Positions 1 to 64,000 of a DNA stretch of 64,000 nt are shown piece by piece. The notes below the pieces were generated by a model, which made no database searches, was not told where the DNA came from, and was given only the letters and a program-made list of their open reading frames with translations. A program made the position numbers and the translations under genes. Source of the stretch: Thiogranum longum (GTDB taxonomy: Bacteria > Pseudomonadota > Gammaproteobacteria > DSM-19610); the NCBI RefSeq assembly GCF_004339085.1, contig NZ_SMFX01000001.1, positions 1,253,227 through 1,317,226 of the forward strand, written 5' to 3'. Every line of letters starts with the position of its first letter. The stretch's first letter is position 1.

Positions 1-54
1 CATCTTCTTTATCACATGGATGCGGGAATGTTCCGCGAAGTGGTTGTGGCGTGA
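1..54 (+). CDS. copA: Copper resistance multicopper oxidase CopA, C-terminal end only
   Basis: The window opens inside a gene that ends at a TGA at 52-54. The last 17 codons read HLLYHMDAGMFREVVVA. This matches the end of CopA/PcoA periplasmic multicopper oxidases, where the final His-rich copper-binding segment is followed by a Met (type 1 copper ligand region) and the tail MFREV. In that family the protein oxidises Cu(I) in the periplasm. Identification rests on this short tail and on copB following directly. The downstream reading frame begins at or just after the CopA stop (an ATG at 54 shares the A of the TGA), so the two are probably co-transcribed and perhaps translationally coupled. 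Confidence 0.8.
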   Translation, partial: HLLYHMDAGMFREVVVA

Positions 55-86
55 TGTTGCTTAAGCGAGTATCGGAGAGCACTGCG

Positions 87-914
87 ATGATAAACAGGCA
101 AGCGACTTACCTGATGACTGCTGTACTGGTATTTGGTCTACCCGGTGTACAGGCGCAGGTATCAACTCCCCAGGTGAAAACACCTTTGATGCAGGGTGGT
201 TCACCACCAGCTGATGCACGTGATCCATATGCTTATTCAGATGGTTATGATTTCGGCGATGTGCCACGTCCGCGATTTGCAGATGAGAAAAACTTTTACC
301 TCGTCCTTATGGATCGACTGGAAACTGTCAGAACAAGCGATATCACCTCGGGTTTCTACGACTTGCAGGCCTGGTATGGTCGGGATTACGACCGTGCGGT
401 GTTAAAGGCCGAAGGCACCGTTGACAGTAACCGGCTCGAGGATGCCAGTACGGAGTTGTTATGGGGCCATGCAGTGGCTACTTACTGGGATACACAGCTT
501 GGCATTCGCTACGATAGCGGTGACGGGACTGACAGAAGGTGGCTGGCCTTTGGTGTGCAGGGATTGGCGCCTTACTGGTTTGAAGTGGATGCGACCGCGT
601 ATGTTGGTGAAGGAGGACGAACGGCAGCAAATCTGGAAACGACGTATGACCTGTTGCTGACGCAGAAACTCATTTTACAGCCAAGAATTGAAGCCGACTG
701 GTATGGAAAGCGCGATACACGGCGTGGGCTGGGTAGCGGGGTTTCCGAAGTGAAAGCAGGCTTGCGATTGCGCTATGAGGTCCGTCGTGAGCTGGCCCCG
801 TACGTGGGGCTTGAATGGGCAAGGAAGTATGGTGATACAAAAGACTTTTCGCAGAGCGCCGGGCAAGAGGCAAGTGAGGCAAGATTGGTTGCCGGTCTGC
901 GGTTCTGGTTCTGA
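87..914 (+). CDS. copB: Copper resistance protein B (outer membrane)
   Basis: Outer-membrane CopB/PcoB-family protein, which works with CopA in periplasmic copper resistance. The sequence shows a signal peptide (hydrophobic core near YLMTAVLVFGLPGV, cleavage near VQAQ), a CopB-like opening to the mature domain (YDFGDVPRPRFADEKNFY), alternating beta-strand patterns, and a C-terminal aromatic residue (LRFWF) typical of outer-membrane barrels. The Met-rich metal-binding spacer of some CopB proteins is nearly absent, so this is a short form. I chose the ATG at 87 because GGAGAG lies at 74-79 with good spacing and it gives a compact signal peptide. An in-frame ATG at 54 overlaps the copA stop and is the alternative. 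Family assignment is firm; the metal specificity is inferred. Confidence 0.88.
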   Translation: MINRQATYLMTAVLVFGLPGVQAQVSTPQVKTPLMQGGSPPADARDPYAYSDGYDFGDVPRPRFADEKNFYLVLMDRLETVRTSDITSGFYDLQAWYGRDYDRAVLKAEGTVDSNRLEDASTELLWGHAVATYWDTQLGIRYDSGDGTDRRWLAFGVQGLAPYWFEVDATAYVGEGGRTAANLETTYDLLLTQKLILQPRIEADWYGKRDTRRGLGSGVSEVKAGLRLRYEVRRELAPYVGLEWARKYGDTKDFSQSAGQEASEARLVAGLRFWF

Positions 915-950
915 TTATTTAACAATACGACTACGACTGAGAGGTTTACA

Positions 951-1499
951 ATGAAAAAGATGATTTCGATTATAGCGTTTACCACCTTGCCTGCCTTTGC
1001 CATGGCGGGTAGTGGACATACTGATACCCATCACGGAAATGCAGTGAATGCCAAAGGGCATCACGATCATGCTACCTCTTCCATGAATCACGCAGAAGAA
1101 GGCAGCCATAAGGCGGATGCCGGTAAACCGGGTGACCCGGAAAAAGTGACGCGTACGATAGAAGTAAGCATGGAAGATAGTATGCGGTTCGCACCAGGCA
1201 ACATGACCTTCGATGCAGGAGAGACGGTACGTTTTATTGTCAGAAACAACGGGAAGATTACGCACGAAATGGTCATCGGATCTGTCGATGAGCTCAGGGA
1301 ACACGCAGATATGATGCGTACCATGCCGACGATGAAACACACGGAATCGAATATGATTTCTCTGGATTCGGGGAAGCAAGGTGAGCTGATCTGGCAATTC
1401 AGCCAGCCCGGTACGTTTGATTTTGCCTGCCTTGTACCCGGCCACCTTGAGGCGGGCATGACCGGAAAAATCGCAGTAAACCGTGTGTCGTCCCACTAG
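951..1499 (+). CDS. His-rich periplasmic cupredoxin (CopI-like)
   Basis: Small exported blue-copper-type protein of 182 residues. Residues 1-19 form a signal peptide. Residues 23-54 are rich in His and Met (HTDTHHG, KGHHDHATSSMNH), a likely loose copper-binding tail. The C-terminal half is a cupredoxin fold with the type 1 copper ligands in order: His105 (THEM), Cys160 (FACLVPGH), His165 and Met170 (EAGM). This layout matches CopI-type cupredoxins linked to copper tolerance in Vibrio and purple bacteria, although the exact subfamily is inferred. It sits 36 bases after copB with GAGG ahead of the ATG, so it belongs to the copper operon. A role as periplasmic copper buffer, or as electron carrier for CopA, is likely. 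Confidence 0.85.
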   Translation: MKKMISIIAFTTLPAFAMAGSGHTDTHHGNAVNAKGHHDHATSSMNHAEEGSHKADAGKPGDPEKVTRTIEVSMEDSMRFAPGNMTFDAGETVRFIVRNNGKITHEMVIGSVDELREHADMMRTMPTMKHTESNMISLDSGKQGELIWQFSQPGTFDFACLVPGHLEAGMTGKIAVNRVSSH

Positions 1500-1522
1500 A
1501 TGATTGACGGAGGCATCCTTGA

Positions 1523-1541
1523 CCTGTGCCCAGAGCACAGG
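1523..1541 (+). terminator. Short GC hairpin between the cupredoxin and Rieske genes
   Basis: A perfect 7-bp stem (CCTGTGC at 1523-1529 and GCACAGG at 1535-1541) with a 5-base loop lies in the 78-base gap after the cupredoxin gene. No T-run follows, so this is not a strong intrinsic terminator. It could slow transcription or protect the 3' end of the upstream copper mRNA. Confidence 0.35.
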
Positions 1542-1577
1542 TTGTAGGTTGTGTGGCAAACCAGGGAGGATGCAGTT

Positions 1578-2171
1578 ATGACTGAATCAATTGACAAGAA
1601 GCGGCGGCGCTTGCTGATAGCCGCGGCCACTGTGGCGGGTGGGGTCGGTGTTGTTGCTACCGTGGTGCCGTTCATTGAGTCATGGAACCCCAGTGAAAAA
1701 GCGCGCTCGGCCGGTGCGCCGGTAATGGTGGATTTTAGCAAACTGGAACCCGGGCAGCAGATTGCCGTGAGTTGGCGAGGGAAGCCGGTCTGGGTCCTTC
1801 GGCGCACTCCGAAAATGCTGAAAGACCTGCGTTCTTCGACTATCCGGGACAAGCTGCGTGATCCGGACTCAGCGGTCGAATCCCAACAGCCGGCTTATGC
1901 GAAAAATGAATTTCGTGCCATTAAAGCCGAGTATCTGGTTGTGATCGGTATTTGTACACACCTGGGCTGTGTGCCGACGTTCCGACCGGATGTCGCACCT
2001 GCCGACCTGGGACGTGACTGGCTGGGGGGATATTTCTGCCCCTGCCATGGATCACGTTTTGATCTGGCAGGAAGAGTATTCAAGGGCGTACCTGCACCGA
2101 CAAACCTGGTGATACCGCCCTACCGGTTTATTTCTGATACAAAAGTACTTGTTGGCGAGGATCCTGTTTGA
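1578..2171 (+). CDS. petA: Rieske 2Fe-2S protein, ubiquinol-cytochrome c reductase type
   Basis: Iron-sulfur subunit of the cytochrome bc1 type, 197 residues. An RRR-bearing N-terminus leads into a single transmembrane helix (about 12-33), as expected for a Tat-inserted Rieske anchor. The cluster motifs are CTHLGC (Cys126, His128, Cys131) and CPCHGS (Cys154, Cys156, His157), giving two Cys and two His ligands plus the usual disulfide pair. In bc1 complexes this subunit takes electrons from quinol and passes them to cytochrome c1. No cytochrome b or c1 gene follows; the neighbours are copper genes and an FAD protein. It may therefore be a second, stand-alone copy. Start chosen at the ATG preceded by GGGAGGA at 1564-1570. 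Confidence 0.88.
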
Positions 2172-2213
2172 ATCTGGTGTGGCTCTGTGGCCTGACAATC
2201 ATTGAGGAGAAAT

Positions 2214-2444
2214 ATGATGCACGGATCAGACGGTGGATGGGGATTTGGTATGGGACTGGGTATGTGGGTTTTCTGGATAGTGTTGATCATAATTATCGTT
2301 GCCGTGGTCAAGGTCATAAGCCAGGGTAGCGGGTTACCACCGCAGGATAAAAGTCCCATGGAAATACTTAAAGCGCGTTATGCGCGTGGTGAAATTGATG
2401 AGGAAGAGTTCAACCGCCGACGGGAAGAGCTGGAAAAACCTTGA
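2214..2444 (+). CDS. Small SHOCT-domain membrane protein
   Basis: A 76-residue protein with a Gly/Met-rich start, one hydrophobic helix (about 12-33, FWIVLIIIIVAVV) and a C-terminal SHOCT motif (about 49-75: MEILKARYARGEIDEEEF). SHOCT is a short helical domain found at the C-termini of many membrane proteins and thought to mediate oligomer contacts. GAGGAG at 2204-2209 supports the double ATG at 2214/2217. Small proteins of this kind are common in metal resistance operons. It lies 42 bases after the Rieske gene and 47 bases before the FAD gene, so it is probably part of the same transcript. The function is unknown. Confidence 0.8.
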   Translation: MMHGSDGGWGFGMGLGMWVFWIVLIIIIVAVVKVISQGSGLPPQDKSPMEILKARYARGEIDEEEFNRRREELEKP

Positions 2445-2491
2445 ACTGTGTTAACCATTGAACTCTAATTGCTGCATTCAGGGTTGCATTT

Positions 2492-3619
2492 ATGACGGAT
2501 ACCATTGAAATATCAGGTGCTGGCCCTGCGGGGCTTGCTGCAGCGATTGCCGTGGCGCATTCCGGGCGCAAAGCTCGAGTTTGTGAACGACGTGAGGATG
2601 TTGGGAAACGCTTCCACGGTGACTTCCAGGGGCTGGAGAACTGGACCACGGAAATCGATGTACTTGAGGAACTGGCCACGATGGGCATTGAGGCCAGTTT
2701 TGAACATACGCCATTCTACGCGGTAACCTGCTTTTCTCCTGATGGCGTTCCACGTGAATTTCGCTCCACACAACCCCTGTTCTACCTGATACGGCGTGGT
2801 AGTGAGGCAGGCTGTCTCGATACCTCGCTCAAGCAGCAGGCCCTGGATGCGGGTGTGGTGATTCGCTTTGGTGAAAAGCTGCACCGACTCCCGTCAGGTG
2901 GCATTGTGACCCAGGGCCCACGCCGTGCAGACGCGATTGCCGCCGGTTATCTGTTCGATACGGATATGGCGGATGGTGCCTATGCAGCTATCTCCGATAA
3001 GCTGGCGCCAAAGGGTTACGCTTATCTGCTTGTCTGTAAAGGTCGCGGTACGCTGGCAACCTGCATGTTTGAAGACTTCCACAAGGAGCGTCAGTACCTG
3101 GAACGGTGTGTCGAATATTTTACTGAAAAGGTGGGTGTTCGTATGAAGAATCCACGCCGTTTTGGCGGTGGTGGAAACTTCTCGCTACCGCGCACTGCCC
3201 GTAAAGGCAATATGCTCTACGCGGGCGAATCCGCGGGGTTTCAGGACCCGCTGTTTGGTTTTGGCATTCGCTGGGCACTGATATCCGGGGTAGAGGCGGG
3301 TCGGGCGCTGGCCGAGGGTGATCCCGCCCGTTATGAACATGTCTGGAAAAAACGGTTGCGGGCCTACCATCAGGCAGCGGCAACCAACCGCTGGTTTTAC
3401 GAACGGCTGGGTGAGCGGGGTTATGCCACGGCGTTGCGCAAGTACGCCCGGGAAAATGATGCCCGTGCCTGGATGAAGCGGGCCTATGCGCCCGCCCTGT
3501 GGAAGAAAGCCTGGTACTACATAATGGCGTCGCGGGGTAACAAGCCTTTGTTACAGCCGCGTGAAAACTGTGACTGTACCTGGTGTCGTTGCGACCGCCG
3601 CCTGGCCCAGGCGGGATGA
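2492..3619 (+). CDS. FAD-dependent oxidoreductase, geranylgeranyl-reductase-like
   Basis: Flavoprotein of 375 residues. The N-terminus carries the dinucleotide-binding motif GAGPAGLAAA (residues 9-18). A second FAD contact resembles the conserved segment of the geranylgeranyl reductase/UbiH-like group (GNMLYAGESAGFQDPLFGFG, about 245-264). The C-terminus is unusual: a Cys-rich tail, NCDCTWCRCDRR, with four Cys in six positions, could bind a metal or form disulfides. No signal peptide is visible, so it should be cytoplasmic or membrane-peripheral. It is the last gene of the plus-strand copper/Rieske run and faces the convergent cti gene 28 bases away. The substrate cannot be read from the sequence; a lipid or isoprenoid double bond is a guess from family resemblance. 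Confidence 0.72.
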   Translation: MTDTIEISGAGPAGLAAAIAVAHSGRKARVCERREDVGKRFHGDFQGLENWTTEIDVLEELATMGIEASFEHTPFYAVTCFSPDGVPREFRSTQPLFYLIRRGSEAGCLDTSLKQQALDAGVVIRFGEKLHRLPSGGIVTQGPRRADAIAAGYLFDTDMADGAYAAISDKLAPKGYAYLLVCKGRGTLATCMFEDFHKERQYLERCVEYFTEKVGVRMKNPRRFGGGGNFSLPRTARKGNMLYAGESAGFQDPLFGFGIRWALISGVEAGRALAEGDPARYEHVWKKRLRAYHQAAATNRWFYERLGERGYATALRKYARENDARAWMKRAYAPALWKKAWYYIMASRGNKPLLQPRENCDCTWCRCDRRLAQAG

Positions 3620-3647
3620 AGGTCAGGCAGGGAAGGGAAGGAGTTTT

Positions 3648-6083
3648 TCAGCGGTTCTGGTAACGGTTAAGATCCAGTAAACCTGCCCTGACAGGTTGTT
3701 TTCGCGCCAGTTCGTCCTGGAACCAGTCGGCCAGTTCCCAGAATGCAGTATTGGTTCGTCTCACACCATATTTATCAACGAATGCTTCAAATTCCTGTTT
3801 AGTACGAACCGATGCACAGTGTCTGGCGAACGCGTCGATTTCGGAGACAGGTACCGAGAAGAAGAAATTCGGGTACGAACCTTCCAGCCAGTTCACAACG
3901 GTCATGGTGTCCTGATCAATATCCGATCTGTCGCGGTCATGTTCGTCTGCTATAAAAGATGAAACGTTCTTGTAGGCATTGTTGCGGACCAGGGTGTAGG
4001 CCAGATCCTGCTCCGGTTTGTCCATCCTTACCCTGACATAGGCCACGTCCGGGAAGGCATGAAGCCTGGCGCCGTGTATCCGGGCAATCTCGTTCATCGC
4101 CTTGTCAACGCGTACACTGTCAGTGTCTGTTGAATCTGCCAGGCAATTCCTGCTGCCGCAGCGGTTGATGTTTATGGCCTGTTGTGTGGTGGTGGCAACA
4201 CGCTCCTTGATGTATTGGTAAAGTTCCTGCTGCGGTTCATCTGTCCGGTATCCGCTTACAGACTCTACCTGTAGCCACGCTTGCGGTGCGTTGAATAGTT
4301 CTTCCACGCCGGTGCGCAGGCCGCTATACCAGCTGTCACGTATGGCCTTGCGTCGATCCGCCGGCAAGAAGGCCAGGAAATAATCCTCACCCTCCATACG
4401 CAGGAAGTCCATATACACGCGTGTATTTACCTGGTGGACCAGGTTGCCGTAGACGTTGTACCCGGCAACCAGCAGGTAGTGAATGCGCTCGAACAGGGGG
4501 TAGTCAATGATCCAGGCCGTTTCCGGGTTGACACCTGCCAGGCCATAAGACACAGAGCCACTGTCGAAATGCCGAAACACGGTCAGCGCTGCATTGGGGT
4601 TGTTGCCGTCACCGTCCCAGATATAGCCCATCGCGTGCCCGATATCGTGGGTGTTGATCTTCTCGAACATGGCCTGCTTGGTTTCCAGGTAGCGCCGCTG
4701 GCGTTTCCAGTAATCGGTCCAGATACTGGTGATATCCAGCGAACTGCGGCGCTCCGAGGGTAGCTGAAGGTCGTCGGCAACCTTGCCGACAAACTGGGCA
4801 TCATTGGTGAATACTGATTGCTCCGGGTCAAAAAACATGACCCAGAACCGGTCTTCGATAACATCGAGTGCGATCTGCCCGCGACAGACCGGCCCTTTGA
4901 TAAACCCTTCGACAAAAAAATGTGCATCATCCAGGAGAAACCGGTAGCGCGATTTGATGGGCAGGTCTATAAAAGTCTTGAAGGGGTTGGAGGCTGTTTC
5001 CGGCTGGTAGGAAGGCAGTTTTTGCACTTTATATACCGGGTCCAGAAAGAGTTCACGGTAGCGCTGCATGCGCTGGCCAGAGAATTCATAGACGATATGG
5101 TTTTTTACAACAATGCTCGGGACATATTTCCGCAGCCGGTAGTAGAATCGGGCAAGGCCCGGATCATCATAAGGTCGTACAGTCGGGATTTCGTCAATGC
5201 CTTGTCCCGGTGGTGTGCGGGAACGCACCAGCCGGTAAAATTCCCGCGCCGGTGAGTCGGTAAAGTGAATATGTGCGTGAAACAGGTGCTCATAGAGGTA
5301 ACGGCTGACCAGTTGTTGTTTACGGGATGTCCGGTTAAAGAAATCTTCCCAGCGATTGATTTGAGGCTCCACCGCTGCAGAGGGGCCGGCGGGTGCGGGC
5401 GCACGTGCACCCTGTGCAAGCCACGAAACAAGGGTCTGGTATTCCTGTTCAGACAGATCTGGCATGGCATAGGGCATCCCCCATGACGGATGCTCCTCTG
5501 CAAATTCATCAACTGCGTCCAGGGCAGGACAGGTCTGTTCACGGTTGAGCCCCAGGGTGAAGTTGTCCGGAAGTCGCTTCGAGTGGGGCTGTGGGTGCTG
5601 TCGTTTCAGTTTCAGCAGTCGGTATAGCACCGAGTTGTTCAGGTTTTGTTCAGGTGTTTTCAGGCCCTCATTGAGTACCGGGTGAAAACCACGGGAACGC
5701 CACTCAGCCGTGCTTTTGGCGTCCACAAACAGACGTGTTGGCTGCATGGCGTCAATCCGCGCCGGGTTATAGACCGCTTCTTCGCTGGCGCCGCGTTGAA
5801 GGCCTTCATGCGAGGAAAGCTTTAGCTGACAGGGTGCATCATAACAGCCATGGCAGACCACGCAGCGTCGTTCCAGAACGGGTCTGACCTGGTGCTCGTA
5901 GTCAACAGGCGTGCTCAGGAGGTCCGCAGGAATTGCGATATCCGTTGAGGCCTGTTTGTTGTTTCCATCATGTTGTGGCAGCGGAAGGGTATAGAGGAGG
6001 CTGCCTGCCAGCAAAGCGAGGAGCGTAACCACCAGGACGCGTGTCTTGATTGAAGTTTTGAATCGTCCCGCCACAACCCGCAT
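3648..6083 (-). CDS. cti: Fatty acid cis/trans isomerase, haem-containing
   Basis: Periplasmic Cti, 811 residues, close to the usual family length of about 760-790. It converts cis-unsaturated acyl chains of membrane phospholipids to trans without shifting the bond, which stiffens the membrane under solvent or heat stress. A hydrophobic export signal lies at residues 14-33. A c-type haem site, CVVCH (Cys74 to His78), is followed by further Cys residues (HGCYDAPCQLKLSS), matching the Cti haem region. The body contains family-typical stretches such as the HDIGHAMGYIWDGDG region. The gene ends head-on with the FAD gene. Expression is normally constitutive, and nothing in the sequence suggests otherwise. 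Confidence 0.9.
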   Translation of the reverse strand: MRVVAGRFKTSIKTRVLVVTLLALLAGSLLYTLPLPQHDGNNKQASTDIAIPADLLSTPVDYEHQVRPVLERRCVVCHGCYDAPCQLKLSSHEGLQRGASEEAVYNPARIDAMQPTRLFVDAKSTAEWRSRGFHPVLNEGLKTPEQNLNNSVLYRLLKLKRQHPQPHSKRLPDNFTLGLNREQTCPALDAVDEFAEEHPSWGMPYAMPDLSEQEYQTLVSWLAQGARAPAPAGPSAAVEPQINRWEDFFNRTSRKQQLVSRYLYEHLFHAHIHFTDSPAREFYRLVRSRTPPGQGIDEIPTVRPYDDPGLARFYYRLRKYVPSIVVKNHIVYEFSGQRMQRYRELFLDPVYKVQKLPSYQPETASNPFKTFIDLPIKSRYRFLLDDAHFFVEGFIKGPVCRGQIALDVIEDRFWVMFFDPEQSVFTNDAQFVGKVADDLQLPSERRSSLDITSIWTDYWKRQRRYLETKQAMFEKINTHDIGHAMGYIWDGDGNNPNAALTVFRHFDSGSVSYGLAGVNPETAWIIDYPLFERIHYLLVAGYNVYGNLVHQVNTRVYMDFLRMEGEDYFLAFLPADRRKAIRDSWYSGLRTGVEELFNAPQAWLQVESVSGYRTDEPQQELYQYIKERVATTTQQAININRCGSRNCLADSTDTDSVRVDKAMNEIARIHGARLHAFPDVAYVRVRMDKPEQDLAYTLVRNNAYKNVSSFIADEHDRDRSDIDQDTMTVVNWLEGSYPNFFFSVPVSEIDAFARHCASVRTKQEFEAFVDKYGVRRTNTAFWELADWFQDELARKQPVRAGLLDLNRYQNR

Positions 6084-6122
6084 GTTAGCAGAAACAGTTT
6101 TCGGGTGAAGTTTGTACCAGAA

Positions 6123-6350
6123 TCAGATACCAAGCGCTTTGTGAATCTGGTTGAGCTGTTCTTCTTTGTGCTCCAGCTCATGGATCAGCATGGATACCAG
6201 TGTCGGGCCCGCCGCATAAGCGCGCGCGAAACCTATCTTGAATCCGAGCCTGGTTATTTCGCGAGCGAGGTGTTCCAGTTCCTCATCTTCAAGACGACCG
6301 GACTTACCGGCCAGTACCTTCTTGGCATCTTTTATCAGACTGGCAGACAT
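6123..6350 (-). CDS. Small predicted helical protein of unknown function
   Basis: A 75-residue, charged, mostly helical protein without signal peptide or cysteines. A central Gly/Ala-containing stretch (GFKIGFARAYAAGPTLVSML) could form an amphipathic or weakly membrane-binding helix, flanked by Glu/Lys-rich helices (EHKEEQLNQIHKALGI). GGAGG upstream of the ATG (on the minus strand, 6358-6362) supports the start. It lies 39 bases ahead of cti on the same strand and may be co-transcribed. I do not recognise the family. Just upstream of it is a cluster of ACTGT half-sites that may be a repressor operator. Confidence 0.65.
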   Translation of the reverse strand: MSASLIKDAKKVLAGKSGRLEDEELEHLAREITRLGFKIGFARAYAAGPTLVSMLIHELEHKEEQLNQIHKALGI

Positions 6351-6385
6351 CTTGTTTCCTCCTATTTTATCTGAATACTAACACT

Positions 6386-6422
6386 TACTGTTTCACTGTA
6401 AACAGTGAGCACAAGTACAGTA
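6386..6422. promoter_or_regulatory. Nested ACTGT palindromes, probable operator
   Basis: A perfect 7-2-7 palindrome, TCACTGT at 6393-6399 and ACAGTGA at 6402-6408, is flanked by a second inverted pair, TACTGT at 6386-6391 and ACAGTA at 6417-6422. This gives four ACTGT half-sites within 37 bases. It lies in the 255-base divergent gap, 36 bases ahead of the minus-strand small gene and 184 bases ahead of the DsrC-like gene. The geometry suits a dimeric repressor, possibly two dimers. The regulator is not identified. Confidence 0.5.
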
Positions 6423-6605
6423 GAGAAGAGCTCAAAAACATTAGTATAGCCTGCACCGGAATACCCCTTTTTTCAATGCGCCTTTCTCGCAGGATTTTCG
6501 GAAACAATTGCCCGTCGCCGGTTGATTTTTTGTTTTAAGACCCTATGTAGCCGTTAGCCGGAAGTGAAATAAATCATTGTTATTAACTGGAACAGGAGTT
6601 TCAAA

Positions 6606-7127
6606 ATGAGTGTCGGAGACAAAAAACTGGATGACGTGCTGGAAATCCTCGATCCCATCGCGCTTCCGCCGGCAGATTACCCGCCAGCGGTTATTGTTCG
6701 TGATACACCACGCGATGAGATTATGGCGCGTATCAACAGCAATGCTTCAAAAGTCGGTATCGATCTGACAGACGAGCACCGGGAAGTTATTAATTTCCTG
6801 TTTGATTTCTACACCTACTGTTGTGAAACAAAGGATCCGGGCTATGTCAGTTCAGAGGTGTACTGGAAGTACGTTAACTGCCTTGACGACCCTGAGTGCA
6901 GGAAAGACACTGAAACCAAAGACTGCCCGTATGGCCAGTTGAGCAGTGAAGAGGCGCAGAGGGCCTACCCACTGTACCGTGTGTTGTTAAAGGCATTCAA
7001 GGGCAAGGGTGGAAAAAAATACCTATATAAATTATTTCCTTACGGGCCATTGTTCACAATCCACCTGCTCGCCAAGCTGCCCCGGTTGCGCCACGATGTA
7101 GATCCACATTTTGGAACAGCGTACTGA
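6606..7127 (+). CDS. DsrC/TusE-superfamily protein lacking the C-terminal cysteines
   Basis: A 173-residue protein. The middle (LTDEHREVINFLFDFY) and the segment YLYKLFPYGP match the DsrC/TusE fold, where those regions bring a flexible C-terminal arm carrying one or two redox Cys. Here the arm reads LFTIHLLAKLPRLRHDVDPHFGTAY: neither the Cys before the K-x-A-G segment nor the penultimate Cys is present. Instead, Cys residues occur elsewhere (YCCETKD, NCLDDPECRKD, KDCPYG). The protein also has a longer N-terminus than DsrC. DsrC carries sulfur as a trisulfide and TusE relays sulfur for tRNA thiolation; this version cannot do so by the normal residues and may be a regulatory or structural relative. 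A strong terminator follows, so it is a single-gene unit. Confidence 0.72.
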   Translation: MSVGDKKLDDVLEILDPIALPPADYPPAVIVRDTPRDEIMARINSNASKVGIDLTDEHREVINFLFDFYTYCCETKDPGYVSSEVYWKYVNCLDDPECRKDTETKDCPYGQLSSEEAQRAYPLYRVLLKAFKGKGGKKYLYKLFPYGPLFTIHLLAKLPRLRHDVDPHFGTAY

Positions 7128-7136
7128 TCCATCATG

Positions 7137-7168
7137 AGCGCGCCCAAACGTATTGGGCGTGCTTTTTT
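7137..7168 (+). terminator. Intrinsic terminator after the DsrC-like gene
   Basis: An 11-bp stem (7137-7147 with 7153-7163, one G-T pair) with a 5-base loop ACGTA is followed by a run of T at 7163-7168. It ends the transcript of the gene stopping at 7127. Confidence 0.92.
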
Positions 7169-7225
7169 GATAGACCTTTATATATAATGAACAGCTAATA
7201 GTGTGCAGGGGTAAGTAATTGAGAT

Positions 7226-7513
7226 ATGTCTTACGAAATTGAAGTTGAAAACATCAAGTGCAGTGGCTGTGCGGGTACGATTGTAAAACGCCTGTCTGGC
7301 CTCGATAGTGTTGATGAGGTCCAGGTGGATGTCGAGCTTGGCATTGTGCGTGTAACAGGAGATGAACTGGCGCGTGCTGAAGTCTGTGTACTGCTCGAGG
7401 TGCTGGGATACCCTGAGTCGGGAAGTACCAGTGGTGTTAATTCCGTAAAAGCGAAAGCAAAATCATTTGTCAGCTGCGCTGTCGGTCGATTTGCCGACAA
7501 GCCTTCAGATTGA
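7226..7513 (+). CDS. Heavy-metal-associated (HMA) domain protein with C-terminal extension
   Basis: A 95-residue cytoplasmic protein. Residues 1-65 form a ferredoxin-like HMA fold with the metal-binding loop IKCSGCAGT (Cys12, Cys15), like CopZ and the N-terminal domains of copper P-type ATPases. The C-terminal 25 residues (NSVKAKAKSFVSCAVGRFAD) are an extra Lys-rich helix with a third Cys, not present in classic CopZ. The CxGC loop, with Gly rather than His between the Cys, leaves the metal open: Cu(I) or another soft metal is likely. It has its own unit after the 7137-7168 terminator. A role in metal trafficking is inferred from family only. Confidence 0.82.
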   Translation: MSYEIEVENIKCSGCAGTIVKRLSGLDSVDEVQVDVELGIVRVTGDELARAEVCVLLEVLGYPESGSTSGVNSVKAKAKSFVSCAVGRFADKPSD

Positions 7514-7583
7514 GCCTGCCTGCCCCGGATTGTGACAGGCTTCACAAAGTTCTCCCTTTCCGTGCCGATACCCTGACTACAGG

Positions 7584-7895
7584 GTGAAGTGCATTTGCGG
7601 AGGCAATACTTTCAAAGTGTGTAGCACACCGAAAAAATCCGGCGTTATGTTTCGCTCGTCACGCGTCGACGAAAGCAGGGCGGGCTATGAAGACTATTCA
7701 AGCATGCTTCGCCGCGCCTCCGAGCGTATTGATAATCTCCAGCGAGCACGTGACGCGCAGCGGGAATGTGAGCAGAACTCGCCGCCTGTTGCCTCACCCG
7801 GGCCAGCCAGTGATCCCACGCAAACCACTTCACGGTCTTCATGGCTGTCCCGCTTCCTGGTCTATCTGAATACACCCCGCTTTCTGTTTCGCTAG
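7584..7895 (+). CDS. Possible small Cys-containing protein, uncertain
   Basis: An open frame of 103 codons from a GTG. The N-terminus has a CICGGNTFKVC arrangement that could be half of a zinc ribbon, followed by a charged helical stretch (MLRRASERIDNLQRARDAQREC) and a Pro/Ser-rich tail ending in Arg and aromatics. There is no convincing ribosome binding site and the start is not ATG. I do not recognise the family. It may be a real small gene or chance coding. Confidence 0.3.
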   Translation: MKCICGGNTFKVCSTPKKSGVMFRSSRVDESRAGYEDYSSMLRRASERIDNLQRARDAQRECEQNSPPVASPGPASDPTQTTSRSSWLSRFLVYLNTPRFLFR

Positions 7896-8186
7896 AGCAG
7901 CAGCCTGTTCTATTTCCCTCCCGCCAGTTTTACTTCATCGTCTGAATATTTCATCGCATCGAGCTTACGAAATGACCAGCGGTCAGTATAGACAACAGTT
8001 TAAAGAGTTACAGCCGATGTAGAAGGCCAGGAGAGGTAATGTGCCCGTTGACTCAAAATTCATTTAATTCCTCTCCTGACGTTTGATATTGAATAAAACA
8101 CCTCTGGATTACATCTGCTTCAACAAGGGTGTTTGCCTGGCGTTTCAGCAGCACAGTAGATATTTTTTAATCCGGGAGAAACAGGC
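7896..8186. other. Intergenic stretch with a spaced inverted repeat
   Basis: No gene is evident here. A 9-bp inverted repeat, CAGGAGAGG at 8028-8036 and CCTCTCCTG at 8070-8078, is separated by 33 bases. It could fold as a large loop in the leader of the Sel1-repeat gene or be an operator pair. CGGGAGAAA at 8172-8180 supplies the ribosome binding site of the following gene. Confidence 0.4.
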
Positions 8187-9524
8187 ATGGCAAGTGGATC
8201 AGGTGTTACATATATCAGGCTACTGATTATACTGGCATTTTCAGGAATATTTGCGGTTCCAGCAAGTAATGCCAGGGTCTGGGACGAGTTATTCAAGGAG
8301 CAGATGGAGAGTGCTGAAGCCGGTGACCCTGATGCGCAGTACGAAGTCGCTATCATGTATCTTAACGGGCGCGGCGTAGAACAGGATTTTGATGCAACCC
8401 TGTTATGGCTGGAGCGGGCTGCAGAAAATGGCAGTGAGCAGGCAGCCAGCAAGTTGCGAAGAATCAAGAGTCAGAAAAAGAAATTTACCGCGACCCTGAA
8501 GCGTGCAGAATCAGGTGACAGCAAGGCACAGTACGATATTGGCATGATGTACCTGAAGGGTCGTGGTGTGAAGCTGGATCCGGACGAGGGCAGAAAATGG
8601 CTCGAGAAATCTGCAGCACAGTCCAATGAAAAAGCAAAGGCACGGCTTGCAATTCTGCTCATCAAAGGTGATGGCGGTTCGAAGGATTACAAGCGAGCAC
8701 GCGATCTGCTGGACAGCATCAGTGAAACCAGTGCCCTGGCCCAGTACTACCTGGGTGAACTGTATGCATCAGGGAAGGGTGTTCCGCGTAACTATGAGAC
8801 GGCGATGAACTGGTATCAGAAGGCAGGTGATAACGGTTTCAGTATGGCGGGTGGCAAGGTTATTAACATGCAGGAGGAGATCCGCATGCAAGCCCGCCGC
8901 AAGAAAAATGCCAGCAAGGCTGCTGCCGAAGCGCAGCGTGCATCTGTTGAATCCGCCCAGCGCAGGCAGGCCCGGGCAGATGCAATCAAAAAAGCAAAAA
9001 CGGTAAAGGCCGCAAAGGCGAAGAAGGCACCGAAAAAAACGGTTGCAAAGGTCAGCCCAAAAGTTGTCAAGGCGCCCGTCAGACTCACGCCTCTGCAAAA
9101 ACTTTCCCGCATCAAGTGGTCAGCTCGTAACAAACCGGTTGAATATCTGCCATCTGCCGTTTCGGAATGCGAACTGGAAGGCGATGTGCTTGTGTGTTTC
9201 AGCGACGAACTGAAGCGCGAGAGTGGTAACCAGACAGTGCTCTACAAGGTAAAGTCCGAAGTGCGTAAAAGTAAGGGCGGTTTCTCGATTTCCTACAGCA
9301 ACCTGGTGTTGGGTGTTGAGGACATGGACGTTCCTGATGATGAAGACAGCGCTGGTTACGACGATGAGGAAGACAGGGGTTTTGCAATACAGACCGGATG
9401 GACCCGTGCGCACCAGGTTGATTGCCAGATGAATGGCAAAAAGACCATGAACTGCGTAAAGGACAAGACGCACCGTGTGCAGGTAGACGGGGACGTCAAG
9501 GTTGCGATCACCGACAAGAAATAG
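8187..9524 (+). CDS. Exported Sel1-repeat protein with Lys/Ala-rich linker
   Basis: A 445-residue protein. Residues 1-30 are a signal peptide (LLIILAFSGIFAVPASNA). Sel1-like helical repeats follow at about 40-80 (AQYEVAIMYLNGRGVEQD), 110-150 (AQYDIGMMYLKGRGVKLD) and 175-215 (AQYYLGELYASGKGVPRN). A long basic linker rich in Lys/Ala (about 230-300) leads to a C-terminal domain with paired Cys (CELEGDVLVCFSDELKRE and DCQMNGKKTMNC) that may be disulfide-linked. Sel1 repeats are protein-protein scaffolds, here in the periplasm or membrane. The gene stands alone, with the TetR gene convergent 120 bases on. A specific role cannot be given. Confidence 0.82.
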   Translation: MASGSGVTYIRLLIILAFSGIFAVPASNARVWDELFKEQMESAEAGDPDAQYEVAIMYLNGRGVEQDFDATLLWLERAAENGSEQAASKLRRIKSQKKKFTATLKRAESGDSKAQYDIGMMYLKGRGVKLDPDEGRKWLEKSAAQSNEKAKARLAILLIKGDGGSKDYKRARDLLDSISETSALAQYYLGELYASGKGVPRNYETAMNWYQKAGDNGFSMAGGKVINMQEEIRMQARRKKNASKAAAEAQRASVESAQRRQARADAIKKAKTVKAAKAKKAPKKTVAKVSPKVVKAPVRLTPLQKLSRIKWSARNKPVEYLPSAVSECELEGDVLVCFSDELKRESGNQTVLYKVKSEVRKSKGGFSISYSNLVLGVEDMDVPDDEDSAGYDDEEDRGFAIQTGWTRAHQVDCQMNGKKTMNCVKDKTHRVQVDGDVKVAITDKK

Positions 9525-9644
9525 GGCATGGTAATTTCTCGCAGAGGGCTGGCATCAGCTACGCCAGAAGGCGACAGTGGTCATACAGCATTCTTCCCTT
9601 TGTTGCAGCTGATGTGCAGAGCCCTGGCGTTTATCGACTGGCAG

Positions 9645-10214
9645 CTATAGTGTATCGATCCATTTTTCAATCATTTTAACTTCGCTGCTGATGTAATCCG
9701 GGTCATGGTAAACGTGGCCCATGAGGCTGATGCCTTCGGTACGCCCCAGCAGGTGGAGGGCAAGTGAGCGGGCCTGTTGTGGATCAGTCAGCTTGCTGAA
9801 CTGTTCTTCCAGCCAGTCACGAAACAGATCAAACAGCTGTCTGGCGCTTTCCCTGGTTGCGCAGGTGGTTTCTTTTCCGAGTTCGGTATTGAGAGAGCCG
9901 ATCGGACAGCCATACCGGATCAGGTTCTCCCGGTTCGACATGACCATGTGCACAAAACGTCGCAAGCGGTCTTTCGGGTCGGGAAGTTCCGTATCCCATG
10001 CCGATAGTGCCGCACGGTATTCGCTGGCGAGTTGACGGATAACGGCATCGAGGATGTCGTCCTTGGTCCGGAAGTAGTGGTAGATATTGCCACGTTGTAT
10101 GCCAGTGTGATTGACGATGTCGCTGAACGAGGTTCGGGCGTACCCGCGCCGGTAGAAAAGTGTTCTGGCGGCCTCGATTATTTCGTCCCGTGTTTGCCCG
10201 CGATGACTGCTCAT
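9645..10214 (-). CDS. TetR/AcrR-family transcriptional regulator
   Basis: A 189-residue regulator. The N-terminal helix-turn-helix (about 8-55) has the typical pattern IIEAARTLFYRRGYARTSF, then DIVNHTGIQRGNIYHYFRTK. The C-terminal ligand domain (about 80-185) includes RYGCPIGSLNTELG, similar to the C-terminal domain of a subgroup of TetR proteins that sense reactive or aromatic compounds. It sits 34 bases downstream of the SDR-like gene on the same strand, so both are read from the promoter near 11310-11345. That promoter carries a perfect 21-bp inverted repeat, which fits autoregulation of the two-gene operon by this protein. The ligand is unknown. Confidence 0.88.
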   Translation of the reverse strand: MSSHRGQTRDEIIEAARTLFYRRGYARTSFSDIVNHTGIQRGNIYHYFRTKDDILDAVIRQLASEYRAALSAWDTELPDPKDRLRRFVHMVMSNRENLIRYGCPIGSLNTELGKETTCATRESARQLFDLFRDWLEEQFSKLTDPQQARSLALHLLGRTEGISLMGHVYHDPDYISSEVKMIEKWIDTL

Positions 10215-10248
10215 GGTGACAAGGTTAACCCAAATCTGCCTGTCGATG

Positions 10249-11271
10249 TCAGGAGGGAATGGGCTTGCACATCTTCATGGGTGTTTGCTGCCGTGTTGCC
10301 ATTTCGTTCATCTGCATGCGAATGGCTTCCTTCCAGTGTATTTTCGGTTGATAGCCCAGCTTTTCTGTTGCCCGTGTATTACTGGCACCGGTTTCTTCCA
10401 GCAGGTGAATAATGCTGCGCGTGACCAGGGGTTCCCGGGGCATAACCGGATCCAGCAGTTCCATGCTGCGGGCAAAAGGGTAGGCGACTGCAAAGGGAAC
10501 ACTGAAGTGTGGTGTTGGCAGCTGATAGCTTTCATTCAGAAAGCCAATGACCTCGCGTGCCGTGGGGACGGTCGGGCCAACAATGTTAAAGCCCTGGTAA
10601 CCCTCAAGCCCCGTAGCGGTGGCAGTCAGTGCAAATGCTTCACCAATGTCGTCACCGGCTATCAGTGGCATGCCGGTTTTACCGCCACTGACCCAGGGGA
10701 CAAGATGTGTTTTCAGGCGCGGCACCAGTAACGACAACAATCCGATGCCATAACGTCGTCCTGCAAACAGGCCGGTGCGTAAAGAGATCATGGTGCAGCC
10801 ACGGACGTCGCAGTCACGCATGTGGTTTTCGATGCGCGCCACATTGCGCATATGCGGCCAGAGCTTCAAGCGGCTTTCATCTGCACGGCTCATCGGGTCC
10901 TGCGAGGCATAGGGTGCAGCAACACTTGTCGAACTGAGAAAAATAAACCTGGAGACGTTGCTTTTTCGTAACTGTTCGATGAGTGCTTTTGTTGGTTGAT
11001 AAAACAACTGCTCCGACGCCTTGCGGTAACCCCATGCCGAAGTCCAGGCAGCGGCGTGGCAAACCACGTCAATATTGTCGAGCAGCGTTTCAAGATACGC
11101 CTTGTCTTGCAGATCGCCCTCGCGTATCTCGCCATCATAGGCCGGTAGCAATTTTCGTCTGTCACGGCAGGCTGCGACAGGTTTTACGCCAGCCTTTTTC
11201 ATCAGTGCTTCAAGAATATGGCTGCCGACAAAACCGTTCGCTCCCGTGACCAGTACGTTGAGGGTTTCCAT
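10249..11271 (-). CDS. NAD(P)-binding SDR-like protein (epimerase/dehydratase type)
   Basis: A 340-residue extended short-chain dehydrogenase/reductase fold. The nucleotide-binding motif is TGANGFVGSH (residues 9-18), and RFIFLSSTSVAAP is the usual strand with catalytic Ser/Thr. At the place where the catalytic Tyr-x3-Lys is expected the sequence reads PHMRNVARIENHMRD, with neither residue, so catalysis by the standard mechanism is doubtful. Proteins of this type include hydroxysteroid-dehydrogenase-like and sugar-nucleotide epimerases; the substrate is unclear. It is the first gene of an operon with the TetR gene, under a promoter with a large inverted repeat. Confidence 0.82.
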   Translation of the reverse strand: METLNVLVTGANGFVGSHILEALMKKAGVKPVAACRDRRKLLPAYDGEIREGDLQDKAYLETLLDNIDVVCHAAAWTSAWGYRKASEQLFYQPTKALIEQLRKSNVSRFIFLSSTSVAAPYASQDPMSRADESRLKLWPHMRNVARIENHMRDCDVRGCTMISLRTGLFAGRRYGIGLLSLLVPRLKTHLVPWVSGGKTGMPLIAGDDIGEAFALTATATGLEGYQGFNIVGPTVPTAREVIGFLNESYQLPTPHFSVPFAVAYPFARSMELLDPVMPREPLVTRSIIHLLEETGASNTRATEKLGYQPKIHWKEAIRMQMNEMATRQQTPMKMCKPIPS

Positions 11272-11292
11272 GTGCGGCTTTCCTTATGCAGT

Positions 11293-11345
11293 GACAGACT
11301 GGTATGATCGTCCCAGAGATTAGGACGATCATACCAGTCTGTCAA
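11293..11345 (-). promoter_or_regulatory. Promoter with perfect 21-bp inverted-repeat operator
   Basis: On the minus strand there is a near-ideal sigma-70 promoter: -35 TTGACA (11345-11340), a 17-base spacer and -10 TAATCT (11322-11317), giving a start near 11310 and a leader of about 40 bases for the SDR-like gene. The 21 bases at 11323-11343 are repeated exactly, inverted, at 11293-11313, with 9 bases between. One arm fills the spacer between -35 and -10 and the other covers the start site. Each arm itself contains a GAC-N10-GTC pseudo-palindrome centred on AT. This fits two operator sites for the TetR protein encoded downstream. Confidence 0.8.
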
Positions 11346-11430
11346 GTCCGGGGTCAGACATTGAAATTCAGCGCCTGAATCCCCATTAAGCAGTAACGTG
11401 AAACTGGAACAGGATTCAGGAGGCAAAACG

Positions 11431-11934
11431 ATGAGCAGACTGGCATATCTTGGAGAAGGGCTGGATCGTGCCTGGGAATCTCTGGCAGAGGGGTGGCATC
11501 AGCTGCGCCAGAAAGCATCGCAGGCGATTACGCGTTTTCACCCGCTACAAAAACGCAGGGGCGAGCCCAGCAGTGCCGAAGACGAACTGATGCAGCGAAC
11601 GATCCGCTGGGGTGTTGTTGCAGCAGAAGTCGAAGAGCGCGATGACGAGGTTGTTGTTCGGTTAGAGGTGCCCGGACTGGAGCCGGATGACTTCGATATC
11701 AGCGTCGTGAACGACTTGCTGGTCGTTCAGGGTGAAAAACGTATGGAGCGTGAGCAGAAGCGTGGCCAGTATCATGTGATGGAGTGCGCCTACGGCAGCT
11801 TTGAAAGGACAATCCCGTTACCACGCCGTGTTGACGCCTCGGGTGTAAAAGCCCGTTACAAGCGCGGTGTACTGACGGTGCGTTTACCCATTGCCGAGTC
11901 GGCCCGGGTCAGGCGGATCGAAGTGAAGAGTTAA
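11431..11934 (+). CDS. Hsp20 / alpha-crystallin small heat shock protein
   Basis: A 167-residue ATP-independent holdase. The alpha-crystallin domain spans about 60-160: it opens with VVAAEVEERDDEVVVRLEVP, contains LVVQGEKRMERE and ends with the conserved RYKRGVLTVRLPI strand carrying the GVL motif. The N-terminal arm (1-55) is helical and Trp-containing (DRAWESLAEGWHQL), which usually drives oligomer assembly. A C-terminal I-x-I anchor is only weakly present (RRIEV). AGGAGG at 11418-11423 fixes the ATG at 11431. It is a single gene. No CIRCE or sigma-32-like promoter was confidently seen upstream; the preceding DNA is taken up by the divergent operator. Confidence 0.9.
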   Translation: MSRLAYLGEGLDRAWESLAEGWHQLRQKASQAITRFHPLQKRRGEPSSAEDELMQRTIRWGVVAAEVEERDDEVVVRLEVPGLEPDDFDISVVNDLLVVQGEKRMEREQKRGQYHVMECAYGSFERTIPLPRRVDASGVKARYKRGVLTVRLPIAESARVRRIEVKS

Positions 11935-12041
11935 CAGGGGTGTCTGCCAGGGATGGCGGAGCCTATACCGGTACATTTCTTTTTCCCCGGTGCCATTCAG
12001 TGATAGTCTTGTGATAAAGCAGGCTGTCGAGGCATTTAGTT

Positions 12042-12647
12042 ATGACTTCTCGGGGTAAAAGGATCACCCGTCGCACCTTCATGGAGCAAATCGCCATGCT
12101 GGGTGTGCTGGGCGCGAGTTACCCGGCTTCGCTACTGGCACAGGCGCGTCTGGACGCAGGTAGATCGCAACCACAGCCAGACTGGCTGAAAGCCGATCCC
12201 TGGAAAACCCTTGCCGACGTTCAGCAGCACCTGTTTCCTGCGGCACAAGACACCCCCGGCGCCAGTGATATCAAGGCAATTGTGTACCTGTATAACAGCC
12301 TCGAAAATCCCGCGACCGATGGTGAAGAGAGGAAGTTTATTGTCAAGGGTGCGGGTTGGCTGAATGAGCGGGTACAGGAAAAGTACCAGCAATCATTTGC
12401 AACGCTCGATACGACACAACAGGAAACTGTGTTGCGGGAGATCGAACAGAGCAGGGCAGGCGAGCGCTGGTTGTCACTGCTGCTGACCTACCTTATAGAG
12501 GCTTTACTGGCAGACCCGGTGTACGGGGGTAATCCGGAAGGCATTGGCTGGAAATGGCTGGAACATCAGCCGGGTTTCCCGACACCCCCGGCGGACAAGA
12601 CCTGGTACAGGCTGGCCGCACCGGTACACTACCAGCGCAAGGCCTGA
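12042..12647 (+). CDS. Tat-exported small subunit, gluconate 2-dehydrogenase subunit 3 type
   Basis: A 201-residue protein with a twin-arginine signal (ITRRTFMEQIAMLG, residues 8-21). The mature part resembles the small (gamma) subunit of periplasmic GMC dehydrogenases: LADVQQHLFPAAQDTPGASDI near the start and DPVYGGNPEGIGWKWLEHQPG near the end are the family's marker segments. This subunit carries the Tat signal for export of the complex with the flavoprotein, which has none. The gene ends 5 bases before the large subunit gene. No cytochrome c subunit is adjacent. Confidence 0.85.
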   Translation: MTSRGKRITRRTFMEQIAMLGVLGASYPASLLAQARLDAGRSQPQPDWLKADPWKTLADVQQHLFPAAQDTPGASDIKAIVYLYNSLENPATDGEERKFIVKGAGWLNERVQEKYQQSFATLDTTQQETVLREIEQSRAGERWLSLLLTYLIEALLADPVYGGNPEGIGWKWLEHQPGFPTPPADKTWYRLAAPVHYQRKA

Positions 12648-12652
12648 TCCGC

Positions 12653-14332
12653 ATGGACCACGATTTTGATGTCTGTATCGTCGGCAGTGGCGCCGGGGGT
12701 GGCCCGGTTGCCCTGATACTGGCGCAGGCCGGTTATTCGGTTCTGGTGCTGGAAAAGGGGCCATGGTTTACAGAGAAAGATTTTTACAAGGATGAACTGG
12801 CCTGCTGCCGGCGCAGCGTGTACACCCCGGAACTGAGTGACGAGCAGCATGTTATCGAAGACCTCGACAGTGACGGGGACTGGGTCGGTGAAGCCACGTC
12901 GGATTCGGGCTGGGATTTCTGGAACGGTAACTGCGTAGGTGGATCGTCCAATTTCATGAGCGGGTTCTTCTACCGCCTCAAGCCAAAAGACTTCCGTCTG
13001 CTGTCTGTGTTTGGACCGATTCAGGGTGCAAATGTGGCAGACTGGCCGATCAGTTACGACGATCTCGAGCCATATTACACACGCGTGGAAACAGAAGTGG
13101 GTATCTCGGGGAGGTTTGTCGATCACCCGCAGGCAGAACCACGATCAACTCGCGATTTCCCTTATCCCCCGACGCACGAGCACCCTGTCTCCCGACAGAT
13201 AGACGCGGCTTGCCGAAAGCTGGGTTATCACCCGTTACCTACGCCACGTGCCATATTGTCCAGGCCGGAAGGCCAGCGGCGCAGTTGTGAATATTCCGGT
13301 TACTGTGGCAGTTACGGTTGTTCGTCCGGTGCAAAAGGCAGCGCACGGGCCGCGCTGCTGGGCAGGGCGGTTGCAACGGGGCATTGCAGGATCCAGCCGC
13401 ATGCGAAGGTGTATAAACTGGCCAGTAATGCCAAAGGGAAGGTGGTTGCGGCGGAATATTACGATGCAGATAACACGGTAAAAAAAGTCACCGCCAGGAT
13501 ATTTGTTGTCGCGTGCCAGGCGATTGAAACCAGCCGCCTTTTACTGGCTTCGACGGGGCCAAAACATCCCGATGGCCTGGCCAATCGCCACGCCCAGGTC
13601 GGCAGGAACCTGCTGTTTTCTGCCGGTGGAGCAGGTACCGGTGACCTTGTGTACGTTGATATGAGTGATGCGGAGGCCGAAGCCCTGAAGACCCGCGGCC
13701 CGTTTGTAAACCGTGGCTTACAGGACTGGTATTTTATCAACGACAAGGCGCTTGGCGGGCAGGCCAAGGGCGGTACGGTCGATTTCCTGTTACGTCACCC
13801 CAACCCGATCGGAAAGGCTATGGGTGAGAAATGGGGTGATAATGACAAGCTGGTGTGGGGGCGTCCGCTCCAGCAACGCTTGAAGTCGGTATTTACCGAT
13901 GCACAGTATTTACGCTATGAAATCTTTTGTGACTGGTTGCCGACAGACAACTGTTTTGTCGGCCTGGATAGCCGTGTGCGTGATAAATGGAACACACCCG
14001 TGGCCAAAGTGCGCATCGGTTACCATGAACATGACCTGAAAGTGGGTCACTATATTAACGAGCGCGCCAGGACCGTGCTGGAAACACTGGGTGCGAGTAA
14101 CGTAAGATCCAGTATCAGTGGTTCACCGCCACAAAACCTCGTCGCCGGGGGTTGCCGGTTCGGCCACGATCCTGAAACCTCCGTGCTGGATGCCGACTGC
14201 CGGGCCCACGATGTTGATAACCTCTATATAACGGATGGCAGTTTTATGCCAACCGGAGGCAGCGTGCCCTATACCTGGACGATCTATGCCAATGCCTTCA
14301 GGGTAGCCGACAAAATCAGGGAACACCTGTAG
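12653..14332 (+). CDS. GMC-family FAD dehydrogenase, large subunit
   Basis: A 559-residue flavoprotein of the glucose-methanol-choline family, gluconate/sorbosone dehydrogenase branch. The N-terminal FAD motif is [11 protein letters not shown] (about 10-20). [20 protein letters not shown] is the second family signature region. The C-terminal part ([20 protein letters not shown]) holds the usual active-site closing segment. It oxidises an alcohol or sugar alcohol and passes electrons on; a partner haem subunit is missing locally, so the acceptor is unknown. The start is the ATG at 12653, 5 bases after the small-subunit stop; a longer upstream reading is possible but would overlap that gene. 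Export is expected by piggy-back with the Tat subunit. Confidence 0.87.
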
Positions 14333-14339
14333 CAACGTT

Positions 14340-15266
14340 ATGCAACCCATTGTATCTGTCTCTAACCTGTCCAAGATCTACGCCAGCGGACACCAGGCGC
14401 TAAAGCGTGTCAGCCTGGATATTGCGCCCGGCGAAATCCTGGCATTGCTGGGCCCCAATGGGGCGGGCAAGACGACCCTGATCTCGATTATCTGCGGGAT
14501 TGTCAATGCCAGCGAGGGATCAGTGACGGTCGGTGGTCATGATATTGTCAGTGGTTACCGTGTGACGCGCGGGATGATTGGCCTGGTGCCACAGGAGCTG
14601 ACACTGGGCGCTTTTGAAACGGTCTGGAATACCGTGAATTTCAGCCGTGGGCTGTTTGGGAAGAAACCCGCACCGGACTATATTGAGCAGTTGTTGAAAA
14701 CGTTATCACTATGGGACAAAAAAGACAGTCCACTCATGGCGCTGTCGGGTGGTATGAAGCGCCGTGTACTGATTGGAAAGGCTTTGTCGCATGAGCCGAC
14801 GGTACTCTTCCTGGATGAACCCACCGCAGGGGTGGATGTCGAGTTACGCAAGGATATGTGGGCGCTGGTAGAGCGCCTGCGCAAGTCGGGCGTCACGATT
14901 ATCCTGACGACCCACTATATCGAAGAGGCTGAAGCCATAGCGGATCGTGTCGGTGTCATCAGCAACGGTGAATTACTGCTTGTCGAAGACAAAAAAGCGC
15001 TGATGCACAAGCTCGGTAAAAGACAGTTGATTATCGAACTCGATGCACCTTTATCGCAAATCCCGGAGACGCTGGTCAGCTGGCCACTGGAGCTGTCTTC
15101 CGATGGCAGGCAACTCACCTATACCTATGATCCGCTCAATACCGATACAGGGCTCAGCGAATTACTCCAGGCCATCAGTCAGTCGGGTCTGCTGATAAAG
15201 GATTTGCAAACCACGCAGAGCAGTCTTGAAGAAATATTTGTCAGCCTGGTGAGCACGAAATCATGA
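14340..15266 (+). CDS. ABC exporter ATP-binding protein (ABC-2 type)
   Basis: A 308-residue ATPase. Walker A is GPNGAGKTT (38-46), the signature is LSGGMKRR (about 138-145), Walker B is [12 protein letters not shown], and the switch His lies in TTHYIEEAE. The C-terminal 70 residues are the extra domain typical of YadG/DrrA/NodI-type ATPases, which pair with one ABC-2 permease. It begins 7 bases after the GMC gene and overlaps the permease gene by 4 bases (ATGA), so the three or four genes are probably one transcript. The substrate is unknown. Confidence 0.92.
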
Positions 15267-16024
15267 ATACGCAGGCAGTCAAGGTTATCTACAAGCACGA
15301 AATGTTGAGGGCATGGGAAACACTGCTGCAAAGTTTTGTTTCACCCGTACTCTCGACTTCACTCTATTTTGTGGTGTTTGGTTCGGCGATCGGCTCCCGT
15401 ATTCAGCAGGTCGAGGGTGTACCCTACGGGTTGTTTATTGTGCCGGGCCTGATTATGCTGGCATTACTGACACACAGCATCGCCAATGCCTCATTTGGTA
15501 TTTTCTTTCCGAAATTCACCGGCACGATCTATGAAGTCATGTCTGCCCCGGTTTCATTTTTTGAAATTCTGATCGGTTATGTCGGTGCGGCTGCCACCAA
15601 ATCCCTGATAATCGGTCTGATTATCCTGGCCACTGCCGGGTTTTTTGTGCCGCTGGAAATCGCACACCCGTTCTGGATGACCGGCTTCCTGGTGCTGACC
15701 TGTATTTCTTTCAGTCTGTTCGGATTTATTATTGGCTTGTGGGCAGATAATTTCGAGAAGCTGCAGTTGATTCCGCTGCTGATTATCACACCGCTGGTCT
15801 TCCTGGGCGGCAGCTTCTACTCGGTCAGCATGCTACCGCCGGCCTGGCAGACGGTCACACTGTTTAATCCCGTGGTGTATCTCATCAGCGGATTTCGCTG
15901 GAGTTTTTTCGAGGTGTCTGATGTCAGCGTCGGACTCAGCCTGTTTATGGTGCTGGCGTTCCTTGTTGTGTGCCTGATGGTTGTCGGCTGGATGTTTAAA
16001 ACCGGCTATCGACTGAAACAATAA
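15263..16024 (+). CDS. ABC-2 type transporter permease
   Basis: A 253-residue membrane protein with six predicted helices, including [53 protein letters not shown] and [11 protein letters not shown]. The segment [20 protein letters not shown] and the following [16 protein letters not shown] are hallmarks of the YadH/NodJ ABC-2 permeases. It pairs with the ATPase upstream to export a hydrophobic compound, polysaccharide or drug; the exact cargo cannot be told. It ends 9 bases from the convergent DnaJ-related gene. Confidence 0.9.
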
Positions 16025-16033
16025 AGAAACTGA

Positions 16034-16615
16034 TTATTTCATTAAACGATCAATCGCCGCATTAATGGTTTTCAGCCGATCCGTATCGCCACCCCTGTCT
16101 GGGTGATGCTCCATGGCCAGGCGTCGCCAGGTCAGTTTGATGGTTTCATCATCCACCGGGTCTGCGAGCCCCAGTTCCGCGAGTGCTTCACCACGATTAT
16201 CAAACTTGCCAAGTTGCTTCCAGAATGAGGCAATCAGATTGCAGACGTCGTCTTCCGTTGCCCCGTCCAGGTTGTTCCAGTCCAGGTAGTAGCTGCGCAG
16301 CGGGTCCGGTGTGGTCAGCGATACTTCGCCTGCTGACCAGGGCAGGCAGCGAATACTCAACGGGCCAATTTCCAGCAAGCCCTGTTTTGAGGATGTCAGT
16401 CTGTCCCTGAGGGTGTAAAGGGCGTTGAAAAGCAGGAAATGCGCGCGGAACAAGTGGATGGGGTCAGCGGGGGGTGGAGGCAGAAATTCGAAGAACCCGC
16501 GGGCCTTCAGGGCACTGATGAGATCGTGTTCCCTGATCCCGCCTGGCTGGGCTTCGAGTTCCTGCCTGATTGCCGTATAAAAGACATCGGGTAAACGTGA
16601 GTTGTCCTGCGACAT
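16034..16615 (-). CDS. DnaJ-related protein with C-terminal J domain
   Basis: A 193-residue protein. The N-terminal region (about 8-130) matches the DNA-J-related domain, with LLFNALYTLRDRL as a marker. The J domain is at the C-terminus (about 140-193) and keeps the HPD tripeptide (MEHHPDRGGD) needed to stimulate DnaK ATPase. It lacks the Gly/Phe linker and zinc finger of DnaJ proper, so it is a specialised co-chaperone of unknown client. It is a single gene convergent with the ABC permease. Confidence 0.88.
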   Translation of the reverse strand: MSQDNSRLPDVFYTAIRQELEAQPGGIREHDLISALKARGFFEFLPPPPADPIHLFRAHFLLFNALYTLRDRLTSSKQGLLEIGPLSIRCLPWSAGEVSLTTPDPLRSYYLDWNNLDGATEDDVCNLIASFWKQLGKFDNRGEALAELGLADPVDDETIKLTWRRLAMEHHPDRGGDTDRLKTINAAIDRLMK

Positions 16616-16682
16616 GGTTACAGTATACCCGGCTTTTATGTTTTATCCCTGTGCGGTGTCGGTGCTTTATCTGCCAGGTCCA

Positions 16683-19142
16683 CTAGAAATCAGCGCGATA
16701 ACCGAGATTGAAGAAGAAAGAGGAGGTGTCCTGGGTATCATTGGGTAAATCCTGGGTAGACCATTCTCCACCGAACTCTGTTTCAAATCGGTAGCGTTTC
16801 CGCCAGCGGTAGTCGATACGCATCGACGGTGCAGCGATCCATTGTGTGGAGTTGTTACTGGTATTGTCCCGGTAATCGACCCTCATACGGGGATTTACAC
16901 GCCAGACTTTACGGAACGGGAAGCGGCTGTTCAGCGATAGCGAGGCAATGTGACTGCTGGTAGTGTCCGAGTAACGTAGCCCTGCCACGCTAACGTCACC
17001 CGGCATTAACAGGTTGCTGCCGATGAACTGCAGGTTGTAGAAGAATTCGTAGTCAGTTCCGGGGATTTCATCAACACCTCCGGATGCCCTGGTGTCAGAT
17101 AACTTCGATAGGGTGATGTCACCACTGATCTGGTATTTATCGGTTAGCGGGTGTGCGGCACCCAGTGTGATGCTGGTCGAGTCGGCTGTACGATCTTCTG
17201 CCAGGTCGCGGATTTCATCGTCTGTGAAGATATCCTGTAATGCATTCATGTCGGGTACCGTCTGTCCCTGCAAGGCATTCGAGGTTGTCAGTATCGGGCT
17301 GTTGCGGTAGTCGATTGAAGCATTAATAGTTGTTCGGTCGGGCAGTGTCCAGGTGCCGAGAAGGATCAGCGTATTCAGTGACGAATAGGAGATATCGTAG
17401 TCGACGAAGCTTAGCAGTGAGAGCCTGGGGTCGAAATAGCGCGCTTCGCCACCGACAGCACGACGATCAAGAACACCGTCATTTTGCTGCTCGATTAAAA
17501 AGACATTGAAATCCCAGGCGTTGGCGAAAGTTCCGAGATCGGCACTGATACCATAAAGGTAACGCTCGGTCTTCAGCTGGTCCCGTGTCGATAAAACGGG
17601 AAAACCGGCGACGACGTTGACAAGGATTCTGTCATTGAGCTGGTAACCGGCAAGCAGCCCGTCGAAACGACCCAGTACACCACCCGTGTTCCGGGACTGG
17701 CGTCCCAACCGCGCGGAGAGCCCGCTGGATTTATGGTTTATGTCGGCATACAGGCTGCTGATGCTACTGCTGTCACCAGGCCCATCGCTTAGAAAATCGT
17801 ACAGGTAAGAACCGGTAAACCGGGACTGGATATCATATCGCTCACCACGTTTGCGCGCTGTAATATCAAGGTCGGTTGACAGTGATGACTGGGTCACTAC
17901 ATCACCGGCAGCGTCTGTGGTGCTTTCGTCACGCCGGTAGAACTGGGATACGCCGCCATAGATATCCCATTCCGGCTTGCGTGAGGAACGACGTTTTCGG
18001 CCTGTTGGTTCTCGTGATGCCTGTTTTGCAGTCGTGATACCCGCCAGTCGTTGTGCAATCCGGTCAGCATCTTCGCCATCCGGGTAAAGGGCGAGGTAAC
18101 GTTTGTATTCGCGAACTGCATGAGCAAGCTGTCCCTTTCGCTCCCTGGCTACGCCAAGAAATTCCAGTGCATCCTGGCGATACGGGTTGTCCGGGTAGCG
18201 AAGAATTTTTGTGTACAGCTGAATCGCATGGTTAATATCGTTTTTTGCCATGGACTGCCGTGCCTGTTCCATGAGTTCGGCAATCTTTTCGTCCGGTGTT
18301 TTAGGGAGGGTAGGGGTGATTCCTGGTACTCGCAGTTTTCGTACAACAGCTTCCCCCCCGGCCTGCTTGAGTGCAGCTGTTATTTCACTGGCGCTGGCGT
18401 AATCGACCCAGGCGCCAGGGTAGCGCGATTTGACTTTCTTCAGTGCAGCCCTGGCCTGCGCACGGGTTTCGAAGAACCCGGCACGCAAACGTGACCAAAC
18501 ACGGCCATCAATCGGAAATTTCGTTGTGTACAGGGTCAAGTTCCGGTTCAGGGGGAGGGCGCCTGCAGAAGGTACAGCGATGTCACGCAGTGATGACTCC
18601 AGGTTGATGACATAGTGCTCGGTATAATTGGCCTCGGGACTGGATTTACTCTGGCTTCGGCGGCTGGATTCCGGTTGCAAGACAGCAGGTTTGTTTACGA
18701 TATTTTCATTGGTGACAACTTCCAGTCGCAAGTGACGGCGGTCGCTGCCCGGGTAGAGCTTGTAGCTGACCTCGCGTGAAAACCTTAGCGTCAAGGTTCC
18801 GCGTTCTGTGTCGAGTGGATCATAGCGTGCCTCAATCAGTGGAACCAGCGTGTCACGTTCGGCTACAACGGTTTGAAGCTCATTGGAAAATGTTTCCAGT
18901 GAAAAGAGACCATTGCTCAGTGCGCGTAACTCGATCAGGAGTTCATCGCCGCGCCTTTCAGGGGCATGTGTGACGTACTGCATTGGCACGTTAAATTCGA
19001 CACGTATTGTCGCCGGGTTGCGGCTATCATCGATGCTGACAGTATCAATGACACCAGCAGCGAAAATTGAAACAGATGCCAGTAATAACCCGGCGAAGGC
19101 CAGCAAGCGCAGTCCATTAGCTTTTATATGATTCATTATCAT
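16683..19142 (-). CDS. Exported TPR/beta-barrel outer-membrane protein of the multihaem operon
   Basis: An 819-residue multidomain protein. Residues 1-28 are a signal peptide. About 30-150 is a beta-sandwich like the AMIN-type domain in the gene before it. About 205-255 resembles a SPOR-like unit (RLRAGFFETRAQARAALKKV). About 285-370 is helical with TPR repeats (INHAIQLYTKILRYPDNPYR, LAHAVREYKRYLALYPDGED). From about 390 to the end alternating strands form a probable beta-barrel that ends FNLGYRADF, with the terminal Phe used by the Bam machinery. It could be the outer-membrane conduit for the two large cytochromes encoded upstream, as MtrB-type porins are for MtrA, though no sequence link to MtrB is claimed. 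The ATG overlaps the previous stop by 4 bases. Confidence 0.78.
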   Translation of the reverse strand: MIMNHIKANGLRLLAFAGLLLASVSIFAAGVIDTVSIDDSRNPATIRVEFNVPMQYVTHAPERRGDELLIELRALSNGLFSLETFSNELQTVVAERDTLVPLIEARYDPLDTERGTLTLRFSREVSYKLYPGSDRRHLRLEVVTNENIVNKPAVLQPESSRRSQSKSSPEANYTEHYVINLESSLRDIAVPSAGALPLNRNLTLYTTKFPIDGRVWSRLRAGFFETRAQARAALKKVKSRYPGAWVDYASASEITAALKQAGGEAVVRKLRVPGITPTLPKTPDEKIAELMEQARQSMAKNDINHAIQLYTKILRYPDNPYRQDALEFLGVARERKGQLAHAVREYKRYLALYPDGEDADRIAQRLAGITTAKQASREPTGRKRRSSRKPEWDIYGGVSQFYRRDESTTDAAGDVVTQSSLSTDLDITARKRGERYDIQSRFTGSYLYDFLSDGPGDSSSISSLYADINHKSSGLSARLGRQSRNTGGVLGRFDGLLAGYQLNDRILVNVVAGFPVLSTRDQLKTERYLYGISADLGTFANAWDFNVFLIEQQNDGVLDRRAVGGEARYFDPRLSLLSFVDYDISYSSLNTLILLGTWTLPDRTTINASIDYRNSPILTTSNALQGQTVPDMNALQDIFTDDEIRDLAEDRTADSTSITLGAAHPLTDKYQISGDITLSKLSDTRASGGVDEIPGTDYEFFYNLQFIGSNLLMPGDVSVAGLRYSDTTSSHIASLSLNSRFPFRKVWRVNPRMRVDYRDNTSNNSTQWIAAPSMRIDYRWRKRYRFETEFGGEWSTQDLPNDTQDTSSFFFNLGYRADF

Positions 19143-19594
19143 TGGTCGGAAGGGTCGAGGAAAACTTTTATACTGCGGTAGTCCGGACCGGGTATAACGT
19201 GGTAATGAACGGGCCGGGTGAAATGTATGGTCAGCCAGGGGCCTTCTTTCACGTCACCTTCGTAGACTACTTCGTCAACAGAATACTGTTCAGCACCTTG
19301 TGGGCTTATACCTTCACGACCGGAAACACTTTCCCGGTCCACGGGTGCAACCTGAACAGGTTTCAGACGAATGCGCAGTTCTTTGCCTTCGTCAATCGGG
19401 AAATGTCCCAGGTAACTGAACAGGAACGAGAGTTTTGCTTCAAGTACCGGTTTTCCGTCCACAACCTGGATTGTCACCTCTTCGAGTACCTTGTTGGGCA
19501 CGGGAGCAGCGACGGCCGCAGTCCAGGAAAAAACACCTGGCAATGACAGGCAGAGACCTGTCGTTATAAAAAGCCTGCGTAACGTTTTCATCAT
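19139..19594 (-). CDS. Small exported AMIN-like protein in the cytochrome operon
   Basis: A 151-residue protein with a signal peptide (about 1-29, LFITTGLCLSLPGVF). The mature domain is all-beta with the pattern ELRIRLKPVQVAP and GPWLTIHFTRPVHYHVIPG, close in style to the N-terminal domain of the following barrel protein (both contain an LxIxLRP/RFSR-type strand and a pre-terminal Y-x-V-I-P-G or Y-K-L-Y-P-G turn). It may be an assembly partner or periplasmic collar. Starts are stacked (GTG 19597, ATG 19594, ATG 19591); I use 19594. It begins 9 bases after the 20-haem cytochrome stop and ends with an ATGA overlap. Confidence 0.7.
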   Translation of the reverse strand: MMKTLRRLFITTGLCLSLPGVFSWTAAVAAPVPNKVLEEVTIQVVDGKPVLEAKLSFLFSYLGHFPIDEGKELRIRLKPVQVAPVDRESVSGREGISPQGAEQYSVDEVVYEGDVKEGPWLTIHFTRPVHYHVIPGPDYRSIKVFLDPSDQ

Positions 19595-19603
19595 CACGAT
19601 ATG

Positions 19604-21268
19604 TCAGTCAAAGCTGCCATCACTGACGCGGTGTTCACCACTTCGACGCTTTTTGATGGTGGTCAGACTGCTGTCTGTATAGGTATGGCAGCTGCCGGAA
19701 CAGTCACGGAGTTCGCCTACCTTGTATTTGATATCCGGGTTTTCAGACTTCTTGTGCGGCCCGGATTCGTAATCACCCGCGTGGCAACCGGCACAATCCG
19801 GCTGATAGCTCGGCGCAGTCCAGGTTACGGTCTGTGCGTTACTGCGATGACACGAGGTGCAGGCCATATTGCTTCTGTGATCGCCGGGATAATTCCCCGA
19901 GCTATGCCGGAAGTCAATCGGTGTCCAGCGTGTTGAGTTGTGACAGCTGTCGCATTGCAGTGCAGTCACAAAATGATTACCTGGCTTGCCGGTTGCTGTG
20001 CTGCCGTTGTGGCAGGATGAGCAGGACCCGGTGACATTATTGTGGTCAAAGCTTGCCGGTAACCAGGCGCGGTTTGAATGACAGGTGTCGCATTGAGCGC
20101 TGGTCTGGGTGTGATTGGCGGTTTTCCCGGTTGCGGTAACACCGTTGTGGCAGCTGCTGCAGGTTCCAGGAGCTACGCTGTTATGGTCGAATACAGCGGG
20201 AATCCAGGCGTTGCTTGTGTGGCAATCATCGCAAGTGTTTCCGGACGCGATATGAGATGCCGATTTCCCGGTTGCAGTACTCCCGTTGTGGCAGCTGAAG
20301 CAGGTGCCCACAACATCGGTGTGATCCACACGAATAACCGGTGTCCAGCTGCTGCTGCGATGGCAGTCTTCACAAATGTTGCTGGTCTGGATATGTTGTG
20401 CATTTTTACCCGTTGCAGTGGTGCCATTATGACAACTGGAACAGTTTCCACTGATGCTGTTGTGATCAAAAGAAGCCGATGACCAGTTGTTGGTATTGTG
20501 GCAATCCTCGCACTGGTTACCCGAGTTAATGTGATTTGCCGGCTTTCCGGTTGCTGTACTGTTGTTGTGGCAGGTAGAACAGCTTCCCATGACATCGGCA
20601 TGATCAACGCGAATGACAGGTGTCCAGCTGCGGCTCCGATGACAGTCCTGGCACAGATTGTTGGTCTGTATATGCCGGGCATTTTTCCCGGTTGCCGTGG
20701 CGCCATTGTGACAGCTGATGCAGTTCCCACCGATACTGCTATGGTCAAATACGGCCCCGGTCCAGCCGTTGGTGGTGTGACAATCATCACAGCTGTTACC
20801 GGAAGCGATATGCGAAGCAGATTTCCCCTGAGCTGCCGTGCCGTTATGGCAGGAAGTACAGCTACCGAGTACAGCAATATGGTCAATGCGGGTAACCTGT
20901 TTCCAGTCACGTGTCGTGTGGCAGTCCAGGCAGCTGTCGGTGGTACGGATATGGCTGGTCGGCATGCTCTCGCCCTCCATCCGCGATGCGCTGTTATGAC
21001 AGCTGGCGCAACGCGTCGGGGTGCCTTTGAATACACCACGTATATGACAGGCGTCGCAATCAGCAGACTGATGCCCGCCGTCAAGCGGGAACCCGGTGGA
21101 AAAGTGATCAAACGTTGTGTCCTTCGCGTAAGCGCCGGCTGTGGCGAACAGTGCCGCGATGAAGGTCAGCGTGAACAGTATGCGCTGCAGCAGGCGGTAG
21201 TGCCGGCCCGAAGCCAGAAGGCTGTGACAACGGTAGCGCAGGTAAGGTTGATCAGTTGATATGTACAT
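19604..21268 (-). CDS. Repetitive multihaem cytochrome c, about 20 haems
   Basis: A 554-residue protein with 19 CxxCH motifs plus one C-terminal CxxxCH (CSGSCH). A hydrophobic export segment lies at about 28-47 (ILFTLTFIAALFATAGAYA). The body is a run of about 46-residue units, each with an N-G-x-T-A-T-G-K stretch, a spaced His (NHINSGNQ or QHIQTSNI), a CxDCH and a DH pair that offers the distal His. Every two units form a supra-repeat of 93 residues (279 bases), so this is a linear ladder of bis-His haems fit for long-range electron transfer in the periplasm or at the surface. The ATG at 21268 overlaps the upstream 21-haem gene by 17 bases. The longer upstream reading lies inside that gene and is rejected. 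Confidence 0.85.
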   Translation of the reverse strand: MYISTDQPYLRYRCHSLLASGRHYRLLQRILFTLTFIAALFATAGAYAKDTTFDHFSTGFPLDGGHQSADCDACHIRGVFKGTPTRCASCHNSASRMEGESMPTSHIRTTDSCLDCHTTRDWKQVTRIDHIAVLGSCTSCHNGTAAQGKSASHIASGNSCDDCHTTNGWTGAVFDHSSIGGNCISCHNGATATGKNARHIQTNNLCQDCHRSRSWTPVIRVDHADVMGSCSTCHNNSTATGKPANHINSGNQCEDCHNTNNWSSASFDHNSISGNCSSCHNGTTATGKNAQHIQTSNICEDCHRSSSWTPVIRVDHTDVVGTCFSCHNGSTATGKSASHIASGNTCDDCHTSNAWIPAVFDHNSVAPGTCSSCHNGVTATGKTANHTQTSAQCDTCHSNRAWLPASFDHNNVTGSCSSCHNGSTATGKPGNHFVTALQCDSCHNSTRWTPIDFRHSSGNYPGDHRSNMACTSCHRSNAQTVTWTAPSYQPDCAGCHAGDYESGPHKKSENPDIKYKVGELRDCSGSCHTYTDSSLTTIKKRRSGEHRVSDGSFD

Positions 21269-22817
21269 CGCTGAATCGCTCCGTATTGTGGCATCTGGCG
21301 CAGTTGCGTCCAAAACGGCCTTTGTGAATATCATCCGCCCGGTGGCAGCTGTTACAGCTGTTTGCTGTGGCGGGCAGTGCATCTTCGGTCGGTGTGGTAT
21401 GGCAGTCTTTGCACGACAGGTCTTCATGCGCGCCTTCCAGCCGGAAACCGGTTTGCTCGGCATGATCAAATTGCCAGGCTGACCAGCTGTTCGGGTTGTG
21501 ACACTGCTGGCAATTTGTGCCGAGTGTCGACTTGTGGTCATCGTCATCACGGTGACAACTGATACAGGACCGGGACGTGTCACGGAACGCCGCAGAGGTG
21601 TGGCACTCTTCACAGGGTGCGGTGGCGTGCAGTCCCAACAGGGGGAAGCGTGTCAGATCATGGTCGAACACAATACGTTCTGACCAGCTTTGTGTCTGGT
21701 GGCAGCGCTCGCAGGCCTTGCCTTCCTGTCCATGGTGAACATCGTCACCGGCATGGCAGCTCAAGCAACTCGTAGACAGTTCTTCCTGCTGTATATCACC
21801 CTGGTGGCAGGCAACACAGGAGATGGTTTTGTGTTTTCCCGTTAGTGCAAAATCGGTTTTCCGGTCGTGGTCAAAACGGGTTGTCGACCAGCTTTTTTCG
21901 CTATGGCAGCTATCGCACTGTTTCCCGTAATTTCCGTGATGGGCGTCATCACTGCGATGGCAGGCGATACATTCAGTTTCCGGTTTCTTGTCCTTGACGG
22001 GGTCTGTATGGCAGGCTTCACACCGAACCTTTCTGTGTTTCCCACGCAGCGGGAAATCAGTGTCCCCATGGTCAAAATCGGTCTTGTCCCAGCTTTTCTC
22101 GTTATGGCAGGTTTCGCACTTGTTGCCATTTGCGCCGGCGTGTACGTCATTAATGGCGTGACAACTGTTGCAACGGTCCGGGGTGTCTTCGTAGCGTTCA
22201 TTGACATGGCAACTGGCACAACGAACTTTTTTATGCGCCCCAAGCAGCTGGAAATCTGTCGAATCGTGATCGAACTCGAAGCGATCCCAACGGGCAGGTG
22301 TATGGCAATCATTACATTTGCTGCCCAGGTTGCCCTTGTGTGGGTCACTTTCCTTGTGGCAGTCATTGCAGGCAGAAGGTGCTTCAGACCAGGTCTTTCC
22401 CGCAAGATGGCAGGTAGTACAGGCAATGGTTGTGTGAGCACCTTTCAGGTGAAAATCTGTTTTCGTGTGATTGAATGTTAATGGATCCAGTTGCACGATA
22501 TCGGCATTACGGCCAAGGTGCTCACTGTGGCAGCTCTTGCAGGTCCTGTTTTTAATACCGTCGATTTGCCCGTGAAAACCTTTGCTGTTCGCGATATCTG
22601 CAGAGACTTCTTTGTGACAATCCAGACAAAGTTGTTCCTGCGTACCTTTACGAAAACGCAGGTGGCATTGCGAGCAATCCGATTCGAGTTTTTTATGACC
22701 CTCGATAACCTTGCCAGGCATCAGCAATGTCTCGATATCCGCTGCCAGCATGAGGCGCGGAGATGCCAGCGTGAGTCCGGTCAGTGTCATCATGATAATT
22801 CGTATCCAGTTACCCAT
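21252..22817 (-). CDS. Multihaem cytochrome c with 21 CxxCH motifs
   Basis: A 521-residue cytochrome c3-family protein with a signal peptide (about 1-26). I count 21 CxxCH sites, from CSQCH near residue 48 to CARCH near the C-terminus, with no gaps longer than about 45 residues. The repeats differ from those of the next gene: they carry FDHD-x-T-x-F-x-L-x-G-x-H segments (for example FDHGDTDFPLRGKH) giving distal His ligands, as in long c3-like electron conduits of iron- and sulfur-cycling bacteria. It starts 21 bases after the membrane di-haem gene and overlaps the next gene, so it is central to the operon. Periplasmic electron storage or transfer is likely; the direction of flow cannot be read from sequence. 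Confidence 0.88.
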   Translation of the reverse strand: MGNWIRIIMMTLTGLTLASPRLMLAADIETLLMPGKVIEGHKKLESDCSQCHLRFRKGTQEQLCLDCHKEVSADIANSKGFHGQIDGIKNRTCKSCHSEHLGRNADIVQLDPLTFNHTKTDFHLKGAHTTIACTTCHLAGKTWSEAPSACNDCHKESDPHKGNLGSKCNDCHTPARWDRFEFDHDSTDFQLLGAHKKVRCASCHVNERYEDTPDRCNSCHAINDVHAGANGNKCETCHNEKSWDKTDFDHGDTDFPLRGKHRKVRCEACHTDPVKDKKPETECIACHRSDDAHHGNYGKQCDSCHSEKSWSTTRFDHDRKTDFALTGKHKTISCVACHQGDIQQEELSTSCLSCHAGDDVHHGQEGKACERCHQTQSWSERIVFDHDLTRFPLLGLHATAPCEECHTSAAFRDTSRSCISCHRDDDDHKSTLGTNCQQCHNPNSWSAWQFDHAEQTGFRLEGAHEDLSCKDCHTTPTEDALPATANSCNSCHRADDIHKGRFGRNCARCHNTERFSDVHIN

Positions 22818-22838
22818 TCAGTAATCTGTCAGCCCCCG

Positions 22839-23741
22839 CTAGTACATGTGTACCGCGACGACATGCACTACGCCGGATAGCACCAGCATCAGGAAAAACG
22901 GGAAGTGCAGTACATGCCAGATAGAAAACAGCCGTTCGTAAAAATGAAATTCTGTCACTTTTCGAACGCTTTCGAGTTGTGCGCCGATATGTCGGAGTAA
23001 TGTTTTACGTTGTGCAGTCGGCAAGGTTGATGGAACCTGCCGCCATAAAGACAGGTACAGTAACCAGGTCCGGAAACCCAGCGAGCCCAGGGTTAAAAAG
23101 CTGCTAATGATCCCCGCCGGCTTTGTGTGCGCCAGTGCCTCGAACTCGCGTACTTGGTTGCGAATCCGGGGGTAGTCTGTGAGGTGACTTTCCAGAGAGC
23201 CGCTGAGTAGCTCGGCATGGCGAGTGAGTTCCTCCAGCGTTGCCTTGCGTCCGTACAGGCCATGGTGGATACGTGTGTAGAAGTATCGACCGACCAGACC
23301 GCTACCCGCGACCAGCAACATACAGAACAGTGCAATGTTGCTGTTCAGCGATCCAAGCTGGAAACCACTATGGAAGAGAATGCAAACCGGCCCGATAATG
23401 CCGAACAGCATGTGGGTGCGAAACCAGAATCGCACCGGTCCCATTCGCCGCATAAAACCCGCATGTTTACGCAAGGGGTAAAGTAGTAATAACAGCATCA
23501 GCGTGCCGCCCACGATGCCGAGCGCATACCCTGCGCCATTTTCTGCAGTCAGCGGTTGCTCAATACGGTGTTTCCACCCGTAAGCGATGATCGCGAGGAT
23601 TGACAGGTACCCCATAGCCAGCAAAATCCCACGCATGCGAGGACGGTACAGTTCGATCAACGAACCGCGCTGCGGTGATGCTGTATCTTTTTCGGTTACG
23701 GGTATAACGAGTTCAGCGGGCATGATGTTTTTTACATCCAC
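22839..23741 (-). CDS. Ferric-reductase-like membrane di-haem b protein
   Basis: A 300-residue integral membrane protein with about six helices. Two helices carry paired His at the spacing known from the ferric reductase/NADPH oxidase fold: His110 and His124 (H-x13-H) and His279 and His293 (H-x13-H). That geometry holds two stacked b haems and moves electrons across the membrane. There is no FAD/NAD domain in this chain; the divergent gene at 24272 encodes a suitable flavoprotein. It is the first gene of the multihaem operon and would hand electrons to, or take them from, the periplasmic cytochromes. The start is a GTG at 23741 or an ATG at 23723; neither has a strong ribosome site. Confidence 0.78.
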   Translation of the reverse strand: MDVKNIMPAELVIPVTEKDTASPQRGSLIELYRPRMRGILLAMGYLSILAIIAYGWKHRIEQPLTAENGAGYALGIVGGTLMLLLLLYPLRKHAGFMRRMGPVRFWFRTHMLFGIIGPVCILFHSGFQLGSLNSNIALFCMLLVAGSGLVGRYFYTRIHHGLYGRKATLEELTRHAELLSGSLESHLTDYPRIRNQVREFEALAHTKPAGIISSFLTLGSLGFRTWLLYLSLWRQVPSTLPTAQRKTLLRHIGAQLESVRKVTEFHFYERLFSIWHVLHFPFFLMLVLSGVVHVVAVHMY

Positions 23742-24271
23742 AGGTCATGGTGGACGGCTCCTGGCTATATAACGGTAGGCAGATTGTCTTTTGAAGTGCG
23801 TTTTCCATGCTGCCTATCGCGTCACAAAAATTGGGAAATTACACCCAAGTTGCAATGAATGTGCCAGAATAAGTGGGTCTGATTAGCGGTTTATTCCGCC
23901 TAAAGAACTGTAAGTGCTTGTTTTTTTTATGGGCTCAATCTATGTAAACAGCCAATAGAGGTTGAAATTTTGACCCATGTCGGTATTCGGCGACGACAAA
24001 ACGGTGCAAAAAATAGCGTTTTTAAGGCGGATTGGCCATTCGTCCATCGAAAGACTGTCGGCAGATGAAGACAGGTTTTGTACCAGATTAACGCCCTTCC
24101 GGCCGATGAACCGGGTTTCAGGGTATGGCACATGAACTGCAGTGTGTCAGGAACTTTGTGCAGCACATCACATTTTCGGGCGTTATACCCCGATCAATAT
24201 CAGGGTACAGCGCTGCGCGCCGATGAGTCAGCCGTTACCCGTTTTAACTGGACGCAATTTTCAACGCTACG
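23742..24271. other. 530-base divergent intergenic region, no gene evident
   Basis: This AT-richer region separates the cytochrome operon from the divergent flavoprotein gene and must hold both promoters. Small open frames here show no conserved pattern. A stretch at about 23950-24010 contains, on the minus strand, GGGTCAAAATTTCAACC, a sequence style seen at IS21-family ends, but no transposase gene is present. A T-run at 23922-23929 has no clear stem before it. I could not assign a sharp promoter or operator. Confidence 0.4.
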
Positions 24272-25573
24272 ATGAACGCAACGTTTGCCCTATATTTTTT
24301 ACCGCTGGCACTTATCCTGCTCTGGTATGTACATCGCGGGCAGAGGTTGCACGCGCAAAGCCTGGCTGCGCTCGAAGAAAACGAACGCGCCGGCCTGACA
24401 GAACCTGCTTCGTTGCACCCGGTGATTGATGCTGGTCGATGTATGGGATGTGGTTCCTGCGCCAGTGCCTGTCCGGAAGGTAATGTACTCGGACTGGTAG
24501 CGGGCAAGGCGGCATTGATTAATGCCACACACTGTATCGGCCACGGGGCTTGCAAGGAAGCTTGCCCTTTCGATGCGATCACGCTGGTGTTCGGTACCGA
24601 AAAACGTGGCGTTGATATACCTGCGGTCAAGCCCAATTTCGAAACCAACATGCCGGGCATTTTTATTGCTGGCGAGCTTGGTGGTATGGGCCTGATACGA
24701 AATGCCGTTGAGCAGGGACGACAGGCAATACAATCCATTGCTGCGTATGACGGTGCTGTAAAGGATAATCAATGGCAGGATGTGGTGATCGTTGGCGCAG
24801 GGCCGGCAGGATTCTCTGCCTCGCTTGGCGCAATGGAACTCGGGCTGCGTGCGGTAACGATCGAACAGGAATCGTTGGGTGGAACAGTCAGTCATTTCCC
24901 GCGTGGTAAACTGGTAATGACCGCGCCCGTAAAACTTCCCCTGGTCGGCAAGGTGTCGTTCACCGAAACCACCAAGGAAACGCTGATGGCGTTCTGGGAA
25001 AAGACCGAACAGGAAACCGGCGTTAATATCAATTACGGAGAGCGACTGGAAGAAATTACACCCGAGGCCGGGGGGTATCTGGTACGGACATCGAAAGCAT
25101 CGTACCGGACGCGTACGGTATTGCTGGCGATCGGTCGTAGAGGCACGCCGCGTAAACTCGGTGTGGAAGGCGAATCCCTGTCCAAGGTGGTCTATCGCCT
25201 GATTGATGCCGAACAGTACAGGGGGCAGCATGTACTTGTAGTCGGTGGTGGCGACAGTGCACTGGAAGCTGCAGTGAGCGTGGCAGAACAACCTGGCACC
25301 ACGGTTGCCCTGTCCTATCGTTCGGGTGCGTTTTCTCGCGCCAGGGACAAGAACCGGAAACGTATAGATGAAGCCGTTGCAAACGGGCGTTTACAGGTTA
25401 TTTTTAACTCCAATGTGCTCTCTATCAGCGAGTCTTCTGTGACAATTGACCAGGAAGGAAAGACTGTCGAATTACCCAACGATGCCATCATCGTATCTGC
25501 GGGGGGTATTCTCCCAACACCGTTCCTGCAAAAAACCGGGATTGAAGTCGAAACACACCATGGCAAGACCTGA
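24272..25573 (+). CDS. Membrane-anchored ferredoxin/FAD NAD(P) oxidoreductase
   Basis: A 433-residue protein with three parts. Residues 4-20 form a membrane anchor (TFALYFLPLALILLWYV). Residues 50-105 form a two-cluster ferredoxin domain: the first site is CMGCGSCASACP (Cys57, 60, 63, 67), while the second reads CIGHGACKEACP, with His91 where the second Cys normally is. Residues 175-430 form a thioredoxin-reductase-like FAD/NAD(P) domain with IVGAGPAGFSA and VVGGGDSALEAA, but no CxxC redox pair. It should pass electrons between NAD(P)H, flavin and Fe-S clusters at the inner face of the membrane, next to the di-haem b protein encoded divergently. Its stop overlaps the next gene by 14 bases. 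Confidence 0.84.
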   Translation: MNATFALYFLPLALILLWYVHRGQRLHAQSLAALEENERAGLTEPASLHPVIDAGRCMGCGSCASACPEGNVLGLVAGKAALINATHCIGHGACKEACPFDAITLVFGTEKRGVDIPAVKPNFETNMPGIFIAGELGGMGLIRNAVEQGRQAIQSIAAYDGAVKDNQWQDVVIVGAGPAGFSASLGAMELGLRAVTIEQESLGGTVSHFPRGKLVMTAPVKLPLVGKVSFTETTKETLMAFWEKTEQETGVNINYGERLEEITPEAGGYLVRTSKASYRTRTVLLAIGRRGTPRKLGVEGESLSKVVYRLIDAEQYRGQHVLVVGGGDSALEAAVSVAEQPGTTVALSYRSGAFSRARDKNRKRIDEAVANGRLQVIFNSNVLSISESSVTIDQEGKTVELPNDAIIVSAGGILPTPFLQKTGIEVETHHGKT

Positions 25574-27539
25574 ACAAAGTCTGTTGAGGCAGGTTCTGTT
25601 GTTATGCCTGCTGGTACTGGCAGAACCTGTCCTTGCCGATGCCTACAGCGACGCCTTGTTTGCCATACGTACACGTGACTATACCCAGGCATATCAACTG
25701 TTGAGGGAGTTGGGTAACCAGGGGCATGTCGACGCGCAGTACCAGCTCGCAGCCATGTACCGGGCAGGCACAGGTACCGGAAAAGACCACCGTAAAGCCG
25801 CTTACTGGTACCGCAAGGCTGCAGAACAGGGGCATGTAAAAGCGCAATACAATCTCGGTGTCATGTATGAAAACGGGTGGGGTGTCAATCAGAGCACAAA
25901 AGAAGCCAGACACTGGTTACAGCTTGCGGCTGACCAGGGGCATCGCAAGGCCCGTGCGAGGCTTGAAGGAACACTCGGCGCAAAGGTAGATGAGAGAAAA
26001 AAGCAGGCCACCGGGGCTGATCTGCACCGTGCTGTTATAAAAGGAGACAGCGCACGTGTCATTGCGATACTGGAGACTGGTGTCCCGGTCAATGCGCGGG
26101 ATGCAAACAAGGCGACGCCACTGATTCGTGCTGCCGGGTTGGGGCATGATGCTCTCGTTAAAAAGTTGTTGGCGCAAGGCGCCGATATACATGCAAAAGA
26201 TGCCGTGGGCGATAGTGCATTGATGAAAGCCACCGCCGGGGGGCATGACAAGGTTGCAAGCCTGTTGCTCGCTGCAGGAGCAAATGTTAATGCCCGTGAT
26301 GCGGGCGGCAATACTGCGCTGATAGTAGCGACCCGGGCAGGCGAAAAGGAAACTGTAAAAATACTTCTCCGGCAAGGCGCAGATCCCGGTGTGCGTAATC
26401 GTAACGGGAGAGCTGCGCTAAATCTTGCAAAAAGCGGAGGCTATACCGCTATCGAGAAGCTGTTGCTTAATGCAGGTGCACAGCTTGCGCCAGTCGCGAA
26501 ACATGATGAGAGCAAGCGCGTAAGACAATTGGGCGAGATTGCAGCCCGGCGCGGAGAAGATGATATACCGCTGATTGTGGAAGCGGCATGGAGAGGCCAG
26601 CAGGACGTCGTGCGCAGCCTGTTGAAACAGGGCATTTCAGTTAATACGCGGGACAAGGAGGGGTATACCGCTTTGGCTCGTGCGGCATGGGGCGGACATG
26701 AGGAAATTGTACAGGACCTGATTGCTGCAGGTGCCGATATCAATGCCCGTAGCACAAATGAATCAACAGCGTTATTGCTGGCGGCAAGGCAGGGAAATGA
26801 ACGTATAGTACGGCAACTCCTGATGGCGGGCGCGACAGATACTGCGGATGAGAACGGTATTACAGCCCTGAACCATGCCATGAAGTCCGGCCAGAAATCC
26901 CTTGTCGGGTTGCTGCTGAAGAATGGGTCAACACTGCAAACGGGCAGTACAGGCAAGGTTGGCCCACTGCACTGGGCGACACAAAATGGCGATGTGCGAT
27001 CAGCAAAAAAACTGGTTGAACAGGGCGCCTGTGTGGACTGCACCGATGATAACGGGCGCGATGCCTTGTGGTACGCAGCTGACACCGGCAACTTGCCACT
27101 GGTGAAGCTGTTTATCACGCGGACCGGCAATATTGATCAGCCGGATGGTGATGGCTATACACCTCTTCACCGGGCGGCACTGAATGGACACGACGCTATT
27201 GTAGGGTTTTTGCTTGAGCGCAACGCTGATCCGCGTACTTATGCCAGCGGAGGTAACAGTGCATTGATGCTGGCAGCCGGGAAAGGGTTCATTTCTGTCG
27301 TCAACCGCCTGCTGGACACGGGTATCGAACTCGATACAAGAAATGCCAGTGGCAACACGGCGCTGATGCTTGCTGCTTCCCGAGGGCATCAGGCCGTTGT
27401 TGATCTCTTACTGGAAAGTGGGGCCAATCCTGCACTTCGCAATAGTAAAAGACAACAGGCTTCAGATCTTGCCAGTGATGCCGGTTTCGATGTGATTGCA
27501 GCGCATCTCCGGGAACAGGATGACAAAGGGTTCTGGTAG
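25560..27539 (+). CDS. Exported Sel1 and ankyrin repeat protein
   Basis: A 659-residue protein. Residues 1-27 are a signal peptide (LLRQVLLLCLLVLAEPVLA). About 30-140 holds Sel1 repeats (AQYQLAAMYRAGTGTGKD, AQYNLGVMYENGWGVNQS). From about 155 to the end there are roughly 13 ankyrin repeats with the pattern G-x-T-A-L-x-x-A-x-x-x-G. The ATG at 25560 lies 14 bases inside the end of the flavoprotein gene, so translation is probably coupled. A periplasmic or outer-membrane scaffold that holds the cytochromes or outer-membrane protein together is a reasonable guess. Sel1 plus ankyrin in one exported chain is uncommon. Confidence 0.85.
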   Translation: MARPEQSLLRQVLLLCLLVLAEPVLADAYSDALFAIRTRDYTQAYQLLRELGNQGHVDAQYQLAAMYRAGTGTGKDHRKAAYWYRKAAEQGHVKAQYNLGVMYENGWGVNQSTKEARHWLQLAADQGHRKARARLEGTLGAKVDERKKQATGADLHRAVIKGDSARVIAILETGVPVNARDANKATPLIRAAGLGHDALVKKLLAQGADIHAKDAVGDSALMKATAGGHDKVASLLLAAGANVNARDAGGNTALIVATRAGEKETVKILLRQGADPGVRNRNGRAALNLAKSGGYTAIEKLLLNAGAQLAPVAKHDESKRVRQLGEIAARRGEDDIPLIVEAAWRGQQDVVRSLLKQGISVNTRDKEGYTALARAAWGGHEEIVQDLIAAGADINARSTNESTALLLAARQGNERIVRQLLMAGATDTADENGITALNHAMKSGQKSLVGLLLKNGSTLQTGSTGKVGPLHWATQNGDVRSAKKLVEQGACVDCTDDNGRDALWYAADTGNLPLVKLFITRTGNIDQPDGDGYTPLHRAALNGHDAIVGFLLERNADPRTYASGGNSALMLAAGKGFISVVNRLLDTGIELDTRNASGNTALMLAASRGHQAVVDLLLESGANPALRNSKRQQASDLASDAGFDVIAAHLREQDDKGFW

Positions 27540-27621
27540 AGCATACAGGGCAGACCAGAAAAAAGCGCTGCGTACCCTGTTATTGCACGCAACGCCTGGT
27601 CAAAGAAGAGCGTTTGGTAAA

Positions 27622-27963
27622 TCAGGTGTCGGGTGGAGGCATTGGCAAGCCTGCCAGCTTGCAGACCTCATGAACCGGGTCTTTGGGAAACAGTTTGTAG
27701 ATATGTCTCTCGTATTCTTTCTGGTCGTGGAATTTATCGCCCTTGTGCCCCAGCGTGCGGATGACAGTGTGCATGGTGGGGTTGCTCAGGTTCTCCTTGT
27801 AGTAATCCCGGAAATACCAGATCAGTTCCCAGTGATCGACAAATAGTTCGACCCCGTCACGTTTGGCCAGTGCACTGCTGACCTCCTCACTCCATTCATC
27901 CAGATCGCACAGAAAGCCCTGCTCGTTACATTCGATGGTTTTTTTGTTTATCTCAAGATTCAT
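27622..27963 (-). CDS. DsrC/TusE-family protein with only one arm cysteine
   Basis: A 113-residue protein close to DsrC/TusE length. Markers are the N-terminal beta hairpin (MNLEINKKTIECNEQGFLCD), VDHWELIWYFRDYY and IYKLFPKDP. The C-terminal arm reads VHEVCKLAGLPMPPPDT: the first conserved Cys (Cys101, called CysB in DsrC) is kept, while the penultimate CysA, the one TusE retains, is missing. This pattern differs from DsrC (both) and TusE (CysA only). A single-gene unit on the minus strand, convergent with the ankyrin gene. A sulfur-relay function by the normal mechanism is doubtful. Confidence 0.85.
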   Translation of the reverse strand: MNLEINKKTIECNEQGFLCDLDEWSEEVSSALAKRDGVELFVDHWELIWYFRDYYKENLSNPTMHTVIRTLGHKGDKFHDQKEYERHIYKLFPKDPVHEVCKLAGLPMPPPDT

Positions 27964-28107
27964 ACTTTTACTCCCGTTCTGTTGCCTGTGATGCCATTTC
28001 AGGCCGCACGATTTGTTTGTGCGGTTAGTTACAAGGTATAGCAGATAATTACAGAACTGCCATATTGTCAGGATCTTTTCAGGGATATAACGCTAGTGGA
28101 CGAATGT

Positions 28108-29055
28108 TTACAGGGGGGTATTGTTGCTGAGATGCCAGCTTTTGATACTGTCCCAGGCTTCCTGTGCTGTTTCTGCATACCAGAACAGTTCGCGGTCTTC
28201 CAGGTCAATGACACCTTCCTCAACCATAAAGTCGATATCCAGTACCCGTCGCCAGTATTGTTCCCCGATGAGAACAACCGGTACCGGCTTGATCTTGCGG
28301 GTCTGGATCAGGGTCAGGGTTTCGAACAGTTCGTCAAAGGTGCCAAAGCCACCTGGCAGGGCGACCAGCGCCTTGGCGCGTAGCAGGAAGTGCATCTTGC
28401 GCAATGCGAAATAATGAAAATGAAAGCACAGTTCAGGTGTGATATACGGGTTCGGGTATTGTTCATGCGGTAGCGAAATGTTTAACCCCACCGTTTTCAG
28501 GCCCGCATCGTAGGCACCGCGGTTCGCGGCTTCCATAATGCCGGGGCCGCCTCCGGTCATGACGACAAATTCCGGATTACCGGGGCAGCCGCTGGCATCA
28601 GCTACCAGCGAGCCGAATTCACGCGCTACGCTGTAATACCGGCTCTTGTCCTCGATACGTTCGGCAATCGCAAGCCGTCTTTCAAGCTCGCTGTCCTGCG
28701 GCTTGTCGGCCAGTGCGCTGCGTAGTGCAGCCACTTTCTGTTTTGCCGCGATTGGCTCAACAATGCGTGTGCTGCCGAATACGACGACAGTGTGTTTTAC
28801 ACCATGCTGCCTCAATAGCAGTTCCGGTTTCAGATAGTCGAGCTGCAGACGAATACTGCGGGTATCGTCCTGCTGCAGAAAGTCAAGATCCCTGTCTGCC
28901 GGGGTATAGCTGGGGCTGTTGAGTATGGCCTCTACCATGCCGGGGGCGTCGGGGTCTTCTTCCGGTGACTTCGGGTGGCACCAGGGCAAAGGTTCCTGGC
29001 GCTGCTTCGGGTTGGCGGGAGAAGGAATATGTGGTCTATGTGATTTCCGGCTCAT
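28108..29055 (-). CDS. LOG-family (TIGR00730) Rossmann-fold protein
   Basis: A 315-residue protein of the lysine-decarboxylase-like/LOG family. It carries VMTGGGPGIMEAANRGA and the signature PGGFGTFDELFE, which in LOG enzymes bind the nucleotide phosphate and catalyse release of the base from nucleoside monophosphates. The chain has an N-terminal extension of about 80 residues relative to the short LOG enzymes, as in the longer bacterial group. Start at the ATG at 29055, with AAAGG before it; a frame running further upstream to 29103 has no ribosome site. It is divergent from the thioredoxin gene 72 bases away. The substrate (AMP or other nucleotides) is inferred. Confidence 0.85.
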   Translation of the reverse strand: MSRKSHRPHIPSPANPKQRQEPLPWCHPKSPEEDPDAPGMVEAILNSPSYTPADRDLDFLQQDDTRSIRLQLDYLKPELLLRQHGVKHTVVVFGSTRIVEPIAAKQKVAALRSALADKPQDSELERRLAIAERIEDKSRYYSVAREFGSLVADASGCPGNPEFVVMTGGGPGIMEAANRGAYDAGLKTVGLNISLPHEQYPNPYITPELCFHFHYFALRKMHFLLRAKALVALPGGFGTFDELFETLTLIQTRKIKPVPVVLIGEQYWRRVLDIDFMVEEGVIDLEDRELFWYAETAQEAWDSIKSWHLSNNTPL

Positions 29056-29115
29056 ATTTAACCTTTGTGCTGAATCATTATTACGATACGTACACTGCAA
29101 CATTCCGGTATTTGT

Positions 29116-29121
29116 TACAAT
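29116..29121 (+). promoter_or_regulatory. Extended -10 element of the thioredoxin gene
   Basis: TACAAT preceded by TG at the right spacing (TGTTACAAT) lies 6 bases before the ATG at 29128. A start site 7 bases downstream of the -10 would coincide with the A of the ATG, implying a leaderless transcript. No good -35 is present and no ribosome binding site precedes the ATG. Confidence 0.45.
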
Positions 29122-29127
29122 GTTCGG

Positions 29128-29478
29128 ATGATAATTTACGATACTTCTCTAGAGACATTTGATAACGATGTACTGGCACGTTCTTATGAAACCCCCGTAC
29201 TGGTCGACTTCTGGGCAGACTGGTGCGCACCGTGCCTGGTGATTGCGCCTGTCCTTGAACGGCTCCTGAACGACCTTGAGGGCGCAGTTCGACTGGCCAA
29301 ACTGGAAGTTGATGAAGGTGAAAACATGAAACTCGCCGGTCATTACCGTGTGCGGGGCTTTCCTACGGTCATCCTGTTTCACAAGGGAGGAGAGCTGGGT
29401 CGCTTCAGCGGTGCCAGGCCTGTCAGCTGGATACGGCATTTTATCGACGAACATGTTGATCTTGCTGACCCTGTCTGA
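29128..29478 (+). CDS. Thioredoxin-fold protein with WCAPC active site
   Basis: A 116-residue cytoplasmic thioredoxin. The active site is DFWADWCAPC (Cys33, Cys36), with Ala in place of the usual Gly of WCGPC, and the cis-Pro loop is GFPTVILF. No signal peptide is present. It is a dithiol reductase or thiol-disulfide exchange protein; CAPC versions occur in atypical thioredoxins. It starts without a ribosome site and perhaps without a leader (see the -10 element at 29116). Confidence 0.85.
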   Translation: MIIYDTSLETFDNDVLARSYETPVLVDFWADWCAPCLVIAPVLERLLNDLEGAVRLAKLEVDEGENMKLAGHYRVRGFPTVILFHKGGELGRFSGARPVSWIRHFIDEHVDLADPV

Positions 29479-29558
29479 TTCAATGCTGTGAAACTGTTCG
29501 TGCTGCCCGATATGCCAGCCGACAGAAATAAAACCAGCTCGTCGGGAAAGGATCAGCT

Positions 29559-30584
29559 ATGCAGTATCAGCAGGATGTAGCACAAGCTCAGGAAATCGCA
29601 CGCCTGGTATTCCCGTTGATGACCCGGCTGGGCATCCCGATGAATCCTGTCAACTACGCGCTCTGGTATGAGTACCAGCTCGGGCGTATGGAAGAGCTGG
29701 TGACTGCGCTGGACAAGATCCAGTGTGGTGATGAGCCCTATGATCCAGAACGGGCCAAGGCGCTGTTCCTGCGCTATGTTGCAACGCCCGGCGTAGAAGC
29801 GCTTGAGCGTATTGAGTCCGAGGTGTGTCGCCTGCTCGCTGATGTGGTTCAAATTGTAATCGATACCGGACTGGACCTCGGCAAGTACAGTAATCTGTTA
29901 CAGAGTTGCAGTACCCGGCTCGAGTCAGCGGATGACCTGCGGTCAATCCGCAAACTCGTGGCAACCCTGAAATCGGATACCGGCAGGGTGGCTGAATCCA
30001 GTCAACAGACTGCCGGTACGCTGAAAGCACATGCCGATGAAATTGATCTCCTGCGCGCCGAACTCGACAGGGTCCGGCAGGAAGCTGTAAAGGACCCTCT
30101 TACCGGTCTGGCAAATCGACGCGCATTCGATGAAAGGCTGGCCGAGTCATTGGACGATAGTCTGCAACAACTCAGTAAAATCTGTTTGTTGATGGTGGAT
30201 ATTGACCATTTTAAAAAGATCAACGATGAACACGGCCATCAGATTGGTGATAAAATTCTCCAGTACGTTTCCTCGGTGTTGAAGAAAAACTTCAAGGGGA
30301 AGGATCTGGTGGCGCGGTTTGGCGGCGATGAATTTGCCGTAATTGTGGAGAATGCACCTATTGCGGGCGTACAGAGGGTTGCCGAGACAATACGCGAGCA
30401 GGTCAGTGACAGTACCCTGAAGCGAACGGACACCGGTGAGCCACTCGGGAAGGTGACGGTCAGTATCGGGTATGATTGCCTGAAACCGGATGACAGGCCG
30501 GGGGACGTTCTGAAGCGGGCCGACAAGGCATTATACACCGCCAAACAAAACGGTCGTAATCGTGTCGAGCTGTTTCGTCGCTAA
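29559..30584 (+). CDS. Diguanylate cyclase (GGDEF), cytoplasmic
   Basis: A 341-residue protein that makes cyclic di-GMP from two GTP. The GGDEF domain is about 175-340 with the active-site loop RFGGDEF (GGDEF at 255-259) and conserved DPLTGLANRRAF at its start. The product-binding inhibitory site (RxxD five residues before GGDEF) is not intact: the position reads KGKD. The first 170 residues are helical with no membrane segment and resemble the N-terminal domain of a group of DGCs seen in gammaproteobacteria; the signal sensed is unknown. It is followed 27 bases later by an FMN reductase gene. Confidence 0.88.
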   Translation: MQYQQDVAQAQEIARLVFPLMTRLGIPMNPVNYALWYEYQLGRMEELVTALDKIQCGDEPYDPERAKALFLRYVATPGVEALERIESEVCRLLADVVQIVIDTGLDLGKYSNLLQSCSTRLESADDLRSIRKLVATLKSDTGRVAESSQQTAGTLKAHADEIDLLRAELDRVRQEAVKDPLTGLANRRAFDERLAESLDDSLQQLSKICLLMVDIDHFKKINDEHGHQIGDKILQYVSSVLKKNFKGKDLVARFGGDEFAVIVENAPIAGVQRVAETIREQVSDSTLKRTDTGEPLGKVTVSIGYDCLKPDDRPGDVLKRADKALYTAKQNGRNRVELFRR

Positions 30585-30611
30585 TGACAAGAATATAACG
30601 GAACCTGCGCA

Positions 30612-31226
30612 ATGAAAATCAGTATTATCAGCGGTAGCCACAGGAAAAATTCACAAAGTGAAAAGGTCGCACGTTTTATCGAGCGAACCCTGAAAGACAA
30701 ACAGTTGTGCGACGAGACCTGGCTGTTTACTCTTGAAGGCAATCCGTTGCCCCTGTGGGATGAAAGTATCTGGGAAGGCAATCCTGAGTGGCAGGCGCGT
30801 TTGACGCCAATCTCTACACAACTGGCATCGAGTGACGGTTTTGTCGTAATTGCACCCGAGTGGCATGGACAGGTGCCCGCCGGGTTGAAAAATTTCTTTC
30901 TTATGTGGGGCAAGGGTGAGCTGGCACACAAGCCGGCATTGATCGTGACAGTGTCATCGGCCGATGGCGGTGCTTACCCGGTCGCCGAGTTACGCATGAG
31001 CAGCTACAAGAACAACCGACTGTGCTATATCCCCGAACAGGTAATCGTGCGGAACGTGGAATCAGTACTGAATGACGACCCGGAAAAGAATAACCCGGAT
31101 GCGGATGGCTATTTCCGCGAGCGTATCGCCTATGCGCTCGGTGTTTTGAAAGAATACGCGCTGGCGTTACGGGAAGTGCGCTCCAGCGGGGCTGCGAGCC
31201 TGGAAGTATTCAGGAACGGCATGTAA
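30612..31226 (+). CDS. NADPH-dependent FMN reductase-family flavoprotein
   Basis: A 204-residue flavodoxin-like protein. The FMN phosphate loop is SGSHRKNSQSEKVA near the N-terminus, and APEWHGQVPAGLKNFF matches the conserved stretch (usually PEYNGSIPGALKN) that contacts the flavin. It reduces FMN, quinones or azo compounds with NAD(P)H. The gene lies 27 bases after the cyclase gene and ends exactly at the shared terminator with the convergent GGDEF gene. Confidence 0.88.
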   Translation: MKISIISGSHRKNSQSEKVARFIERTLKDKQLCDETWLFTLEGNPLPLWDESIWEGNPEWQARLTPISTQLASSDGFVVIAPEWHGQVPAGLKNFFLMWGKGELAHKPALIVTVSSADGGAYPVAELRMSSYKNNRLCYIPEQVIVRNVESVLNDDPEKNNPDADGYFRERIAYALGVLKEYALALREVRSSGAASLEVFRNGM

Positions 31227-31250
31227 AAAAAAATCCCGCCGAAGCGGGAT
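31225..31250 (-). terminator. Intrinsic terminator of the minus-strand GGDEF gene
   Basis: A 7-bp stem ATCCCGC/GCGGGAT with loop TTCG, read on the minus strand, is followed by eight T (the A-run at 31225-31232 on the plus strand). It ends the gene at 31273-32184 and may also stop plus-strand transcripts from the flavoprotein gene. Confidence 0.88.
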
Positions 31251-31272
31251 GAAGAGGAGTCACTCGGAAAAT

Positions 31273-32184
31273 TCAGTTATTTGCCGCCATGCAGACCTGG
31301 TTGCGGCCATTCTTCTTGGCGCGGTACAGGGCCTTGTCGGCGCGGGTAAACATGGCGGTCGGGTCATCGTTCTGTTTCAGTTCGCTGACACCGATACTTG
31401 CCGTAATGCTCAGTGTGGCGCCGGAACAGTCAAAGCTGTTTTCTGCAATGTACTGGCGAATACGTTCTGCCAGCAGATGTGCACCGGCCAGATCGGTATC
31501 GCGCATCAGCACCACGAATTCCTCTCCACCGTAACGGAACAGCAGGTCTCCATCACGTTTGCAGGCGTCAACCATGTTGGCGACACACTTCAGTGCGCAG
31601 TCTCCGGTTATGTGGCCGTAACGGTCATTGATGTTCTTGAAATGATCAATGTCCAGTACCAGTAATGACAGTGAAGTATCCTTGCGCTGTGCATGACTCA
31701 GCTCGCGCTTGAGCATTTCATCGAGTGCTGCGCGGTTACAAATACCGGTCAACGGGTCTTTCTGTGCGAGCTGGATAGCATCTTCATACAGCAGACCGTT
31801 ACGCAGCGGGTAAAGCAGGCTGCACAGTAATTGCTCCAGCGCCTCGAATTCGGCATCGGAAAATTTCTGGTTGCGACGGAATGTCAGGCTACCGAGCGGC
31901 TCATCACCGATGTTCAGGTTATACGAGCAAGCGTGGCGTGCCTGACGCCCCAGCTTCAGATCGATACCCGTATCTTCATTATGATAACGGACGCCATGGT
32001 GAACGATCAGTGAACCGACTTCGGCACTGAAAATCTCGATCAGTCGGGTAGGATCCAGGGTTGTCTGAAGGCTTTGTGTTATCTCCAGTGCTTTCTTGCT
32101 GGTCAGTTCCTGGAGCACGCTGCGATCTCCCGTTTTTAACGGGTCTTTCAGTAGGTCTGCAGTTTGTGGCAGTAGCTTGTTCAT
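31273..32184 (-). CDS. Diguanylate cyclase (GGDEF) with GAF-like N-terminus
   Basis: A 303-residue protein. The GGDEF domain is about 140-300 with RYGGEEF (219-223), and here the inhibitory RxxD site is intact (Arg210 to Asp213, RDGD). The N-terminal 135 residues fold like a GAF domain (QTTLDPTRLIEIFSAEVGSL and EPLGSLTFRRNQKFSDAEFE), often binding small ligands or acting as a dimer switch. There is no membrane segment. It contrasts with the 29559 cyclase, whose inhibitory site is changed, so the two probably answer different signals. A strong terminator follows. Confidence 0.9.
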   Translation of the reverse strand: MNKLLPQTADLLKDPLKTGDRSVLQELTSKKALEITQSLQTTLDPTRLIEIFSAEVGSLIVHHGVRYHNEDTGIDLKLGRQARHACSYNLNIGDEPLGSLTFRRNQKFSDAEFEALEQLLCSLLYPLRNGLLYEDAIQLAQKDPLTGICNRAALDEMLKRELSHAQRKDTSLSLLVLDIDHFKNINDRYGHITGDCALKCVANMVDACKRDGDLLFRYGGEEFVVLMRDTDLAGAHLLAERIRQYIAENSFDCSGATLSITASIGVSELKQNDDPTAMFTRADKALYRAKKNGRNQVCMAANN

Positions 32185-32457
32185 GCTGATATCCAGGTTG
32201 CTCGGATGTGTGACATGGCTATTGCGAATTCTGTGCCAATTGTCATTTAAAATAACAAATATAAATTAAAACAATAAGATACATTTAAAGTCGTTTTTGC
32301 TATGAGGCTAAACGTCAAAAATACGTCGTATACATCGTCGTCAGATTGCCGGTTTCCGGCGCCAATTTTCCGGCTTTTAAACCGCTTGCAACGTTTGGCT
32401 GCTCTAATCAATATGTTCGGATTCGCCACAGGCGAGCAAGCCTGGAGGAAACATGTG

Positions 32458-33477
32458 ATGAAACATGGATTATTGGCACTACTGTTTTTTATGCTGGCCC
32501 AGTCAGTCGGTTTTGCCGAGCAAGCATCTGACTATGAAAACCCCGGCTATCACGAGAAACCGGCCTGGTTCAAAAACTCATTCCTGGATCTGCGCGAGGA
32601 TGTTGCCGATGCTGCCCGGGCCGGCAAACGGGTGATGCTGTATTTCTACCAGGATGGTTGTCCGTACTGCGCGAAATTGCTGGACACCAATTTTGCGCAG
32701 CGGGAAATTGCCGAGAATACCCAAAAGTACTTCGATGTGATTGCCATTAATATGTGGGGCGCGCTGGAAGTGACTGATCTCAACGGCAAGCCAACGACAG
32801 AAAAGGATTTTGCCACCGAACTCAAGGTGATGTACACACCCACGCTGTTGTTTCTCGATGAGCAGGGTAAGGTGATACTCCGCCTGAATGGCTATTATCC
32901 TCCTCACAAGTTCAGTGCAGTCATCGACTATGTCGGTCAGCACATGGAAAAGGAGACCAGCTTCCCGGACTTCTGGAAAGCGCGTTCACCATCCGTGTCC
33001 AGCGGGAAACTGCATCGGTCGCCTGACGAGTTGCAACCACCCTACAGGCTGGACAAGCGGGCTTCCGGAAAACCCCTGCTGGTGTTATTTGAGCAGAAAG
33101 ACTGTGCGGCCTGTGATGAATTACACCAGGACATTCTTGCCAGGGATGAAAGCCGCAAGCTGCTTTCCAAATTCGATGTGGTGTTGCTCGACATGTGGTC
33201 AAAAACGCCTTTGACGACGCCTGATGGAAAAAGGACGACTGCGGCGAAGTGGGCAAGGACATTGAATGTGCAGTATGTCCCGACCCTGGTGATGTTTGAT
33301 TCAGAGGGCAGGGAAGTATTTCGCTCGGAGGCCTATCTCAGAACATTTCATATCCAGTCCGTGCTGGATTATGTGGCATCAGGTGCTTACCGGGAGCAAC
33401 CGAATTTTCAGCGCTATATCCAGAAGCGTGCCGAAGCACTGGAAGCACAGGGCGTGCATATCAACCTGATGGACTAG
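32458..33477 (+). CDS. Exported protein with two thioredoxin-like domains (SoxW-like)
   Basis: A 339-residue periplasmic protein. Residues 1-20 are a signal peptide (LLALLFFMLAQSVGFA). The first thioredoxin fold carries CPYC (Cys68, Cys71) and the second CAAC (Cys216, Cys219); the two halves align with each other (both have D-x-W-x-x-P/A-L-x-x-x-x-G-K and YTPTLLF or YVPTLVMF). Single-domain relatives include SoxW and thiol reductases of sulfur oxidation; others repair or mature periplasmic proteins including c-type cytochromes. A role in keeping the haem-binding Cys of the large cytochromes reduced is possible but inferred only. Start at the ATG preceded by GGAGGA (32444-32449). Its stop shares the palindrome CTAG with the convergent gene. 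Confidence 0.85.
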   Translation: MKHGLLALLFFMLAQSVGFAEQASDYENPGYHEKPAWFKNSFLDLREDVADAARAGKRVMLYFYQDGCPYCAKLLDTNFAQREIAENTQKYFDVIAINMWGALEVTDLNGKPTTEKDFATELKVMYTPTLLFLDEQGKVILRLNGYYPPHKFSAVIDYVGQHMEKETSFPDFWKARSPSVSSGKLHRSPDELQPPYRLDKRASGKPLLVLFEQKDCAACDELHQDILARDESRKLLSKFDVVLLDMWSKTPLTTPDGKRTTAAKWARTLNVQYVPTLVMFDSEGREVFRSEAYLRTFHIQSVLDYVASGAYREQPNFQRYIQKRAEALEAQGVHINLMD

Positions 33478-34247
33478 CCGGACGAGTTCAGGCTGAACTG
33501 CTGGCCGGTTACTTTCTCGCTGTCACTGCTGAGCAGATACAGGAGAGGTTCAATGACTTCGTCTGGCCCGGGTACCTTGCCCGGTGCTTCGCCGGGGTAG
33601 GCGATAGCGCGCAGGCCGGTGGCAACCGGTCCCGGGTCAAAACTGTTAAAGCGCACGCTGGTATTGGTTTCCATTTCATCGGCCAGAACCTGCATCAGGT
33701 TCTCCAGTCCGGCCTTGCTGACGCCATAGGCGCCCCAGTAAGCCTTGCCGTGCCTGCCAACTGCATCGCTGTTGAATACAACCGAGGCATCATCGCTTTT
33801 CATGAGCAGTTCAAGGCAGGCACGTGTCAAGAGAAAGGGGGCATTCAGATTGATCTGCATAATCCTGTACCAGAGTTCGGATTCAAAATGTGCGACCGGC
33901 ACCAGTGCGCCGAGCATGGCGGCGTTGTGCACCAGGCCATCCAGGCGCCCGAACTCGCGTTCAATGGTTTCGGCAAGCTCCGTGTAATCTTTTTCGCTGG
34001 CACCTTCCAGGTTCATCGGATAGATAGCGGGTTGTGCACCACCGGCAGATTCGATCTCGTCATAGACCTGTTCCAGGCCACGCACAATCTTGTCCAGCAG
34101 GATCACGGTAGCCCCGGCTGCGGCGCATCGCCTGGCGGTAGCGGCGCCAATACCGGCGGCAGCACCGGTAATCAGGATAATGCGTTTGTCCAGCAGTCCG
34201 TCTTGCGGCAGCCAGTTGTCCGGTATATTCATAGCGCGTGATTCCAT
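33474..34247 (-). CDS. Short-chain dehydrogenase/reductase, YciK-like
   Basis: A 257-residue SDR. The cofactor motif is TGAAAGIGAA, the NAG-type motif reads VHNAAMLGAL, and the catalytic pair is in YGVSKAG (Tyr-x3-Lys). GPVATGLR and the insert near the end match the YciK group, whose substrate is not known. It lies 5 bases after hpnE on the same strand and may be read with the squalene genes. In pseudomonads a similar gene lies beside mupP and ubiG; here it is separate from them. Confidence 0.87.
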   Translation of the reverse strand: MESRAMNIPDNWLPQDGLLDKRIILITGAAAGIGAATARRCAAAGATVILLDKIVRGLEQVYDEIESAGGAQPAIYPMNLEGASEKDYTELAETIEREFGRLDGLVHNAAMLGALVPVAHFESELWYRIMQINLNAPFLLTRACLELLMKSDDASVVFNSDAVGRHGKAYWGAYGVSKAGLENLMQVLADEMETNTSVRFNSFDPGPVATGLRAIAYPGEAPGKVPGPDEVIEPLLYLLSSDSEKVTGQQFSLNSSG

Positions 34248-34252
34248 AGCGG

Positions 34253-35584
34253 TCAGTCCAGGGTTTTAATAATGGCGTTGGCGCAGTTTACACCGCTGCG
34301 TATGGCACCTTCGAGTGTGGCAGGCAGGCCGGTGTCTGTGTAATCACCTGCCAGCCAGAGTCCATCGACCGGCGTGTGATTGCCCGGGCGAATCGCGTCA
34401 ATACCGGTCTGACTCGAGAAAGTAGCCCGTTTTTCCCGTATTACCCGGTGCTCTGATGGACCGGGCCAGCCAGGGAAGGTTTCAGCAAGTTCTGCAATGA
34501 CGTGTCTGGCCAGTGTGCTGTTGTCCAGTTTGCTGTGTTTTCCACGTGCGCTGATCACTACGGCAATCAGCCCGGGCTGTCCACAAACACGGCGATCGAA
34601 CAGCCATTGCGCAAGGCCTTCCTCGATACCGACCATGGGTTGGGGGAGGCTAACGGTATCCGGGTATTGTACATACAGGGTAATAATCGGCTCATTCCCC
34701 AGCTGCTCGAGGTGCCTGCAAAGCGCTTTCAGTTTCCGGTGGTGCGACATCAGACGCCGGCTGATGATATGCGGAGTCGCCAGTACAATATGCCGGGCGG
34801 GGAGTTGTTTTTGCCCGATACAGACGGAAAGCGCTGACGGGTTGTTTACTGAAAGACCGGTGACACGTTCGCCAAGCCGGGTTTGAGCGCCATGTGTTTC
34901 CAGCCAGGCCGCAGCAGGTGTCGGTAACAGGTTACCGAGTTCAACGCGGCTGAATAACAGATCGCAATGCCGGTTCATTTGCAGGAAAGCGTCTTTCAGT
35001 ACACGCAGGAAAATACGAGCAGACGCTTCGGTGATCGGAGTATTCAGCGTGGCGATACAGAGTGGTTCCCACAAGCGCCGGATCATGGCTGGCGTCTGCT
35101 TTTCACTGTGTAGCAGGGCCTGAACACTGATGTCATCGCTGGGGGAAAAATACAAGGTTTTCAGGTGCCGGCCAAAGCGCAATGCCTGTAGTCTGTCGTT
35201 TAAGCCGAGTCCGCGTGCAAACAGAATCGCCGATAACAGGTGAAGGGGGGCAGGCAGACGTGGTGTATGAAATTGCAGGCTGGCATGTCCTTTGTGAAAG
35301 GTTGTCAGCGACAGGGGCTCGCGCAGTAATACCTTGTCCAGGTCCAGCCCAATATCCTGTAACAGCGACAGCATTGACTGGTAGGCGCCAATCATCAGGT
35401 GCTGGCCATTATCAACTACCGTTTCGCCAAAGCGGATACTGCGTGCGCGCCCACCGAGCTGGCGGGCGGACTCCAGCAACATCACGGGCACGTTACGGCG
35501 GGTTAGCGTGATAGCGGCACTCAGGCCAGCCCAGCCGCCGCCAACAATCACGACAGGCGCTTCGTCGTTAGTCAGTTCAGGCAT
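34253..35584 (-). CDS. hpnE: Hydroxysqualene dehydroxylase
   Basis: A 443-residue FAD amine-oxidase/phytoene-desaturase-type protein. The FAD motif is VIVGGGWAGLSAAITL at the N-terminus, and the C-terminal FAD segment is GLWLAGDYTDTGLPATLEGA. In hopanoid bacteria HpnE removes the hydroxyl from hydroxysqualene to yield squalene. It overlaps hpnD by 8 bases and is the third of a run hpnC, hpnD, hpnE. No squalene-hopene cyclase lies nearby in this window, so the pathway end product cannot be told. Confidence 0.93.
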   Translation of the reverse strand: MPELTNDEAPVVIVGGGWAGLSAAITLTRRNVPVMLLESARQLGGRARSIRFGETVVDNGQHLMIGAYQSMLSLLQDIGLDLDKVLLREPLSLTTFHKGHASLQFHTPRLPAPLHLLSAILFARGLGLNDRLQALRFGRHLKTLYFSPSDDISVQALLHSEKQTPAMIRRLWEPLCIATLNTPITEASARIFLRVLKDAFLQMNRHCDLLFSRVELGNLLPTPAAAWLETHGAQTRLGERVTGLSVNNPSALSVCIGQKQLPARHIVLATPHIISRRLMSHHRKLKALCRHLEQLGNEPIITLYVQYPDTVSLPQPMVGIEEGLAQWLFDRRVCGQPGLIAVVISARGKHSKLDNSTLARHVIAELAETFPGWPGPSEHRVIREKRATFSSQTGIDAIRPGNHTPVDGLWLAGDYTDTGLPATLEGAIRSGVNCANAIIKTLD

Positions 35585-36452
35585 GTGCAGGCTGTTTTCG
35601 GTATTTACGTTGCCAGCGGCGTTCGCACCTGGCTGTATTCCAGGCGATCCAGAGCTTACGTATGGGTGTCAAACGCACGCGGTGTTCCATAACACGGTAG
35701 TCATCTGCCTCGATTTCCTTCAGCAGGGTGCGATAGATAGCGGCCATGATCAGACCGCCTCGTTGTGCTTCGCGGTCGGCATCAGGCAGGTAATCGATGG
35801 CACGCCGGTAATATTCGTGCGCACGCTGTGCCTGCTGGTGGCACAGGGCGCGCATGCCTTCACCTGGTTTGAGGTCGAGCAGATCGTGCGGGTTGACCTT
35901 GTGTTCGAGCATTTCATCGAGGGGCAGGTAAATGCGACCGCGTTCGGCGTCCTCACGTACATCGCGAAGGATATTGGTCAGCTGGAAAGCCGTGCCCAGT
36001 GTTTCGGCGTACTTGAGGGTGTGGCGATCCCGGTAGCCGAAAATTTCCGCTGACAACAGGCCGACCACGCCGGCGACACGGTGGCAGTACAGGGCCAGGT
36101 CCGGGAATGTCTCGTAACGCGTTTGGTCGAGATCCATCGCCATGCCATCGATGATCTCCTGGAAATATTCGACAGGCAGGTTGTGTGTCTGAACAGGGTT
36201 GAGCAGGGCGCAGGTAACCGGGTGAGTCGGGTCACCCTTGAAACAGTGCTCGATCTCGCTACGCCACCAGTCCAGCTTGGTACGTGCTATGCCGGCATCC
36301 GAACATTCGTCCACCACGTCATCGACTTCACGGCAGAAAGCGTACAGTGCTGTGATGGCCTGGCGTTTTTCAGGTGGTAGAAACAGGAAGCTGTAATAGA
36401 AGCTGGAGCCACTTGCAGCGGCTTTTTCCTGACAGTATCGATCGGGTGACAT
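35577..36452 (-). CDS. hpnD: Presqualene diphosphate synthase
   Basis: A 291-residue squalene/phytoene synthase fold. Two Asp-rich motifs bind the diphosphates through Mg: DDVVDEC (in FCREVDDVVDEC) and the LTNILRDVREDAERGRIYLP region. HpnD joins two farnesyl diphosphates to presqualene diphosphate. The ATG at 36452 follows AGGA at a good distance; the frame extends to a TTG at 36479 that is less likely. It is 74 bases after hpnC and overlaps hpnE. Confidence 0.93.
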   Translation of the reverse strand: MSPDRYCQEKAAASGSSFYYSFLFLPPEKRQAITALYAFCREVDDVVDECSDAGIARTKLDWWRSEIEHCFKGDPTHPVTCALLNPVQTHNLPVEYFQEIIDGMAMDLDQTRYETFPDLALYCHRVAGVVGLLSAEIFGYRDRHTLKYAETLGTAFQLTNILRDVREDAERGRIYLPLDEMLEHKVNPHDLLDLKPGEGMRALCHQQAQRAHEYYRRAIDYLPDADREAQRGGLIMAAIYRTLLKEIEADDYRVMEHRVRLTPIRKLWIAWNTARCERRWQRKYRKQPAHA

Positions 36453-36526
36453 GGCATCCTGATTGAATGAAAAAAACAAATTCTAACCGCTTTGCCGGTC
36501 CAGTGAAATGTACTTTTTCAGCGCCG

Positions 36527-37456
36527 TCAGAAGCCCTGACGAATAGCAGAAAACAGGATGCCGATCCGCTCTTTCCGGTCCAGCCGCGGCCGTGCGAATA
36601 CATCATCCTGTGCGTACAGTTTTTCCAGCACTCTGGCACCTCCGAGGATGATGGTGCGCAATTCCAGACCGAAGCGCCCACCCAGCTGCTGGCCCAGCGG
36701 GCTGCCTGCACGCAGCAGCTTGTCTGCACGCCGGACCTGGAAACGGATCAGTTCTTTCAGCTCGAAGCTGTTTCGACGGTCCCGGATGGTGTCCTCGGTG
36801 ACGGAAAAACGCTGCATCTCGTCCTGTGGTAAGTAGATCCGGTCGTTTTCCTGGTAATCCTGGTGGATGTCCTGCAAAAAATTGATCAGTTGCAGCGCAC
36901 TGCAAATGGCATCAGAGCGGGCGAACTTGCGTTCATCAACCTGGCGATTGAGGTGTAGCAACAGTCGACCGACCGGATTGGCTGAGCGTCGGCAATAGTC
37001 CATGAGTTCACCAAAGTTGGCGTAGCGCTTGCGGGTTACATCCTGGCGAAAGGCGCTGAGGAGGTCCTGAAACAGTGCTACGGGTAGCGCGTGGTTTTCA
37101 ATTGTGTCGGCCAGTGCAGTGTACAACGGCTGGGGTGGCGGTGTTCCCTGTTCAATCAGCTGCAGGGCCTGTCCCATTTCCTCGAGTTGCAGTAGCCGTT
37201 CAGCTTCATCGGCATCTCCTTCGTCGGCAATATCGTCGGCACGGCGTGCAAAGGCATAGATAGCGGCAACGGGGTCGCGCAGCCGGCGTGGTAGCAGGAA
37301 TGAAGCGACCGGGAAATTTTCATAATGCGATTGCGCGAGTTTCCGGCAACTGCGATAGGCCTGTGCAATATCAGCTGTTGTACAGTAAGTAGATGGGCTT
37401 TCCAAGGCGTCAGAAAACCCTGGTTTGTACCATGCCGTGGCATATTGGATTGTCAT
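36527..37456 (-). CDS. hpnC: Hydroxysqualene synthase
   Basis: A 309-residue squalene-synthase-fold protein. The Asp-rich motifs are ARRADDIADEG and LINFLQDIHQDYQENDRIYLP. HpnC converts presqualene diphosphate to hydroxysqualene. Markers such as HYENFPVASFLLPRRLRDPV are typical of the HpnC group. The ATG at 37456 sits inside the terminal repeat of a palindromic element (37452-37519), so the promoter or start context may have been changed by it; a frame further upstream (GTG 37483) would be coded by the repeat. First gene of the squalene run. Confidence 0.92.
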   Translation of the reverse strand: MTIQYATAWYKPGFSDALESPSTYCTTADIAQAYRSCRKLAQSHYENFPVASFLLPRRLRDPVAAIYAFARRADDIADEGDADEAERLLQLEEMGQALQLIEQGTPPPQPLYTALADTIENHALPVALFQDLLSAFRQDVTRKRYANFGELMDYCRRSANPVGRLLLHLNRQVDERKFARSDAICSALQLINFLQDIHQDYQENDRIYLPQDEMQRFSVTEDTIRDRRNSFELKELIRFQVRRADKLLRAGSPLGQQLGGRFGLELRTIILGGARVLEKLYAQDDVFARPRLDRKERIGILFSAIRQGF

Positions 37457-37519
37457 ACCGGCGTTGACCGGGTTCCCGTTCACGGAATGTTACAGGTTCC
37501 GACATGCGCCGGAATGACA
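37452..37519. repeat. GTCATTCCGG-family palindromic repeat upstream of hpnC
   Basis: The ends are inverted: GTCATACCGGCG at 37452-37463 and CGCCGGAATGAC at 37508-37519, one mismatch. The inner part is partly complementary. It lies between rmuC and hpnC, with its left end containing the likely hpnC start codon. Related copies lie at 51435-51617 and 60149-60219. Confidence 0.75.
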
Positions 37520-37542
37520 GGAGGTAATTGGAAGGAAGTATC

Positions 37543-38832
37543 TTAATGGGTTTCATCCGGCGGTTTATCGGCTATTTCACTGTCACGTACATCGCGTGGC
37601 AATCGTTCGACGGGCGCTGCTTCCGTTATCTCCTTCTTGCCACGTATGCCCATTTCATTGAAGCGCCTGGCGCTGGGAAGAATACGGCTGTCGAAGGAGC
37701 CAACGGCGCTGTTATAGTGTTTGACGCTGTTTCCCAATGCGCTGCCGAGCTTGTCGAGATGACCGGCAAAGGTACTCAGTCTTTCATACAGTTCTTCACC
37801 CACTGTGCGTATCTGCTCGGCATTTTCAGCCAGCGATTCCTGTCGCCAGCCATAGGCAATGGCACGTAGCAGGGCAACCAGGCTGGACGGCGTTGCCAGC
37901 ACCACACGGTCTGTCAGTGCATCCTCCAGCAGGGTTGCATCCAGTTCCAGTGCGGCGCTGAGGAACTGGTCGCCGGGGATGAACAGGACGACAAAATCGA
38001 GTGAAGACGACAGGTTTTGCCAGTAGGCCTTGCTCGCCAGCTCTCGTACCCGCGCACGGACATTGCGTGCGTGGCGCTGCAGTTCCTGCGCGCGCGTTAC
38101 ATCATCTTCTGCCTCGACTGCGCACAGGTAGGCATCCATGGGTGCCTTGGCATCCACGACAACTTCACGTCCACCAGGCATGCGTACAATCATATCCGGG
38201 CGTTGCTTGCCTTCTTCGCTATCGATACTGTGCTGCTGTTTGAAATCGCAGTGTTCGACCATGCCGGCAAGCTCGGCCAGACGCTTGAGTGTCAGTTCAC
38301 CCCACTGGCCACGCACTTCCGGGCGTTTCAACGCCTTGACCAGGTTGCGGGTCTCGTTCTGCAACTGGTCGTGGGCTGATTTCATGAATTCAAGGTGCTG
38401 GTTGAGCGCGCCAAAACTTTTTTGCCGCTCTTCTTCCATTTTCCGGATCTGCTGATCGGTTTTGTCCAGCGTTTCGCGAATAGGCTTGACCAGGTTCTCA
38501 ACGGCTTTTTCACGCTTGTCGAACTCGTTACTGGATTGCTCGTGCAGGGCCCTGAAACGGGTTTCTGCCAGTTTGAGGAATTCGCTGCTGCTGGATTTCA
38601 TGATGTCGCCGGCCAGTGCCTTGAAGGAATCTTCCAGTTGAGTGCGCGCGGTTTCAAAGCTACGCAGTTTTTCTTCCATTACCCGGCGTTCGCTTTCCAG
38701 CTGCGCCGTCACACGCACATTTTCCTCCTTCAGTGCCGAGAGTTTGCGCTGTGCACGCATACTTGCAGCCAACCAGCCCACCAGGCCGGCGAGCAGGGCG
38801 CTGAGGAGAACGATGATCCATGTAATTTCCAT
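37543..38832 (-). CDS. rmuC: DNA recombination protein RmuC
   Basis: A 429-residue protein. One N-terminal helix (about 5-25) anchors it in the membrane, a long coiled coil follows at about 30-150 (VTAQLESERRVMEEKLRSFE), and the conserved RmuC domain spans about 155-390 (VRGQWGELTLKRLAELAGM, DAKAPMDAYLCAVEA, LLRAIAYGWRQE). The domain looks like a nuclease fold of the PD-(D/E)xK type. It limits inversions at repeats in E. coli. Single gene on the minus strand, divergent from the porin gene. Confidence 0.92.
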   Translation of the reverse strand: MEITWIIVLLSALLAGLVGWLAASMRAQRKLSALKEENVRVTAQLESERRVMEEKLRSFETARTQLEDSFKALAGDIMKSSSSEFLKLAETRFRALHEQSSNEFDKREKAVENLVKPIRETLDKTDQQIRKMEEERQKSFGALNQHLEFMKSAHDQLQNETRNLVKALKRPEVRGQWGELTLKRLAELAGMVEHCDFKQQHSIDSEEGKQRPDMIVRMPGGREVVVDAKAPMDAYLCAVEAEDDVTRAQELQRHARNVRARVRELASKAYWQNLSSSLDFVVLFIPGDQFLSAALELDATLLEDALTDRVVLATPSSLVALLRAIAYGWRQESLAENAEQIRTVGEELYERLSTFAGHLDKLGSALGNSVKHYNSAVGSFDSRILPSARRFNEMGIRGKKEITEAAPVERLPRDVRDSEIADKPPDETH

Positions 38833-38885
38833 GGGCGCATGATACCCAATCTCCCGGCCCTTCGCTGCCTGCTGTACTGATTTTT

Positions 38886-38934
38886 GTCACATTCCCGTCA
38901 TACAGATGTCATTTCACCGTCATACAGGCGACAT
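38886..38934 (+). promoter_or_regulatory. Tandem Pho boxes: five 11-bp-spaced GTCAT units
   Basis: GTCAC, GTCAT, GTCAT, GTCAT and GACAT begin at 38886, 38897, 38908, 38919 and 38930, each exactly 11 bases apart. Two full 18-base Pho boxes result (38895-38912 and 38917-38934), each like the consensus of two GTCAT units around an A/T-rich or ACAG centre. PhoB binds such direct repeats as dimers and activates under low phosphate. The array ends 63 bases before the ATG of the OprP/OprO-like porin. Confidence 0.82.
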
Positions 38935-38997
38935 AAAGTACGCCTGTCACTTAACAACCCGTCTCACAAATCAAATACAGTTAATCAGGAGAAGCAC

Positions 38998-40155
38998 ATG
39001 CGCATGAACGCTGTTCATCAAGGCATACTGTCAGTATTGGGAATATGCATTGCCATACCCGCCCACGCAGCCGGCATTACCGTCTACAAAGAGGGTGAAA
39101 AATACCTGAAGATGGGTGGCCGCATCCAGATGCAGTACCATCAGTCTGACCCGGACAATGGCGATGACACGGATGAATTGTTCCTGCGTCGTTTCCGTCC
39201 TTACATCGAAGGTAGTATCCACAAGGACTGGAAGGGCAAGTTCCAGTTTGATTTTGGCAAGGCCGAAGGCAGTAACGAAGTGGCTGTCAAGGATGCCTAC
39301 ATGGAGTACATGGGTTTCGATGCGGCAAAGATTCTGCTGGGTAATGTAAAAACGGCCTTTTCACGTGAGTTCCTGACGTCGTCCAAGAAGCAGCAGCTGG
39401 TCGAGCGCACTTTTGTCGGCGATCACAACTACGGCGCACCGGATCGCAGTCTGGGTTTACACCTCAAAGGCAGCAACAAGGAGAACCTGACCTGGGGCGC
39501 CACGTTTGCCCAGGCCAATATCGATCCGGATGCCAAAAAACTGGACTTCGATACACCGGTTAACCGCAACGATGACTTCAATGAAGGCTGGGTTACTGCG
39601 GCACGTGTGGATTTCCACCCCTTCGGTATCCTGAAAATGTCACAGGGAGACTTCAGGGGCGACACCCGGGCTACCATTGGTGTAGCAGCATTCCGCTGGA
39701 GCAACGATGACGATAATAACACCTACACGCTGGGTGGCGTTTCAACCAGTGCCAGCAAGGCTGACGTTGATGAAGTGACCGGGTTTGAGATCAGTGGTGC
39801 GTTACGTGCAGCCGGTGCCTCTGTCGATGCCGAGTACAACAAGATCAGTGCGGATACGGTGGATGGTAACTTCACCGGTGGTATCTACGAGAACGGTTCA
39901 ACGGATCTTGAGAACTGGGCCATCGAAGGCGGCTACATGATTGTACCGGCCAAATTCGAGCTGGTTGCCGGTTACCAGTCGCAGGATGCCGACAACTACG
40001 GCACCGAGTGGATCCGTACATCCTTTGGTGCCAACTGGTACCTGCACAAGCACGATATCAAGATGCAGGCCACGTACCGTCAGAACTCGGACGTGAACGG
40101 TGTCAAGGGCGATGACGAGGATGAAGTCTTTGTGCAGGCCCAGTACGTGTTCTAA
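38998..40155 (+). CDS. OprP/OprO-like phosphate-selective porin
   Basis: A 385-residue outer-membrane porin of the OprO/OprP family. Residues 1-24 form the signal peptide (LSVLGICIAIPAHAAG). The mature part has the family opening KMGGRIQMQYHQSDPDNG, then FLRRFRPYIEGSIHKDWKGK, many Gly/Tyr/Trp-rich strands and a C-terminal Phe (VFVQAQYVF). OprP-type trimers bind anions, mainly phosphate or polyphosphate. AGGAG before the ATG at 38998 sets the start. The five-unit PhoB box array just upstream supports phosphate-starvation control. A terminator follows at 40234. Confidence 0.9.
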   Translation: MRMNAVHQGILSVLGICIAIPAHAAGITVYKEGEKYLKMGGRIQMQYHQSDPDNGDDTDELFLRRFRPYIEGSIHKDWKGKFQFDFGKAEGSNEVAVKDAYMEYMGFDAAKILLGNVKTAFSREFLTSSKKQQLVERTFVGDHNYGAPDRSLGLHLKGSNKENLTWGATFAQANIDPDAKKLDFDTPVNRNDDFNEGWVTAARVDFHPFGILKMSQGDFRGDTRATIGVAAFRWSNDDDNNTYTLGGVSTSASKADVDEVTGFEISGALRAAGASVDAEYNKISADTVDGNFTGGIYENGSTDLENWAIEGGYMIVPAKFELVAGYQSQDADNYGTEWIRTSFGANWYLHKHDIKMQATYRQNSDVNGVKGDDEDEVFVQAQYVF

Positions 40156-40233
40156 AAGCTCGGCGCAGCGTGGGGGCACGGTCTCATAGCCTGAGGACTC
40201 CACCCGCGCTCCCGGTTTGTTGTTCAATAATGA

Positions 40234-40259
40234 ATCCCCGCTACGGCGGGGATTTTTTT
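40234..40259 (+). terminator. Intrinsic terminator after the porin gene
   Basis: An 8-bp stem, ATCCCCGC (40234-40241) with GCGGGGAT (40246-40253), loop TACG, is followed by seven T. It ends the porin transcript; the minus-strand permease gene ends 3 bases later. Confidence 0.92.
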
Positions 40260-40261
40260 GC

Positions 40262-41461
40262 CTATTCGGTTCTTAGTGCCTCGACCGGGTCAAGCTGTGC
40301 CGCATTGCGTGCCGGCAGAACACCGGCAGCAATACCGATGACGACGGCAAGGCCTTCAGCCATGACGGCATATATCCAGGGTGTGTGAACCGGCAGGTCG
40401 GGGAGGGCGTAACTGATCGCACTCGCCAGTCCTGCCCCCAGCATCAAGCCGGTAAGCCCGCCCGCGGCCGCAAGTACGATGGCTTCACCAAGAAACAGCG
40501 ATAGCACCTGGCTACGTTGTGCACCCAGTGCGCGTACCAGCCCGATTTCACTGCGACGTTCATTTACCGAAATAGTCATAATAGTGATAATGCCAATCGA
40601 ACCGACAAGCAGTGAAATGCCACCTATTGCACCCACGGCGAAGGTCAGGATATTCAGAATCGAACCCAGGACTTCAAGCATCTGTGCCTGGGTGGTAATG
40701 GTGAAGTCCTCACGGCCATGCCGGTTGATGAGGGTGCGCCGGATACTACTGACCACCTTGTCGACACTGGTTTCAGGCGGGTAGAGCACATCAATTTCGA
40801 ACAGCGAGTTGCGATTGAACAACTCAAGCGCACGTTGGGCCGGGATATACACCGTGTCGTCCAGGTCAAAGCCGAGCACGGTGCCCTTGGGCTCCATGAC
40901 GCCAATGATGCGGTAGCGGTTGCCGCCAATGCCGATACGTTGCCCGAGCGGGTTGTTGTCTCCAAACAGTTCCCGGCGTAACTTGCTTCCCAGTACAGCC
41001 AGTGCACGCGGTGCAGTCGGGTCATCGGCTGGCAGGAAACGACCTGATTTTACATGCATGCTGAATGCCACCGGCATATCGGGGCCGGCGCCATAGATTG
41101 TCGTGCGCCGCCGCCGTCCTGCTGCCTCCACTTCAGCATTGCCCTGAACGAAGGGGACGACGGACGCTGCATTCGGTAAACGCTTGAGGGCTTCAGCATC
41201 CTCGATCGTCAGTGGCCGTTCAGTACCGAATACGCCGACACTACCACCGTGCGTGGTGGTACGTCCGGGATTGATGGCAACAATATTCGTACCAAACTGG
41301 GTAAACTCGGACAGTACGAAGCGGTGGATGCCCTCACCGATAGAGGTGAGCAGAACCACCGCGGCAATGCCGATCGCAATGCCCAGCATGGTAAGAAAAC
41401 TGCGCATGCGGTGCGCGACCAGGGCGCTGCCGGTCAGGGTAATAAAATCACGGAACAGCAC
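40262..41461 (-). CDS. MacB-like ABC transporter permease
   Basis: A 399-residue protein. N-terminal helix (about 20-42, MLGIAIGIAAVVLLTSIGEG), a large periplasmic MacB domain (about 45-270), and three C-terminal helices with ERRSEIGLVRALGAQRSQVL, the coupling-helix motif of the FtsX/MacB family. It lacks the ATPase that MacB proper carries at its N-terminus. It is the second permease of this type here, separated from the complete ATPase/permease/adaptor set by the DksA/TraR and YdcH genes. It may form a heterodimer with the 42160-43368 permease. Substrate unknown. Confidence 0.88.
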   Translation of the reverse strand: MLFRDFITLTGSALVAHRMRSFLTMLGIAIGIAAVVLLTSIGEGIHRFVLSEFTQFGTNIVAINPGRTTTHGGSVGVFGTERPLTIEDAEALKRLPNAASVVPFVQGNAEVEAAGRRRRTTIYGAGPDMPVAFSMHVKSGRFLPADDPTAPRALAVLGSKLRRELFGDNNPLGQRIGIGGNRYRIIGVMEPKGTVLGFDLDDTVYIPAQRALELFNRNSLFEIDVLYPPETSVDKVVSSIRRTLINRHGREDFTITTQAQMLEVLGSILNILTFAVGAIGGISLLVGSIGIITIMTISVNERRSEIGLVRALGAQRSQVLSLFLGEAIVLAAAGGLTGLMLGAGLASAISYALPDLPVHTPWIYAVMAEGLAVVIGIAAGVLPARNAAQLDPVEALRTE

Positions 41462-41485
41462 GGGCTTCAGCCTGAACCCATGCCG

Positions 41486-41815
41486 TTAGCCTTCAGCACA
41501 ATCAATGCATACTGTCGTGTAGGGTACAGCGGCAAGCCGTTTTTCGCCGATGGGGTTCCCGCAACGCTCGCAGACACCATAGGTTCCGGCCTTGATGCGT
41601 AGCAGTGCGGCGTCGATTTTCTGAACTGTGGCCCTGGCTTCATCATCCAGCGCGGTCAGTACATCATCGTTTTCCCCCTGGGTCACCTGTTCGGCAAAGT
41701 CCTTCTCGACAGGCTGGTCCTGGTGATGGAGGTCTTTTTCGAGCGCATTGATGCGCGCAACCATTTCTTCGCGCAAGGCCCGCAACCTGGTTTCGTATGC
41801 CGTGTAGTCGGTCAT
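41486..41815 (-). CDS. DksA/TraR-family C4 zinc finger protein
   Basis: A 109-residue protein. A coiled-coil start (ALREEMVARINALEKDLHHQ) leads to a C-terminal four-Cys zinc finger: CERCGNPIGEKRLAAVPYTT followed by VCIDC, with the pairs 17 residues apart. DksA-type proteins enter the RNA polymerase secondary channel; the short TraR-like forms without the long coil tip act similarly or on specific targets. It lies 13 bases after the YdcH gene, and 24 bases before the permease that follows. Regulation of the flanking genes is not implied by sequence. Confidence 0.9.
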   Translation of the reverse strand: MTDYTAYETRLRALREEMVARINALEKDLHHQDQPVEKDFAEQVTQGENDDVLTALDDEARATVQKIDAALLRIKAGTYGVCERCGNPIGEKRLAAVPYTTVCIDCAEG

Positions 41816-41828
41816 TGAACACCCCGTA

Positions 41829-42071
41829 TCAGTTTTCGCTTTTTAGCATGGAAAACAGCTCGTCTTTCAGGGCAAGCCGCTTTTTCTTCAGTTCTTCCAG
41901 GTACTCGTCTGATGTGGTTTCGATACCTTCCTCCACACGATGAATCTCATGGTCTAATTCATGATATTTCTCGAACTGGTGTGAAAAGTGCCGGTTGGAT
42001 ATTTTCAGGTTATGAATGCGGTCCTTGTATTCAGGGAGCTCGTGGATCAGGTCGTGTTTTTCGCCCAGCAT
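41829..42071 (-). CDS. YdcH/DUF465 family protein
   Basis: An 80-residue helical hairpin protein. Family markers are LPEYKDRIHNLKISNRHF and YLEELKKKRLALKDELFSML, a charged coiled coil. DUF465 proteins are widespread small proteins with unknown function, some linked to motility or stress. It comes first in a pair with the DksA/TraR gene (13-base gap) inside the MacAB-like locus. Confidence 0.9.
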   Translation of the reverse strand: MLGEKHDLIHELPEYKDRIHNLKISNRHFSHQFEKYHELDHEIHRVEEGIETTSDEYLEELKKKRLALKDELFSMLKSEN

Positions 42072-42159
42072 TGATTTTTCCTCGTTTGTCAGTTTGTCAG
42101 ATACAGCTACATGGTAGATAGATATTTATGGGTTGTAATTGATATCGAGCAAGTTTTTA

Positions 42160-43368
42160 CTACCTGCCGGACAGTGCCAGTACCGGGTCCAGCCGCGCTG
42201 CACGCCGGGCGGGCAACAGGCTGAACAGGAGTCCTGTGGTCAATGCCACCAGCAATGCGGTCAGGGTGGCCCATCCAGGCGGGTAGGCTGGCAGGGTCGG
42301 GAACATCTGCCGGACGATGACGCTGCCCAGCTCGCCAAGCAACAGGCCCAGCAGTGCCCCCAGCGACGATAACAGAAAGGCTTCGGCGAGAAACAGTGCC
42401 ACGATCTGCCGTGGTGCAGCGCCCAGCGCTTTCAGTAGCCCGATTTCAGCCGTGCGTTGCGATACAGCGACCAGCATTACGTTCATGATCAGAATGCCTG
42501 CAACAAACAGGCTTATGGCGGCTATCCCTCCGACGGCATACGTCAGTGCGGTAAAAATCCGGTCGAATGTCGCCAGTACGGCGTCCTGCGTAATCACCGT
42601 GACATCTTCCTCGCCCTGGTGGCGCTCCTTCAGCGTATCGAGGATGAACTGTTTGACAGGTTCTATGGCTTCACGGGTTCTGGCTTCCACCAGGATACGA
42701 AACAGCGACGGGGTGTTGAACAACTGCTGTGCCGAGGCGACCGGGATCATGACGGTTTCCTGTACATCCACGCCAATAGAGCGGCCTTCGGAGCCCAGGA
42801 TTCCGATTACCCGGAAACGCCTGTCGCCGATACGCATCCACTGGCCGAGCGCGGGTTGTGACCCGAACAGTTCGTCGCGGATTTTTGTACCAATCACACA
42901 CACCGGGCTGGCGATATCGATATCCGTGTCAGGCAGGAAGCGGCCTTTTGCCAGTGTCCAGTGACGTAGTGCCAGCAGTTCATTGGTGGTACCAAAAACC
43001 GTGACTTCACGACTTCGGCTTTTCCAGCTGGCATCAGCCGAGCCAACATTGATCGGCGCAATACGTCGTACCCGGTAGCTGCGTGTCAATGCCATGGCAT
43101 CGTCAAGGGTGAGATCGCGCGGTGTTTCACCCATCAATGTACTGGGAGAAACGCCGGCCGTTTCCGCCCGGCCGGGGATGACAATAATCAGGTTGGTTCC
43201 CAGTGAGGCGAATTGCCCGGCGACATATCGGCGCGCACCTTCACCCAGTGCAGTCAGCATGACCACCGCCGCCACACCGATGGCCATGGCCATAAGCATC
43301 AGCACCGTTCGTGTGGTGTAGCCCGTAAGGGCATGCCAGGCAAAGGCACCGATGTCACGGCTGTGCAT
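42160..43368 (-). CDS. MacB-like ABC transporter permease, first copy
   Basis: A 402-residue protein of the same kind as the 40262 permease: N-terminal helix (MAIGVAAVVMLTALGEGARR), periplasmic core, then three helices with SQRTAEIGLLKALGAAPRQI. The ATG at 43368 lies 1 base after the ATPase stop; the longer reading upstream overlaps that gene in a wrong frame and is rejected. Together with the ATPase and adaptor it forms a MacAB-like tripartite exporter; an outer-membrane TolC partner would be supplied from elsewhere. Confidence 0.88.
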   Translation of the reverse strand: MHSRDIGAFAWHALTGYTTRTVLMLMAMAIGVAAVVMLTALGEGARRYVAGQFASLGTNLIIVIPGRAETAGVSPSTLMGETPRDLTLDDAMALTRSYRVRRIAPINVGSADASWKSRSREVTVFGTTNELLALRHWTLAKGRFLPDTDIDIASPVCVIGTKIRDELFGSQPALGQWMRIGDRRFRVIGILGSEGRSIGVDVQETVMIPVASAQQLFNTPSLFRILVEARTREAIEPVKQFILDTLKERHQGEEDVTVITQDAVLATFDRIFTALTYAVGGIAAISLFVAGILIMNVMLVAVSQRTAEIGLLKALGAAPRQIVALFLAEAFLLSSLGALLGLLLGELGSVIVRQMFPTLPAYPPGWATLTALLVALTTGLLFSLLPARRAARLDPVLALSGR

Positions 43369-43369
43369 G

Positions 43370-44056
43370 CTACGCTCCCCTCGTCCGGTCAGTTTCGATG
43401 CGTCCGTCGAGCATGTGGACCTGGCGGCGTGCGCGACTGCCGATTTCTGCATCGTGAGTCACAACCAGCAAGGTGATGCCGCGGGCATTGAGCGATTCGA
43501 TAATATCGATGACATCCTGGCCGGATTTCCGGTCCAGGTTGCCGGTTGGCTCATCCGCCAGCAGGACTTTCGGTTGCATGATGGTGGCGCGCGCAATGGC
43601 GACACGCTGGCGCTGGCCGCCTGACAGCTGGTCAGGTTTGTGGTGAGCGCGAGTATCCAGATTCAGTGCTTTCAGGGCTTCACTGACGCGCGCATCGCGA
43701 ATCGCCTTGTCTATTCCGGCGAGCATCAGTGGCAGTTCGATGTTCTGCGCCGCAGTCAGGCGTGGCACAAGATGGAAAGCCTGGAATACAAATCCGATCT
43801 GGCGGTTACGCACCTCGGCCTGTGCGACATCACTCAGTGTGGTTACATCTTCACCATTGAGCAAGTACTGGCCGCGGGTAGCCCTGTCCAGTAACCCGAT
43901 CAGGTTCAGCAGGGTGGATTTACCTGACCCGGAGGGCCCCATAATAGAGACATACTCCCCGGCTTCAATGTGCAGGTTGACATCGTCCAGGGCATGCACA
44001 GTCTGGTCACCCACCTGGAAATCCCGGTGCACCTGGCGGAGTTCAATGACGGCCAT
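43370..44056 (-). CDS. ABC transporter ATPase, MacB/LolD type
   Basis: A 228-residue ATPase. Walker [10 protein letters not shown], signature [10 protein letters not shown], Walker [13 protein letters not shown], and the switch His in VVTHDAE. The [16 protein letters not shown] and N-L-D features are typical of the MacB/LolD/FtsE group. The ATG at 44056 overlaps the adaptor gene by 14 bases, so translation is coupled. Confidence 0.93.
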
Positions 44057-45206
44057 CTTTAGCCGATTCAATGCGCACTTCGGCGCCGTCTTCCACACCG
44101 TCCCGGTCAACCGAAATCACCACCTTTTCTCCGGCATCGAGACCAGACAGGACTTCGGTGTAGTTCCAGTTGAACAGCCCGGTTTCGATGGCCTGTTCCC
44201 GCAGCAGATTGTCCTTGCCAACCACAAACACTTTGTCACCTTCAAGAATCGCCTCGGTAGGAATACGCAAGGTGTCGTCGTGTTTCGACAGGACAATCTC
44301 GATGTCAGCGCTATAGCCGGGCAGCATGTTTTTGCTGTCTTCGGCATTGACAAAATTTACCTCGACATCAACTACACGCGCCTGTTTTTCCCGGTCGATG
44401 ACATAAGGCGCGATGCGCCGGACCTTGCCGGCAAAGGTCCGGTCCGGGAAGGCGTCGAGCGAAATTCTTGCCTGCATGCCCGTTCTGACGCCCGGCGCGT
44501 CGACCTCGTCGACCGGTGCCGAGATATACAGGCAGCTGATGTCTACCAGGTCCACCGCAGGAGGTGTGGGAACACCCACCGGAGAAGGTGTGACAAACTC
44601 ACCGATTTCGCCATTGATCTCCGCGACAATACCGTCAAATGGTGCGGTCAGGCGGGTACGGTCCAGCAGTGCCTGCGCCACAGCAAGCTGGGCCTCGTTG
44701 ACGCGTGTATTGGCATTGGCTGCTTCGCAGGCCGCGGCCTGGGCCTCGGCTTCACCGTCGGCCTTGTCGCTGGCTTCTTCCGTTGCCAGCCCCTTGCTTC
44801 GCAGTGAACGTAAGCGCACGGCTTCCCGCCGGGCCACTCTGGACAGTACACAGGTCTGCCTTGCCAGCGCCTGCGCGGCTTTGGTCTGGCTGCCAGCGAG
44901 CGTAACGCGGGAACGCAGGTCATCGTTCCATAATTCCAGTAAAACATCACCAGCCTTGACGGTGTCACCGTCCTGCACAGGAAGGTGGGCAATCTGGCCG
45001 CCAATGGCGGGAGAAATAGCGGCACGTTTACAGGCTTTCACTGTGCCGGCGCGGGTATTTGCAGTGGTGTCCTCGACAGTGCCACGTGTGATGGTTGCGA
45101 CCACGACTTCGACCGGTCCGGGGCGAGTCAGGTACAGCACTGCGGCTACAGCGATAACGGCTAACAGCAAGCTGAAGCCAAGCAGCTTCAGTCGTTTACG
45201 AACCAT
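44043..45206 (-). CDS. Periplasmic adaptor (membrane fusion) protein, MacA-like
   Basis: A 387-residue HlyD-family adaptor. Residues 8-25 form the membrane anchor (LLGFSLLLAVIAVAAVLYL). A split lipoyl domain (GGQIAHLPVQDGDTVKAGDVL before, and RLTAPFDGIVAEINGEIGEF after) brackets a coiled-coil hairpin (about 110-160) rich in Ala/Arg. A beta-barrel and membrane-proximal domain complete the chain. It links the ABC pump to an outer-membrane channel. First gene of the minus-strand exporter operon, divergent from the ArsR gene across 124 bases. Confidence 0.9.
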   Translation of the reverse strand: MVRKRLKLLGFSLLLAVIAVAAVLYLTRPGPVEVVVATITRGTVEDTTANTRAGTVKACKRAAISPAIGGQIAHLPVQDGDTVKAGDVLLELWNDDLRSRVTLAGSQTKAAQALARQTCVLSRVARREAVRLRSLRSKGLATEEASDKADGEAEAQAAACEAANANTRVNEAQLAVAQALLDRTRLTAPFDGIVAEINGEIGEFVTPSPVGVPTPPAVDLVDISCLYISAPVDEVDAPGVRTGMQARISLDAFPDRTFAGKVRRIAPYVIDREKQARVVDVEVNFVNAEDSKNMLPGYSADIEIVLSKHDDTLRIPTEAILEGDKVFVVGKDNLLREQAIETGLFNWNYTEVLSGLDAGEKVVISVDRDGVEDGAEVRIESAKDGRH

Positions 45207-45330
45207 GTTCTGGATTCTCCCTTTGGCACAGCGGTACGATACACCAAATCAACTTGCGAAGGGCAGTGAGCCTTGCAGTTGCCTGTATAAAGGTTGACCC
45301 GTTGCAAACGTCTGGTTCACACTCGCTGTT

Positions 45331-45684
45331 ATGGAACTGAGCGCAGAAACTTTCTTCAAGGCACTCGCCGACCCCACCCGCTTGCGCAGCCTGATGTTGC
45401 TGGTGCAGGAAGGTGAGTTGTGTGTATGCGAACTCATGTGCGCGCTGGATATTATCCAGCCGAAGATTTCCCGTCACCTGGCGCAACTTCGTGAGGCCGG
45501 CATTGTCTCGACCCGACGGGAAGGGCAGTGGATTTACTACCGTCTGCACAAAAATCTGCCCGCCTGGGTAAAACAGGTGCTGAAGGCAACAGCAAAGGGC
45601 GTTGCCGGGCAGGCGCCCTTTGCCGACGACCGACAGGCGCTTGTTGACATGCCAGATCGCCCCGGTGCCTCCTGTTGCGCCTGA
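45331..45684 (+). CDS. arsR: ArsR-family metalloregulator
   Basis: A 117-residue winged-helix repressor. The As(III) site is the N-terminal ELCVCELMCAL (Cys31, Cys33, Cys37) in the recognition-helix region, as in E. coli ArsR, and IIQPKISRHLAQLREAGIV is the DNA-binding helix pair. The C-terminus ends CCA, a further Cys pair. It should repress until As(III) binds. It precedes the arsJ locus by about 500 bases; the divergent side carries the exporter operon. Confidence 0.9.
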   Translation: MELSAETFFKALADPTRLRSLMLLVQEGELCVCELMCALDIIQPKISRHLAQLREAGIVSTRREGQWIYYRLHKNLPAWVKQVLKATAKGVAGQAPFADDRQALVDMPDRPGASCCA

Positions 45685-45721
45685 CTGCCTGAGCCAAATA
45701 CTGCCGGCCTCAACCCGCCTC

Positions 45722-45770
45722 CCGTCATTGCGAGGCCTTACCCTTGCGGGTCAAGGCATCGCAATGACGG
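45722..45770. repeat. GTCATTGCGAG-family palindromic repeat between arsR and arsJ locus
   Basis: The 18-base ends, at 45722-45739 and 45753-45770, are inverted copies with one mismatch, around 13 central bases. Related longer copies are at 56155-56292 and 61411-61496. Its site, just after arsR and before the decayed GAPDH gene, may mark the event that damaged the locus. Confidence 0.8.
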
Positions 45771-45884
45771 TATTCAGGTGAGAACGCAAGCATGGTGGTA
45801 CTCGTATATACAGTTGTGCATATATATGAAAATAAGTATATTTGACCCTGTTTCGGGTATGACGACCAGGCGGGGAGTGGCACC

Positions 45885-46190
45885 GTGGCAATATGCACAG
45901 CAATCAACGGCTTTGGCCGAATGCGGTGCCTTGCACTACGCATGGCGCGGGGATGTGACGAGCTGGAATTTGTACACATCAATGAAACAGCGGGGGATAC
46001 GACCTGTTCCGCTACCCAGACTATTATCGATAAGGGGCATAAAGTTCTGCGCCGGGCACGTGCCTGTGACGAGTCACTGATCCCGACATCGACCGGGTCG
46101 TCAAAGGCGATTACGCAGATCTTTCCTGAACTGACCGGCAAGCTGAATGGCCTGGCGGAACTGGTGTGCAAGGTTGCCACCAGTCTCTGA
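45885..46190 (+). pseudogene. Decayed ArsJ-associated glyceraldehyde-3-phosphate dehydrogenase
   Basis: An open frame of 101 codons that joins the two ends of a GAPDH. The first 45 residues ([15 protein letters not shown], then [15 protein letters not shown]) match the NAD-binding start of GAPDH, and the last 55 ([19 protein letters not shown], then [17 protein letters not shown]) match its C-terminal domain. The middle of about 200 residues, with the catalytic Cys (SCTT region), is gone, and the C-terminal tail after LNG diverges. GAPDH and ArsJ act as a pair: GAPDH makes 1-arseno-3-phosphoglycerate from arsenate and ArsJ exports it. Here the enzyme is deleted while arsJ, 12 bases downstream, is whole. 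Confidence 0.8.
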
Positions 46191-46202
46191 GCGGCACCCG
46201 TC

Positions 46203-47435
46203 ATGAATACGGCATCCACCTCGAGCGAAAGTCTGCGTAACTACCTGGTAGTGACGGCGTCCTACTGGGCCTTCACCATTACCGACGGTGCCATCCGTAT
46301 GCTGGTGGTGCTGTACTTCTTCCGACTGGGTTATGCACCGCTGGAAATCGCTTTCCTGTTCTTGTTCTACGAATTCTTTGGCGTACTGACCAACCTGCTG
46401 GGTGGCTGGGTCGGTTCGCGTATCGGCTTGAATGTGACCATGCACCTTGGCATGAGTTTGCAGGTGATTGCCCTGGCTATGCTGACGGTACCCGAAGCCT
46501 GGCTCAGTGTGCCGTACGTCATGGCGGCGCAGGCCCTGTCCGGTATCGCCAAGGACCTGAACAAGATGAGCGCCAAGGCCAGCGTCAAGTTGATGCTGCC
46601 AAAGGATGCGCACGGGCGGTTGTTCAAGTGGGTCGCCGTATTGACCGGCTCCAAGAATGCGCTGAAGGGCTTTGGGTTCTTTGTCGGTGGCTGGCTGTTG
46701 TCGCTGGTGGGTTTCCGTCATGCGTTGTTCATACTGGCAGGCAGTTTGTTACTGGTATTGCTGGCTACATTGATGTTGTTGCCCCGCCAGCTGGGTCGCT
46801 CCAGCAAGAAGACACGCTTTGGCCAGTTGTTTTCCCGCAGCCGCAATATCAACTGGCTGTCAGCAGCACGGTTTTTTCTGTTTGGTTCACGCGATATCTG
46901 GTTTGTCGTTGGCTTGCCGGTGTACTTCGCTTCACAACTGGGTTGGGACAATGCGCGGGTAGGTGGTTTTCTTGCCCTGTGGGTAATCGGCTACGGTATT
47001 GTCCAGGCGAGTGTGCCGATCCTGTTGCGTAAACGGGGCGGTGGACGTGGCCCGGGTGCGGACACGGCACGCTTCTGGGTATTTGTCCTGGTCCTTGTTC
47101 CGGCGGGTATTGCGCTGGGTCTGACGGCCGGTTATGACCCGGCGACCGTCCTGGTGGCAGGACTTGGCCTGTTTGCGCTGGTGTTCGCCATCAACTCGGC
47201 GGTGCATTCCTTCCTGGTGCTGGCCTATTCACAGCACGACCAGGCGGCCGTCAATGTGGGGTTTTACTACATGGCAAATGCCGGTGGTCGACTGCTCGGG
47301 ACGGTGCTGTCCGGCTGGGTCTACCAGAACCAGGGACTGACAGGCTGCCTGTGGTGGTCAGTCGGATTTGTGCTTGCTGCGGCTATTTTGTCCCTGGGCC
47401 TGCGCGATTCCGATGCGGTTGCCCCTGCCACATAA
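46203..47435 (+). CDS. arsJ: Organoarsenical efflux MFS transporter ArsJ
   Basis: A 410-residue major facilitator protein with about 12 helices. N-terminal sequence LRNYLVVTASYWAFTITDGA and GKDLNKMSAKASVKLM-like segments (here IAKDLNKMSAKASVKLMLPK) are ArsJ markers. It exports 1-arseno-3-phosphoglycerate formed by a partner GAPDH, giving arsenate resistance. The partner gene just upstream is a deletion remnant, so substrate supply must come from another GAPDH, or the pump is idle. The ATG lies 12 bases after the remnant stop. Confidence 0.9.
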   Translation: MNTASTSSESLRNYLVVTASYWAFTITDGAIRMLVVLYFFRLGYAPLEIAFLFLFYEFFGVLTNLLGGWVGSRIGLNVTMHLGMSLQVIALAMLTVPEAWLSVPYVMAAQALSGIAKDLNKMSAKASVKLMLPKDAHGRLFKWVAVLTGSKNALKGFGFFVGGWLLSLVGFRHALFILAGSLLLVLLATLMLLPRQLGRSSKKTRFGQLFSRSRNINWLSAARFFLFGSRDIWFVVGLPVYFASQLGWDNARVGGFLALWVIGYGIVQASVPILLRKRGGGRGPGADTARFWVFVLVLVPAGIALGLTAGYDPATVLVAGLGLFALVFAINSAVHSFLVLAYSQHDQAAVNVGFYYMANAGGRLLGTVLSGWVYQNQGLTGCLWWSVGFVLAAAILSLGLRDSDAVAPAT

Positions 47436-47546
47436 AATACGGTCAGACCTATACCCGGAGCGTCCCTGGACTTTCCTTCACGGACGGATACTATCCGTTA
47501 TACAGGAATCTCCTGTCACCAGGATCAGCGGAACAAGAAGCGTCCT

Positions 47547-48761
47547 ATGGAACCGAATTCAATACTACTTGATATCGCGTTCATTCTTCTGGCGGCGCGG
47601 GCCTTTGCCGAAATAGCGACTCGTATCAATGTACCGCCTATTATCGGCGAGCTGGTCGCGGGTATTGTGCTTGGGCCGAGTCTGCTGGGCTGGGTCGAGC
47701 CCAATGATGTGCTCGCGCTGCTGGCGGAAATCGGAATTATCCTGTTGTTGTTCGAGGTGGGGCTGGAAACCGATATCGGGCGGCTGGTCAAAGCCGGGTC
47801 CAGTGCGGCCGTGGTTGCGCTGGCCGGGTTCATTTTACCGTTTGTACTGGGGTTTGTTCTAAGTCTGTATGTATTCGACCTGTCAGTAATGGTGTCACTT
47901 TTCGTCGGGGGTACGCTGACGGCTACCAGTATAGGCATTACAGCGCGCGTCCTGTCGGATATGGGGCGTATACATAGTCAGGAAGGGCAGGTTGTACTGG
48001 GAGCGGCTGTCATCGACGACCTGCTCGGTGTGTTCCTGCTTGCGGTGTTGTTTGAGTTTTCTGTCAGTGGATCGATAAGCCTGATGAATACCGGCAAGAT
48101 TATATTGTATGCCGGGGCCTTTTTCCTGATCGCGCCTGTACTGGCTAAAATGCTTGTGCCTGTCATCAAGCATTATCATTTTCAGAGCAAGGTACCCGGT
48201 CTCTTGCCCATTGTACTTGTCTCGCTGGTACTGATTTTTGCCAGTGCGGCACACGCCCTGGGGGCACCTGAATTGCTCGGTGGTTTTGTTGCCGGTATTG
48301 CCCTTTCACGTCGTTTCTTCCTGCCGTTTGGCGCGGCACTTACGATTGATCCGGAATTTGCCGAGCATACGCACCAGCAAATGCGACCCATCATACAGCT
48401 GTTTACACCGTTGTTTTTTGTGATGGTAGGCCTGTCTCTGGATCTGGGGGCTGTCGACTGGTCATCAGTATTTATCTGGGTGTTCTCGATTACTATTGCG
48501 ATAATTGCAGTCGTCGGCAAGATGGTCGGGCCCTGGCTTATCAGGGAAACCCGTCACCGGAAAATCGCGATCGGGATGGCAATGGTGCCGCGTGGTGAGG
48601 TAGGTCTGATCTTTGCCGAACTGGGGCGAACGGCGAATGTGTTCGATGCAGAAGTCTACGCAGGTATGATCATCGTTATTGCCTACACTACCCTGGTTTC
48701 ACCTATCTGGATCAAGGCATTTTATAAACGCTACGGACACCATTTGCCTGCTGACTCCTGA
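47547..48761 (+). CDS. Cation:proton antiporter (CPA2/KefB-like)
   Basis: A 404-residue membrane protein with about 12 helices and a Na/H exchanger core: PPIIGELVAGIVLGPSLLGW near the start and TATSIGITARVLSDMG, then GAAVIDDLLGVFLLAV, in which the ID-D pair is the ion site. No C-terminal TrkA-N domain is present. Exchange of Na or K for protons is expected; the ion is not resolved. It stands alone after arsJ (111-base gap) and is convergent with the MotB-like gene. Confidence 0.9.
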   Translation: MEPNSILLDIAFILLAARAFAEIATRINVPPIIGELVAGIVLGPSLLGWVEPNDVLALLAEIGIILLLFEVGLETDIGRLVKAGSSAAVVALAGFILPFVLGFVLSLYVFDLSVMVSLFVGGTLTATSIGITARVLSDMGRIHSQEGQVVLGAAVIDDLLGVFLLAVLFEFSVSGSISLMNTGKIILYAGAFFLIAPVLAKMLVPVIKHYHFQSKVPGLLPIVLVSLVLIFASAAHALGAPELLGGFVAGIALSRRFFLPFGAALTIDPEFAEHTHQQMRPIIQLFTPLFFVMVGLSLDLGAVDWSSVFIWVFSITIAIIAVVGKMVGPWLIRETRHRKIAIGMAMVPRGEVGLIFAELGRTANVFDAEVYAGMIIVIAYTTLVSPIWIKAFYKRYGHHLPADS

Positions 48762-48777
48762 ACCGGAGCGGTTCTGT

Positions 48778-49770
48778 CTATTCCTCCTGCAGTTCAAGTA
48801 CAAAGGTTACCCGACGGTTCCGGTTGCGACCTTCCGGTGAATCGTTACTGGCACGCGGTCGTGTATCCGCATAACCAATGGCGCGGATGCGATCTGCCTC
48901 CACACCATTTTCGATCAGTTCACGAGCGACACTGGATGCGCGTGCCGTGGAAAGTTCCCAGTTGGAGGGGAAGCGAGATGTCTTGATAGGAATGTTGTCG
49001 GTATGACCTTCCACGGACAGTGACCAGGGCAAGGTCTTCAGCGTGGACGCCAGCTCACCGAGCAGCTTCACCCCGTCTTCTGAAAGTGCGGTACGAGCCG
49101 GGGCAAACAGAATGCTGTCGGCGATATCAAGGCGCAGACTGTTGCTGCGCGTCTGGATATCAATACGGTCAGCCAGCCCGCTGGCATGAATGCTCTGCAT
49201 CAACCGGTCGATCGGTGAAGTGACCGTTGCCACGTTTTCCGGATGTTCCTGCTCCGTATCTATGGCGCTATTATTTTCTTGCTCTACCGGCGCATGCTCA
49301 TGAGCTGCAATTTGTGCTTCAGGCTCAGGCGTGCTGACCCCGTTCTTCTTTTCCACACTTTTCCTGCTCCGTTCAGGTGCCGGTATTTTCAGTCGATTCA
49401 AGGGAGTGACAATTTGTGGTAGGGGTGGTAGTTGAATAGTGGCAAACGGTTTCAGTACGTGGATCTGGTCCGGAGCTGGAACTGGAGCTGTAGTTTGAGC
49501 AGCTGCAGGCGGCGCAGTCCTGTATTCAAAATCAATACGCGCCGGCGCATCGGGAATTTCATGTCCCGGTATCTTGTTGCGCTGGTGTTCCTGCGCCAGC
49601 AACAAAACAAACAGCGCCAGCAGCAGCGTCAGTACATCGATAAAACTCAACAGCCAGGTGTCGTTCTCCATCACGGAGGGTGCGGCGTCAAGATCCCAGG
49701 GGAATGAGTCATCTCCCGGTTGTCCTGACGACGGCGTTGTTTGCCGGGACAATGTTGACGCAACGGACAT
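48778..49770 (-). CDS. MotB-like protein with OmpA peptidoglycan-binding domain
   Basis: A 330-residue stator-type protein. One helix at about 38-60 (LLSFIDVLTLLLALFVLLLA) carries Asp45 in the place of the proton-carrying Asp of MotB. A long Pro/Glu-rich linker follows (about 65-180), and the C-terminal OmpA domain (about 210-328) contains LSVEGHTDNIPI and NRRVTFVL, which bind the wall. It pairs with the MotA-like gene 8 bases upstream. No flagellar genes are near. Confidence 0.87.
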   Translation of the reverse strand: MSVASTLSRQTTPSSGQPGDDSFPWDLDAAPSVMENDTWLLSFIDVLTLLLALFVLLLAQEHQRNKIPGHEIPDAPARIDFEYRTAPPAAAQTTAPVPAPDQIHVLKPFATIQLPPLPQIVTPLNRLKIPAPERSRKSVEKKNGVSTPEPEAQIAAHEHAPVEQENNSAIDTEQEHPENVATVTSPIDRLMQSIHASGLADRIDIQTRSNSLRLDIADSILFAPARTALSEDGVKLLGELASTLKTLPWSLSVEGHTDNIPIKTSRFPSNWELSTARASSVARELIENGVEADRIRAIGYADTRPRASNDSPEGRNRNRRVTFVLELQEE

Positions 49771-49777
49771 TATTGGT

Positions 49778-50587
49778 TCAGGCTCCGACCAGTGTCAGGT
49801 TGTTGGGCTGACGTTCCGCTTCAGCTTCGTTTGTGGCGCCGTGCTGTATGGATTCAAGTACATCGCGAATCTGTGCGGGATGACGTTTGTGATAAATCAT
49901 CAGAATACCTTCCATCAGCGTTTTCATTTGCATCAGTCGCTGGCTTGTCCGGCGTTCAAGCTTGATGGCCAGGGGTTTGAATAACAGGTTGGCGGCAATG
50001 ATGCCGTACACCGTGGTGATCATGGCGAAGGCCATACTTCCACCAATTTCCTGGAGGCCGCTTTCACCCAGGCCAGAGAGCATATTGACCAGCCCGAACA
50101 GGGTGCCAAGCATGCCGAAGGCCGGTGCAAAAATGGCCATGGTATTGATAATCTGTATGCGTCCCTGTTCACGTCGCAGCACACTGGACAGACGCCAGTG
50201 CAGGGTTTTCTCCAGCTCCTGTTCCGGTGCGCGATCGACGACCTGTTGCAGACCGGCACGCACAAACGGATTTTTGATGCGGGAGAGTTCACGCTCTGCA
50301 TTACGTACACTGGCAACCCGGTAGCGGCTGGCAAACTGCAGCAGCTGGTCAATATCATGCTTTATGGCAGGCAGCGGTTCCTCGCGCAACAGGGCAGGGA
50401 TGCTTCGCAGAACAGCCATGACTTCCACCGTCGGGCGGCTGAGAAAGGTGGCGATCAGGGTGCCGCCAAAGACCACAACCAGGCCGGGCAGGTTCAGGAA
50501 AGCACCGATATGCGAGGGTGAAATCAACATCATTGCCGCAATAGCGACGGCTGATGCCAGTAAAATCAGGCGAGTGGATTGTTTCAT
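49778..50587 (-). CDS. MotA/TolQ/ExbB-family proton channel protein
   Basis: A 269-residue protein with four helices and a cytoplasmic loop between the second and third. Helices include RLILLASAVAIAAMMLI, GLVVVFGGTLIATFL and GTLFGLVNMLSGLGES; MAFAMITTVYGIIAANLLFKP is the family's conserved pore segment. It fits MotA rather than TolQ by its loop with ELSRIKNPFVRAGLQQV. The ATG at 50587 follows GGAG at 6 bases; longer readings start upstream without a site. Stator of a motor or proton-driven envelope system, partner of the MotB-like gene. Confidence 0.87.
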   Translation of the reverse strand: MKQSTRLILLASAVAIAAMMLISPSHIGAFLNLPGLVVVFGGTLIATFLSRPTVEVMAVLRSIPALLREEPLPAIKHDIDQLLQFASRYRVASVRNAERELSRIKNPFVRAGLQQVVDRAPEQELEKTLHWRLSSVLRREQGRIQIINTMAIFAPAFGMLGTLFGLVNMLSGLGESGLQEIGGSMAFAMITTVYGIIAANLLFKPLAIKLERRTSQRLMQMKTLMEGILMIYHKRHPAQIRDVLESIQHGATNEAEAERQPNNLTLVGA

Positions 50588-50775
50588 AAATGGCTCCATA
50601 CAGACTTGCACAGGTATTAAGCAATTTCCGAACCGCTTTTGAATTACCCTGGAAAACATCGGTAAGTGTTTGTTATGAAATGAAGTAATATAGTGAGCCG
50701 CGGTGGCAGGCGAGACTGGCGGCAAAGCCTTGCCGATCCGTTTGCCGCTATGACCCGCTTTGAAACTGGAGAAAT

Positions 50776-51432
50776 ATGAGTATTCCGTCGGCATCGCCAA
50801 ACATCCTGTACAGCTTCAGGCGCTGTCCCTACGCCATGCGCGCGCGACTGGCACTGAAATATTCCGGTCTTCCCGTTGAACTGCGCGAAGTGGATCTGAA
50901 TGCCGTGCCGGCTGAGTTGTCGGCGGCATCATCCAAGAACACAGTGCCGGTGCTGGTGACGCCAGGTGGTGAGGTGATCGATGAGAGCTGGGATATTGTG
51001 CTGTGGTCGTTGCGTCACAATGACCCGGACAACGGGTTGGGTGATGACGAGGCGAATGTGATTCCGGCAGACCAGCTACTGGAAATCAATGATTTTTCCT
51101 TCAAGGAAGACCTGGATCGCTACAAGTATTTTGAGCGCTACCCGGAGCACCCGCAGGAATATTACCGAAAGCGTGGTGAAGAATTTCTGGAAGAGCTGGA
51201 AGAAATTCTGTCGGAAACGCGCTACCTGCTTGGCGACCGCCCCACACTGGCCGACATTGGCGTGTTTCCGTTCATTCGCCAGTTTGCCGGAGTGGATCGG
51301 GACTGGTTTGATCAGTCACCTTACCCGCATCTGCGTAACTGGCTGGATGAATGGCTGGCGTCGGAGCTGTTTAAATCGGTGATGGTAAAACACCCGCTGT
51401 GGAAGCCCGGCGATACACCGGTTTATCTTTGA
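50776..51432 (+). CDS. Glutathione S-transferase family protein
   Basis: A 218-residue protein. The N-terminal thioredoxin-like domain has SFRRCPYAMRARLALKYSG, the glutathione-site region, with Cys in the CPYA motif as in omega- or beta-class GSTs and glutaredoxin-like forms. NTVPVLVTPGGEVIDESWDI is the conserved cis-Pro and Glu-Ser part. The C-terminal helical domain (about 95-215) follows. Detoxification or disulfide reduction with glutathione is likely. Divergent from the MotA-like gene; its stop is followed at once by a repeat block. Confidence 0.9.
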   Translation: MSIPSASPNILYSFRRCPYAMRARLALKYSGLPVELREVDLNAVPAELSAASSKNTVPVLVTPGGEVIDESWDIVLWSLRHNDPDNGLGDDEANVIPADQLLEINDFSFKEDLDRYKYFERYPEHPQEYYRKRGEEFLEELEEILSETRYLLGDRPTLADIGVFPFIRQFAGVDRDWFDQSPYPHLRNWLDEWLASELFKSVMVKHPLWKPGDTPVYL

Positions 51433-51434
51433 GA

Positions 51435-51617
51435 CCCGTCATTCCGGCGCCCCCGTCATTCCGAGGCTCCCGTCATTCCGAGGCTCCCGTCATTCCGGCG
51501 TATGCCGGAATCCAGTATCTGCCCGGGACCATGGATACCGGCCTTCGCCGGCATGACGGTATAGTTGGCATGACGGTATAGTTGGCATGACGGTATAGTT
51601 GGCATGACGGTATAGCT
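51435..51617. repeat. Palindromic repeat with 17-bp tandem units at both ends
   Basis: The left end has three 17-base units starting at 51435, 51452 and 51469, plus a part unit at 51486, each starting CCCGTCATTCCG. The right end has four 17-base units starting at 51550, 51567, 51584 and 51601, each GGCATGACGGTATAG plus two bases (TT, TT, TT, CT). The central part 51486-51559 is a GTCATTCCGG-type palindrome. The last unit at 51601-51617 supplies the first two bases of the rhomboid gene's stop codon (read on the minus strand at 51616-51618). Confidence 0.9.
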
Positions 51618-52302
51618 AACGTGGCGGTAACAGCGGTATACGTGCGTACTTGAAGAAAGGGATCAGTGCCATGCCGGCAAGGAAACCGCCAATATGTGCA
51701 CTGAATGCCACACCGCCCGGTTGACCGCTGCTGGCGGCCGAGCTGACCAGTTGCAACAAAAACCAGAAACCCAGCACCAGTCCCGCGGGGATACGCATGG
51801 TGTACAGGAAGAATCCCAGTGGTATGGCGGCCAGTACGCGTGCATGCGGGTACATGAGCAGATAGGCGCCGAGCACGCCGGATATGGCACCGCTGGCACC
51901 GATCATCGGGACAGTGGAATCCGGATTGGGCAAAGCCTGGGCAAATACAGCAAATACACCGCAGACCAGGTAGAAGACCAGAAAACGTCCGTGTCCCATT
52001 GAATCCTCGACGTTGTCACCGAAAATCCACAGGTACAGCATGTTGCCGATCAGGTGCATCCAGCCGCCGTGCAGGAACATGGAGGTAAAAATCGTCATCC
52101 ATTCCGGCACAATGCTCAGCTCCGGCAGCAGTTGCTTGCCCCCAAAGACAATCGCGGGTGTCATGCCAAGGCTGTACACGGCCAGTTCTACCCGTTTACC
52201 CAGTGACAGTTCCCAGAAGAATGCCAGTACGCAGGCGATGATGATGCCTATCGTGACATACGGGGTGGTACGGGTCGGGTTGTCATCGTACAGTGGTATC
52301 AC
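51616..52302 (-). CDS. Rhomboid-family intramembrane serine protease
   Basis: A 228-residue membrane protein with six or seven helices. The catalytic dyad is Ser137 in GASGAISG and His203 in SAHIGGFLAG, with the oxyanion Asn and His in LHGGWMHLIGNMLYLWIFG. It cleaves membrane proteins inside the bilayer. The C-terminus ends at a stop formed by the neighbouring repeat unit, so the tail may have been shaped by the repeat. It starts 11 bases after the phosphatase gene. Confidence 0.9.
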   Translation of the reverse strand: MIPLYDDNPTRTTPYVTIGIIIACVLAFFWELSLGKRVELAVYSLGMTPAIVFGGKQLLPELSIVPEWMTIFTSMFLHGGWMHLIGNMLYLWIFGDNVEDSMGHGRFLVFYLVCGVFAVFAQALPNPDSTVPMIGASGAISGVLGAYLLMYPHARVLAAIPLGFFLYTMRIPAGLVLGFWFLLQLVSSAASSGQPGGVAFSAHIGGFLAGMALIPFFKYARIPLLPPR

Positions 52303-52313
52303 AGTCTGTCCAG

Positions 52314-53000
52314 TTACCCGGCGTGGCTTTGTGTGCGTGTGGTGTCGAGGTGCTCAAGGATATCGGCCGGTTGCTCAATAAGTGCATCAGCGCCCCAGTT
52401 TTCCGGGCGGTCGTGTTCCATCAGGTAGCCAAAAAGTGCGACCAGCGTCCGCATACCGGCATTGCGACCGGCTTCGATATCGCGTTCGGCGTCACCGATA
52501 TATATAGCGTCTTGTGGCTGGCAACCAACCAGTTTGCAGGCGTGCAGCAGGGGGGCAGGGTGGGGCTTGCGTTCCGGTAGTGTGTCACCAGACACTATGC
52601 AGGCGGTGCGCTGTGCAAGATTCAGCGCATCCAGCAGCGGGTCAGTCAGCCAGCCCGGCTTGTTGGTGACCACACCCCAGCGGATATGGCGTTGTTCGAG
52701 TTCGTCCAGCACCTCTCCCATACCCGGGAACAAAGCCGTGTGTACGGCGAGATTGGCCTGGTACAGATCCAGCAGTTGTTTGCGCAACGGCTCGAAGTCC
52801 GGGTGTTGCGAGTCAATCCCGAAGCCAAGCTCTATCAGTGCCCGTCCGCCGTGTGATACCACCGGGCGAATGGTCTCAAAGGGCAGTGCATCACGTTCAT
52901 TCAGCTGCAATGTAGCATTCAGTGCCGCAGCAAGGTCTGGCGCAGTGTCGAGGAGTGTACCGTCCAGGTCGAACAGCACGGCGCTTGTCTGTGCAGCCAT
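52314..53000 (-). CDS. HAD phosphatase, phosphoglycolate or MurNAc-6-phosphate type
   Basis: A 228-residue HAD hydrolase of the Gph group. Motif 1 is LFDLDGTLLDTAPD, the Ser/Thr motif is VVTNKPG, and motif 3/4 includes YIGDAERDIEAGRNAGM. The product is usually named phosphoglycolate phosphatase. The order ubiG, HAD phosphatase, with mtaD upstream, matches pseudomonads where this gene is mupP, a phosphatase for N-acetylmuramic acid 6-phosphate in wall recycling; that assignment is an inference from synteny. It lies 2 bases after ubiG. Confidence 0.88.
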   Translation of the reverse strand: MAAQTSAVLFDLDGTLLDTAPDLAAALNATLQLNERDALPFETIRPVVSHGGRALIELGFGIDSQHPDFEPLRKQLLDLYQANLAVHTALFPGMGEVLDELEQRHIRWGVVTNKPGWLTDPLLDALNLAQRTACIVSGDTLPERKPHPAPLLHACKLVGCQPQDAIYIGDAERDIEAGRNAGMRTLVALFGYLMEHDRPENWGADALIEQPADILEHLDTTRTQSHAG

Positions 53001-53002
53001 AT

Positions 53003-53713
53003 TCAGTCGGTCTTCCGGAACCAGGCGAGGTAGTTCACATCGACATCATTACCCAGACGGTATTCACCGGTGAGCGGGTTATAGGTCATGCCGGTGAGAT
53101 CCTGCAGTTGCAGGCCGGCGCCGCGCGACCAGCGCTCCATTTCCGAGGGGCGAATGAATTTCCGGTAGTCGTGGGTACCGCGCGGTAACATGCGCAACAG
53201 GTATTCTGCGCCGACAATGGCGAGCATATAAGCCTTGGGGTTGCGGTTGATCGTAGAGAAGAATACATCACCACCCGGCTTTACCAGGTCGGCACAGGCC
53301 TGGATGACAGATGCAGGGTCGGGGACGTGCTCCAGCATTTCCAGGCAGGTTACCGTATCGAATGCGCCCGGATGCCCGGCGGACATACTTTCAGCCGTAA
53401 TACGCTGGTAATCGACCTGAACACCGGACTCGTGCTGGTGCAGTCTGGCCACCGTGAGCGGTGCTTCGCCCATATCGATGCCGGTCACCAGCGCGCCGCG
53501 TAGCGCCATACCTTCTGACAACAGGCCGCCACCACAACCTACATCGATGACCTTGCATCCTGCCAGTGGCGCACGCTGGTCAATATAGTCGATACGCAAC
53601 GGATTGATGTCGTGCAGCGGTTTAAACTCGCTGTTCGGGTCCCACCAGCGCGAGGCCAGTGCCTCGAACTTGCTGATTTCTGCCGCATCGACATTGTGTG
53701 TAGCGTTATTCAT
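53003..53713 (-). CDS. ubiG: Ubiquinone biosynthesis O-methyltransferase
   Basis: A 236-residue SAM methyltransferase. The SAM motif is [16 protein letters not shown], and the N-terminal region [20 protein letters not shown] and [13 protein letters not shown] are UbiG markers. It does both O-methylations of ubiquinone biosynthesis. The ATG at 53713 matches the family's start; a longer frame to 53800 would overlap mtaD. It lies 19 bases after mtaD. Confidence 0.94.
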
Positions 53714-53732
53714 GGTGTGCAAGATACCGGAA

Positions 53733-55061
53733 TCAGCGCCCGGGTTCACCTGCCGCGATACGCGTTTGCCAACCACGTGTGCGTTGTAGCAGGTCATCAA
53801 TGTCGAGGTGCGTCAGCTGGCGGTCGCGCATCAGCAGCTGACCTGCCACCCATACGTGGCTGACCTGTTCACGGCCGGCCGCGTAGACCAGTTGTGATAC
53901 CGGGTCGTAGACCGGCTGTGTCTCCAGCGCACCAAGATCGACGGCAGTGATATCGGCCCACTTGCCGGCTTGCAGCGAGCCTGTCTGGTCGGCCAGCCCC
54001 AACGCCTGTGCACCGTTCAGGGTGGCCATGCGCAACACGGTGTGCGCGGGCAGCGCGCAGGCATCATCGGCCACCAGCTTGCCAAGCAGTGCGGCGCTAC
54101 GCATTTCGCCGGTCATGTCGAGGTCATTGTTGCTGGCGGCACCATCGGTCCCGAGTGCCACGTTGACCCCTGCATCAAGCAGTTTGTGAACCGGGCAGAA
54201 ACCACTCGCCAGCTTCTGGTTGGATTCCGGGCAGTGCACGACACTGGCGCCACTTTCCGCCAGCTGTGCAATCTCGCTATCCTCCAGCTGTGTCATATGC
54301 ACGGCAGTCAGGGCAGGAGAAAGCAGGCCAAGCTTCGCCAGTCTCGCCAGTGGTCGTTGTCCGTATTGCCTGATGCTGTCTTCAATTTCACTGGCGGTTT
54401 CATGCAAGTGAATGTGCACAGGCAGGTCAAGTTCATCGGCCAGCATTTGTGCTTTTTTCAGAGGGTCATCCGACACACTGTAGGGTGCGTGTGGTGCAAA
54501 CGCATGATTGATCAGCGGGTGGTGTTTGGTCTCGTCACGCAGTGCAAGACCTTTGGCGAAATATTCATCCGGGTTCTCGGCATATCGGGTCGGGAAATCA
54601 AGCAGGATCAACCCGGTGCAGGCGCGCATGAAACAGCTCGATGCAACCCGGGAAGTGACCTCCGGAAAGAAGTACATGTCATTGAAACAGGTTGTGCCGC
54701 TGCGCAGCATTTCGGCGATGGCGAGTTGTGTGCCATCGTGAACAAACTGTTCGCTGACCCACTTCTGCTCTGCCGGCCAGATATGTTGCTGTAACCATTC
54801 CATCAATGGCAGGTCATCCGCGATACCACGTAACAGCGACATGGCGGCGTGGGTATGGGCATTGACCAGGCCGGGGATCAGTGCGTGATCACCAAGCTCA
54901 ATAGTGGTTTGCGCCTCGAATGACTGGCGGGCCTCATTGCCGGGAAGCAGAGCGGTAATACGACCTTCATCCACGGCAATACTGTGATATTCCAGCGTCT
55001 GTGTATCCGGTTCAACAGGAATAATCCAGCGGGCGTGTATCAGCAGCTCGGTTTGTTTCAT
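53733..55061 (-). CDS. mtaD: Amidohydrolase, 5-methylthioadenosine/SAH deaminase
   Basis: A 442-residue member of the TRZ/ATZ/MtaD group. The metal ligands are in [27 protein letters not shown], and [11 protein letters not shown]. It deaminates 5-methylthioadenosine or S-adenosylhomocysteine. Methylthioribose-1-phosphate isomerase (mtnA) lies divergently nearby, consistent with methionine salvage. Start at the ATG at 55061; a longer frame lies in the leader. Confidence 0.9.
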
Positions 55062-55147
55062 TATTGTGCGCTCTGGTCGAGAAAAGGGAGTATACCTCAA
55101 GACCCGAATGTCGCTTCATTAAAGAGGAGCAATCCGGCGCCTGCCAT

Positions 55148-55180
55148 AAAAAAAGGCAACCCGTTAATTACAGGCTGCCC
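55148..55180 (-). terminator. Terminator downstream of the MscS gene
   Basis: On the minus strand an imperfect stem, GGCA...TGCC with an inner CC/GG pair (55155-55179), is followed by seven T (plus-strand A-run 55148-55154). It ends the MscS transcript. Confidence 0.65.
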
Positions 55181-55206
55181 TTTATACTGCGTGTCCGTAA
55201 GCTGTG

Positions 55207-56037
55207 TCAGTCTACGTTATGCATGTGCACTTCCTGCTGAGGGTAAGGAATACTGATGCCATTGGCATCAAAAGCAAGCTTGACCTTTTCCAGCAGGTCG
55301 GCATGCACCGGCCAGTAGTCACCGCTCTTGACCCAGGGACGAACATTGAAGTTCACACTGCTGTCGGCCAGTTCTGCCATGGCGACAGCCGGTTCGGGAT
55401 CGGACAGGATGCGCTCATCCTGCTTCATGATGTCATTGATGATCTGTTTGGCCTTCGCAATATCGTCGTCGTAGCCAATACCGAATACCAGGTCGATACG
55501 ACGTGTCGGCCTGGCGGAATAATTGGTAATGGTGCCGCTATAGATCTGCCCGTTCGGGACAATGATTTCACGGTTGTCACCGGTGCGCATGATGGTGGCG
55601 AACATCTGTACTTCCTCGATCACGCCGGTTGCTCCGCCTGCTTCGACAAAGTCACCGACCTTGAACGGGCGGAACAGGATGATCATTACCCCGGAGGAGA
55701 AATTGGCCAGCGAATCTTTCAGGGCCAGGCCAATGGCCAGGCCGGCGGCGCCGAACACAGCAAGCAGTGAGGTGGTTTCGATACCGAGGTGATCGAGGGC
55801 CGCCATGACAACCACCAGCAGCAGGACGGTATAGACCAGGTTGCCGATGAAATTGACCAGCATCACGTCCAGGTTGGACTTATTCATCAGTTTCTCGACT
55901 ATGCCAGTCAGCCATTTTGCCACCCAACGACCGATGATGAAGATGGCGATGGCGACGCCAATCTGAATGGCCCAGGGGATCAGCACATTCTGGATCGTTT
56001 CCGGGTTACTCAATCCTGCAATATTTATTGATTCCAT
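55207..56037 (-). CDS. mscS: Small-conductance mechanosensitive channel MscS
   Basis: A 276-residue channel. Three N-terminal helices lead to the pore helix, with LLAVFGAAGLAIGLALKDSLANFSSG as the family signature (seen at about 93-118 in shorter pieces: GAAGLAIGLALKDSL). The beta domain (VGDFVEAGGATGVIEEVQMF) and C-terminal alpha/beta domain follow. It opens on membrane tension after osmotic downshift. Single gene; divergent from the repeat and mtnA. Confidence 0.93.
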   Translation of the reverse strand: MESINIAGLSNPETIQNVLIPWAIQIGVAIAIFIIGRWVAKWLTGIVEKLMNKSNLDVMLVNFIGNLVYTVLLLVVVMAALDHLGIETTSLLAVFGAAGLAIGLALKDSLANFSSGVMIILFRPFKVGDFVEAGGATGVIEEVQMFATIMRTGDNREIIVPNGQIYSGTITNYSARPTRRIDLVFGIGYDDDIAKAKQIINDIMKQDERILSDPEPAVAMAELADSSVNFNVRPWVKSGDYWPVHADLLEKVKLAFDANGISIPYPQQEVHMHNVD

Positions 56038-56154
56038 TTACTGGCTCCTTGGCGCAGACAACACGTTGTTGCGGCTTGATTATTTATGTCAGCGGGCAAT
56101 TAGAATTTGAAACGCATGTAAATGCAACCTTGTTACAATGGCTGACTAGCTTAG

Positions 56155-56292
56155 GGAGCCTCTGATTAATGCGTCATTGCGAGTTAATGCGTCATTGCGA
56201 GCGAAGCGGGGCAATCTCATACTATGAAATCAGTCTGTTAGAGATTGCCGCGTCGCTCCGCTCCTCGCAATGACGCATTAATCAGAGGCTCC
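56155..56292. mobile_element. 138-bp MITE-like element with perfect 29-bp inverted ends
   Basis: The ends at 56155-56183 and 56264-56292 are perfect inverted copies of 29 bases. Inside, an 18-base stretch is directly repeated at the left (TTAATGCGTCATTGCGAG at 56166-56183 and again at 56184-56201). The inner part also pairs (GCAATCTC with GAGATTGC). No gene is inside and no clear target-site duplication is seen. It belongs to the GTCATTGCGAG family. Confidence 0.85.
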
Positions 56293-56328
56293 TCAAGATA
56301 GACAGATGTCTATTCAGGGAGGTACGGT

Positions 56329-57369
56329 TTGGAAAAATTACACGACGCGATTCGCGCCATGGCATGGACAGACGCAGGACTCGAATTGCTCGATCAGCGA
56401 AAATTGCCGCTGGCAGAATCCTGGCTGGTGCTGTGCGACTGTGCTTCAGTGGCACGGGCGATTCGTGACATGGTCGTGCGCGGTGCTCCGGCCATTGGTA
56501 TTACCGCGGCCTATGCAGCGGTTCTGGCAGCACGCGAGCGGTATGCAAGGCAGCCTTCTGACTGGCGTACAGGCTTTGCAATCGATATGCAAAATCTTGC
56601 TCAGTCGCGTCCTACTGCAGTAAACCTCGTCTGGGCGGTGGAACGCATGCAGCAGCTGGCATTCTCGCTGAACGGCAATCCCGTGCCGGTACTGTTGTCC
56701 GAAGCGCAGGCGATACACGAACAGGATATTGCGGCGAATTACACCATGGGCGAACGGGGTGCCGCCTGTATCGATGACGGCAGCAGTGTCCTTACCCATT
56801 GCAATACCGGTTCACTGGCGACCGGCGGTTACGGGACGGCGCTGGGGGTTATTCGCAGCGCCTGGTCGGATAATAAACTCAACGCCGTTTATGCCGACGA
56901 GACGCGACCCTGGTTACAGGGTGCAAGACTGACCGCCTGGGAGCTGGTACAGGACAGCATTCCTGTAACACTTCTGGTTGATGGCGCTGCCGCCTGGTTG
57001 ATGCAGCAGGGCAGGGTGCAGTGGGTCATTGTCGGTTCAGACCGGATTGCAGCCAATGGCGATGTGGCTAACAAGATCGGTACCTATGCCGCGGCGGTGG
57101 CAGCGCGGCATCATGGTGTCAGATTCATGGTCGTTGCCCCGTCTTCGACCGTGGATATGGGTACCGCCTGCGGTGCGGACATTCCCATCGAAATGCGTGC
57201 GGAACAGGAAGTCCTCAGTGCGGGTGGACAGCCTGTGGCAGCCAACGGCGCGCAGGCCTGGAACCCGGCCTTCGACATCACGCCGGCAGAACTGATCGAT
57301 GTTATCGTCACTGAACGGGGTATTGTCGAGCATCCGGATACGGTAAAAATGCGTTCCCTTATGGTATAG
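56329..57369 (+). CDS. mtnA: S-methyl-5-thioribose-1-phosphate isomerase
   Basis: A 346-residue isomerase of methionine salvage, related to eIF2B. The catalytic Cys is in [19 protein letters not shown] and the Asp in [18 protein letters not shown]. It converts methylthioribose-1-phosphate to the ribulose form. The start is a TTG at 56329 with GGGAGGT at 56318-56324. It follows the MITE-like element and precedes gyrA by 190 bases. Confidence 0.92.
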
Positions 57370-57456
57370 ACAGGAATTTGACGACCCGCCTCTCAGGGGC
57401 TCTCTGAGCCGTTCTCAGCACGAATTACCCGGATGCAGTAGTGTGCCTATGTGTGC

Positions 57457-57462
57457 TAAGAT
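57457..57462 (+). promoter_or_regulatory. Probable extended -10 for gyrA
   Basis: TGCTAAGAT (TG at 57454-57455, -10 TAAGAT at 57457-57462) lies about 100 bases before the gyrA ATG. The -35 is weak. A small hairpin (CGGCTTTTAGCCG) follows at 57464-57476 at the start of the leader. Confidence 0.4.
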
Positions 57463-57559
57463 TCGGCTTTTAGCCGCTCTGGGCGTTTCAGCGCGTCTCA
57501 GGTAGCTTCATTTTCATTTTTGCGGAACCGGTGAATCGCCGGCTCCCGGGTTGATTTTC

Positions 57560-60142
57560 ATGTCTGATTTCGCCAAAGAAGTGCTTCCGGTTAACCTGGA
57601 AGACGAGATGCGGCAATCGTATCTCGACTACGCCATGAGCGTGATTGTCGGACGAGCGTTACCGGATGTGCGCGACGGACTGAAGCCGGTGCATCGACGT
57701 GTGCTGTTCGCCATGAGCGTACTCGGCAATGACTTCAACAAACCTTACAAGAAATCCGCGCGCGTCGTCGGTGATGTCATCGGTAAGTATCACCCGCACG
57801 GTGATACGGCTGTGTACGACACCATTGTGCGTATGGCGCAGCCGTTCTCGCTACGTTACATGCTGGTCGACGGACAGGGTAACTTCGGTTCGGTGGACGG
57901 CGACTCACCGGCGGCCATGCGTTACACCGAAGTGCGCATGTCGAAGATTGCCCACGAATTGCTGGCTGACCTGGACAAGGAAACCGTCGATTTTGTTCCC
58001 AACTACGACGAGTCCGAGCATGAGCCCTCGGTTATGCCGACACGCATACCGAACCTGCTGGTCAATGGATCGGCCGGTATCGCAGTGGGTATGGCGACCA
58101 ATATACCGCCACATAACCTCACGGAAATCGTCAAGGGTTGTATCGGGCTGATCGATAACCCGGAACTGACCATCAAGGAATTGATGGAGACAATTCCCGG
58201 TCCGGACTTCCCGACCGCAGCCATCATTAATGGTGTGCGCGGTATCCACGAGGCTTATCATACCGGGCGCGGGCGCGTACATATCCGTGCGCTCAGTCAC
58301 ATCGAGGGTGAAGAGGGCAGCAAACAGTCCATTGTCGTCACCGAGTTGCCTTACCAGGTCAACAAGGCGCGCCTGCTGGAGAAAATTGCCGAGCTGGTCA
58401 AGGACAAGAAGATTGAAGGCATCTCCAACCTGCGTGATGAGTCTGACAAGGACGGCATGCGCATGGTGGTCGAGCTCAAGCGTAATGAAGTCGCCGAGGT
58501 TGTGCTCAATAACCTCTACCAGCAGACACAGATGCAGAGTGTATTCGGCATCAATATGGTAGCGCTGGTCGATGGTCAGCCGCGGCTGCTCAACCTCAAA
58601 CAGATTCTTGAAGCCTTTATTCGCCATCGCCGTGATGTGGTCACACGCCGTACCGTATTCCTGTTGCGCAAGGCGCGTGAGCGGGCACACGTGTTGGAAG
58701 GCCTGGCCGTTGCGCTGGCCAATATCGATGAAGTGATCGCACTGATCAAATCATCCTCCAGCCGTGCCGAGGCACGCGCCGAGCTGGTACGCCGGGAATG
58801 GGAGCCGGGTGTTGTCGGTGAGTTGTTGCAGCGCTCCGGCGCCACTTCATCGCGCCCGGACGGCCTGGACGACGTATTCGGCTACCACGGCGAGGTATAC
58901 CGCCTGTCAGAAATTCAGGCACAGGCGATTCTTGATTTGCGTTTGCACCAGATCACGGGTCTGGAACAGGACAAGATCGTTGATGAATACCGTGAGCTCA
59001 TTGCGCGTATAGACGGACTGCTGGAGATTCTCAATAACCCTGATCGCCTGATGAAGGTCATCCGTGACGAGCTGAAAGAAGTGCTGGAAAATTACGGTGA
59101 CGAGCGTCGTACCGAAATCCTGACGGACCACCTCGACCTGACCATGGAAGACCTGATCACCGAGGAAGACGTCGTAGTGACGTTGTCACACCAGGGTTAT
59201 GCCAAATCACAGCCGTTGTCCGACTACCGGGCGCAGCGGCGTGGCGGGCGTGGCAAGGCAGCCACCAAAGTGAAAGAAGAAGACTTTGTCGACAAGCTGT
59301 TTGTCGCCAGTACCCACGATACCATTTTGTGTTTCAGCAGCCGTGGCAAGGCCTACTGGCTCAAGGTTTACCAGCTACCACAGGCCGGACGCATGGCACG
59401 CGGGAAACCGATTGTGAACCTGTTGCCACTGGAAGAGGGCGAGCGTATCAACGCGGTATTGCCGGTTCGCGAGTTCCCGGAAGACCAGTTTGTGTTTATG
59501 GCGACCGCACAGGGCACGGTGAAGAAAACACCCTTGTCAGATTTCTCGCGGCAGCGTAGCAACGGCATCATCGCTGTGGATTTGCGGGCTGACGATTACC
59601 TGATCAATGTCGCCATTACCGATGGCACAAAAGACGTCATGTTGTTCAGTAATGTCGGCAAGGTCATTCGTTTCAATGAATCCGATGTGCGGCCCATGGG
59701 TCGTACCGCCTGTGGCGTGCGCGGTATCCGCCTGGCTGCCGGCCAGCGCGTCATCGCCCTGATTATTGTCAGTGAGGGCTCGGTGCTGACGGCCACCGAG
59801 CATGGCTATGGTAAACGCACACCGGTATCCGAATACCCGACACACGGTCGTGGCGGTCAGGGTGTGATCTCGATTCAGAGCACCGAACGTAACGGTGAGG
59901 TGATCGGTGCCGTACTGGTGCAGGACGACGATGAGTTCATGTTGATCAGCAACGGCGGCACACTGGTGCGAACCCGCGTTGCCGAAGTTTCGACCATGAG
60001 TCGTAACACACAGGGCGTACGCCTGATCAAGCTGCATGATGGCGAAGTACTGGTTGGCATTGCACCGGTCGCGGATGTCAGTGGTGATGATGAGAGTGAT
60101 GATGATGTCGATGACAATGGTAATGGCGCCGATGAAACATAA
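57560..60142 (+). CDS. gyrA: DNA gyrase subunit A
   Basis: An 860-residue topoisomerase II subunit. The active Tyr122 is in [10 protein letters not shown]. The GyrA box QRRGGRGK lies in the C-terminal wrapping domain. In the quinolone-resistance region the sequence is [10 protein letters not shown], with Thr83 and Asp87; Thr83 is the natural residue in Pseudomonas aeruginosa. An acidic tail ([14 protein letters not shown]) ends the chain. It works with GyrB to introduce negative supercoils. A repeat lies between it and serC. Confidence 0.97.
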
Positions 60143-60148
60143 GAGTGA

Positions 60149-60219
60149 CCGTCATACCGGCGCAGGCCGGTATCCAGAGCGCAGGCACCGGTAGATTCCG
60201 GCCTGCGCCGGAATGACGG
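60149..60219. repeat. GTCATTCCGG-family palindromic repeat between gyrA and serC
   Basis: 22-base inverted ends at 60149-60170 and 60198-60219 with one mismatch, around 27 central bases. It lies 7 bases after the gyrA stop and could also end or stabilise its transcript. Related to 37452-37519 and 51435-51617. Confidence 0.85.
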
Positions 60220-60318
60220 AAGTAGCTTAAACGTACGGAAGCAGCTTTTACGTAAGGAAGTAACGTTAATCCGGCGTTACAAAAATTATTGTTGGAATTA
60301 CCCAGGAGCCCAAAGCAT

Positions 60319-61401
60319 ATGTCCAAGGTGTATAACTTCAGTGCAGGTCCCGCCGTATTACCCGCGGAAGTACTGGAGCGCGCGCGTGATGAACTGGTCG
60401 ACTGGCATGGTAGTCACATGTCAGTCATGGAGATGAGTCATCGCGGCAAGGAATTCATGTCTATTGCGGAGAAGGCCGAGGCCGACCTGCGCGAGTTGAT
60501 GAAAATCCCGGACAATTACAAGGTGCTGTTCCTGCAGGGTGGTGCTTCCAGCCAGTTCTCAATGGTGCCGATCAATCTGCTGCGCGGTAACAGCAAGGCT
60601 GACTACATCTGGACCGGCGCCTGGGGCAAGAAAGCCATTGCCGAGGGCAAGCGCTATTGCGACGTGAATGTCGCCGCCAGCTCCGAGGCAGAAAAATTCA
60701 CCACAATTCCGGATCCGTCCGGCTGGTCGCTGGATGCGGATGCCGCCTATGTGCACTACACGCCAAATGAAACCATTGGTGGCGTCGAGTTTCACTGGAT
60801 ACCGGATGTCGGTGATGTGCCGTTGGTGGCGGACATGTCATCGACCATCCTGTCGCGTCCGATCGACGTCAGCAAATATGGCGTGATCTACGCCGGTGCG
60901 CAGAAGAACATTGGCCCGGCCGGGTTAACGGTGGTGGTCGTGCGCGATGACCTGATCGGTCAACCGGTCGATGGACAGCCGGTGATGTTCGACTATGCCA
61001 CTCACGCCAACAACGACTCCATGTACAACACGCCGCCCACTTACGGCTGGTATTTCGCCGGGCTGGTGTTTGAGTGGTTGAAGGACAAAGGTGGTCTGGA
61101 AGCGATTTCGATGATCAATCATCGCAAGGCCAGCGCCCTGTACAAGACAATCGATGATTCGGGTTTTTATGCCAACCCGGTCGATCCCGATTGCCGCTCC
61201 TGGATGAATGTGCCCTTCACCCTGGCCGATCCGGAACTGGATGCCACTTTCCTGGAAGAAGCAAAGCAGGAAGGCCTTGTTACTCTCAAGGGACACCGTT
61301 CTGTCGGTGGCATGCGCGCCAGCATCTATAACGCCATGCCGGAAGAGGGTGTTGCTGCATTGATAGATTTCATGGGCGAGTTCGAGAAGCGCCACGGTTA
61401 A
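60319..61401 (+). CDS. serC: Phosphoserine aminotransferase
   Basis: A 360-residue class V aminotransferase. The PLP Lys is in IYAGAQKNIGPAG. FSAGPAVLPAEVLERARDEL at the start and HRSVGGMRASIYNAMPEEGV near the end are SerC markers. It makes phosphoserine from 3-phosphohydroxypyruvate and also serves pyridoxal phosphate synthesis. GGAG lies before the ATG at 60319. It is followed by a repeat and serA. Confidence 0.96.
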   Translation: MSKVYNFSAGPAVLPAEVLERARDELVDWHGSHMSVMEMSHRGKEFMSIAEKAEADLRELMKIPDNYKVLFLQGGASSQFSMVPINLLRGNSKADYIWTGAWGKKAIAEGKRYCDVNVAASSEAEKFTTIPDPSGWSLDADAAYVHYTPNETIGGVEFHWIPDVGDVPLVADMSSTILSRPIDVSKYGVIYAGAQKNIGPAGLTVVVVRDDLIGQPVDGQPVMFDYATHANNDSMYNTPPTYGWYFAGLVFEWLKDKGGLEAISMINHRKASALYKTIDDSGFYANPVDPDCRSWMNVPFTLADPELDATFLEEAKQEGLVTLKGHRSVGGMRASIYNAMPEEGVAALIDFMGEFEKRHG

Positions 61402-61410
61402 AAAAACCGC

Positions 61411-61496
61411 GTCATTGCGAGGCGCGCAGCGCCGTGGCAATCTCCAACAGGATGGTGCCAGATCCAGAGAGATTGCCGCGCTTCGCTCGCAATGAC
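61411..61496. repeat. GTCATTGCGAG-family palindromic repeat between serC and serA
   Basis: Inverted ends GTCATTGCGAG (61411-61421) and CTCGCAATGAC (61486-61496, with GCTCGC), inner arms GGCAATCTC and GAGATTGCC (61436-61444 and 61469-61477). It lies in the 134-base gap between serC and serA. Confidence 0.82.
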
Positions 61497-61535
61497 AAAT
61501 CAATCAGCATAACGCTGAACTGGAACAGTAGGACT

Positions 61536-62699
61536 ATGTACAAAATACTGACGTTGAATAATATATCCGTAGCCGGCCTGGAACGTCTGCCACGCGACAA
61601 ATATGAAGTGGCTTCCGAAATCCAGCACCCGGACGCCATCCTGTTGCGTTCGTTCAATATGCACAACTGGGAGATTCCCTCATCCGTCAAGGCCATTGGC
61701 CGTGCCGGTGCAGGTGTCAACAATATCCCGGTTGATGACATGAGCAAGCGCGGTGTGCCGGTGTTCAACGCGCCCGGCGCGAACGCCAATGCGGTCAAGG
61801 AACTGGTTGTCGCAGGAATGCTGATCGCTGCGCGGAATCTGTGTCAGGGCTGGTCATTTGCCCGCAACCTTGAAGGCGAGGACAATGAGATCAGCAAGCA
61901 GGTTGAATCGGGCAAAAAGCACTTCGCCGGTTTCGAGCTGCCGGGCCGTACACTGGGTGTGATCGGACTGGGCGCTATCGGGGTGCAGGTCGCTAATGCA
62001 GCACATGCCCTGGGCATGAATGTTATTGGCTATGACCCTGACATTACCGTACAGAGCGCCTGGCAGATGTCTTCGGACGTGGAACAGGCGGCAGGTGTCG
62101 ATGACCTGTTGTCACGCAGCGATTTCGTGACTTTCCATGTGCCGCTGGTCGATGCTACCCGTCATATGATCAACGAAGAGCGCCTGCACAGCATGCGCGA
62201 TAATGTGGTGCTGCTCAATTTCTCGCGTAACGGCATCATCGATGACGAGGCTGTCGTCAAGGCGCTGGAGGAAGGCAAGGTCTACTCCTATGTCTGCGAC
62301 TTCCCAAGCAACCTGCTCAAGGATCACCCACGCGTCATTACCCTGCCGCACCTGGGGGCCTCAACGAAAGAAGCCGAGGACAACTGTGCCATTATGGTTG
62401 CCGACCAGGTCAGTGACTTCCTGGAAAACGGTAACGTACGCAACTCGGTCAATTTCCCCAAGGTCTACATGAAGCGTGGTGGCAAGTCGCGGCTGGCAGT
62501 CGTCAATGCCAATGTTCCCAATATGCTCGGCCAGATTTCGACATCACTGGCGGAATCCGGTCTGAATATTGTCGATATGATCAACAAGTCGCGGGGAGAA
62601 CTTGCCTATACGCTGGTCGATGTGGAGGGTGAAATCACTCAGGAATGCACCGACAGGATCGCTGCTACCGAAGGTGTGTTGTCGGTACGGACCCTGTAA
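61536..62699 (+). CDS. serA: D-3-phosphoglycerate dehydrogenase, ACT-domain form
   Basis: A 387-residue NAD dehydrogenase. The NAD motif is GVIGLGAIGVQVANAA, and the C-terminus has an ACT-like domain (LAVVNANVPNMLGQISTSLA) for serine or other control. It makes 3-phosphohydroxypyruvate, the substrate of SerC, so serC and serA are neighbours in function. The ATG at 61536 follows AGTAGGA; a longer frame would be translated from the repeat and is rejected. Confidence 0.94.
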   Translation: MYKILTLNNISVAGLERLPRDKYEVASEIQHPDAILLRSFNMHNWEIPSSVKAIGRAGAGVNNIPVDDMSKRGVPVFNAPGANANAVKELVVAGMLIAARNLCQGWSFARNLEGEDNEISKQVESGKKHFAGFELPGRTLGVIGLGAIGVQVANAAHALGMNVIGYDPDITVQSAWQMSSDVEQAAGVDDLLSRSDFVTFHVPLVDATRHMINEERLHSMRDNVVLLNFSRNGIIDDEAVVKALEEGKVYSYVCDFPSNLLKDHPRVITLPHLGASTKEAEDNCAIMVADQVSDFLENGNVRNSVNFPKVYMKRGGKSRLAVVNANVPNMLGQISTSLAESGLNIVDMINKSRGELAYTLVDVEGEITQECTDRIAATEGVLSVRTL

Positions 62700-62713
62700 A
62701 GGACATTTGCACA

Positions 62714-63796
62714 ATGGCAAATCCGACACTTGATCAACTGCGCAAACACATCGACGCGCTGGATGAGAAAATCCAGGCGCTGTTGAATGAGCGCGCCAGT
62801 TGCGCTCAACAGGTGGCGGAAGCCAAACGCAGTGAAGACCCTGACACAGTCTTTTACCGGCCGGAACGCGAGGCGGAAGTGCTGCGTATGGTGCGCGAAC
62901 GTAACAACGGCCCACTTTCCGACGATGAAGTGGCACGCCTGTTCCGCGAGATCATGTCAGCCTGCCTTGCACTGGAACAACCGCTGACCATTGCTTACCT
63001 GGGGCCGGAAGGTACCTACACCCAGGAGGCTGCACTCAAGCACTTCGGGCATTCCGTACAGCTCAAGCCCCTGGCGGCGATTGACGAAATCTTCCGTGAA
63101 GTGGAGGCTGGTAGCGCCGACTTTGGCGTTGTACCGGTCGAAAATTCCATTGAAGGTGCCATCAACCACACGCTGGACATGTTCATCCGTTCGCCGCTGA
63201 AGATTTGCGGCGATGTCGAGCTGCGAATTCATCACCAGTTGATCACCAACAGCGAGAGTCTTGCTGCCGTGAAATCGGTGCATGCACATCAGCAGGCGCT
63301 TGCACAATGCCGGGAATGGCTGGACGCAAACCTGCCGGGCGTGGAACGCGTGGCGGTCAGCAGTAATGGTGAGGCGGCACGACAGGCGAGCGAGGACAGC
63401 GCCATTGCGGCCATTGCCAGCGATGCGGCGGCTGAAACCTATGGCCTGGATACGCTGGCCTCGAATATCGAGGATGACCCGAACAACACCACGCGCTTTC
63501 TGGTGGTGGGCGACCAGTCTGTTGGATCCAGCGGAAACGACAAGACCACGTTGATGGTGACAGTGCAAAACGAGGCCGGCGCCCTGTATTCCCTGCTGGA
63601 ACCGGTGTCGCGCCACGGTGTAAGTATGACCAAAATCGAATCGCGGCCATCACGCATGAGCAAATGGGACTATGTGTTCTTTGTCGACGTTGAAGGCCAC
63701 CGTGATGATGAAAGCGTCGCTGCTGCGCTGAAGGAACTGGAAACACGCGCATCGATGCTCAAGGTACTGGGGTCCTACCCCAAATGCGAGCTGTAG
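62714..63796 (+). CDS. pheA: Bifunctional chorismate mutase/prephenate dehydratase
   Basis: A 360-residue P-protein. Residues 1-90 form the AroQ chorismate mutase (LDQLRKHIDALDEKIQALLN). The prephenate dehydratase part (about 95-275) opens with IAYLGPEGTYTQEAALKHFG and holds the VVPVENSIEGAINHTLD region. The C-terminal ACT domain (about 280-355) has GALYSLLEPVSRHGVSMTKI and ESRPSR, which bind Phe for feedback inhibition. It lies 14 bases after serA and 0 bases before hisC. Confidence 0.96.
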   Translation: MANPTLDQLRKHIDALDEKIQALLNERASCAQQVAEAKRSEDPDTVFYRPEREAEVLRMVRERNNGPLSDDEVARLFREIMSACLALEQPLTIAYLGPEGTYTQEAALKHFGHSVQLKPLAAIDEIFREVEAGSADFGVVPVENSIEGAINHTLDMFIRSPLKICGDVELRIHHQLITNSESLAAVKSVHAHQQALAQCREWLDANLPGVERVAVSSNGEAARQASEDSAIAAIASDAAAETYGLDTLASNIEDDPNNTTRFLVVGDQSVGSSGNDKTTLMVTVQNEAGALYSLLEPVSRHGVSMTKIESRPSRMSKWDYVFFVDVEGHRDDESVAAALKELETRASMLKVLGSYPKCEL

Positions 63797-64000
63797 ATGA
63801 CGGCAAGCCTGCTTGAATCCGCTATTCCCGGTGTACAGGGGTTGCGGCCGTATGCGCCAGGCAAGCCGCTCAGCGAGCTGGAGCGTGAATACGGCATCAC
63901 AGATGCTGTCAAGCTTGCTTCCAACGAAAACCCCCTCGGCCCTTCAAAATCTGTACTGGACGCCTTGCAGTGTGGTTACCACGAACTGGCGCGTTACCCG
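63797..64000 (+). CDS. hisC: Histidinol-phosphate aminotransferase, N-terminal part
   Basis: An incomplete frame of 68 codons to the window end. The start (GVQGLRPYAPGKPLSELERE, then KLASNENPLGPSKSVLDAL) is the HisC/aromatic aminotransferase opening. Its ATG follows the pheA stop with no gap (TAGATG), as in the pseudomonad order serC, pheA, hisC. It may serve histidine or aromatic amino acid synthesis. Confidence 0.9.
   Translation, partial: MTASLLESAIPGVQGLRPYAPGKPLSELEREYGITDAVKLASNENPLGPSKSVLDALQCGYHELARYP

Follow-up and report, generated by a model that had tools for sequence, protein, structure and literature searches.

The locus at 16683-27539 of the window (the whole stretch of 64,000 nucleotides of Thiogranum longum DNA that was analyzed) matches PCC3, a putative porin-cytochrome c complex described as a set of four genes (He et al. 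2017, PMC5566968), and it carries in addition a divergent gene pair that we newly recognise as a conserved partner module of this complex. The pair encodes a membrane-anchored ferredoxin/FAD protein (Fdx/FAD) and an exported Sel1/ankyrin repeat protein, and it was not described with PCC3 in open-access article text. We suggest that six to seven genes, rather than four, make up the PCC3 module. Such clusters are carried by Bradyrhizobium and by many bacteria that oxidise sulfur or iron, and the flavin/Fe-S protein that accompanies them almost universally offers a specific and testable proposal for the source or destination of their electrons.

Table 1. Features of the divergent locus (positions are those of the window)
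Feature	Position	Strand	Description
Outer-membrane barrel protein	16683-19142	-	819 residues; fifth in transcription order
Small exported protein	19139-19597	-	152 residues; fourth in transcription order
CytB, second cytochrome	19604 to ~21268	-	Third in transcription order; signal peptide
CytA, 21-haem cytochrome	21252-22817	-	Second in transcription order; signal peptide
IMP (inner-membrane protein)	22839-23741	-	300 residues; first gene of the minus-strand unit
Divergent intergenic region	23742-24271		Between both transcription units
Fdx/FAD, membrane-anchored ferredoxin/FAD protein	24272-25573	+	433 residues
Exported Sel1/ankyrin repeat protein	25560-27539	+	Overlaps the end of the Fdx/FAD gene

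Two divergent transcription units span the locus, and all seven open reading frames that the initial annotation had placed there were found in the window sequence, including the divergent Fdx/FAD and Sel1/ankyrin pair (Table 1). The frame of CytB is listed as 19604-21613(-), with a likely ATG start at about 21268 that makes it overlap CytA; the frame of the Sel1/ankyrin gene is listed from 25446, with a likely ATG at about 25560. The claim of about 41 c-type haems was borne out, with 21 CXXCH motifs in CytA and 19 CXXCH motifs plus one CX3CH in CytB giving 41 sites. A DsrC/TusE-like sulfur relay gene (27622-27963) converges on the Sel1/ankyrin gene; it was excluded from the system because it does not recur beside the block in relatives.

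The four core genes were compared with PCC3 by the published features of that complex. These are a porin, two multihaem cytochromes (one periplasmic, with 21 haems as the median, and one extracellular, with 34), a ratio of 22-39 residues per haem, and an IMP of 300 residues whose five transmembrane (TM) helices include TM4 with SGXXG and TM3 and TM5 each with WX3HX13H (He et al. 2017, PMC5566968). The IMP of the window has five TM helices, with W106-H110-H124 on TM3, SGLVG (S147-G148-L-V-G151) on TM4 and W275-H279-H293 on TM5, so that its two HX13H pairs are H110/H124 and H279/H293. CytA is the 21-haem partner, with 23.6 residues per haem; CytB, with 20 haem sites, a signal peptide and 25.2 residues per haem, is the second large cytochrome; and the cluster includes a barrel gene whose product was modelled with 22 strands over residues 392-819. 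Because the IMP motifs, the 21-haem partner, the porin gene, the order of the genes and the residue-to-haem ratios match, the four core genes (IMP, the 21-haem and ~20-haem cytochromes and the barrel) appear to be those already named PCC3, and the distinct system put forward by the initial annotation was not upheld; a wholly new system was rejected since He et al. 2017 had described the core. The window shares with PCC3 the core genes, the IMP motifs, the 21-haem periplasmic cytochrome, the low residue-to-haem ratio and a variable second cytochrome, and it goes beyond the published complex with the divergent pair of Fdx/FAD and Sel1/ankyrin genes and with the small exported protein, the latter in a subset of loci. 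Published PCC3 clusters include those of Sideroxydans ES-1 (Slit_0867-0870 and Slit_1446-1449), Leptothrix and Gallionellaceae. Later papers present PCC3 as a complex of four genes whose function has yet to be tested (PMC8788666, PMC10734462, PMC12442390, PMC12016527, PMC13386937), and no biochemistry on it was found in the open-access text of the PCC3 literature.

The initial annotation had set the locus apart from MtrCAB. Like MtrCAB, MtoAB and PioAB, the locus combines a barrel with a periplasmic and a putative surface multihaem cytochrome that would cross the outer membrane, but it has no CymA-type entry and encodes instead a putative di-haem b protein at the inner membrane. The cut-off of the MtrA/MtoA family TIGR03508 (192.2) was not reached by CytB (88.6 bits) or CytA (15.3 bits), family profile searches found no MtrB-type match to the barrel of the window, and membership in MtrCAB/MtoAB was rejected on these grounds. 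No MtrA-type decahaem cytochrome scored above the cut-off elsewhere in the genome.

Residues W106, H110, H124, S147, G148, G151, W275, H279 and H293 of IMP are invariant in 13 sequences. Hydropathy and the positive-inside rule put one histidine of each pair (H110, H279) towards the cytoplasm and the other (H124, H293) towards the periplasm. Judged from its sequence, IMP is a probable transmembrane protein with two b haems, one above the other across the membrane; both histidine pairs that the annotated di-haem b protein should have are present. The IMP of the window matched no Pfam family, and its sequence profile matched nothing meaningful in the PDB. A structure search with a medium-confidence model placed b6f and b561 entries at Z 6-8, within the noise of helical bundles, and gave no clear match. 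The initial annotation had called this entry ferric-reductase-type, which held for the paired-histidine motif, a likeness already pointed out by He et al. 2017 (PMC5566968), and did not hold at the family level, as none of the 13 IMP members matched the ferric-reductase family (PF01794). The TM domain of ferric reductases and NADPH oxidases likewise has two HX13H pairs on two helices and a separate flavin supply on the cytoplasmic side; here, in contrast, there is no sequence-family match and the flavin module lies on another protein, together with Fe-S clusters.

The 21 CXXCH motifs of CytA form seven modules of three haems, and its 45 complete relatives have 18, 21 or 24 haem sites. Its signal peptide points to a periplasmic location. 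In CytB the haem sites are regularly spaced at ~23 residues, the single CX3CH being C-terminal, and we infer that this protein is the extracellular or surface cytochrome. Histidines are numerous enough in both proteins to supply each haem site with a distal ligand (25 for 21 in CytA, 21 for 20 in CytB). Neither cytochrome matched a PDB chain. CytB, which ends in a terminal aromatic residue, and its relatives have fixed N-terminal and C-terminal caps and an expandable middle, and the totals of the relatives span 15 to 133 CXXCH motifs with neighbouring genes little changed. The CX3CH motif is a mark of the C-terminal cap (19604-19750 in the window), with 28 of the 29 seen among CytB relatives falling in the last 60 residues. 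The last or second-last residue is F or W in 33/35 CytB relatives, where 2.7 would be expected, and in 2/45 CytA relatives, so that this cap may be described as resembling the end signal of an outer-membrane protein or a docking tail. Two outer cytochromes exceed the maximum of 85 haems given for the PCC3 extracellular cytochrome (He et al. 2017, PMC5566968): one of 4071 residues with 133 CXXCH (L127:7022-19237 (+), genome G230) and one of 3717 residues with 123 CXXCH (L129:959-12112 (+), Bradyrhizobium sp. BR13661). Another block (L113) has three large cytochrome genes in a row, with 23, 33 and at least 39 sites. An outer cytochrome with fixed caps and an expandable middle would amount to a natural series of protein wires of differing lengths.

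The outer-membrane protein consists of an N-terminal domain, a SPOR domain (206-246), TPR repeats (284-379) and the C-terminal barrel (392-819), which agrees with its earlier description as a TPR/beta-barrel protein. SPOR domains usually bind peptidoglycan. The N-terminal domain also stands alone as the small exported protein (hhalign E 9e-21; small protein of the window against the HMM of the barrel protein, E 1.6e-16). The 22-strand barrel is a predicted structure (six sequences, pTM 0.49) that aligns over its whole length with 22-strand receptors such as BtuB, FhuA and PirA (Z 16-20). Barrels of this size normally hold a plug, and the model therefore does not resemble the closed porin, with no space for a cytochrome, that the initial annotation had named as evidence against a conduit.

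A genome scan found the same block in 12 related loci, some of them ending at contig edges, and the gene order is conserved in most of 49 related loci, in line with the gene-order check that had been proposed. The relatives include Bradyrhizobium and sulfur oxidisers, which are kinds published for PCC3. In most relatives the gap between the two transcription units measures 117-1654 bp. Fdx/FAD and IMP are divergent and within 8 kb of each other in 41/49 loci, the Sel1/ankyrin gene follows Fdx/FAD in at least 35 of the 49, and in most of the exceptional loci the pair has a different position: it lies downstream of the barrel gene, sits on a separate contig or is arranged in tandem. In a class sample of 369 genomes, 41 with a strong IMP match and 328 without, Fdx/FAD is present in 40/41 of the former and 4/328 of the latter (Fisher p = 8e-48, uncorrected for kinship); in a phylum-wide sample of 398 genomes it is present in 6/6 genomes with IMP. 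The linkage of Fdx/FAD and the position of the Sel1/ankyrin gene after it in relatives mean that the block as a unit includes the divergent pair, while the small exported protein belongs to the conserved block in a subset of loci. In one locus (L092, G053:C1:2217463-2219028) a TGA interrupts the Fdx/FAD gene of an otherwise complete block, by natural decay or sequencing error. Genes for ccmF, ccmG-like, ccmH and ccmI-like proteins lie near the block in up to ten relatives (for example L096:4971-7162, L012:4272-6323 and L118:9808-10353).

Fdx/FAD has one N-terminal TM helix followed by positive residues (from hydropathy and charge), which places its body in the cytoplasm. It contains one Cys4 site and one Cys3His site, in which an invariant His replaces the second Cys; the motif CIGHGAC was found in 42/43 sequences by a strict pattern, and the 43rd likewise reads CIGHGAC. 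The FAD/NAD(P)H part matches YpdA (PDB 7a7b, 7a76), with residues 281-320 of the YpdA chain, which close the FAD site there, aligning with Fdx/FAD 122-160, ahead of the rest. Putting this stretch back into its YpdA position yields a single unbroken alignment over residues 6-311 of the YpdA-like chain (101 bits, against 97 without the rearrangement). This supports Fdx/FAD as a circularly permuted relative of YpdA/thioredoxin reductase; the continuity is the stronger point, the gain in score being modest. Fdx/FAD thus has in common with the NADPH-dependent flavoprotein YpdA/Bdr the FAD and NAD(P)H modules, which align over nearly the whole chain once permuted, and differs from it in being permuted, in carrying a TM helix and a pair of Fe-S sites as fused parts, and in having Ala where YpdA has its catalytic Cys14. 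Against the bacillithiol disulfide reductase family TIGR04018 (YpdA/Bdr) it scored 149.5 bits, below the cut-off of 339.9. As all seven of its cysteines fall within the cluster motifs as Fe-S ligands, leaving none to spare, and Cys14 is replaced, a role as thiol-disulfide reductase was ruled out. Fdx/FAD is likely an NAD(P)H-handling enzyme, and the Sel1/ankyrin protein probably serves as a scaffold in the periplasm.

These features make it fairly probable that the locus encodes a transenvelope conduit of the PCC3 type, with a path from NAD(P)H through Fdx/FAD, IMP, CytA and the barrel to CytB at the surface. NAD(P)H would reduce the FAD of Fdx/FAD, whose electrons would pass over the two Fe-S clusters to the two b haems of IMP, from there to the 21 haems of periplasmic CytA, and then through the SPOR/TPR-anchored 22-strand barrel to CytB. 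The contact between Fdx/FAD and IMP is suggested by the linkage of their genes. That Fdx/FAD is a permuted YpdA relative with two cluster sites and no catalytic cysteine supports a cytoplasmic, NAD(P)H-linked entry in addition to the quinone link of IMP in the published PCC3 model (He et al. 2017, PMC5566968), and the NAD(P)H start proposed by the initial annotation is a reasonable step beyond that model. Outward electron flow is favoured because electrons leaving NAD(P)H would then travel downhill in redox potential and with the membrane potential; they might end on Fe(III) or Mn(IV) minerals, on elemental sulfur, on partner cells or in a redox sink. More tentatively, the conduit may bypass quinones altogether, with NAD(P)H driving electrons outward to a surface cytochrome tuned from ~15 to >130 haems through expansion of the repeats that lie between its fixed docking caps. 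If this is true, PCC3 would amount to a "bacterial NADPH oxidase" with a haem wire attached, CytA would span the periplasm, and the Fdx/FAD partner would shift the working idea from quinone-linked iron oxidation to NAD(P)H-linked electron export.

The serious rival is the quinone-linked uptake model, in which electrons from Fe(II), minerals or cathodes pass through IMP to the quinone pool and Fdx/FAD is an accessory, as a link to NAD(P)+ or a redox sensor. We hold it to be rather unlikely. An inward push to NAD(P)+ would be uphill in redox potential and opposed by the membrane potential, and in a pure quinone model a near-universal flavin/Fe-S partner would be superfluous. Uptake is nevertheless the published model (He et al. 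2017), PCC3 occurs in iron oxidisers, and in strain CL21 the IMP of one PCC3 copy increases along with iron-oxidising activity. In Sideroxydans ES-1, levels of the PCC3 clusters are lower with Fe(II) than with thiosulfate, which speaks against uptake; this result also counts against the favoured conduit, as does the failure to detect the PCC3 extracellular cytochrome in the proteome of that strain (PMC8788666, PMC12016527).

Less probable still is that Fdx/FAD and the Sel1/ankyrin protein stand outside the electron path and serve cytochrome assembly or regulation, for example in thiol or haem handling. Assembly genes do cluster at the block, given the ccmF/G/H/I neighbours in about ten loci, and Sel1/ankyrin proteins are often scaffolds, but thiol chemistry by Fdx/FAD is unlikely because it has no cysteine beyond its Fe-S sites and no YpdA catalytic cysteine, and its topology faces the cytoplasm whereas c-type haem is attached in the periplasm. 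It is improbable that the cytochromes work chiefly as a capacitor, storing electrons within the envelope, with the barrel as an anchor only: storage has already been suggested for PCC3 in the literature and would suit a haem number that varies from ~15 to >130 beside little-changed neighbours, but it requires no porin, and the conserved end caps, together with the barrel partner, suggest a fixed docking position.

By its gene content the genome is probably that of a reverse-Dsr sulfur oxidiser, as dsrA is present and the named relatives are Thiohalobacter and Thiogranum. Across the class sample, dsrA was found in 21/41 genomes with PCC3 and in 94/328 others (p = 0.0065, uncorrected for kinship), which suggests a weak tie between PCC3 and reverse-Dsr sulfur oxidation.
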